From positions 1-33,900 of the forward strand of contig JAKVBV010000023.1 of the NCBI GenBank assembly GCA_022446965.1: a stretch of DNA of 33,900 bases, in the 5' to 3' direction. Numbering within the stretch: the stretch's first letter is position 1; each line of letters opens with the position of its first letter. Shown piece after piece: positions 1 to 33,900 of the stretch. Under the pieces are notes generated by a model. It ran no database searches. It was given only the letters and a program-made list of their open reading frames with translations, and had not been told where the DNA came from. The position numbers and the translations under genes were made by a program. The stretch comes from Phycisphaerales bacterium. GTDB taxonomy: Bacteria; Planctomycetota; Phycisphaerae; Phycisphaerales; SM1A02.

Positions 1-1892
1 CGATTGCGTACGGCCACGATCGACACACGATCGAGGGCAAGCCGCGCTGCATTGGACATGGCCTGATCGCCAGTGCCCAGATGTGGCCAGATGGCATCAA
101 GGCGATGGTCCCGTGATTCCAAGCGCCGTCGCTGTGTGATCGCTGGGGGGATTTCGATTTGGGGATCCACCCACTGCGGATTGTCAGCTGCAATTCGCCA
201 TAAGGCTGACGCTGTCCCTCGGCCTCCGGTGACGATGTACAACGCCCCGTCGGGTCCAAAGCGCATCGAGCTCACATTGAAGGGGCGCCCCTGAGCAAAG
301 GGCTCCACGGTGGCGGTGAATGAAGCGCCGTGGGGCTGTGGGGTCACGGCCCAGATGCGTCCGTAGGACCAATCGGCAGCGAGCAACACGCCTTCCCATG
401 GCACGCCAAAGGCGCCGTCGCCAGCGTGCACCAACGCCGTGGGGCTACCCGGGGGCGTGTCGCACACCGGAGTAACCGCATCGGGATACCACGACTTCCA
501 CTTGCCTGTGCCGGCCCGCCAACCGTTGTCTGAGCCGGGCAAAACGTGCACGATGCGGGGCAAGCGATACCAGGGCATGCCCATGTCCCACTCCATGTCG
601 CTGTCCCACGCGAAGCACTCGCCATTCGGTGTGAACGCAAAATCGCAGGCATTGCGTTGGCCTCCGGCGATGAGCTCAATGCTCGGCGGGATCGTGCCGG
701 GATCAAACCGCCAGACCACACCACCGGGTGATTCCACACCCACGGCATGGCCGTTGGCGTCCCACGCCCGCTCCGTGACCAGATCTTCGGCCCAGCCTCG
801 GAAGGGGCTTGCTTCGAGATCAATGCCCGGTGGCAGTGGCGTGTGATTACCTTGAATCACCCAGAGCTTGCCGTCGGGGCCAAGCTTGATCGAGTGCGGC
901 CCGTGCTCGGAACCGTTGCCCCATTCGATGAGGTGTTCGTGCTCGTCGTAGACACCGTCGCCATCGGTGTCACGCAGTGCATACAGGCCACCCTCGGGTG
1001 GATTGCGGGACACGATCACATAGAGCGTGCCCTCGTGATGCACCATGCCCTGTGCGCTGCCGATGTCGATGGCGAGGGGTGTGCTGGTGCCAGTCTCAAG
1101 ATCGACGCGGCGAATGCGGCCATGTTGTGGCGACACCAGAATGTCGCCGTCAGGTTCGAACGCCAGCGACACCCACGAGCCTTCGCCCTCGCTCGCTTCG
1201 AGCAGTTTCGTTGCGGTGAAGCCATCGGGGACCTGCAGGCCCTCGGGCGTATCGTGTTCGATCAGCTCGATAGTGCGAAAGGCCACCCGGCAATCGTGGC
1301 CGGGATGCACTTGAAAGGCAAAGCCGCCGCTGGTGTGTCGGCGGTGAGGATCTTCGTCCCATGTTTCGCTGGTAATGCGGCCATCAATGCGATGCACCAA
1401 ATGGGCGCCGCGGGCCTCCACCGAATAGGTGTGCCACGTACCAGGGGTGACATCGGCCACGAGGGCATGGGCATCGCCACAGGTGCCAAGGTCTTGGATG
1501 TTGTTCTGAAAGCCAAAGCGTCGGCGTTCACCACGTGGTGTCATCACAGCGCGGCCGCCATCAAGGTCGTACAGCGCGCCGGTGTACACGTGGTCGGCAT
1601 CAATATCGGCTTGGTAGCCAACCATGCCCTGATGGCCACCGGGACGAGCGCGGTAGTTGATGCCCGAGTTGCCCGCGTCAATCTTGAATTCCAGTGTGAG
1701 CGTGAAGTCGTTGACCGGGCCGGGCCAGTACAGCCACGATTGTTCCGTGAGATCGGCGCCCGTGCCAACAATTGCACCGTTTTCAACCGTCCAGGCGTCG
1801 GGGCCAAGCACGGTAAAGCCCTCGAGCGTGAGGCCGTCGAAGATGGGAGATCCTGTCGCGAGGGCAAGACTGAGCAGAGATGCACTGAGCAT
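1..1892 (-). CDS. Secreted DUF1080 + sorbosone-dehydrogenase-like beta-propeller protein, 3' end cut by window edge
   Basis: About 630 codons are open from the ATG at 1892 to the left edge, so the C-terminus is missing. The protein starts MLSASLLSLALATGSP, a short signal peptide, implying export. Residues 16-210 match the DUF1080 (3-keto-disaccharide hydrolase/concanavalin-like) fold: FDGLTLEGFTV, WTVENGAIVG, GNSGINYRARPGG and a YDLDGG loop. From about residue 221 (VPDGFTATKLLEAS) a sorbosone/glucose-dehydrogenase-type propeller begins, with repeats such as AFEPDGDILVS, KLGPDGKLWVIQGN and RFGPDGALYIVTGG. The last visible part (RLDAIWPHLGTGDQAM) looks like the start of a helical HEAT-type segment. 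In planctomycetes such proteins often end in a cytochrome c-like domain, which cannot be seen here. The role is probably periplasmic sugar oxidation or hydrolysis. The substrate is unknown. The gene is divergent from the pseudouridine synthase, with 26 bp between starts. Confidence 0.85.
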   Translation of the reverse strand, partial: MLSASLLSLALATGSPIFDGLTLEGFTVLGPDAWTVENGAIVGTGADLTEQSWLYWPGPVNDFTLTLEFKIDAGNSGINYRARPGGHQGMVGYQADIDADHVYTGALYDLDGGRAVMTPRGERRRFGFQNNIQDLGTCGDAHALVADVTPGTWHTYSVEARGAHLVHRIDGRITSETWDEDPHRRHTSGGFAFQVHPGHDCRVAFRTIELIEHDTPEGLQVPDGFTATKLLEASEGEGSWVSLAFEPDGDILVSPQHGRIRRVDLETGTSTPLAIDIGSAQGMVHHEGTLYVIVSRNPPEGGLYALRDTDGDGVYDEHEHLIEWGNGSEHGPHSIKLGPDGKLWVIQGNHTPLPPGIDLEASPFRGWAEDLVTERAWDANGHAVGVESPGGVVWRFDPGTIPPSIELIAGGQRNACDFAFTPNGECFAWDSDMEWDMGMPWYRLPRIVHVLPGSDNGWRAGTGKWKSWYPDAVTPVCDTPPGSPTALVHAGDGAFGVPWEGVLLAADWSYGRIWAVTPQPHGASFTATVEPFAQGRPFNVSSMRFGPDGALYIVTGGRGTASALWRIAADNPQWVDPQIEIPPAITQRRRLESRDHRLDAIWPHLGTGDQAMSNAARLALDRVSIVAVRN

Positions 1893-1918
1893 GCATCCAG
1901 CATAGAGTGCCTCGCTTC

Positions 1919-2563
1919 ATGGCTGTCGAGCCCACCATTTTGCACGGCACCGACGACTGGCTCGTGATCGACAAGCCCGCCGGGTGGCACACGCTTGCCG
2001 GGCGGAGCGAACTGCCCGATGTGGAATCGTGGCTCCGCGAGCATGTGAACACCAGCGTCGATTTGCACGAGGCGGGGGTGGTGCATCGGCTCGATTGCAC
2101 GACCAGTGGCTGCTTGCTTGTAGCGACCAATGAAGGTGCTCGAGTGGCGCTCCGCGAGGCCATGAGTGGCCGCGGCCCCTATGCCGAGTCGATTGGCAAG
2201 GTGTATCTGGCCCGGGTGGTGGGGGATCCACCAGCACAGGGGCAGTTCGAATTGGCATTCACGAGTCGGTACAAGCGGTCCAAGAAGGTGTCGGTGGCAG
2301 CCAAGGGTCCACGCCCCGCGTTAGGGCGGTGTGCGTGGCAACGCGTGGGCGAGGGGCTTGTTGAGATTGAACTGATCGGGCCCGGTCGCCGCCATCAGAT
2401 TCGAGCGGGCCTTGCCCATATGGGCTGGCCCTTGGTTGGTGACGAGTTGTACGGCGGGCCGCCGGCAGAGGGTGGGCCGCAATTGCATGCGTGGCGATTG
2501 GGGATGGGGGACGACCTCATTGAGTCGTCGCTGCCCAAGTGGGCGACGTCATTTCAGGGGTGA
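1919..2563 (+). CDS. RluA-family RNA pseudouridine synthase
   Basis: The product is a 214-residue pseudouridine synthase of the RluA/RsuA superfamily. It would convert specific uridines of rRNA or tRNA to pseudouridine in the cytoplasm. The N-terminal VIDKPAGWHT segment and the catalytic motif VVHRLDCTTSGCLLV (Asp of HRLD is the nucleophile) are present, as is the late GRRHQIRAGLAHMGWPLVGD motif. There is no S4 RNA-binding domain, so it is a minimal catalytic-domain enzyme. The target position cannot be deduced. I chose the ATG at 1919; an in-frame GTG at 1907 would add four residues. The 3' end overlaps the decayed lipoprotein gene on the other strand by 15 bp. Confidence 0.88.
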   Translation: MAVEPTILHGTDDWLVIDKPAGWHTLAGRSELPDVESWLREHVNTSVDLHEAGVVHRLDCTTSGCLLVATNEGARVALREAMSGRGPYAESIGKVYLARVVGDPPAQGQFELAFTSRYKRSKKVSVAAKGPRPALGRCAWQRVGEGLVEIELIGPGRRHQIRAGLAHMGWPLVGDELYGGPPAEGGPQLHAWRLGMGDDLIESSLPKWATSFQG

Positions 2564-3171
2564 CACGCGCAGGTTGCGAAAGCGACCTTGGTCGTCGAAT
2601 GACCCCAGGCCGATGCGACCGCCACTGAACCGAGTGTCTTTGCCCTCAAGCACGAGTTCGCTATCAAAGAAGGCGCGTATCGTGCCGGCCTCGGCGTGCG
2701 TTCGATGCGCAGATCGTGGCAATTGCCGCGTCCCCATTCAACACCCTCGGTGCGCCACGTGGTGCAAGGGGTGCGCTGTTTCTGGTCCACGATCTGAATG
2801 TGATGCGAATTTGGATCCGCCTCTGTGGCCAGATGGCAGTAGCCGAACTGGGCAGGATTCTGCCAGTCAAAGAGCACGCACAGGTCACGGTGGCCGTAGT
2901 CGCGTCCGGTCTGCTGGGCCTGCACGTCGATCACGTAGGACTCGGCCATGGGCGTGTCGAACAGCGCGATGGCGCGAGGGGATCGATGGGGCGGCGTGTA
3001 CGTCTAGCCTTCAGTGAAGACGAGTTCATCACCATCGACGGACCAGATGGCGTCGTCGTAGCAGGTGATGTGTTCGAGTGTGTTCGTGGCGAGGTGCGTT
3101 GAAGACGATCTTGCCGTTGAGCAGCCGCCAGCCAGCAGCACAATGAGTGCAGCGGCATGCCTCAATCCCAT
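2549..3171 (-). pseudogene. Degraded lipoprotein of the DUF1080/LamG-like type (nonsense codon plus frameshift)
   Basis: Read from the ATG at 3171, the sequence gives a lipoprotein signal (MGLRHAAALIVLLAGGC, lipid-attachment Cys17) and 55 codons up to a TAG at 3006-3004. Past the TAG the same frame continues as convincing protein: TYTPPHRSPRAIALFDTP, VQAQQTGRDYGHRDLC, GVEWGRGNCHDLRIER. At about 2696 the frame breaks, and the homologous-looking continuation (EAGTIRAFFDSELVL, GKDTRFSGGRIGLGSFDD) lies in another frame down to the stop at 2549. The TAG sits where a Q is common in this family (EGQ-TYTPPHRSP), consistent with CAG to TAG; this is recalled family pattern, not an alignment. Two independent lesions favour a pseudogene over one sequencing error. 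The start overlaps the nuoA stop by 10 bp, so the gene was once coupled to nuoA. The ancestral protein was probably a cell-surface carbohydrate-related lipoprotein. Confidence 0.75.
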
Positions 3172-3551
3172 CGAAACACGCCTTTCTTCCAAGCGTAGAT
3201 GTAGGCAATCACAGACATCGCGATGAAGAAGAGAATGCGGCCGAGGAACAGCGTGGCTTCGGGCGACCCGGGCGAGAGCTGGGCGAAGTCCAGAGCCCAC
3301 GGATAGAGGAAGATGATCTCGATGTCGAAGACCAGGAAGGTCATCGCCAGGATGTAGAAGCGGATGTTGAACCGCCGCCGGGCGGTGCCGATGGGGTTCA
3401 TGCCCGATTCATACGTGTCGCTCTTCTCGCCACCGGTACGGCTGGGCCCCAGGATCGACGTGCCGATCAGGTTCACGGCGCCGAAAATGATCGCCATGAC
3501 GAAGATCAGGGCGACGGGCAGGTAGTTGACGAGTTCGGCTGAGGCCAGCAT
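3162..3551 (-). CDS. nuoA: NADH-quinone oxidoreductase subunit A
   Basis: This is a 129-residue membrane subunit of respiratory complex I, the normal size for NuoA. It has three hydrophobic helices: roughly residues 10-30 (LVNYLPVALIFVMAIIFGAV), 65-85 (FYILAMTFLVFDIEIIFLYP) and 98-118 (FLGRILFFIAMSVIAYIYAW). The family signature between helices 1 and 2 is present as YESGMNPIGTARRRFNIRFY; the usual YECG Cys is Ser here. FDIEIIFLYPWA carries the conserved Asp and Glu of helix 2. I chose the ATG at 3551 because the 30 upstream codons open to 3641 look non-coding. No other nuo gene lies within the window, which is unusual because nuoA normally leads nuoB-N. Downstream is the decayed lipoprotein gene, whose start overlaps this stop. 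Confidence 0.92.
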   Translation of the reverse strand: MLASAELVNYLPVALIFVMAIIFGAVNLIGTSILGPSRTGGEKSDTYESGMNPIGTARRRFNIRFYILAMTFLVFDIEIIFLYPWALDFAQLSPGSPEATLFLGRILFFIAMSVIAYIYAWKKGVFRWD

Positions 3552-3713
3552 GGGGGCAGTGTAAATGTTTGCAGGCACCTTTGCTCTGTCAGGCTCGCGG
3601 GCGGCAGAGCGATGCGAGTCCTTGCAGCGTGGCAGCAGCATTCATCCATCGACCATCGCCGTCGGGACGGCTGCGTCCAACAGCCGCGAGTTCAGATGTG
3701 GTTTCGCAGAAAA

Positions 3714-3726
3714 GGTGTCTGACACC
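3714..3726. repeat. Palindrome GGTGTC-T-GACACC
   Basis: Perfect 6-bp inverted repeat around one base, flanked by AAAA on the plus-strand 5' side. On the minus strand it reads GGTGTCAGACACCTTTT, so in nrdJ-to-nuoA direction it is a short hairpin followed by four T residues, just after the stronger terminator. It may be a second weak terminator or one copy of a dispersed palindromic repeat. Only one copy was noticed in this window. Confidence 0.45.
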
Positions 3727-3733
3727 GGTTCGC

Positions 3734-3771
3734 AAAAACCCCCGGAGCAGCGGTGGGCACTGCCCCGGGGG
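3734..3771 (-). terminator. Rho-independent terminator after nrdJ/small ORF
   Basis: On the minus strand a GC-rich stem, formed by CCCCGGGGCAG-type and CTGCTCCGGGG-type arms (3771-3760 with 3750-3739), is followed directly by TTTTT (3738-3734). It has the stem, small loop and U-run expected of an intrinsic terminator. It lies about 285 bp past the nrdJ stop and about 90 bp past the stop of the possible small gene at 3859. That fits with transcription continuing through the small ORF. Confidence 0.6.
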
Positions 3772-3858
3772 GGAGGGAAGAGAGAAGGAGTGGTGCCCGC
3801 CGAGGCGAGCGTTCCTTCAGAGTGCCAGAAGTGAGAGAACCGGTAGGACAGCACCAGT

Positions 3859-3999
3859 TCAAGATCGGGGAAGGTCCCGTCGACCAAAGAGCGGATCGAA
3901 CGGGGCAGACATCTCCATCGTCTGCTGACCATTGGCCGAGATCCGTTCGGCCGCGGTCCAGAGTGGTTCGGATGGCCTCCTGCTCCGTCCCCTGTTCAA
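3859..3999 (-). CDS. Possible small protein gene (46 codons) between nrdJ and its terminator
   Basis: In one minus-strand frame the segment reads PSEPLWTAAERIS, ANGQQTMEMSAPF, DPLFGRRDLPRS and then TGA at 3861-3859. The composition looks like a real soluble peptide: mixed acidic, basic and hydrophobic residues, no low-complexity Arg/Pro/Ala noise. The only nearby plausible start is TTG at 3999; an ATG at codon 28 would give 19 residues. No good Shine-Dalgarno sequence precedes the TTG. An AGGAGG lies inside the frame at codons 7-8 but has no usual start after it. The ORF lies between the nrdJ stop and a terminator on the same strand, so it would be co-transcribed. No family is recognised; a chance ORF is possible. 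Confidence 0.25.
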   Translation of the reverse strand: MNRGRSRRPSEPLWTAAERISANGQQTMEMSAPFDPLFGRRDLPRS

Positions 4000-4054
4000 G
4001 CCTCGTGCCGCGCTTCTGACGCCGCGACACGAGGAGTTCCGTGAAGCGGTTCGA

Positions 4055-7000
4055 TCAGCTGCAGCCCATCGAGTTTCCGCAGTTCATGCACTTGTAGCAC
4101 GTGCCGTTTCGCACGGTGATTGCGCCACATCCATCACATGGCGGGGCATCACCCATCAGCGATGCCTGCGCCTCGTTCATCTGACTCGTTGCCAAAGACG
4201 TGCCGTCCGCGTTGGACGAAGACGACGTCACCGCCGGTGCGGGCTCACCCTCGGACATGTCCACGCGACGTGTGGTGCGTGATGCATCCACGCGAGGCTC
4301 GTCGACCACGCGGTCGGTGGTGTCCACCGCACGTGTGCGTGGTTCTTCCTTCACCTCGATCGCGGCGGTGCCACCACGGGCAGGTGCGTTGGCTTCGCGA
4401 TAGCCCTCGACAAACTCCATGCCCAGCCATCGGAAGATGTAGTCGACCAGCGACTTGGCGAAGGGGATGTCCTTGTTGGTGGTCATGCCCTGAGGTTCGA
4501 ATCGCTGGTGGGCGAACTTCTTGCACAGGCTTTCCACCGGCACGCCGTACTGCAGGGCCACGCTGATCGCGGTGCCCAGCGAATCCATGAGACCGCCGAT
4601 GGTGGACCCTTCCTTGGACATTGTGATGAAGAGTTCGCCAGGCTGGCCATCTTCATACTTGCCCACGGTCAGGTAGCCCTCATGGCCGGCCACGTTGAAG
4701 TGGTGCGTGATCGAGGATCGCGTGTCGGGCAGACGCCGACGCATCGGGCGCTCGATGATCTTCTCCACCACACGCTCGACGAAGGTGACTTCCTTCGACT
4801 CGGCCGCCATGGCTGCTGCGATCGTGACTTCACCAGCGACTTCTTCGCGAGCAGCGGCGATGTTGTCGTCATCGTCCTCGGCGTCGAGGACGGTGTCGTC
4901 CGAGCTCGTGTTGAGCGGCTGGCTCAACTTGCACCCGTCGCGATACAGCGCGTTGGCCTTGAGCGCGAGTTCCCAGCTGAGCTGGTAGCACGAGGCGATG
5001 TCGCCCTCGGTCGCTTCGTTGGGCAGATTGATCGTCTTTGAGATCGCACCTGAGATGAACGGCTGGGCCGCGGCCATCATGCGGATGTGTCCCGAAGGTG
5101 CGATGCACCGTGTGCCGTCGGGGCCACACTTGCTGGCGCAGTCGAAGACGGGCAGGTGCTCGTCATTCAAGCCAGGTGCGCCTTCGATGGTCTGCGTGCC
5201 GCAGATCAGTCGGTTCAAGGTGCGTGATTGCTGCGGGGTCAAGCCCAGGGCGGCGAGCCCGTCAAAGCTGCTGTCAGATCGGGCTGCTTCGATGTCGGTC
5301 ACACCGCACTTGCGAAGCACGCCTTCGGGCATGGACCACGCGTTGAACGCCATGCGCAGTTCAAACACAGTCGGCAGTTGATCCATCACTGCGGACAACT
5401 CTTCTGCGGTGTAGCCACGATCAAGCAGCAGGTCGCGGAAGGTATCGCCAGTACCGGTATCGCCGTCTTCTGAAGGCATGGGTACATCGAGATCGAGCGT
5501 GCCCATCACCCAGCGGATGATCGCCGTGGCGTCATCTTCGTGGTAGCCAAGCGCCAGCAGTGCTGGATGCAAGGACTGATTGGCGATCTTGAAGTAGCCA
5601 CCGCCTGCGAGCTTCTTGAACTTCGTCAAGGCGAAGTCGGGTTCCACGCCGGTGGTGTCGCAGTCCATGAGCAGTCCGATGGTGCCCGTGGGGGCGATCA
5701 CCGTGACCTGGGCATTGCGATAGCCGTGTCGCTCGCCCAAGGACAGGGCGCGATCCCACGCTTCGGTGGCGTGCTCGAGCAATTCGCCAGCATTGGCGAT
5801 GTGCATGCGAGGCGACGCGGGCATGCTGTGATCGATCGACACGGGACGCACGTCAAGGCCTTCCCATTCGGCCGATTCACGAGCTGCGCCATGGGCGGCG
5901 CGTCGGTGGTTGCGAACCACCTTGAGCATGGTGTCCTTGTTTCGCTCGTAGGCGTCGAACGGGCCGTGTTCGCCGGCCAGTTGGGCGCTCATCGCATAGG
6001 CACGACCGGTGAGAATGGCCGACATGCTGCCGCAGATGTTGCGGCCTTCGTCAGAGTCGTACGGGATGCCCGCCTGCATCAGCATGGCGCCGAGGTTGGC
6101 GTAGCCCAGGCCGAGGGTGCGGTACGTCCAGCTCTTCTCGGCGATCGCCTGAGAGGGGAAGGCCGCCATGAGCACGGAGATCTCGAGCACGATCGTCCAC
6201 ACGTCGATGGCATGCTCGTAGCCCTCGAGATCGAATTCACGACGCTCGGCGTCGTAGAACTTCATCAGGTTGATCGAGGCCAGGTTGCAGGCCGTGTCGT
6301 CGAGGAACATGTACTCCGAGCACGGATTGGATGCATTGATGCGGCCGTCGTCGCAGCACGTGTGCCATTCGTTGATGGTGCCGTCGAATTGCAGGCCTGG
6401 ATCGGCGCACCGCCAGGCGGCACGGCAGATCTGCTCCCAGAGGTCTTCGGCGGGCAGAGTTTTGGCGATGGCGCCGTCGGTGCGTTGGATGAGGTTCCAA
6501 TCGGCACCATCACGCACGGCGTGCATGAACTCGTGCGACAGGCGCACGGAGTTGTTGGAGTTCTGGCCGGAGACCGTCTGGTAGGTCTCGCCATTGAAGT
6601 CGTAATCGAGGTTGAGGCCGATCTCGCGAGCAAGATCACGCTGGGAGTCATCCAGCAGACGCATGCCTTCGACCATCGCGGCCACCTTGAGTTCTTCTCG
6701 CACCTTCCAGTTCACGAAGGCTTCGATGTCCGGGTGGTCGGCGTCGAGGCACACCATCTTGGCGGCACGGCGTGTGGTGCCGCCCGACTTGATGGCGCCC
6801 GCAGCGCGGTCGCCGATCTTCAGGAAGCTCATCAGGCCGCTGGAGCGACCGCCGCCCGACAGCGGCTCGTCTTCACCACGGATGTGGGAGAAGTTTGTGC
6901 CCGTACCCGAGCCGTACTTGAAGAGACGCGCTTCACGGGTCCACAGATCCATGATGCCGTTCTCGCCCACGAGGTCGTCGTCGACCGACTGAATGAAGCA

Positions 7001-7546
7001 GGCGTGGGGCTGGGGGTGGGAGTAGGCATCATCGGCTAAGCGGGTGGTGCCGGAGATGGGGTCAGCAACCCAGTGCCCCTGCGGGGGACCACTGATGCCG
7101 TAGGCCCAGTTGAGCCCGGTGTTGAACCACTGCGGGCTGTTGGGCGCGGCCACCTGATGCAGCATCATCCACGCGAGTTCGTCGTAAAACGCCTGGGCGT
7201 CATCGGGGGAGTCGAAGTAGCCGTGCTTTTCGCCCCAGGCTCGCCAGCAGCCGGCGAGGCGATGGATCACCTGTCGGGCGCTTCGCTCCGGGCCGGTGCA
7301 GGCCATGCCGTCGTCATCGAGGATGGCCTTGCCGTCATCGTCCACCTGCGGAACGCCGGCCTTGCGGAAGTACTTGCTGACCATGATGTCCGTGGCCAGC
7401 TGACTCCATGAGCGAGGCATCCATGCGTCGTTCATCTCGAAGACGACCGAGCCGTCCGCGTTGGTGATCTTGCTTGTTCGCTTCTCCCACTCAACCGTGG
7501 AAAAAACATCCTGTCCTTCAGTCGTGAACCGTCGTTTGATTTTCAT
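4055..7546 (-). CDS. nrdJ: Class II vitamin B12-dependent ribonucleoside-diphosphate reductase
   Basis: This 1163-residue enzyme reduces ribonucleotides to deoxyribonucleotides with adenosylcobalamin as radical source and works without oxygen dependence. The N-terminus (MKIKRRFTTEGQDVF) is typical of the long bacterial NrdJ family. The active-site set is visible: Cys about residue 183 (HACFIQS), the N407-P-C409-S-E411 loop with the thiyl-radical Cys409, and Cys420 (DDTACNLASIN). The C409-to-C420 spacing matches the classical class II enzyme. PTGTIGLLMDCDTTGVEPDF is the second phosphate-binding region. A TSCPD-type domain (HFNVAGHEGYLTVGKYEDG) follows, then an acidic, Thr/Ser-rich linker. A terminal zinc-ribbon-like Cys cluster (CDGCG, CYKCMNCG, ending MGCS) supplies the shuttle cysteines. 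dcd lies 65 bp upstream on the same strand, so the two likely form a dNTP-supply operon. No cobalamin riboswitch is recognisable. Confidence 0.97.
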   Translation of the reverse strand: MKIKRRFTTEGQDVFSTVEWEKRTSKITNADGSVVFEMNDAWMPRSWSQLATDIMVSKYFRKAGVPQVDDDGKAILDDDGMACTGPERSARQVIHRLAGCWRAWGEKHGYFDSPDDAQAFYDELAWMMLHQVAAPNSPQWFNTGLNWAYGISGPPQGHWVADPISGTTRLADDAYSHPQPHACFIQSVDDDLVGENGIMDLWTREARLFKYGSGTGTNFSHIRGEDEPLSGGGRSSGLMSFLKIGDRAAGAIKSGGTTRRAAKMVCLDADHPDIEAFVNWKVREELKVAAMVEGMRLLDDSQRDLAREIGLNLDYDFNGETYQTVSGQNSNNSVRLSHEFMHAVRDGADWNLIQRTDGAIAKTLPAEDLWEQICRAAWRCADPGLQFDGTINEWHTCCDDGRINASNPCSEYMFLDDTACNLASINLMKFYDAERREFDLEGYEHAIDVWTIVLEISVLMAAFPSQAIAEKSWTYRTLGLGYANLGAMLMQAGIPYDSDEGRNICGSMSAILTGRAYAMSAQLAGEHGPFDAYERNKDTMLKVVRNHRRAAHGAARESAEWEGLDVRPVSIDHSMPASPRMHIANAGELLEHATEAWDRALSLGERHGYRNAQVTVIAPTGTIGLLMDCDTTGVEPDFALTKFKKLAGGGYFKIANQSLHPALLALGYHEDDATAIIRWVMGTLDLDVPMPSEDGDTGTGDTFRDLLLDRGYTAEELSAVMDQLPTVFELRMAFNAWSMPEGVLRKCGVTDIEAARSDSSFDGLAALGLTPQQSRTLNRLICGTQTIEGAPGLNDEHLPVFDCASKCGPDGTRCIAPSGHIRMMAAAQPFISGAISKTINLPNEATEGDIASCYQLSWELALKANALYRDGCKLSQPLNTSSDDTVLDAEDDDDNIAAAREEVAGEVTIAAAMAAESKEVTFVERVVEKIIERPMRRRLPDTRSSITHHFNVAGHEGYLTVGKYEDGQPGELFITMSKEGSTIGGLMDSLGTAISVALQYGVPVESLCKKFAHQRFEPQGMTTNKDIPFAKSLVDYIFRWLGMEFVEGYREANAPARGGTAAIEVKEEPRTRAVDTTDRVVDEPRVDASRTTRRVDMSEGEPAPAVTSSSSNADGTSLATSQMNEAQASLMGDAPPCDGCGAITVRNGTCYKCMNCGNSMGCS

Positions 7547-7593
7547 TCGAGTGCCTTACCTGTCCGTCCTGTCCAATACGTCATCCGTGACTT

Positions 7594-7607
7594 CCCACCG
7601 AGGTGGG
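7594..7607 (-). other. Small hairpin between dcd and nrdJ
   Basis: CCCACC and GGTGGG form a compact stem only a few bases after the dcd stop on the minus strand. No T-run follows, so it is not a classical terminator. It may protect the dcd 3' end or modulate read-through into nrdJ. The nrdJ start at 7546 has AAGG about 12 bases upstream as a weak ribosome site. Confidence 0.3.
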
Positions 7608-7611
7608 TGTT

Positions 7612-8184
7612 TCAAGCATCCACGCGAGGCAGCGTGAGCTCTGTCTGATCCTGATACTTGCCTTGTTTGTCGGCGTAGCTGGTGCCGCAGACCTGTTCGG
7701 CGCGCAGGAACACCATTTGGGCGATGCCTTCGTTGGCATAGACCTTCGCCGGCAGGGGCGTCGTGTTGCTGATTTCCAAGGTCACCTTGCCGCGCCATTC
7801 AGGCTCGAGCGGGGTGACATTCACAATCAAGCCGCAGCGGGCGTACGTGCTCTTTCCTACACACACCACCAGCACATCGCGGGGAACGTCGATCCACTCG
7901 ACGGTCTCTGCAAGCGCAAAGGAGTTAGGGGGAATGATCACGTGGTCGCGGCCGGTGTCGTCGGTATCCACTGAGATGAACAGGTCATCCGTGAACGCCT
8001 TGGGGTCGACCACCGCGGTGCCACCGCTTGTCGTGTTGGTGAAGATTTTGAAGCGTGTGCCGACACGTACGTCGTAGCCGTAGCTCGACACGCCGTACGA
8101 AATCTGGCCAGCACGATGTCCGCCATCGGCAAGCGGCTCGATGCCTATTGCGTCGCGGATCTGTTCGTCGCAGAGCACGGCCAT
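7612..8184 (-). CDS. dcd: dCTP deaminase
   Basis: The 190-residue protein deaminates dCTP to dUTP (or to dUMP in bifunctional members), feeding thymidylate synthesis. Signature segments are [52 protein letters not shown] and [20 protein letters not shown]. By family comparison Ser112 and Arg116 (in GKSTYAR) and the catalytic base Glu137 (in VTLEISN) are in place. I chose the ATG at 8184; a GGAGG lies about ten bases upstream on the minus strand. The frame is open far upstream, but that stretch looks non-coding. The family includes a bifunctional dCTP deaminase/dUTPase subgroup, which I cannot exclude. It is followed by nrdJ, a coherent deoxynucleotide pair. Confidence 0.95.
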
Positions 8185-8641
8185 GGCCGCGTTCCCTCCA
8201 GTCCAAGTGGTCAGACCGCCGTCGGTCAAACCAGAATCCCATCCCGTGTGGCTGCCAATGTGAGGCAGCGTTTCGGGTCTCCCACGTTGCACACCCCACC
8301 GGTGTGCGGACGCTATGCCGTGGTGCACCAGGTCATCTGTGACCCGTCTGCGTGGCCTGCTCCTGCTCGACGCGATTCCAATGGGGCCATTCCCAGTGGG
8401 GGTCCGCGCCGTTTGAGCCCCAAGCAGGCTCGTACAGGGTGGTGCCAACACGGCGAGGGGCATCCTACCCCTACATCTTGTGGCTACAAGCCCTTCGGCC
8501 ACTGAATCTAGTATGTGTGAGCGAAAATACCGCAAACCCAGCAAATGCGGCCAGTTAGCGTTCTGAAGCGCCATGTTGGTAGCGGTGGACAAGTTGGCGC
8601 GGTCGCCTGAGGGCCCCTCAGACGGCGGTACGATGGGTCTC
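8185..8641. other. Divergent intergenic region between dcd and the helicase gene (457 bp)
   Basis: The two flanking genes diverge, so both promoters should lie here. No convincing coding frame is seen on either strand. The stretch 8500-8550 is the most A/T-rich part (TGAATCTAGTATGTG, GCGAAAATACCGC) and is the best place for a promoter, but no clear -35/-10 pair stands out. Two overlapping hairpins are possible at 8477-8490 (CTTGT/ACAAG) and 8480-8502 (GTGGC/GCCAC), which would exclude each other. A 15-bp dyad lies at 8607-8621. No riboswitch or known RNA was recognised. Confidence 0.5.
8607..8621. promoter_or_regulatory. Dyad CTGAGGG-C-CCCTCAG upstream of the helicase gene
   Basis: A perfect 7-bp inverted repeat around one base ends about 20 bp before the chosen helicase start. 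The position and symmetry suit a dimeric regulator's operator or a 5'-leader hairpin. As this gene codes for a repair helicase, a damage-responsive repressor site is one possibility, but the sequence matches no operator I know. Confidence 0.3.
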
Positions 8642-10870
8642 ATGCACGGATGCGACACGATGTTGAATGGGCTCACGCCGGCCCAAAAAGAGGCCATCAG
8701 CGCCCCGCCAGGCCCCATGTTGGTGCTCGCCGGGCCCGGTTCAGGGAAGACCACGGTCGTCACACGACGGATCGCGGCCATGCTGCACGGCGGCATCGCG
8801 CCCTGGCAGATTCTGGCGCTCACCTTCACCAACAAGGCGGCCGGCGAAATGCGGCATCGCGTGCAGGCGCTGTTGGGCGGACACGATTTGCGAGGGCTCA
8901 CCATCAGCACGTTTCATGCCTTTGCTGCAGGGCAATTGCGCCGGCTCGGTGAGCGTGCCAACGTGCACGAAGACTTCAGCATTTGGGACACCACCGATCA
9001 GCGCGCTGCGATGAAACAGGCCATCACCGACGCGGGATTGTCAACAGGCAACTGGACACCGGCATCGGTGTTGTCTGCTGTGAGTGGTTGGAAGAACAAG
9101 CTGTGCACGGTGTCCGATCTGGAAGCGTGCGGCGACGACTTTTACACACGCAATCTGGCCCGGGCCTGGCGTGCATACGAACGCATCTTGAAGGCCGCGC
9201 GGGCTGTTGACTTTGACGACCTGCTGCTGCATCTGGCCACGACACTGCGGGACAACGACATGGTTCGGCGTGAGTTCAGTGATCGGTGGTCAAACCTTTT
9301 GGTGGACGAATACCAGGACACCAACCATGCCCAGTTCGTGATCGCATCCTCAATCGCGCAGGCACATCGCAACATCTGCGTGGTGGGCGACCCGGACCAG
9401 TCGATCTATGCCTGGCGTGGTGCGGACATCAACAACATCCTCGATTTTGAACGCAACTACCCCGGCGCCCGTGTTGTCAATCTGGGGACCAACTTCCGCA
9501 GTAGTGGTCGCATCGTCGAAGCCGCCGCCGCCCTCATCAAGCACAACACGTCCCATCGGCCTCGAGACCATGTCGCCGCCGGCGAGCAGGGCGAGCCTGT
9601 GATCGTGCTGGGCGCACCCGACGAGCACGAAGAAGCCCGCGAATTGGTCGAGCGCATGAGATTGCACCATGAAGACCACGATGTGCCGTGGCGTGAAATG
9701 GCCGTGCTCTACCGCATGAACGCCCTGAGTCGTGTGCTCGAAGAGGCATTCCGGGCGGCTGATGTACCGCACGTCGTGGCTCGCGGCACGGCCTTCTATG
9801 ACCGCAAAGAAGTGCGTGATGCCTTGGCCATGATCCGTCTCGTACTCAATCCCGCCGATGACGTGGCGTTCCGGCGCATCGTGAACGTGCCGCCGCGGGG
9901 GATTGGTGCCACCACCATGGACACGGTCGAACGACATGCCGCTCGACACGACTGCGGGGTGCTCGATGCCCTGCGGACGGTGGTCGCCAATGGCGATCTG
10001 GCCACGCGGGCGTCCAAGGCCTGCACCGCCTTCCTCACGTTGGTGGATGGATGGATTCACACGCTGGCTGAAGCAGCACCGGAAACCGACCTGGCCTCGT
10101 TCGTCGCTGGTGTGCTGGTGGAATCGGGGCTGGAAGATCATTTCAAGAACGCCCGCAGTGAAGAAGATCAGGCTCGTCTGGAAAACCTCGACGAACTCGT
10201 GTCCGCCGCGGCTGATCGCGACAGCGACATGCTCGAGCTGGCCGGCGAAGACACACCGTCGTTGCGACGACGTCTGGCCCAATGGCTGGAGACCATCGCA
10301 CTCGTCAGCGACGCTGACGCGATTGATCCAGAGCAGGGGGCGGTCACGTTGATGACGTTGCATGCCGCCAAGGGGCTGGAGTTCGACGTGGTGGGCATCG
10401 CCGGATTGGAGGCAGGGCTGTTGCCCCATGCTCGCAGCAGCGATGATCCGGCGCAGCTCGAAGAGGAACGCCGCCTGTGTTACGTCGGCATGACTCGAGC
10501 TCGTGATCATCTGATCATGTCTCGCGCCCACGTGCGGACGGTGCGTGGCCTGCGTGAACGCACTGCAGGCAGCGCCTTTCTGAACGAACTCCCGAGCGAT
10601 GTGACCCGTTCCATCGAAACCGAAGACCCCTTCGGTGCAGGTGGAAGTGCCGGCGGGTTCGGCGTGACCACCGCCGTGCAGACGGCGATCGAAGGCATCG
10701 CACCAGGTGTGACCGTGCGGCACCCACGCTTCGGCACGGGCATCGTGCGGCGGGTGCTGCATCGTCCGCAAGGCACGACCGCCACGATCGAGTTCGACGA
10801 CTTCGGTCCTCGCACCTTGTACGTGGCTCGCGCGGCACTGGAAGTGATCGACGACGGAGTCACGTTCTGA
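8642..10870 (+). CDS. pcrA: UvrD/PcrA-type ATP-dependent 3'-5' DNA helicase
   Basis: This 742-residue superfamily 1A helicase would unwind DNA in repair and replication restart. The motifs occur in order: Walker [10 protein letters not shown] (residues 30-38), Ia [13 protein letters not shown], Walker [62 protein letters not shown] and [17 protein letters not shown]. The C-terminal segment ([15 protein letters not shown] to [13 protein letters not shown]) is the Tudor-like domain typical of PcrA/UvrD. Its size and domain order are complete. The start is uncertain: ATG codons at 8633, 8642 and 8660 and an open frame from 8573 exist. I chose 8642, which leaves a short lead before [12 protein letters not shown]. 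It is followed at once by queG in an overlapping frame, so the two are co-transcribed. Confidence 0.95.
10856..10859 (+). promoter_or_regulatory. Ribosome binding site GGAG deciding a non-AUG queG start
   Basis: GGAG inside the end of the helicase gene lies seven bases before CTG 10867 and ten before ATT 10870. No such site precedes the GTG at 10927. This supports initiation at the helicase stop codon rather than at the GTG. Confidence 0.4.
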
Positions 10871-11895
10871 TTCCGCAGGCCACCATCGTCGATGCGGCCA
10901 AGTCGGTCGGCTTCGCCGCCGCCGGCGTGGCTCGGGCCGACCGGGCACCACATGCCGATGTGCTGGAACGGTGGCTTGCAGCAGGCCGGCACGGCACGAT
11001 GGCCTGGATGGCGGACAACGTGGAACTCCGCACCGATGTGCGGGCACTTGTACCGGGGGCCAAGAGCGTGATTTGCGTGGCTGACCGCTATGACGGCAGC
11101 CCGGATGACGCTCCAGCGAATCATGGCCGCATCGCCCGATACGCCCGGGGGCGTGATTACCACAAGGTGATGAAGAAGCGGCTGCATGCCATGTGTGACA
11201 CGCTCGCCGAGCAGTGGCCCGAGCACACCTTCCGGGCCTGTGTCGACACCGCGCCGGTGCTCGAACGTGACTGGGCGCAGTTGGCTGGACTGGGCAGCGT
11301 GGGCAAGAACACCATGCTCATCGAACCGTCGATCGGATCATGGTTGCTGCTGGGCGAGATCATCACCACGCTTGACATCGAGGCCTCGACCGCGGCACCA
11401 GACGACCCGTGTGGCACCTGTACTCGATGCATCGACGCCTGTCCAACGCAGGCGATCTCGCCCTGGGCTGTAGATGCCACCCGATGCGTGAGCTATCTCA
11501 CCATCGAACACCGTGACGTGGTCGCCCCATCCTTGCATGAGGGCATGGGCACATGGATTTTCGGGTGCGATGTGTGCCAGGAAGTGTGTCCACACAATCA
11601 GCCCACATCCCGAACAGTGCAGGCCGACCGCGAGTCGTCGGCGGGCACGAGATCGGCCTCACTGCCACTGCTCGATGTGCTGCACTGGACCGAGAAGGAC
11701 CGAGTCGCCGCCATCGCAGGCACGTCTGCAACGCGAGCCAAGCTCGACATGTGGCGACGCAACGCAGCCATTGCATTGGGCAATACGCCACAGAGCCCCG
11801 CACATCGCAAGGCCCTTCTGGCAATCGATCAAGATTCGGCGCAGCCGCCGATGGTGGATGACGCCGTCAGGGCGTCCCTGCATCGGCAGGGCTGA
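10867..11895 (+). CDS. queG: Epoxyqueuosine reductase
   Basis: QueG reduces epoxyqueuosine to queuosine in the wobble base of certain tRNAs, using cobalamin and two [4Fe-4S] clusters. Visible are YARGRDYHKVM, the catalytic-acid region VDTAPVLERDWAQLAG, GSVGKNTMLI, the first cluster motif CGTCTRCIDACPTQA, CVSYLTIEH, and the second cluster CDVCQEVCPHN. A helical C-terminal tail follows. The first conventional start in frame is GTG 10927. However, the 19-20 codons before it ([20 protein letters not shown]) match the normal QueG N-terminus, in which a helix ending in a GF-x-x-x-G motif is expected. No ATG, GTG or TTG exists in that stretch, so I start at CTG 10867 (ATT 10870 equally possible), with GGAG seven bases upstream. 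If GTG is used the protein is 322 residues, short at the N-terminus. It overlaps the helicase stop. Confidence 0.9.
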   Translation: MIPQATIVDAAKSVGFAAAGVARADRAPHADVLERWLAAGRHGTMAWMADNVELRTDVRALVPGAKSVICVADRYDGSPDDAPANHGRIARYARGRDYHKVMKKRLHAMCDTLAEQWPEHTFRACVDTAPVLERDWAQLAGLGSVGKNTMLIEPSIGSWLLLGEIITTLDIEASTAAPDDPCGTCTRCIDACPTQAISPWAVDATRCVSYLTIEHRDVVAPSLHEGMGTWIFGCDVCQEVCPHNQPTSRTVQADRESSAGTRSASLPLLDVLHWTEKDRVAAIAGTSATRAKLDMWRRNAAIALGNTPQSPAHRKALLAIDQDSAQPPMVDDAVRASLHRQG

Positions 11896-13198
11896 CACTG
11901 CGGCCAGCGAAGGCGGCCTGCAAGGTGCTCAGACGCGCGATGATGGCCTCGGCCATGGCGCTGTTGCCCATGCCTTGTGCGGATTGCATGGCGGCATCAG
12001 CCACCGTCATCGCCTGCTGCACTGCGGCTTCGCGGGCAGTGGCGATGGTGCGGGCGTGGTCGCGAATCGCACCGGCATCGGGCAGGTCATTCATGCTCGC
12101 CATCTGGTCGAACACGGTGCCGGCACGTTGCAAGGCGGCCAGGCGGCTCACTGCCACGGCCAACTCAGCTTGTCGTGCGCCAAGGTCCAGTGCCCGGTCG
12201 GGGTTGGCACGGTGGCGACTACCACGAGCTGCCTTGGCGGCGGCCGAAGCGGCGTTGGCGTAATGCGCGGCTACTTCATCCGTGGCGGTCTTGAGCGACC
12301 CGGATTCCAATGCGGCGAGGGCCGCAGCATCAGCAGCGATGGCGGACTTCAGGTCGTTGAGATGCGCTCGAGCGGCGTCGATCTGGGCGTTGCGAGCCTG
12401 AACGAACGCGTCGATATCGACTTGGTCGGCATCGATGCCTTCAAGCGTGGCTTGCTGGCCTTCGATGATCACGGCCAATTGGGCCCGGGCTTCCTGTGCA
12501 GCAGCCATCTGTGCAGTGAGTTCGTCGAGTCGTGACTCGGCGGGCGCGATCTCGGACAACATGGCGCCGGAGCGTTCCAGTTGATCGATGGCGTCGGAAC
12601 CACCGGTGGCCAGGCCATCAGTGCGCGTCGCGAAGGCGCGACTGCGTGCTTCGGCGATCGACTGCTGGGTGGTGTCGATCATCTGCTGCAGCATCTGCAT
12701 GCCCTGTTCGATCTGGGCTTGCTGCCCTTGGAGCGCGGCGACCAGTTCCGTGGCCTGCTGGGCATCCTGTTGCAGTCGATCCACACCAAGTTGATCGGCG
12801 CGGAACGGGGCGTGGTCGATGAACAGTTGCAGATCGGTCACGGCCACGAGGCGTGCCTCGATGCAGCCCACGAGGCGAGCGGCTTCGCGGCGATCGTCGA
12901 TCGCGGCATCCCACGCGGCACCACCGATGACCAGTTCGGCCTGGGCGGTGAGGGCGTCCTTCATCGGGGCCAGCGCACCACCGGCGACATCGATCGAACG
13001 CAGGTCTCGCAGCACGCCTTGGGCGTGATCAGCGGCCGCATCCGATGCGAAAGGCAGCATCTGCATGGCGATCTGGGCGTCGTCGATGGCCTTGGCTGCT
13101 GCACGGCGCTGCTGGGCAGCTTCGTTGATGCAACCACCAGCACTGAGCAGCACTGTGACGGCGAACAAAGGAATCAGTGGACGCATGAGCCGAGTCAT
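11867..13198 (-). CDS. Lipoprotein with long Ala/Gln-rich coiled-coil, function unknown
   Basis: The 443-residue product begins MTRLMRPLIPLFAVTVLL and has a lipobox SAGGC with Cys23 as the predicted lipidation site, so it should be anchored in a membrane facing the periplasm. The rest is almost entirely helical, rich in Ala, Gln, Asp and Glu. Stretches such as ALQGQQAQIEQGMQMLQQM and LTAQMAAAQEARAQLAVI show heptad-like patterns, suggesting several coiled coils. No catalytic motif is seen. The ATG at 13198 was preferred over 13234, because 13198 puts the charged n-region directly before the hydrophobic core. Its 3' end overlaps the end of queG by 29 bp on the other strand. No family name is recognised. 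Confidence 0.75.
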   Translation of the reverse strand: MTRLMRPLIPLFAVTVLLSAGGCINEAAQQRRAAAKAIDDAQIAMQMLPFASDAAADHAQGVLRDLRSIDVAGGALAPMKDALTAQAELVIGGAAWDAAIDDRREAARLVGCIEARLVAVTDLQLFIDHAPFRADQLGVDRLQQDAQQATELVAALQGQQAQIEQGMQMLQQMIDTTQQSIAEARSRAFATRTDGLATGGSDAIDQLERSGAMLSEIAPAESRLDELTAQMAAAQEARAQLAVIIEGQQATLEGIDADQVDIDAFVQARNAQIDAARAHLNDLKSAIAADAAALAALESGSLKTATDEVAAHYANAASAAAKAARGSRHRANPDRALDLGARQAELAVAVSRLAALQRAGTVFDQMASMNDLPDAGAIRDHARTIATAREAAVQQAMTVADAAMQSAQGMGNSAMAEAIIARLSTLQAAFAGRSVSPADAGTP

Positions 13199-13227
13199 GA
13201 GGGCCAGTCTCCAACCGGGGCATCGAT

Positions 13228-13271
13228 CGAACAAAAGGGAAAGACACGCATGGAATCAATGCGGTTCCATG
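13228..13271 (-). terminator. Probable terminator after the GDH/CX4CH-protein pair
   Basis: On the minus strand CATGGAA and TTCCATG (13271-13265 and 13255-13249) form a perfect 7-bp stem with a nine-base loop. It is followed after a short GC step by a T-rich run (TCTTTCCCTTTTGTT). It lies about 50 bp past the stop of the gene ending at 13323 and before the next gene's start at 13198. Confidence 0.45.
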
Positions 13272-13322
13272 GTCAGGGCAGTCTATCGCCCGGGGCACCG
13301 GCTGTCTGCCTGCTGGGACAGA

Positions 13323-14723
13323 TCACGGCGATGGTGGTGGGTCCGCTGCTGGCTCGGGCTCCGGCGGCCAGGGCACGGTGGGCCGCGGCCGACGCATGGC
13401 CCGCATCCAGCGGAGCGTTGTTTCTAGGCCCTCGCCGTTGAGCACCGGTCGCCACCCAGGGGTGCGAGGGTGGGGCGTGTCTGCCATGGCTCGAGGCAGG
13501 GCATGCTGGATCAGCAGCGAATTGGCCGGGGTGGTCCAGTCGAGCATCGGGCGATCATCGAACGTGGCCCGCTCCAACTGCAGCAAGTTGGCGGCGCGAA
13601 CCCGGTCATCCGGACGGGACGACCGGTAGAGCCGAAATCGCCCGGCGTCAGGTCCGCCATGGCAGGTGCGCGTTCCACATCGGGTGGTGAGCCAGCCATC
13701 GTGAATGGCACGGGCGAACGTCTGCAGGGCTGGCGGGGGCGTGTCCACCTGCACCTCGTTGTATAGGGGGCGAGCCCGCAGGTCGAAGAGCAGTTGCAGC
13801 GCCTGGGCATCTGGCATCGCCAGCAAGGCCTCGAGTGCTTCGGGCGTGTCAGGCAGCAGTCGCGACCCACTCCAGCCCAGATGCAGTCTTCGACGAGTGC
13901 TCTCGGGCACGGTCAACGGCGGCGGATTGGTCGGGTTGAGTTCGAGCACGCGTTGCAGATGCACGATGTCCGGGGTTGGGAGTGGCGGCAGCCCAGCGTT
14001 GGGCGGCAGCGGTCCCGGCGGAGTGGGATCGTCAGGCTGTTCTTGCGTCGGTGCAGGTGCCTGTTCCGGTGCAGGTGTGGGTTCGTGTGGAACGGGCGCG
14101 GCGGACGCATCGGTGACCGGCGCCACCGTGTCTGGTGGGGGTTGTGTCGTGACCGGGCCTTGGGCTGCAGCCGCTTGGGCGCGAGCCATGGGCAGCAGCG
14201 CAGCAGCTTCGATGTTGTCGAAGGTGTCCACGAGCGATTGCAATTCGGACTGGGCCAAGGCCCAGGCCTTCTGCGTGATCAGCCAGCGGGCCAAGGCGAG
14301 CCGGCCATGTTCGTCGGAATCGGCCAGGGCACTGCGTGAGGCTTCGTACAGCGCTGCGATGTCCGGCGCCGGCTGCACGAAGGCCACGTCCTTCCGGCTG
14401 AGCGTGAGCATCACACCATGCACGTCCACTTTCACCGCATCCCAGCCGTCGGTATGCAGCAGGCCGCGAATCTGACGACCATCGCGCATGTGCACGATCA
14501 CCTGTTCGGGCTGCTCGACATCCATCAGCAGCACGATCTGGAACGCCGTTTCGGGATTGACCAGCACTTTTTCGCCAGCTCGCGTGCGGATGTGCAGTCC
14601 ATCTTCGCTCTGGCCGAGGATGACGCCCTCGATCTTCTGCAGGTGGTCCACCTGCACGATCACACGCTGGGGTGACTCGGTCACCCCGAGCAGCGCCAAC
14701 AGCACCGCGACGAGCAGCCTCAC
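13323..14723 (-). CDS. Secreted protein with Pro-rich linker and CX4CH cytochrome-like domain
   Basis: The 466-residue product starts at GTG 14723, which overlaps the glutamate dehydrogenase stop in GTGA, implying coupled translation. A signal peptide (MRLLVAVLLALLGVTES) is followed by a small domain of beta-strand repeats (VIVQVDHLQKIEGVILGQ; VIVHMRDGRQIRGLL). Next come a helical segment (LALARWLITQKAWALAQSEL) and a long Pro/Ala/Thr-rich linker at about 195-255. The C-terminal domain contains CGTRTCHGGPDAGRFRLYR. Its CX4CH pattern is a variant haem-attachment motif and resembles planctomycete secreted domains with a C-x4-CHGG signature. Only one such motif is present. Whether haem is bound is inference. 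The partner gene is a dehydrogenase, but the two would be in different compartments. Function is not known. Confidence 0.75.
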   Translation of the reverse strand: MRLLVAVLLALLGVTESPQRVIVQVDHLQKIEGVILGQSEDGLHIRTRAGEKVLVNPETAFQIVLLMDVEQPEQVIVHMRDGRQIRGLLHTDGWDAVKVDVHGVMLTLSRKDVAFVQPAPDIAALYEASRSALADSDEHGRLALARWLITQKAWALAQSELQSLVDTFDNIEAAALLPMARAQAAAAQGPVTTQPPPDTVAPVTDASAAPVPHEPTPAPEQAPAPTQEQPDDPTPPGPLPPNAGLPPLPTPDIVHLQRVLELNPTNPPPLTVPESTRRRLHLGWSGSRLLPDTPEALEALLAMPDAQALQLLFDLRARPLYNEVQVDTPPPALQTFARAIHDGWLTTRCGTRTCHGGPDAGRFRLYRSSRPDDRVRAANLLQLERATFDDRPMLDWTTPANSLLIQHALPRAMADTPHPRTPGWRPVLNGEGLETTLRWMRAMRRPRPTVPWPPEPEPAADPPPSP

Positions 14724-17683
14724 GAGGCGTCACCTTCGCCGGTCCGCATCGTGGGAATGATCGCGGTGCGTCGGAGCAGATCGGCAATCTCTGCAGCATC
14801 AGCGAGGTTGGTGCCTTCCACGGAGTCCGCCAACGCATTGCGGCGGCGTTCGCGATGCAAGAAGCCCACGGCCAATGACGCCACGGAGTCGGCGTCGATG
14901 GCTTCCACTGCTTCCATGCCTTCGCGGTAGACGATGCGTGCGGCCAATGCCTTGGCGATCATCCAGCGGCGGTACGTGAGCGGCAGTCGGGTGTCGAGTT
15001 CGTCGCCGACCAGTTCCAACAGCACCGGGGGCAGGTGATCGGTGATCACCGTGGCCAACGCCTCCAGATCGGTGGCGTTAAGGGTGGGCATGGCCGCCTC
15101 GAGGGCGTCGGACGTGCGAATGACCGCACGGCTCAGCCGCACGCTCGCTTCGGGCAGGTGCAAGCCAGGTTGCTGTCGCAACATGCGTGTGAGTTGCTCA
15201 GCTTCGAGGGCCGCCAGTTCACGCAGCTTCTCGAGCACCTGATTGACGAACGTGTCCTTGTGCTGCAGGAACTCGTCCTGCGAAAGCAACATGGAAGAAA
15301 TGATCTCGTAGGACGAGCAGATCACGCCGCACTTGTTGGCGGAGGAGTCCTTGAAGATCACGGTCCCCATCTTGGCGAGTCCGGATCTTGCCTCGGGGGT
15401 GAGGAACAGGTTCGCGCCCTCGACAATCAGCGGGCTGCTCGGGGTTTCACTGTGAACGAATTCCCGCCAGTTGCCCGCATGCATCGTGGCGGGGCGTCCA
15501 CCACAGGGCAGGAAGGCGTCGGCGGTCAATCGAGTGTGCAGTGTGTTGCGACGACGTACGCCATCGGCGTCGTCGATCTTGGACACCGAACCGGCGCCGT
15601 GCAGACGGGCCGGGTTGAACTCGGCGACGGGGCGTTCGGCATCGACCAGGCGCATGAGTTCGTCATGCTCGAGGCCTTCTGGATCTTCGGCACATCCACT
15701 GCCGTCGGCCACACCCACGATGCAAGCGCGTTCGCCGAATTCCCGCAGCATGATGCGAATGGCATTGCCACCCACGTCGCCGTCGGGTCCGCCGGTCATC
15801 TTCACGGTGAATCGCTGGGCGCGGGGGTCGATGCCCAAAGCACGCAGGCCCGCTTCGAGGAACACGACCACGCCTTCGGAGGTGACACCGAATTCCTTGT
15901 GGTTGATACCGGCGCCGGGCTTGGAACTCATCAACGCAGTGGGGTTGGGATACGACCGCTGCTTGGCCCGTTCGACGATCCAGTCGATCAGATCAGGCGT
16001 GATGTTCTCATCGGGTCCCAGATAGAGCAGTTCGTCCTGGCCGAGGCGGTCGACGACGCGCTGCTTGACAGCCTCATCAGGCGTGATGAGGTCAAGCAGG
16101 CTGTCGACGAAGGCCTTCACGCTGCGTGGGGCCGGCTCGTCGGGGTGCACCAGAATTGCGGCCTTGGAGCCACCTTCGGGGATGTCCTTGTTCTTGAGCT
16201 GTTGGGCCGACGCCAAGCCGTAGGCCTCGTCGTACAGCCGCTCCGTCTCGCGGGTGAACTGTGCCGAGGAGCGCGGCACCACGGCACGCACGCCACCGCG
16301 CGCGATGTCGCGGAAGCGAACATGGAAGCCGTTGAACCCGCGGCCGTGCACGAAGAACACGCCGTAGGGGAGGTCCGGGCGGTCTTCCCATTGCAGCAGC
16401 AGAGGATCGAGCCGTAGGGCGAGGGCGTAGCGGTCTTCCAGGAAGACGTTGGTGCGAAGCACGGCCGCCACGGCATCGACCATGGCGAATAGCACGGTGC
16501 GGGCGTCTTCCAGATCGACATCGGTGGAGATGCGATCACGTAGGCCGTTGAGCCGTGCGGTGAACACGTCGTTTTCGAGCGGGTGATCCGGCTGGAAGCG
16601 ATCCAACAACAGATCACAGATCGCCAGCGTGAGCGCGACATTACGCACGGCCAGCGATCGGATGCGATCCGAGGTGAAGGCGTATCGGTTGCTCTTGCAC
16701 AGCACCTGATGCACGAGGTCGCCCAGTGCGGTGACCAGTTCGGCATGCGTGAGGTCGATCGACTCACTGCGTTGTGACAGGTTGATCGCTCGACGATCCA
16801 CCCACTTGATGCGCTTGAGGTCGTGACGCACACGAGCCCACAGTCGGCCTTCAGGGTCGATCGGACCGCCATCGGGAGAGGTCACCACGAAGCCCAGGAA
16901 GGAGACCGAGCCGTTGTCGCCGTCGTCGACGGTGTCCAAGTGGGCGCGGTGGATGTTGATGCCTGCGTGGCTGAGCCGCTCGGCGATGCGTTCGAGCATC
17001 ACGCGGCGGGTGGAATTGGCTACTGCCACGGAGATTCGGCTCAATGTGGGATCTGATTCGGGTTCGAGCATCAGCTCTGAACCGTCGGTGCCGGTGATGT
17101 GACTGAACATCGCCCAGTGCTTGTGCATCCGCAGCGGCGTGATCGTGAGCACGTAGTCGGCGGCGCACCGCGTGAAGTAATCACGGATGGACTCGGCGGT
17201 CCAGTTGGGCTCCGACGCCGCGGCGTAGGTGATGACCTCGTCCAACTTGGCAGCCTGGTCAGGTTCGTTCAGATCCACACGGGCGGCTTCGCCAAACTCA
17301 AAGGTGTCGATGACCAACGTGCCATCGGCGGCGGTGTGAATTTTTGCACTGCGCAGCGGCTGGTCGTGGGGGAGTTCGGCCACCAGTTCGGCCAACACGC
17401 CCGGGTAGTCGAGTGGACGCATGCTGGTCCATTGCGAACCGTCTTCGCTGCGAAGCGTGAGCTCCAGCGGACGGCCTGAGGCGCGTGCGGCCACGATGGC
17501 GCGGAGATGCGACAGGCGCGTCGCTTCATCCGTGTCCTGAAAATACACCGGGGGCATCTGCTCAAGGAACCACGGCACCACCTCGTCGGAGGTGCTGCGG
17601 AGGCCTTCAAGCAGGTGCTCGACCACCTCCTCGGAGTGAGGAGGATTGGTGGACGAAGACGAGTCGGGAATACCGCTGGACAT
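14720..17683 (-). CDS. Large NAD-specific glutamate dehydrogenase
   Basis: The 987-residue enzyme would oxidise glutamate to 2-oxoglutarate and ammonia with NAD, linking amino-acid breakdown to the TCA cycle. The N-terminal half is regulatory in type, with an ACT-like segment around SRISVAVANSTRRVMLERIA. The catalytic half contains FHVRFRDIARGGVRAV, the substrate region LKNKDIPEGGSKAAILV (about residue 495-511, with catalytic lysines), KMTGGPDGDVGGNAI for NAD binding, and VEGANLFLTPEAR with KDSSANKCGVICSSYEI near the end. Its length lies between the common 450-residue GDH and the 1,600-residue bacterial form; planctomycetes have this intermediate type. I chose the ATG at 17683, because the alternative at 17737 would overlap the divergent ribF start. 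It is followed by the secreted CX4CH protein through a GTGA overlap. Confidence 0.93.
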   Translation of the reverse strand: MSSGIPDSSSSTNPPHSEEVVEHLLEGLRSTSDEVVPWFLEQMPPVYFQDTDEATRLSHLRAIVAARASGRPLELTLRSEDGSQWTSMRPLDYPGVLAELVAELPHDQPLRSAKIHTAADGTLVIDTFEFGEAARVDLNEPDQAAKLDEVITYAAASEPNWTAESIRDYFTRCAADYVLTITPLRMHKHWAMFSHITGTDGSELMLEPESDPTLSRISVAVANSTRRVMLERIAERLSHAGINIHRAHLDTVDDGDNGSVSFLGFVVTSPDGGPIDPEGRLWARVRHDLKRIKWVDRRAINLSQRSESIDLTHAELVTALGDLVHQVLCKSNRYAFTSDRIRSLAVRNVALTLAICDLLLDRFQPDHPLENDVFTARLNGLRDRISTDVDLEDARTVLFAMVDAVAAVLRTNVFLEDRYALALRLDPLLLQWEDRPDLPYGVFFVHGRGFNGFHVRFRDIARGGVRAVVPRSSAQFTRETERLYDEAYGLASAQQLKNKDIPEGGSKAAILVHPDEPAPRSVKAFVDSLLDLITPDEAVKQRVVDRLGQDELLYLGPDENITPDLIDWIVERAKQRSYPNPTALMSSKPGAGINHKEFGVTSEGVVVFLEAGLRALGIDPRAQRFTVKMTGGPDGDVGGNAIRIMLREFGERACIVGVADGSGCAEDPEGLEHDELMRLVDAERPVAEFNPARLHGAGSVSKIDDADGVRRRNTLHTRLTADAFLPCGGRPATMHAGNWREFVHSETPSSPLIVEGANLFLTPEARSGLAKMGTVIFKDSSANKCGVICSSYEIISSMLLSQDEFLQHKDTFVNQVLEKLRELAALEAEQLTRMLRQQPGLHLPEASVRLSRAVIRTSDALEAAMPTLNATDLEALATVITDHLPPVLLELVGDELDTRLPLTYRRWMIAKALAARIVYREGMEAVEAIDADSVASLAVGFLHRERRRNALADSVEGTNLADAAEIADLLRRTAIIPTMRTGEGDAS

Positions 17684-17735
17684 CCGCGTAAAATACTCGA
17701 CAACGCCCTCGAGGAACAGCCCACAGCACGGATTC

Positions 17736-18662
17736 ATGACGAGCGATCATTCCAATTCGACTGCCCTGACAATCGGCCTTTTTGACGGCGTCCATCGCGG
17801 TCATGCGGCCCTTGTGTCGCGTGCTCGTGAGGCGGTGGGGCCTGATGGTCGTGTCGTGGCGATGACCTTCGATCCACCGCCGGCGCAGGTGCTTGGGAGA
17901 TCACAAGATGAACGGCTGTTGACCAGCCTCGAGCGTCGTATCGAGTTGCTCAAGGCAACAGGGGCCGATGCCGTACAGGTGCTGCACGCCGACACGGCGC
18001 TGCTCGCCTTGTCGCCCGAAGCGTTCATTGATGCACACATTGCGCCGCTGCAGCTAGGCGTCATCGTGGAGGGGCCGGATTTCCGATTTGGTGCCCGGCG
18101 AGCCGGCGATCTGCAGCTGTTGCGCTCAGCCTGCGAGCAGGTGGAGGTGGTGGATCCAGTGCTGGGCACACTGGCCGATGGTGGTCAGGTGGAAGTGCGC
18201 AGTGGACTGTTGAGGTGGTTGATTGCAGCGGGCCGCGTGGCGGAGGTCATCCCGTTGGCAGGTCGGCCGCATCGCATCACCGGCACGGTGGTCAAGGGCA
18301 TGCAACGTGGGCGTGATCTGGGCGTGCCCACCGCCAATCTCGATGCTGTCGATGCCTGCATTCCCATGGATGGTGTGTACGGCGCGGTGGGCATCATGCC
18401 CGACGGCAGCTCACGAGCAGCGGCGGTGAGCATTGGCACCAACCCCACCTTTGGCGATACCCAGCGTACGGTTGAGGCGCATCTGTTGGACCACGATGGG
18501 TCGCTTGATGACTACGGCTGGACGCTGTCGATCGACTTGCGTCACTTCATTCGTGAGCAGATCACATGCGATTCTCTGGAGTCGCTCAAGGCATTGATTG
18601 CTCATGATCTGGACATCATTCGGACACGACACGCACAGGGGGAGTACGCTCTCGCGCCATGA
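17736..18662 (+). CDS. ribF: Bifunctional riboflavin kinase / FAD synthetase
   Basis: The 308-residue enzyme phosphorylates riboflavin to FMN and adenylates FMN to FAD. The N-terminal nucleotidyltransferase domain has GLFDGVHRGH (residues 14-23), AMTFDPPPAQVL and VEGPDFRFGARRAGD. The C-terminal flavokinase domain has ITGTVVKGMQRGRDLGVPTA, VYGAVGI and SIGTNPTFGDTQRTVEAHLL. Both domains appear complete. The ATG at 17736 was chosen over 17646 because the upstream codons look non-coding and the N-terminus then begins just before the nucleotide-binding strand. It heads the ten-gene plus-strand run. Its stop overlaps nrnA in ATGA. Confidence 0.95.
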   Translation: MTSDHSNSTALTIGLFDGVHRGHAALVSRAREAVGPDGRVVAMTFDPPPAQVLGRSQDERLLTSLERRIELLKATGADAVQVLHADTALLALSPEAFIDAHIAPLQLGVIVEGPDFRFGARRAGDLQLLRSACEQVEVVDPVLGTLADGGQVEVRSGLLRWLIAAGRVAEVIPLAGRPHRITGTVVKGMQRGRDLGVPTANLDAVDACIPMDGVYGAVGIMPDGSSRAAAVSIGTNPTFGDTQRTVEAHLLDHDGSLDDYGWTLSIDLRHFIREQITCDSLESLKALIAHDLDIIRTRHAQGEYALAP

Positions 18663-19690
18663 CCTGGACAAGCACCGCGACTGAACAGGACATCGCCGTG
18701 CGGCTCGCAGCGGCGTCATCGATCGTGTGCATCACGCACGCCAAGCCCGATGGTGATGCCATGGGGTCGGTACTCGCACTGGTGCGAGCACTGCAAGGCA
18801 CGTGTGATGTGCAAGGCATCTGTGTTGGTCCGGTTCCCGAGCCACTGTTGCGTCTGGTTGGTGACACTGCGATCACCACGATCGCAGCCGACGGCGATCC
18901 GCCGTCCGGCCATCCCGATCTCATCGTGGTGGTGGACACCGGCGCCTGGTCTCAACTGGGTGTGCTCGCCCCGTGGGTGAAGGCAGCCGGTGATGCGGTG
19001 GTCGTGATCGATCACCACGCCAGTGGCGACGCCGACATGGCGGCCACTCGACTGGTGGATTCCTCCGCGGCGTCGGCCACGATGTTGGTCATGCGTGTGG
19101 TGCAGGCGATGGGGATCGACCTGGGCCGCGGAGATTTTTCTGTCGCCGAGGCACTGTTTGCTGGTCTGGCCACGGACACCGGCTGGTTCCGGCAGGCCAA
19201 TGCCGACGCCGCAGCATTCGCGGCGGCCGCCACCTTGCTGGCGCACGATGTCGACAAGAATGGTCTCCATCGCACCATCGAGGAAACGGCGCGGCCACAC
19301 CGATTGGCATTGCAGTCACGGTTGTTGTCGTCGATCGAGTGGGTGGCTGGTGGTCGCGGGGCCTTGATGTTTCTTCGAGAGGCCGACTTCACCGAGACAG
19401 GCGGCCGTCGGGACGAACTCACTGGTCTGGTGAACGCGCCACTCGTGGTTGACGGCGTCGAGTTCAGCGTGATGTTGGTGGAGGATCCCGCCGAGGGCGT
19501 GAAACTCTCGTTGCGGTCCAAACCGCCGCGGACACCCGGTGGCGACTTCGTCAACGTGCGTGACCTTGCCGGCCATCTCGGAGGCGGCGGACATGTGCAT
19601 GCCTCGGGGGCGCGGTGCAGTGGCTCGCTTGCGGACGCACGCGACGCCGTCCTGGCCGCGATGGGGCAGTTGGGTCTGCCCGAAGCATGA
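18659..19690 (+). CDS. nrnA: DHH-family phosphoesterase, NrnA-like oligoribonuclease / pAp phosphatase
   Basis: The 343-residue protein belongs to the DHH/DHHA1 family. It likely hydrolyses short oligoribonucleotides (nanoRNA) and 3'-phosphoadenosine 5'-phosphate with Mn2+. Metal-binding motifs are present: ITHAKPDGDAMGS, VVVDTGAW, DHH at residues 118-120 (VIDHHASGD) and FAGLATDTGWFRQ. The C-terminal DHHA1 substrate motif is GGGGHVHASGA (GGGGH at 308-312). Both domains are complete. The adjacency to ribF preserves part of the rbfA-nrnA-truB-ribF neighbourhood seen in many bacteria. ATGA overlaps join it to the genes on either side. Confidence 0.92.
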   Translation: MTWTSTATEQDIAVRLAAASSIVCITHAKPDGDAMGSVLALVRALQGTCDVQGICVGPVPEPLLRLVGDTAITTIAADGDPPSGHPDLIVVVDTGAWSQLGVLAPWVKAAGDAVVVIDHHASGDADMAATRLVDSSAASATMLVMRVVQAMGIDLGRGDFSVAEALFAGLATDTGWFRQANADAAAFAAAATLLAHDVDKNGLHRTIEETARPHRLALQSRLLSSIEWVAGGRGALMFLREADFTETGGRRDELTGLVNAPLVVDGVEFSVMLVEDPAEGVKLSLRSKPPRTPGGDFVNVRDLAGHLGGGGHVHASGARCSGSLADARDAVLAAMGQLGLPEA

Positions 19691-20226
19691 GCGCGCGATC
19701 CACGCGTCGATCGCGTGTCACGCTCGCCGCGGTGATGTTGGCCATGGCGATGGCGTCGGTGCTGGTGGGGTTCTGGCAATCTGTCGAGGCGATTGCGCTG
19801 CAGCCAGTGCATGAAGACCGCGCCACGTCGATTCACGTTGACCGGCCCGGCGTGGTGTTGCTGTGGAAGGACGTCGCTCGCAGCGGAGAAGACGGTCGCG
19901 ACATCGACCTGCCCGATCTTGCGTTGACGTCGGTTGATGGGGCAACCATCGCGCTTGGAAACACCGCCCGACGCATCACGTTCGCCAGACCTGATCCGGA
20001 TGCGCCTCACGGCACGGCCCGCTGGCAAACGGTTGGTCGGTGGGATGTGCCCGACGCCGGCACGTGGACCGGTGCGCCACTCGGTGCGGGCTGGGCCTGG
20101 TCGCCAGATCCAATCGACACCGTGAAGTGGTGGTCTCTGGGATCCATCGCGCTGGCCATCGTGCTGGTGGGCATCGCCGCGGCACTGGCGTGGATCGCCC
20201 TGCGACCGGTCGACGTACGAAATTGA
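19687..20226 (+). CDS. Small two-TM membrane protein, unknown function
   Basis: The 179-residue product begins MSARSTRRSRVTLAAVMLAM, a basic N-terminus followed by one hydrophobic helix (about 12-30). A periplasmic middle follows with beta-type character (VLLWKDVARSGEDGRDI, WDVPDAGTWTGAPLG). A second helix lies near the end (WWSLGSIALAIVLVGIAAAL), with an Arg-containing tail. No family or catalytic motif is recognised. The start ATG overlaps the nrnA stop (GCATGA). Its position between housekeeping genes and the MoxR-Bat-type genes suggests an accessory role in the latter, but this is only position-based. Confidence 0.7.
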   Translation: MSARSTRRSRVTLAAVMLAMAMASVLVGFWQSVEAIALQPVHEDRATSIHVDRPGVVLLWKDVARSGEDGRDIDLPDLALTSVDGATIALGNTARRITFARPDPDAPHGTARWQTVGRWDVPDAGTWTGAPLGAGWAWSPDPIDTVKWWSLGSIALAIVLVGIAAALAWIALRPVDVRN

Positions 20227-20283
20227 ATGGCCGGGAGGCCCTGCTGGCGCGTACACTCATGGCACGGGAGGACACTGCACCTC

Positions 20284-21792
20284 ATGCCACAGCACGTGGA
20301 CACATGGCTTCGGATCGGTCGTACTCGCATGCGGTTGGTGCATGCGGTGTCGGCGATCAGTACATGGGTGCTGCCAGTGTCTGGTGTCGTGGCGTGTGTC
20401 GCGCTGGCACAGCGACTGGGGTGGATGCCGGTCAATTGGATTTGGGTCGGGTCGCTCGCCGCGGCCGGCCTTGGGGCACTGTCCATCATGACGGCGCGAC
20501 AGTCGCGCACCACGATGGCGGACGCCGCCCGCGCATTGGATGAAGGACTCGATCTGGACGACCGCCTGGCCACGGCATTGACGTCGCACGGACGAGACGA
20601 TCCCGCCGCGAAGCTTGCAACCGCTCAAGCGGAGCAGCTGGCACAGACCAGACTCTCACGCGGCCACGTACGGCGAGCACTTCCGCTGCGGTGGCATCGA
20701 AGTGCACCGTGGGCGGCACTGTGTCTGATGTTCGCCGTGCTGGTGGCCGGCCCGCCAGCGGCGCAGGCCGCCGCGGCGTCGAGCCGTGTGGCGGCGCAGG
20801 CCCAGCTGGATGTGTTGGCCCAGTCGATCGATCCCATGCAGATCGACGATCCCGCCGTGGCCGAGGCGCTGGAGGCGCTCCAGACGCCGCTGCCAGAACT
20901 TCAGAATGCAGACGAAGTGGAGATGGAAGCGCTGCAGCGAATCACGGATCTGCTTGATGCGCTCGATGCTGTGGAGTCGAGTGAGTCGGCGCTTGCCGCA
21001 GCACATGCAACCGATGCACTGCGCGGGCTTGAGCCGTCGGATTTGAGTGATCCAGATGTCGCTGCGTTGCGTGACGCATTGGCTCGAGGTGACTTTGAGA
21101 CGGCCGGTGAGGCACTGCAGTCGCTGGCAGATCAAACTTCCACCCAGGCGCCTTCAGCATCACGCCAGGCCGCGCTTGATCGGCTTGCTCGCGAGATCGA
21201 CATGGCCGCAGTGCGTGCTGCGATGGCCGAACGTGATTCGGCATCACCGAGCGACGCAGCCGGGGCCAAGAGTGCCAAGCAGGCATTGGAAGAACTGGCC
21301 AAGGATCTGCGCGATTGCCAGAAGGGCTCGTGTGATCAGCCCGGCGGCGCCTGTGACAGGCTCAGCGAGGGCCAGAAGGCAGGCAAGTGTGCCGGGGATG
21401 GCAAGGCACAATGTGCGTCGGCCGCGGCCGCGTGCAATGGCAGCAACGGGGCACCGGGCGGCCCAGGGGATCGCACCCAATGGGGCGGGCAGGTTGGTGA
21501 AGACAGTGCCGTGCCGGTCGATGCGGGCACGGTGGGCATGCCGCAGGGGGCGACCGATTCGTCTGCTGCAATCACCGATGTCGAGTCGGCGCCGGGCCAA
21601 GGCGAGGCCACGCCGGTCGCACCGATCGCGCCCGTTGGCGTGGGTCGCAGTGACGTGCCCGATCGTGGACCGCCTTCACCAGAAGATCTGCGGCGGCTGC
21701 CCAATCGGTATCAGGATGCGGTGCGCCGCTTTTTCCTCATGGATCAGGCGGCATCAACCGACGCTGCCAAGACGGCCGAGGACGACGAATGA
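20284..21792 (+). CDS. Membrane protein with coiled-coil/acidic domain, MoxR-Bat cluster type
   Basis: The 502-residue product has two or three N-terminal membrane helices (STWVLPVSGVVACVALA; WVGSLAAAGLGALSIM; APWAALCLMFAVLVAGPPA) separated by a cytoplasmic segment (ARALDEGLDLDDRLATALTS). Then comes a long Ala/Glu/Asp-rich helical part, a Cys/Gly-rich patch (CQKGSCDQPGGACDRLSEG, CAGDGKAQCASAAAACNG) and a low-complexity linker. The conserved-looking end is RLPNRYQDAVRRFFLMDQ. That ending and the position upstream of VWA/MoxR genes resemble proteins of planctomycete MoxR-BatA clusters, though I cannot name a family. The ATG at 20284 has GGAGG 12 bases upstream. An ATG at 20227, directly after the previous stop, is possible. 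It ends in an ATGA overlap with the solute-binding gene. Confidence 0.75.
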   Translation: MPQHVDTWLRIGRTRMRLVHAVSAISTWVLPVSGVVACVALAQRLGWMPVNWIWVGSLAAAGLGALSIMTARQSRTTMADAARALDEGLDLDDRLATALTSHGRDDPAAKLATAQAEQLAQTRLSRGHVRRALPLRWHRSAPWAALCLMFAVLVAGPPAAQAAAASSRVAAQAQLDVLAQSIDPMQIDDPAVAEALEALQTPLPELQNADEVEMEALQRITDLLDALDAVESSESALAAAHATDALRGLEPSDLSDPDVAALRDALARGDFETAGEALQSLADQTSTQAPSASRQAALDRLAREIDMAAVRAAMAERDSASPSDAAGAKSAKQALEELAKDLRDCQKGSCDQPGGACDRLSEGQKAGKCAGDGKAQCASAAAACNGSNGAPGGPGDRTQWGGQVGEDSAVPVDAGTVGMPQGATDSSAAITDVESAPGQGEATPVAPIAPVGVGRSDVPDRGPPSPEDLRRLPNRYQDAVRRFFLMDQAASTDAAKTAEDDE

Positions 21793-22823
21793 CTGCCGCA
21801 CGCTGCTGCGCCCTGGGCGCGGCAGTAGTGATGTCGAGTATCGGGTGTGCGCCTCAAGACGAGGCTCACGTGCCACATGTCACCGTGTATGTGTCGGCGG
21901 ATGAAGCACTCGCTCGCACGATGCTCGACGCCTTCACGCGCGACACCGGCATCAGCGTTCGCATGGTGGGGGACACTGAAGCGTTCAAGTCCACGGGACT
22001 CGCCAACCGTATTCGCCGCGAACGTGTCCGGCCGGTGGCCGACGTGTTCTGGTCGTCCGAGGCCACACACATGGCGTTGCTGGCCGACGAAGGTCTGCTC
22101 GAACCCACCCGCACCGATCGAACGACAACTTGGCCAGCCCAATGGCGCGATGCCGACCACCGCTGGCACGGATTTTCTCCACGCCCGCGGGTGATCGCGT
22201 TCGACCCGGAGGTGATGGATCGCGCCGATGTGCCCATCGCCATGGCGGATGTCTTCGCGCCTCGGTTCATTGGGCAGGTGGCGATCGCTGACCCTCGGTT
22301 CGGCACGACAGGTGGTCACCTGTCCGCCATCGCCGCCACGCATGTCCCCGCAAGCTGGCTGGCACTGCTCGATGCCATGGGACATGCTCGAATGCAGGTG
22401 CTGGCCGGGGGCAATGCTGCCACGGTGGATGCGGTCATCCGGGGCGATGCCCTGCTCGGGCTCACCGATTACGACGACGTCATCGCGGCGCAGGACCGTG
22501 GCCGCCGAGTGGACATGGTGCTGCCAGTGCATGAGGCCGGTGGTGTCATGGTGACCCCGAACACCGTAGGTGTGCTGCGCGGTTGCCCGTCTCCTGACAC
22601 GGCACGAGTATTGGTGGACTGGTTGCTGTCCGACATCGCCGCGGAGATGTTGGCTGCATCCGCATCGCGCAACATGCCGGTGCAGCAATCGGTGCAGACG
22701 CAGTTTCCAGAGCTGGTCGTCGATGACATCCTGCTCGTGGATCATGGTGCAGCGGCCGCTGGGCACAATGAGGCACTCGCCGCGGTGCTCGCAGCATTGC
22801 GACGCCAGAGTGACGACAGCTGA
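21789..22823 (+). CDS. ABC-type extracellular solute-binding lipoprotein, iron(III)-binding-protein-like
   Basis: The 344-residue protein has a signal with lipobox SSIGC (Cys20), so it would be tethered outside the inner membrane. The fold resembles the FbpA/AfuA class of periplasmic binding proteins: HVTVYVSADEALARTMLDAF at the start, then VADVFWSSEATHMALLADEG, PRVIAFDP, ADPRFGTTGGHLSAIAA, GLTDYDDVIAAQDRG and VGVLRGCPSPDTARVLVDWL. The family binds ferric iron or small anionic solutes. The twin-Tyr iron ligand pair of classical FbpA is not evident, so the substrate is uncertain. The permease gene starts at the stop codon (TGATG). No ATP-binding subunit is present in the window. Confidence 0.85.
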   Translation: MTAARCCALGAAVVMSSIGCAPQDEAHVPHVTVYVSADEALARTMLDAFTRDTGISVRMVGDTEAFKSTGLANRIRRERVRPVADVFWSSEATHMALLADEGLLEPTRTDRTTTWPAQWRDADHRWHGFSPRPRVIAFDPEVMDRADVPIAMADVFAPRFIGQVAIADPRFGTTGGHLSAIAATHVPASWLALLDAMGHARMQVLAGGNAATVDAVIRGDALLGLTDYDDVIAAQDRGRRVDMVLPVHEAGGVMVTPNTVGVLRGCPSPDTARVLVDWLLSDIAAEMLAASASRNMPVQQSVQTQFPELVVDDILLVDHGAAAAGHNEALAAVLAALRRQSDDS

Positions 22824-25159
22824 TGGTCGCGCCAGTGCTGGTGTGTTGTGGCGTGGTGCTCCTGGTGGTATGCCCGTGGGCCGCACTGCTGGTGCATCCC
22901 GGACAAGGTGCACAAGACACCGCACTGCACGGTGCCTCGGCATTGATCATGCCGACAGTGGGGTGGGCAGTCCTCGTGGCTGTGGTTGCAACGGTCCTGG
23001 GCCGGTTGGCAGCACCAGCATTGACGCAACGCACATCAGCCCTCACGGGCGCCGTGATCGCCGCCATGTTGCCTGCGTCGGCGGTGTTCTACGTGTGGTA
23101 CGCCATGCAGCCGGTGGACTCCGGTCGATGGGTGACGGCGCTGCTGTTGTGGGCGGTGTTGGTGTCCACGCACTGGCCCGTGGCGGCACTGGTCCTGCGA
23201 GGCAGCGTGCGCACCGCGGCGCTCGACAGCGACGACGCCGCGCGGCAACTGGGTGCCGGACTGTTGCGGCGGTTGTCCATGTGTGCCGGGCGTGAATGGC
23301 CCATGTGGTTGGCGAGCGTGGCGCTACTGGCCGCCTTGAGCGTGTTGGCGACGACCGCATTCGATCTGGCCGGGGTCGTGACGGCCGCCACTGAAGTGCG
23401 GGCTCGAGCTGCACTGGGCGCGTCATTTGCCGGATTGATCGGCCCCTTGCTGGTGCTTAGTGGACCAGCGATCGCCGGCGCCGTGGCAGCATGGATGTGC
23501 CTGGGTCAAGTACCGCCGCAAGGGGACCACAAACGGACGACACCGGTGTGGCCCGCAATCGTGTTGGTGATGGCCTCGGTGACAGCGCCACTGATCGGAC
23601 TGATCTGGATCACCCCGCAGGTGGGCGCGCCCACCGACGGCATGGCCGGCGCCATCGTGCACGTTGTGCTGCGTGGGATCGGTATCGGCATGCTGGTGGC
23701 CATGTGCACCATGCCCATGGTGTCGGTGTGCCGACAGCTTCGTCGTGGACGTGTGCGGTGGGTGCACGGCGTGGTACTCGTGTGGTTGGTGGCGGCGCTC
23801 CTGCCCTCGTCCTTCGTGGCCGCCGGATGGAGCGCCCTGCAGCAGTGGCTGCCACCGGAGTTCGCGCGGTGGGGCATAGGGCTCATCGCGGCATCGCTCG
23901 TCCAAGGCACGGCCGTGGCATGGCTCATTGCTCGGGGCATGGTGATGGCCACACCGATCGAACGAGAAGATGCGCTGGCCATGGTGGGCACGAGATGGTG
24001 GCGTCCGGATCACGCCATGGGCATGGCGATGGTGGCGGCCGGCGCCGTCGGTGGTGTATTGAGTGTGTTCATGCCCGCGATCGAATCGATGTTGGCGCCG
24101 CCAGCGGCCGGCCCACCCCTGGTGTCGCGGCTGGTCGATGCGATGCACTATCAACGACCGGAATCTGTCGTGCTTGCCTTGTGGGGGCTGTTGATCGCCG
24201 CCGCCGCTGTGGCCGTCGTGATCGGCATCATGCGACACCGTCGTACCGTCGCACCGCTGTGCCTGCTGGTGATCATGTTCGGCTGCGCCGACCAATCGGA
24301 CTCGAGCACGGTGCAACCACTCACGATCGATGCGGTCATCGGCGGGCCCGGTACCCGCACGGGTCGGTTCGTCACGCCACGCGCAGCGGCGGTGCATGAC
24401 GGCGTGCTGGTGGTGATCGATCGCACTGGTCGACTGCAGCACTTTGAAGATGGTGGTGTGTGCGCCGTCGACCTGCCGCTGGAAGGTCGAGGATTCCCCA
24501 CGGGCGTGCATCTGGACGAACACACGACGGCGTGGGTGGCCGACACGCATTCAGGTCGCGTGCTGCGCATCGAGCACGGTGGTGACATCGAGGTGTTTGC
24601 CGGTCCCGGAGCGGCTGCAGGCGAACCACATGACTTGGGCACGCCCAGTGACGTGCAGCCTCTGCCCGATGGTCGTGTGTTGGTCAGCGTGTACGGCGGC
24701 GATGATCACCTTGCGCTGCTCGGTGCCGATGGCGCCCTGCACGGTGTCATCGGGTCGGCCGGTGATGGCGTCGGGCAGTTCAGGCGTCCGCAGGCCCTAG
24801 CCCTCGATGCCCATGGTCAGGTGTGGGTGGCCGACGCCTGCAATCACCGCCTGCAACGGGTTGATCCGGAGACAGGCGAGGTCACAGCCGTGTTGGCACC
24901 GCCCGACATGCGATATCCCTACGGGCTGGACATCCTCCCCGATGGTGATCTGTTGGTGTCCGAGTACGGCGGCAACGTGTTGCGGCGGATGTCGCCCGAT
25001 GGCGCTCGCAGCAGGCGATGGGGCGGGTGGGGTGACAATCCCGGCCAGCTTCGGACACCATGGTCGGTGACGATCGACGAAGATGCCGGCGTGCTCTACC
25101 TCGTGGATGCTGGTCATGATCGAGTGTTGCGCATCGCACTGCAGGCGGTGGCGTGGTGA
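22823..25159 (+). CDS. FbpB-like ABC permease fused in frame to an NHL-propeller lipoprotein
   Basis: The 778-residue frame has two parts. Residues 1 to about 469 hold twelve hydrophobic helices with two weak EAA-type loops (DSDDAARQLGAGLLRRL and EREDALAMVGTRWW), as in two-halved iron-type permeases such as FbpB. At residue 470 a sequence like a fresh lipoprotein signal follows: MRHRRTVAPLCLLVIMFGC, with a positive start, a hydrophobic core and a Cys. Residues from about 490 to 778 form an NHL-repeat propeller: VIGGPGTRTGRFVTPRAAAV, VWVADACNHRLQRVDPETG, DILPDGDLLVSEYGG and VLYLVDAGHDRVLRI. With 12 helices the permease ends in the cytoplasm, so the 13th hydrophobic stretch would place the propeller outside. 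An internal start at ATG 24230 would yield the propeller as a separate lipoprotein; no clear Shine-Dalgarno is seen there. No stop or frameshift separates the parts. Confidence 0.8.
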   Translation: MVAPVLVCCGVVLLVVCPWAALLVHPGQGAQDTALHGASALIMPTVGWAVLVAVVATVLGRLAAPALTQRTSALTGAVIAAMLPASAVFYVWYAMQPVDSGRWVTALLLWAVLVSTHWPVAALVLRGSVRTAALDSDDAARQLGAGLLRRLSMCAGREWPMWLASVALLAALSVLATTAFDLAGVVTAATEVRARAALGASFAGLIGPLLVLSGPAIAGAVAAWMCLGQVPPQGDHKRTTPVWPAIVLVMASVTAPLIGLIWITPQVGAPTDGMAGAIVHVVLRGIGIGMLVAMCTMPMVSVCRQLRRGRVRWVHGVVLVWLVAALLPSSFVAAGWSALQQWLPPEFARWGIGLIAASLVQGTAVAWLIARGMVMATPIEREDALAMVGTRWWRPDHAMGMAMVAAGAVGGVLSVFMPAIESMLAPPAAGPPLVSRLVDAMHYQRPESVVLALWGLLIAAAAVAVVIGIMRHRRTVAPLCLLVIMFGCADQSDSSTVQPLTIDAVIGGPGTRTGRFVTPRAAAVHDGVLVVIDRTGRLQHFEDGGVCAVDLPLEGRGFPTGVHLDEHTTAWVADTHSGRVLRIEHGGDIEVFAGPGAAAGEPHDLGTPSDVQPLPDGRVLVSVYGGDDHLALLGADGALHGVIGSAGDGVGQFRRPQALALDAHGQVWVADACNHRLQRVDPETGEVTAVLAPPDMRYPYGLDILPDGDLLVSEYGGNVLRRMSPDGARSRRWGGWGDNPGQLRTPWSVTIDEDAGVLYLVDAGHDRVLRIALQAVAW

Positions 25160-27963
25160 TGGTGCAATACCCCATCGCGTTGGTGATCGCCGCCGTGGTC
25201 GTGCCGGTGCTGGCCTGGTCGGCGTGGCGCGTGCAATCACGCATCGGTCCGGGGCGAGCGTGGGCCTCCTTCGCAGTCCGCAGCCTGTTGATCGGAATGT
25301 TGTCCCTGGCCTTGGCCCAGCCTCTGGTGTCGCGGGGCAGCGACGACGTCACCGTGGCCGTGATTCTCGATCGCAGTCGATCGGTGTCCGAGCCGAGCCT
25401 CGAGCAGGCGGTCACCTGGATCAACGAAGCGGCGGTGGCCGAACCAAGAACCGACACGGATCGGTTGGCGCTGGTGCATGTGGCCAGACAAGCGATGCCC
25501 GGTGCAATGCCGTCGCCGTTGTCCGAGGTCTCGCTGCGCACGGCGCCCGGTCCGCGTGATGCGACAGATCTGCGCAGCGCGGTTGAACTGGCCCGCGCCA
25601 TGGTGCCGCAGGACACACGCAATCGACTGTTGTTGGTGTCGGATGGGCTGTCCACGACCGGGCCACTGTCGGCCCTGGCCCGCAAGGACATGCCGGTGGA
25701 CGTGCTGGTGTTGCCGGTCGATCGCGACCGAGATGTGCGGGTGGAGCGCATTCAAGCGCCCTCGCATGCCCGGGCAGGGTCGACCATCGAAGCAGGCGTG
25801 GTGTTGCATGCACCCACGGCAGCCACCGGTCGGCTGATGGTGCGCCGCAATGGTGTTCCGGTGCAGTTGCATCAGGGCACCGCCAGTGGAGAGGGGATTC
25901 CGGTCCAGCTCGCCGCGGGCATGAACGTGATTCCCATGCACGTGCAGGCCGATGGCACCATGACCCGGCTGGATGCCACCTGGGTGCCCGACGTGCGCAC
26001 CGGTGATGCCGTGGACAACGACTCCGGAATCGCTGTCGTGCTGCCCGCGGCCGTTGGCGAAGTGCTCCTAGTGGGCGAGCGCCAGTCCGACATGAACGTG
26101 CTCGCCGACATGCTCGCGGGCGAGGGCGTGACCGTGCGAACAGCGTCCACCGCGGCCTTGAGCACCGGCACGGCGGCGCTGGCTACGATCGATGCGCTCG
26201 TGCTGGTGGACGTGCCACGCTGGGCACTGCCGCCCAATGTGGATCTCGCGCTGGCCAATTGGGTGAATCACAGCGGAGGCGGGCTGTTGATGACCGGCGG
26301 CACACGGTCGCTGGGCGCCGGCGGTTGGATTGGATCCGAACTTGAATCGGTGCTGCCCGTCCTTCTCGATCCTCCAGTGGAGCGCCAGATTCAACGTGGT
26401 GCGCTCGTGCTCATCATGCATTCGTGTGAGATGGAGCGAGGCAACTACTGGGGACGCCGCGTGTGCGAGCTGGCGATCGAAGCGCTCACGGCGCAGGATC
26501 TCATCGGCATCGTGGAGTACGGCTGGCGTGATGGAGGTGTGTCCTGGGCGTTGCCGCTGCAGGAAGCAGGTGATCGCACGGCGGCCCTGCGGGCGGCCGC
26601 CAGTTTGCAGTACGGCGACATGCCCGATTTCACCCCGTCGTTCCGCGCCGCCTTCGAGGCGCTGCGTGATGTGGATGCCGGGCAACGACACGTGGTCGTG
26701 ATTTCTGACGGCGATCCGCAGCCTCCGCCACTGGAGGTACTCAATGGCATGGCCGATCTGGGAATCGCCGTGACCACCGTGCAGGTGGGCGGGCATGGTC
26801 GAGCAGCCGATCGCAAGCGAATGGAAAACCTCGCGATGGTGACCGGTGGTGAGTTTCATCGGTTGGAGAACGCCGAAGACCTGCCGCAGATCATCATCGA
26901 AGCGTCGCAACTGGCATCGCGATCGATGGTGCAACAGGGCACGTTCGACGTCGTGCAGACCGGAACAGCCGCAGGCCCCGTGGCCGACTGCACCGTGCCC
27001 CCGACGGTGCACCGATATGTGTTGACCGCACCTCGCGAGGGAGTGGCATCGGTGCCGTGGGCCCTGCAGCAGGCGAACTCGGCCGATCCGCTCGTGGCCT
27101 GGTGGCAGCGGGGGTCCGGCCGTGCTGCGGTGGTCACCGTGGCCCCCGGTGATCAATGGACGCCGCAGTGGACACAGTGGCCTGACCGCGCCCGCTTCTG
27201 GGCGGATCTGGTGCGGTGGCTGCGCCCCAATCCGGACGACGGCACGTGGGTGCTGCAATCGCGTACCGGGGACGGGGGCAAGGTGGATGTTACGCTCGAA
27301 GCGACCACGGAAGAAGCCGGCGGCCGTCTGCCCGCTGCTCGCGCCGCAGTGTTGGCACCCGACGGCTCGATGCGACACGTTGAACTGCATGCCGCCGGGC
27401 CTGGCCGGGCAACCGGTCGCTACGTGATGGATCAGCCTGGTGAGTGGTTGGTCATCGCTGCCGTGGATGATACTCACGGTGAGGCGCCGACCACGGTGAG
27501 TGCTGCATCGGCGATGGCCTGGCCTGATGAAGATCGTGCCGTTGCCGCGGATGTGCGCGCCATGGAACGTCTTGCTGAAGCCACCGGCGGTCGAGTGCAC
27601 CGACTTGATGACGATCCTGCAATGGCGGCCTTGTTCTCCCGCGATGGGCTCACTGCCATGTCTGCGCCCGGGCCGATCTGGCCCTGGTTGGTGATCGCAG
27701 CAGCCATCCTGCTTCCCATCGACGTCGCCGTGCGGCGACTGGTCCTCTCGCGTGAAGCACAGGCCGGGCCCATGGTGCAGAAGACGCCGTCCACGTCGGC
27801 ACCCAAGCGTCGCGCAGCACCAGCGAGTGCGCCCGTGCAGGATGCTACACCCGCACCAATCACACCGCCGGAGGATGCGTCCGACGACGACACCGACGAC
27901 GATGCGATGGCTCGACTGCGTGAAGCGCGTCGCCGCGGCCGTGGTGAAGAGGAAGACCTGTGA
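25159..27963 (+). CDS. Membrane protein with two VWA domains and a GATase-like domain, MoxR-Bat cluster
   Basis: The 934-residue product has two N-terminal helices (ALVIAAVVVPVLAWSAW; VRSLLIGMLSLALAQPLV) and one near the end (IWPWLVIAAAILLPIDVAV). VWA domain 1 starts at VAVILDRSRSVS, with an intact MIDAS D71-x-S73-x-S75. A glutamine-amidotransferase-like segment follows (EVLLVGERQSDMNVLADML to GGGLLMTGGTRSLGAGGW). VWA domain 2 begins LVLIMHSCEMERGNYW, where the MIDAS Asp and first Ser are replaced (Met420-His-Ser-Cys-Glu). It continues with HVVVISDGDPQPP. The tail is acidic and then Arg-rich. The family is typical of planctomycete MoxR-Bat loci, probably an envelope complex scaffold. The start ATG overlaps the previous stop (TGATG); GTG 25153 and 25156 are alternatives. 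The stop overlaps the MoxR start in GTGA. Confidence 0.85.
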   Translation: MVQYPIALVIAAVVVPVLAWSAWRVQSRIGPGRAWASFAVRSLLIGMLSLALAQPLVSRGSDDVTVAVILDRSRSVSEPSLEQAVTWINEAAVAEPRTDTDRLALVHVARQAMPGAMPSPLSEVSLRTAPGPRDATDLRSAVELARAMVPQDTRNRLLLVSDGLSTTGPLSALARKDMPVDVLVLPVDRDRDVRVERIQAPSHARAGSTIEAGVVLHAPTAATGRLMVRRNGVPVQLHQGTASGEGIPVQLAAGMNVIPMHVQADGTMTRLDATWVPDVRTGDAVDNDSGIAVVLPAAVGEVLLVGERQSDMNVLADMLAGEGVTVRTASTAALSTGTAALATIDALVLVDVPRWALPPNVDLALANWVNHSGGGLLMTGGTRSLGAGGWIGSELESVLPVLLDPPVERQIQRGALVLIMHSCEMERGNYWGRRVCELAIEALTAQDLIGIVEYGWRDGGVSWALPLQEAGDRTAALRAAASLQYGDMPDFTPSFRAAFEALRDVDAGQRHVVVISDGDPQPPPLEVLNGMADLGIAVTTVQVGGHGRAADRKRMENLAMVTGGEFHRLENAEDLPQIIIEASQLASRSMVQQGTFDVVQTGTAAGPVADCTVPPTVHRYVLTAPREGVASVPWALQQANSADPLVAWWQRGSGRAAVVTVAPGDQWTPQWTQWPDRARFWADLVRWLRPNPDDGTWVLQSRTGDGGKVDVTLEATTEEAGGRLPAARAAVLAPDGSMRHVELHAAGPGRATGRYVMDQPGEWLVIAAVDDTHGEAPTTVSAASAMAWPDEDRAVAADVRAMERLAEATGGRVHRLDDDPAMAALFSRDGLTAMSAPGPIWPWLVIAAAILLPIDVAVRRLVLSREAQAGPMVQKTPSTSAPKRRAAPASAPVQDATPAPITPPEDASDDDTDDDAMARLREARRRGRGEEEDL

Positions 27964-29012
27964 CCGCGCCGGCCCTGATTTCGGCGCCCGATGGTGCACC
28001 TGCGTCGCCGGAGGCCTTCATCGAGGCTGCCGCGACATTCAAGGCCGGCCTTGATGCACTGCGTGATGAGACAGCGCGTGTGATCGTGGGGCAGGACGAA
28101 CTTGTTGCCGGCGTGTTGGCGGCGGTGCTTGCCCGGGGGCACGTGCTGCTTGAAGGCCCGCCCGGTCTGGGCAAGACGCTCCTTGCCCGCACCATCGCAC
28201 AGGCCACCGGACTGTCCTTCAATCGTGTGCAGTGCACGCCGGATCTCATGCCCGCCGATGTCACGGGCACGACGGTGTTGGTGGACGACGCGGCAGGCGG
28301 TCGGCGCTTTGAGTTCCGTCCCGGGCCGGTGTTTGCGCACATGCTGTTGGTGGACGAGATCAATCGTGCCGTGCCGCGCACGCAATCGGCGCTGCTCGAG
28401 GCGATGCAGGAGCGCACCGTGACGGTGGGCGATACCACACATCCGCTGCCCGATGCATTCACGGTGCTGGCGACGCGCAATCCCGAAGGTGATGAAGGCA
28501 CGTACCGGTTGCCTGAAGCCCAGCAGGATCGATTCATGGTCATGCTGCAGGTGCGTCATCCATCGGCCGACGAACTCGCCACGGTGGTCGATCGCACCAC
28601 CGGTGGCCCTTCCGTCGAGGTGCGGTGCCGGTTGGCGCCGGATTTCCTCACGGCGGCCGCATCGCTGGTTCGGCATGTGTGGGTGAGTTCGCATCTGCAT
28701 CGGTGGGTGGCCAATCTGGTGGTGGCCACCGATCCATCGGGGCCCGCGCCGTGTGATGCGATCATGCCCTGGCTCGACGCAGGCGCCGGGCCTCGTGCCG
28801 GACAGGCGATGCTCGCACTCGCTCGTGTGGCGGCGCTGTCCGAAGGTCGTCCGGCCATCGGGCGACGCCACATCAAGCAGGTCGCGGCGGTGTGTCTGTG
28901 TCATCGGTTGGCCTTGTCGCCCTCGGCGATCGCCCGGGGGATCGATCATCGCGAGGTGGTGCGCCAGTTGCTTGACGCCGTGCCTGTACCGGTGGTGGAG
29001 GACCAGGCATGA
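27960..29012 (+). CDS. MoxR-family AAA+ ATPase
   Basis: The 350-residue AAA+ ATPase has Walker A GPPGLGKT (residues 66-73) and Walker B HMLLVDEINRA. Also present are the MoxR-type substrate loops FNRVQCTPDLMPADVTGTTV and EFRPGPVF, the sensor 1 region VLATRNPEGDEGTYRLPEAQ and the sensor 2 area near AIGRRHIKQVAAVC. MoxR proteins act as chaperone-like ATPases that work with VWA proteins, often to mature or activate other complexes. It starts at GTG 27960, overlapping the previous stop (GTGA), and ends overlapping the DUF58 gene (ATGA). Its cytoplasmic location and its DUF58 and VWA neighbours match the usual MoxR partner set. Confidence 0.93.
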   Translation: MTAPALISAPDGAPASPEAFIEAAATFKAGLDALRDETARVIVGQDELVAGVLAAVLARGHVLLEGPPGLGKTLLARTIAQATGLSFNRVQCTPDLMPADVTGTTVLVDDAAGGRRFEFRPGPVFAHMLLVDEINRAVPRTQSALLEAMQERTVTVGDTTHPLPDAFTVLATRNPEGDEGTYRLPEAQQDRFMVMLQVRHPSADELATVVDRTTGGPSVEVRCRLAPDFLTAAASLVRHVWVSSHLHRWVANLVVATDPSGPAPCDAIMPWLDAGAGPRAGQAMLALARVAALSEGRPAIGRRHIKQVAAVCLCHRLALSPSAIARGIDHREVVRQLLDAVPVPVVEDQA

Positions 29013-29935
29013 GTCGGTGGGGCGAATCACCTCCGCGCCCGGCATCGGTCGATGCGTTGCTCGATCCTGCGGTCGCTGCAGCGCTGGTCGGTCTGGACAT
29101 CGAATCGCGCAAGCTGCTGGCAAGCCCGCGACATGGTGAGCGCCGCAGCACGCGGCGGGGTACGAGTGTGGAGTTCGCGGACTTTCGTCCCTATACCGCA
29201 GGGGATGATCTTCGCCGGATCGACTGGAATGTCTACGCACGGCTCGATGCCCTCGTCATCAAGTTGTTCCAAGATGAAGAAGATCTGCTCACGGTGCTGG
29301 CCGTGGATGACTCCGCATCCATGCGATTTGGCACGCCCTGCAAGCACACCACGGCATCGAAGATCGCCTTTGCGCTTGGCGTGACGGCCTTGGGCGCGGG
29401 TCATCGTGTGCAGGCGCACGCGCTGGGCGCCGAGGGCGCCGTGTCACAGACACTGCGTGGTCGCGGTGGTGCAGGGCAGCTTGGCAAGTGGCTCATCGAT
29501 CTGTCCGCAGATGGCCGCGGTGATCTGGCGATGGATCTCAAGGCGCTGTCCGGGGCCGTCCGCGGTCGGGCCAAGATCATCGTGCTCACCGATGCCTTGG
29601 TGCCTAGTGACGCCATGCCGGCGGCCATGAGCACGTTGGCATCTCGTGGGCACGACGTTCATCTCTTGCAGGTGCTGTCACCGCAGGAGTTGCAACCATT
29701 GGCCACGGGGTTGTCAGGTGACCATCGATTGGTGGATGCCGAAACCGGTGAGGGACCAGCGGTCAGCATGACGGCGTCGATCGAAGCGGAGTATCGCGCC
29801 CGATTGAATGCCCATGTCGAGATGATCGATGCAGCGGCGCATCGATGTGGTGTGCGGCCGCTGTTGGTGCGCACCGATGAGCCGCTTGAAGACCTGCTCC
29901 GATCACGGTTGCGGCAGGGGGGTGTGCTGCGATGA
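29009..29935 (+). CDS. DUF58 domain protein of the MoxR-Bat cluster
   Basis: The 308-residue protein carries the DUF58 signature VEFADFRPYTAGDDLRRID followed by WNVYAR, then a VWA-type fold: LLTVLAVDDSASMRFG (D-x-S-x-S motif) and AKIIVLTDALVPSD. Upstream, [20 protein letters not shown] is the usual basic stretch. DUF58 proteins regularly sit between MoxR and BatA-type genes and are thought to be partners of the ATPase. No membrane helix is evident. The start overlaps the MoxR stop (ATGA), and the stop overlaps the next start in the same way. Confidence 0.93.
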   Translation: MSRWGESPPRPASVDALLDPAVAAALVGLDIESRKLLASPRHGERRSTRRGTSVEFADFRPYTAGDDLRRIDWNVYARLDALVIKLFQDEEDLLTVLAVDDSASMRFGTPCKHTTASKIAFALGVTALGAGHRVQAHALGAEGAVSQTLRGRGGAGQLGKWLIDLSADGRGDLAMDLKALSGAVRGRAKIIVLTDALVPSDAMPAAMSTLASRGHDVHLLQVLSPQELQPLATGLSGDHRLVDAETGEGPAVSMTASIEAEYRARLNAHVEMIDAAAHRCGVRPLLVRTDEPLEDLLRSRLRQGGVLR

Positions 29936-31827
29936 CACTGATCGCACCGTGGCTTGCTCTGGGACTGCTGCTGGCGTTGGTGCCTGCGCTGCTGGTGCTG
30001 TGGATTCTGCGACTGCGCCGTGCCCGCATTCGAGTGCCTGCCCAGTGGTTGTGGTCTGACGCCCGCGAAGATCTCCGGGCTCAGGTGCCGTTTCAGCGTT
30101 TGCGGTGGTCGATTCTCCTTCTGCTGCAGCTGATCGCCCTCGGACTGTTGTTGCTGGCGGCCGCTCGTCCTCGAGTGGTGGCGTCATTGCACAGCGGCGG
30201 GCGAACCGTGCTCATGATCGACACGTCGGCCTCGATGCACACCCGTGATGCATCGCAGGGGCGACGTCGGTTTGACGCAGCTCGCGAAGCCGTGCGCGGG
30301 GCGATCGATCGACTGCACCCCGGTGGCTTGATGGATCACGGTGGTGGGCAGACCATGCTCGTCACACTGGGTGCACGGCCGCAGATCGTGCAGCCGTTCA
30401 CGTCGTCACGGGCCGTGTTGCTGCAGGCGCTCGAGTCGATCGACGTGACGGACGAGCCAGCCACGTTGACGCCGGCGCTCGATTTGGCCCATGCCTGGGC
30501 GGCCGTGCCCGACCCTGATGCTGGTGAAGCGCCTGCTGAAGGCACCACCCACCTGGAGGTGTTCAGCGACGGTGGCCTGGCCGATCTGGTTGATGCGCTC
30601 GATGGCCTCGATGCGCCGCTGGTGTTGCAACATGTCGGTGCAGAAGACACGCCCAACGCCGCCATCGCCCGCATTGGCGGCACCCGTGACCCGGCAGATC
30701 CAGCCAAGCTCACGCCGTGGGTGTCGGTCATGCACTGGGCTGCCCAGGCGGCCTCGGTGAAGATTCGTCTGGTGATCAACGGGGAGCCGTCTTCGGTGCG
30801 GGCGATCGATTTGCCGGCGGCAACAGAAGACGGCCCCGGGCGGGTGGACGTGATGTTCCCCGCCGTGCGCAGTGCGGGCCGGACAGCATTGACCGCCGAA
30901 CTGGTGCCCGGTGATGCGCTCGCCGAGGATGACATTGCCCGATGCATCGTGCCTGAATCCGGTGGCGCACGCGTGGCGCAGATGGGCAAGTCAGCACCAC
31001 TGCTGCGCCGAGCATTGGCTGCGTTGGGGCTGCACGCTGCTGGCGATGAGTCGCCTGATCTGGTCGTGGCGGTCAGCGATACGACGGCGGCCTTGCCGGC
31101 CGTTCCAAGTCTGTCCTTCGGCGCACCCCCGGTGTCGGCCATGGTGAAGCCAGCCGCCACGGTGCCCGACACGAGCATCGCGACGTCGTCGCACCGCCAT
31201 GCGGTGTCGCGTGGCAGTCGGTTGACGGGCATTCGTGCCGCTGGTGCACATGTGGTGCAGGTGGACCCGGGCGTGCGTGTGCTGGCGTCATCACGAGAAG
31301 GGCCGCTCATCGTGGCCTGGCGAGAACAGGGTGTGCCTCGCATTCATGTCGGCTTCGAGCCTTCGCGCAGCACATGGCCGCAGCGAGAAGACTTCATCAC
31401 ATTCCTGGTGGATGCCACCGCATGGCTGGTCGGCATTGATGATGAGGCAGGTGGGCATGTGGCCGGGGACCGCATCGAATTGGCGCTGCCCGCGCAGACC
31501 ACGTCAGTGGATGTGCAGTTCAACGGTGACACGATCGACACCTTCTCGCCCGCCGATCCATCGCGGGCGATCTGGGGACCGGCGCCGCAGGCTGGGGTCT
31601 ACGCCTTTCACTGGGCATCGCCAGATGCACAGGGCGTGCGTGAAGCGGTGGTCAACATGCCGGTCGCTGTTGAAGGAGACACCCGACGCGGTGCATTCAC
31701 GATCGACGATCCGCTGCTCGAGGCGCGCCGGGCATCTGATCGCGGCGTGCCGCTGTGGCCGTTCGCCGTGATCGGCGCGGTGCTCACGTTGATCGCCGAG
31801 TGGTGGATCTGGGTGAAACGGCAGTAG
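29932..31827 (+). CDS. BatA-like VWA membrane protein
   Basis: The 631-residue product has the N-terminal BatA layout: helix 1 (WLALGLLLALVPALLVLWIL), a short cytoplasmic loop with VPAQWLWSDAREDLRAQVPF, and helix 2 (WSILLLLQLIALGLLLLAAA). A VWA domain then starts at VLMIDTSASMHTRD with the MIDAS D97-x-S99-x-S101 intact. The remaining 400 residues are beta-rich periplasmic sequence (VKIRLVINGEPSSVRAIDLP and others) followed by a last helix (LWPFAVIGAVLTLIAEWWIW). It is longer than classical BatA (about 330 residues) because of this extra C-terminal part, as in many planctomycete homologues. It is the last gene of the plus-strand run. It faces the TPR-YggX gene with only 14 bp between stops, and no T-run terminator was seen there. 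Confidence 0.9.
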   Translation: MTLIAPWLALGLLLALVPALLVLWILRLRRARIRVPAQWLWSDAREDLRAQVPFQRLRWSILLLLQLIALGLLLLAAARPRVVASLHSGGRTVLMIDTSASMHTRDASQGRRRFDAAREAVRGAIDRLHPGGLMDHGGGQTMLVTLGARPQIVQPFTSSRAVLLQALESIDVTDEPATLTPALDLAHAWAAVPDPDAGEAPAEGTTHLEVFSDGGLADLVDALDGLDAPLVLQHVGAEDTPNAAIARIGGTRDPADPAKLTPWVSVMHWAAQAASVKIRLVINGEPSSVRAIDLPAATEDGPGRVDVMFPAVRSAGRTALTAELVPGDALAEDDIARCIVPESGGARVAQMGKSAPLLRRALAALGLHAAGDESPDLVVAVSDTTAALPAVPSLSFGAPPVSAMVKPAATVPDTSIATSSHRHAVSRGSRLTGIRAAGAHVVQVDPGVRVLASSREGPLIVAWREQGVPRIHVGFEPSRSTWPQREDFITFLVDATAWLVGIDDEAGGHVAGDRIELALPAQTTSVDVQFNGDTIDTFSPADPSRAIWGPAPQAGVYAFHWASPDAQGVREAVVNMPVAVEGDTRRGAFTIDDPLLEARRASDRGVPLWPFAVIGAVLTLIAEWWIWVKRQ

Positions 31828-31841
31828 CCACCGCGGCCACG

Positions 31842-32459
31842 TCAGGACGCGAGCGACTCGGGAATGCCCAGGTATTCACGCATGTGCTGATCGTAGGTCT
31901 CGCTGTCTTCGTCGCGAGACAGATCAAGACGCAGTTCGTTGATGACCTTGGTGCCTTGGCCGATCCATTCGTCCCATGTCTCGCGGCTGATGTGCTCGGC
32001 GATCCACTCACCCTCGGGCCCTTTGAAGGGCGGCCCTTCAAGTTGTGAACCAGCGCGGCCGGTGCGTTGACAGATGAAGTCACCACTGGAGGCGGCAGCT
32101 TCGGCCTTGGCCTTGGTTTCAGCGTCGAGCTCAGGCAGGGGACGGCCGAGATTCTGCAGCAGATCGGCCATCGCGTCCTGGGGCAGGCGGTCGCCACGAG
32201 CTGCGGCGATCGACCATCCTTCTTCGAGCACGGCGGCGGCCTTGTCTTCCCAGCCGGCCTGCATCATGGCTTCGCCACACAGCTGCCATGCCTTGCTCAT
32301 CTCTCGGTTGAGTTCGGTGCAGCGTTGGAATGATTCGGCCGCCTCGGCAGCGCGGCCGGCCTGGAGATAGGCCGACCCGAGACTGAAGTGCGCCATCTCG
32401 TTGTCGGGATCGGCGGTGGCCATGTTCTCAAAGCGAGCGATGCGTTCGTCTGTGGACAT
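31842..32459 (-). CDS. TPR domain fused to a YggX-like Fe(2+)-trafficking domain
   Basis: The 205-residue cytoplasmic protein has two parts. Residues 1 to about 95 are tetratricopeptide-type helices (ADPDNEMAHFSLGSAYLQAG; AAEAAESFQRCTELN; AWQLCGEAMMQAGWEDKAAA). From about residue 127 it matches YggX, the iron-trafficking and oxidative-damage protection family: FICQRTGRAG with Cys130 at the family's conserved N-terminal Cys, PPFKGPEGEWIAEHISRETW, EWIGQGTKVINELRLDL and a last helix DQHMREYLGIP. Standalone YggX is about 90 residues, so this is YggX with an added N-terminal TPR partner domain. The YggX match is by eye. The start ATG at 32459 lies 26 bp from the divergent pyrD start, so the promoters must overlap the coding sequences or be very compact. 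Confidence 0.8.
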   Translation of the reverse strand: MSTDERIARFENMATADPDNEMAHFSLGSAYLQAGRAAEAAESFQRCTELNREMSKAWQLCGEAMMQAGWEDKAAAVLEEGWSIAAARGDRLPQDAMADLLQNLGRPLPELDAETKAKAEAAASSGDFICQRTGRAGSQLEGPPFKGPEGEWIAEHISRETWDEWIGQGTKVINELRLDLSRDEDSETYDQHMREYLGIPESLAS

Positions 32460-32485
32460 CCGAGCATTCTATCGGGCGACGTATC

Positions 32486-33394
32486 ATGTCGACCATGCTC
32501 GGCCCCCTTGAACTTGACCGCCCCGTGGTCGCCGCCGCCGGAACCGCCGGCACCGGCTGGGAGCTCGGTGAGGTGCTGGACCTGCGATGCCTCGGTGCGG
32601 TCACGACCAAGTCGATCACACGGGCTCCACGAACAGGCAATCCGGCGATGCGCGTGGCAGAACTGCCCACGGGCATGATGAACGCCGTCGGGCTGGCCAA
32701 TCCCGGCGTGGATGGGTTCCTCCGCGAGCATCGAGCCAAACTTGATGGTCTGCCATGTGCAGTGATTGGTTCAGTGGCTGGTGAATCGGTGGAGGACTAC
32801 CTCTTCGTCGCCGAGGCGCTGGCCAGCTCGGGCCTCGACGCGGTCGAGTGCAACGTGTCGTGTCCCAATACCGGCGACGGACGGCTGTTCTCGGACAACC
32901 CGGCGCAACTGCAGACGCTCGTTGCCGCCGTGAAGGCGGCCGTGGGATCGGTGCCGGTGCTGGTCAAACTGCCGCTGGATTTCCAGCCAGCATCGCCAGC
33001 AGCGCAGGCCGCGATCGACGGCGGGGCGGACGTGCTCACCCTCACCAACACCGTGCCCGGATTGGCGATCGATCCGTACACGCGGCGGCCGCGATTGGGC
33101 AACGGCCCTGGCGGTGTCAGCGGCCCGGGCATTCATCCCATGGTGGTGCGCATGATTCGCGACGTGTACACGCGCGTGGCGCAGCGGGCGGGCGTGCCGA
33201 TTCTCGGCCTCGGGGGTGTCTTCAATTGGGAAGATGCCGCTGAAATGGTGCTCGCCGGCGCTTCAGCCGTTGGAATCGGCACGGCGTTGTTCGCCGATCC
33301 CAAGCGAGCGAAGAAGATCGATGCGGGCCTGCAGCGATGGGTGCGTGATCAGGGTGCAGACGATCTGGCCTCGCTCGTGGGCGCCATGGCCTGA
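32486..33394 (+). CDS. pyrD: Dihydroorotate dehydrogenase, class 1 type
   Basis: The 302-residue flavoprotein oxidises dihydroorotate to orotate in pyrimidine synthesis. Features visible: AVTTKSITRAPRTGNPAMRV, NAVGLANPGVDGFL, the active-site ECNVSCPNTG with Cys126 as catalytic base (class 1; class 2 has Ser), VLVKLPLDF, LTNTVPGLAID and the phosphate-binding LGLGGVFNWEDAAEMVLAGA, then VGIGTALFADP. Cytosolic, with no N-terminal membrane extension. Cys rather than Ser and the NT-PG loop favour class 1B, which needs an electron-transfer partner PyrK; none is in the window. The start ATG at 32486 was used; ATG 32495 is possible. The 3' end overlaps murD on the other strand by 46 bp. Confidence 0.94.
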   Translation: MSTMLGPLELDRPVVAAAGTAGTGWELGEVLDLRCLGAVTTKSITRAPRTGNPAMRVAELPTGMMNAVGLANPGVDGFLREHRAKLDGLPCAVIGSVAGESVEDYLFVAEALASSGLDAVECNVSCPNTGDGRLFSDNPAQLQTLVAAVKAAVGSVPVLVKLPLDFQPASPAAQAAIDGGADVLTLTNTVPGLAIDPYTRRPRLGNGPGGVSGPGIHPMVVRMIRDVYTRVAQRAGVPILGLGGVFNWEDAAEMVLAGASAVGIGTALFADPKRAKKIDAGLQRWVRDQGADDLASLVGAMA

Positions 33395-33900
33395 TCCGCA
33401 TCGGGCGGTGACAGCGACCGCACCAGCGATTCAAAGTGGGCGCCGCGCTGGCGAAAGTCGGTGTACTGGTCCCATGAGGCACATCCCGGGCTCAGCACCA
33501 GCAGGTCGGTGTCGTTCATGCGTTCGAGCGCCCGTGCCACGGCGACATCGAGCGTGCCGCAGATGGTGGCGTGGTCGCCCGCGCTGGCCGCGATCGTCTC
33601 CCCCGTGGCACCGATGCAGTACAGCCCGCCAAGGTGTGCACTCCGCGCGGCGATGTCGTCCAGCGACACACCCTTGTCGTAGCCCCCGACAATGAGATGC
33701 ACGTGTGACAGTCGATCAGCGAAGGCATCGAGCGCCAACATGGTGGCCGCCGGTGTTGATGACTTGGCGTCGTTCCAGAATCGATCAGTGGTCCACCCAT
33801 CGAGTGGTTGCAGTCGGTGGGGCAGGCCCGCAAAGGTGGCCAGCGCGGCGCTCGCATCGGCACGGTCCACACCGGCGGCTTGTGTTGCCGCCAGGGCGAG
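33349..33900 (-). CDS. murD: UDP-N-acetylmuramoylalanine--D-glutamate ligase, C-terminal part (5' end cut by window edge)
   Basis: About 184 codons of the C-terminus are present, running off the right edge. MurD adds D-glutamate to UDP-MurNAc-L-Ala in peptidoglycan synthesis. The C-terminal ligase domain is recognisable: RFWNDAKSSTPAATMLALDA, HLIVGGYDKGVSLDDIA, YCIGATGETIAA and LLVLSPGCASWDQYTDFRQRG. The central ATPase domain is outside the window. A peptidoglycan gene in a planctomycete-type genome fits with current evidence that these bacteria make peptidoglycan. It overlaps the pyrD end by 46 bp. Confidence 0.93.
   Translation of the reverse strand, partial: LALAATQAAGVDRADASAALATFAGLPHRLQPLDGWTTDRFWNDAKSSTPAATMLALDAFADRLSHVHLIVGGYDKGVSLDDIAARSAHLGGLYCIGATGETIAASAGDHATICGTLDVAVARALERMNDTDLLVLSPGCASWDQYTDFRQRGAHFESLVRSLSPPDADQAMAPTSEARSSAP

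Follow-up and report, generated by a model that had tools for sequence, protein, structure and literature searches.

The window, by which we mean the whole 33,900-nucleotide stretch of Phycisphaerales DNA analyzed here, carries on its reverse strand an open reading frame (31842..32459, stop codon included) that begins with ATG, contains no internal stop and encodes a 205-amino acid protein in which TPR repeats are joined to an Iron_traffic domain, as assigned by the ORF call, Pfam and a structural model. This fusion gene is divergent from pyrD, with a gap of 26 bp between the two start codons (32460..32485), and convergent with a BatA/VWA gene. On the forward strand at 27960-31827, genes for a MoxR-type AAA ATPase, a DUF58 protein and the BatA/VWA protein stand in a row and resemble a Bat cluster. 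The product of pyrD (32486-33394, forward strand) passes the cut-off of the NCBIfam dihydroorotate dehydrogenase model PRK07259 (294.5 versus 269 bits), and the C-terminal part of a Mur ligase (PF02875, 30.4 bits) follows on the reverse strand at 33349-33900, where it is cut by the window end.

Architecture of the fusion protein

We predicted the structure of the fusion protein with AlphaFold2 from a 69-sequence alignment (pLDDT 92.9, pTM 0.82) and searched its sequence against Pfam; all coordinates in this section refer to the reverse strand. Residues 1-108 (32136..32459) make up the TPR half, on the combined basis of Pfam TPR matches, model helices and VIA-align. Three Pfam profiles matched this N-terminal half above their cut-offs, namely TPR_19 (32.1 bits, cut-off 25), TPR_2 (29.4 bits, cut-off 27) and TPR_8 (26.7 bits, cut-off 25.7), and the model predicts a helix at 3-16, TPR helices at 21-33, 37-50, 55-67 and 71-88, and a further helix at 91-103. 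With profiles above cut-off and TPR helical pairs both found, we count the protein among the TPR repeat proteins. VIA-align of the model over approximately residues 1-107 gave Z scores of 13.8-16.0 against the 50 best chains, mostly TPR. Residues 1-107 are thus predicted to share the fold of TPR scaffold proteins (Z up to 16.0), from which the window protein differs in its short length, in a GDxMP segment specific to the family and in the treble clef at its C-terminus. Among the most constant residues on the TPR side of a 132-row alignment of fusion proteins are M13, F25, L27, A57, A85, G89 and P93. Inspection by eye revealed no signal peptide, and the protein is probably cytosolic. Residues 109-125 (32085..32135) form a linker, with a helix predicted at 113-123 from the model and alignment, and this linker is the least conserved part of the fusion protein across the same 132 rows.

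Residues 126-199 (31863..32084) constitute the Iron_traffic or YggX-type treble-clef domain. The Iron_traffic profile (PF04362) matched residues 129-197 with an E value of 3.1e-13 and 49.8 bits (gathering cut-off 27), spanning profile positions 6-74 of 88. A phmmer search against PDB sequences identified 1t07 (PA5148) with E values of 1.6e-9 for the whole window protein and 2.5e-10 for the C-half, and Foldseek aligned the model with 1t07 over 73 columns at 36% identity (E = 7.3e-3, probability 1.00, TM 0.80 by target, rmsd 1.8 A), a match ranked 33, after TPR chains. The VIA-align lists were filled by TPR chains, with 1t07 absent among the best 50, and so hold little information on the C-half. 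As modeled, the C-half has the fold of the solved YggX structures. An earlier reading of this DNA, made from its letters without database searches (the sequence-only reading), had proposed a YggX-like domain fused to TPR repeats; the fusion is confirmed, since both halves score above their Pfam cut-offs and 1t07 is matched in sequence and in structure. The Iron_traffic match lies within residues 125-205, where that reading had expected it, and Cys130, ISRETW (157-162) and INE (173-175) are indeed at the positions it had named.

The C-half and YggX (PF04362; 1t07, 1yhd, 1xs8, 2mzy) have in common the fold, a profile match above the gathering score, a cysteine at the position of Cys130 and an INE motif followed by a leucine three residues on, which is present in all four solved structures; elsewhere in the fusion family, the cysteine is often absent. 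Unlike the YggX equivalog, which is a single domain of about 90 amino acids, the window protein is 205 amino acids long with a TPR half, and it scores 50.8 bits against the NCBIfam YggX equivalog PRK05408 (oxidative damage protection protein), under the cut-off of 74. Its gene has pyrD and BatA/VWA as direct neighbors rather than mutY, whose position directly beside yggX is a gammaproteobacterial feature according to the accessible part of PMC11078426. The same part of that source places a critical cysteine near the N-terminus of YggX and cites a paper whose title calls Cys-7 of Salmonella YggX essential. In the accessible part of PMC4999995, YggX is grouped with domains that have lost zinc chelation, as a treble-clef zinc finger whose solved structures are without zinc, a view with which the four-Cys rows described below agree; the accessible part of PMC4982691 includes YggX among putative iron donors for the repair of oxidised clusters. 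We found no description of a fusion of a YggX-type domain with TPR repeats in the open-access literature searched, a body that mostly excludes subscription journals. Two relatives (L117 and L118) are 245-amino acid fusion proteins with a C-terminal extension past the treble clef, in which they share the segment REMVLRMFGDPDEIA.

Distribution and genomic neighborhood

The source genome (2.24 Mb, 112 contigs, 97% complete) contains one PF04362 match, the window gene. In an order-wide draw, PF04362 matched in 194 of 201 genomes, including 172 of the 176 of high quality, with one match per matching genome except for G515, which has two. A draw across the phylum Planctomycetota gave a match in 47/392 genomes. 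The fusion was present in 31 genomes of the window's order and in 10 of another class, 5 loci had no TPR half, and one match (G065) lay under the PF04362 cut-off and was left outside both forms. In the second class (that of G117), 10 of 29 genomes matched PF04362, all 10 with fusions that have four cysteines at the ligand positions described below; in the phylum draw, no match was found in the 10 genomes that belong to the window's own class but not to its order. We further identified 72 loci in a public genome collection, most from Phycisphaerales or another planctomycete; one, from a Desulfosarcina record (L103), had a TPR match only. From these loci, 68 non-identical full-length rows were aligned with the window protein, at 38-74% identity. 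When a four-Cys fusion was searched against 72,556 plasmid records, 33 records matched, none covering 80% of the query, and each of the best 20 of these 33 covered at most 53% of it.

Based on its presence in 194 of 201 order genomes and 10 of 29 second-class genomes, together with the public-collection matches, the fusion counts among the core genes of the order, occurs patchily in a second class and is more than a local peculiarity. The survey across Planctomycetota that the sequence-only reading had suggested thus found it widespread in the window's part of the phylum. A spurious ORF or a chimeric assembly is ruled out by this frequency, by the full-length relatives and by purifying selection in the gene pairs listed, and a spare copy beside a normal YggX is ruled out by the single match in the source genome and the one match per genome elsewhere, G515 excepted.

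Counts of pyrD and Bat neighbors were taken from tblastn positions, as all-versus-all ORF clustering seemed to mix sense and antisense frames. Within flanks of up to 5 kb, PyrD was found at 54 of the 67 public-collection loci with at least 1.5 kb upstream; at 36/67 it was divergent and within 400 bp of the fusion gene, and three different arrangements were seen overall. Bat genes were near the fusion gene at 35 of 60 public-collection loci with at least 2.5 kb downstream. No PyrD match was obtained at 10 four-Cys fusion loci (L160-L169), some of which have short flanks, or at six order loci of Asp-rich families (L170-L175). The neighbors of four-Cys fusions, mainly at L168, were a P5C reductase, a beta-lactamase-fold protein, a PfkB protein, a DUF3500 protein and a WD40 protein, without a common function, and 2 of 9 such neighbor proteins had no profile match. 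No iron or Fe-S gene was seen among the annotated neighbors of the fusions, which are a small set. The PyrD protein of the window has no match but itself in the source genome, in which no match to the DHODB Fe-S (PyrK) domain PF10418 was found at 97% completeness.

The source genome has SufBD on contig C30 and SufE on contig C66, with no match to NifU_N; by these matches a SUF system is present and not adjacent to the fusion gene. A position directly within a SUF gene row was seen only for stand-alone four-Cys genes, in both genomes of one family (f64; L183:3956-8184 and L184:3950-8199, from two genera). Here the genes run on one strand in the order ABC ATPase (sufC by position), SUFBD, Aminotran_5 (sufS-like), sufU and the stand-alone four-Cys Iron_traffic gene directly after it; sufU was called by Pfam (NifU_N) in L184 and by motif, with a change of frame, in L183. 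Three ORFs checked beyond the four-Cys gene gave no match to further suf genes. These two genomes belong to the class of G084, in which 3/12 genomes match PF04362 and 2, the f64 genomes themselves, do so above the cut-off. Gene order in two genomes of another class, in a form without the TPR half, thus indicates a link between the domain and iron-sulfur assembly.

The probable former metal site and its history

We next consider the four positions that correspond to metal ligands, all located by alignment and on the reverse strand. In the window protein they are Cys130 (32070..32072), Thr133 (32061..32063), Ser158 (31986..31988) and Thr161 (31977..31979), the last three being cysteines in four-Cys relatives. 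Where an intact treble-clef zinc site has four ligands, the window protein thus has C, T, S and T, keeping one of the four cysteines of the fold group to which YggX is assigned in the accessible part of PMC4999995. Fused four-Cys proteins from the second planctomycete class have the same domain and a TPR half; over 9 non-redundant rows, their mean identity to the window protein is 40% for the TPR half and 41% for the C-half, and they differ from it in a complete CxxC-x24-CxxC site. This site is complete in 11/11 four-Cys fusion rows (L011, L014, L016-L020, L027, L031, L097 and L105, of which L011 and L097 are apparently the same record); within its alignment, L097 shares 32-40% identity with the 36 other rows. 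Four-Cys proteins also occur without a TPR half, as in L006 and L007, and these stand-alone forms follow sufU. In a four-Cys model, the first CxxC lies at the hairpin and the second at the start of the helix.

Ligand types were counted in a 151-row alignment comprising 159 loci minus left-out rows, plus the window protein, with some genomes still represented twice. The rows left out were L119 (no match), L099 (contig end), L103 (TPR only), L001 (the window again) and, for lack of a TPR half, L002, L003, L006, L007 and L013. Rows longer than 300 amino acids, and those sharing at least 93% identity with a retained row, were removed to give the 132-row set. As 40 rows (L120-L159) were hand-chosen so as to favor Asp-rich or odd families, proportions in both sets are not those of a random sample; order membership of the public-collection rows was taken from taxon names in the records and from tree position. 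Of the 151 fusion rows, 11 have cysteine at all four positions, 3 at two, 90 at one and 47 at none, and none of the 11 comes from the window's order, where three of the four ligands are nearly always gone. The 132 non-redundant rows comprise 9 four-Cys sequences and 123 order sequences, the latter with Cys (79), Asp (40) or another residue (4) at position 130. The phylum draw, which is closer to a random sample, gave 22 Cys and 9 Asp at this position in 31 order rows, plus 10 CCCC fusions outside the order.

The replacement of Cys130 in 44 of 123 non-redundant order rows, in most cases by Asp, rules out a general requirement for this residue. Three members of the window's own family, f1 (L151, L158 and L159), have no cysteine at any of the four positions. 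Cys130 is kept in 39/42 rows of the window's part of the tree, and on this basis it seems to be under selection there; an Asp in its place could itself bind metal. The most conserved stretch is KVINELRL (residues 171-178; 31926..31949, reverse strand): across the 132 fusion rows, four-Cys rows included, K171, I173, N174, E175 and L178 are conserved at 1.00, R177 at 0.99 and V172 at 0.98. Because KVINExRL is nearly invariant in all ligand types, the alignment identifies this helix and the fold, rather than the cysteine, as the most conserved part of the C-half. Among 60 pairs listed, 13 Asp-type pairs had dN/dS values of 0.056-0.228 in the Iron_traffic half, consistent with purifying selection; these pairs represent one large clade, the scattered cases (L074, L087, L093-L095) lying outside it, as do L151, L158 and L159. 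By this measure, the Asp-type genes tested are not decaying. The sequence-only reading had tied iron delivery or redox protection to Cys130 and the neighboring motifs. As a property of the family this is not supported, given the replacements, the selection on Asp-type genes and the lack of an iron gene among the few annotated neighbors; what survives of the proposed iron or redox role is the iron-sulfur link of the domain, seen beside sufU.

We inferred the history of the site from two trees. In a quick tree built without the four ligand columns, a branch with a support of 100 separates the four-Cys rows from all others; the Asp label has to change 8 times on this tree, and starred branches force at least 4 of these changes. 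A domain tree of 39 rows and 70 columns, with the ligand columns likewise dropped and stand-alone canonical YggX as outgroup, places the fusions on one side of a branch (97/83). Together with the common TPR half, this branch supports a single origin of the fusion. The best domain tree nests the window's order among the four-Cys fusions, and long branches meet in it; a tree constrained to keep all four-Cys rows in one group is 6.46 log units worse without being rejected (p-AU 0.189). That the order lost three cysteines would be the simpler reading of these sequences, though not a proven one, and since the grouping of four-Cys rows is not rejected, cysteines may instead have been gained elsewhere.

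Possible roles of the fusion

To our knowledge, the mode of action of YggX, whether as an iron carrier or as something else, is still unsettled. We tentatively favor, at somewhat less than even confidence, a two-domain adaptor derived from an accessory of Fe-S assembly, which would act by protein contact and whose metal site would have decayed. The C-half would be a YggX-type treble clef derived from a metal-binding domain with four cysteines. In the window's order, its metal site would have decayed to the polar set of Cys or Asp130, Thr133, Ser158 and Thr161, with the Cys or Asp serving the fold. The fold would then function with no metal held by cysteine: the nearly invariant KVINExRL helix would serve as the working face of this domain, and a second docking surface would come from the TPR half. 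Such an adaptor may bring a client to a partner by protein contact, and an iron or Fe-S protein is a plausible client given the position of a related form in a SUF cluster and the link of YggX to Fe-S repair.

The same evidence can be read in other ways. That the protein acts as YggX in the classical sense, with Cys130 taking part in Fe(II) trafficking or oxidised Fe-S cluster repair and the TPR half directing this activity to a partner, is suggested by the Iron_traffic profile and fold matches, by the alignment of Cys130 with the YggX cysteine (essential as Cys-7, by the title cited in the accessible part of PMC11078426), by its retention in 79 of the 123 order rows, and by the SUF neighborhood of the stand-alone relative and the SufBD and SufE of the source genome. 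We nonetheless consider it unlikely: the remaining 44 rows do without Cys130, the tested Asp-type pairs are under purifying selection and the equivalog score falls short of its cut-off. Also doubtful is a generic TPR adaptor with a purely structural treble clef and no iron link at all, for which the family name would be misleading. It accords with the incomplete metal site in the order and with annotated neighbors (pyrD, MoxR-DUF58-BatA, P5C reductase, the beta-lactamase-fold, PfkB, DUF3500 and WD40 proteins, Mur ligase), but YggX is tied to iron in the accessible parts of PMC11078426 and PMC4982691, and the four-Cys relative sits in a SUF neighborhood.

Coupling to pyrimidine synthesis, in which the fusion would serve the divergently transcribed dihydroorotate dehydrogenase of a genome where no PyrK Fe-S domain was found, draws on the frequency of PyrD in the flanks and its three arrangements, on the lack of a PF10418 match and on the single PyrD match in the source genome. 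It is nevertheless very improbable in our judgment, as PyrD gave no match at the four-Cys fusion loci (some with short flanks) or at the Asp-rich order loci, and common ancestry of gene order could explain the remaining loci.

Returning to the adaptor derived from Fe-S assembly, a broader evolutionary proposal, to which we give a low probability, is that the fusion is an order-wide core TPR protein whose YggX-type domain came from a SUF-linked four-cysteine site, with metal binding replaced by protein contact and a repeated change from Cys to Asp at the last ligand. If this is true, classical YggX may likewise retain its essential cysteine as a remnant of a zinc or iron site that was lost, and the members of the YggX family would be adaptors of Fe-S assembly, not carriers of iron. 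Because the domain occurs naturally with four, one or no cysteines, the mechanism of YggX becomes directly testable: such a series would allow one to tell whether Cys-7 acts as a metal ligand or a redox thiol, or matters for the fold only.
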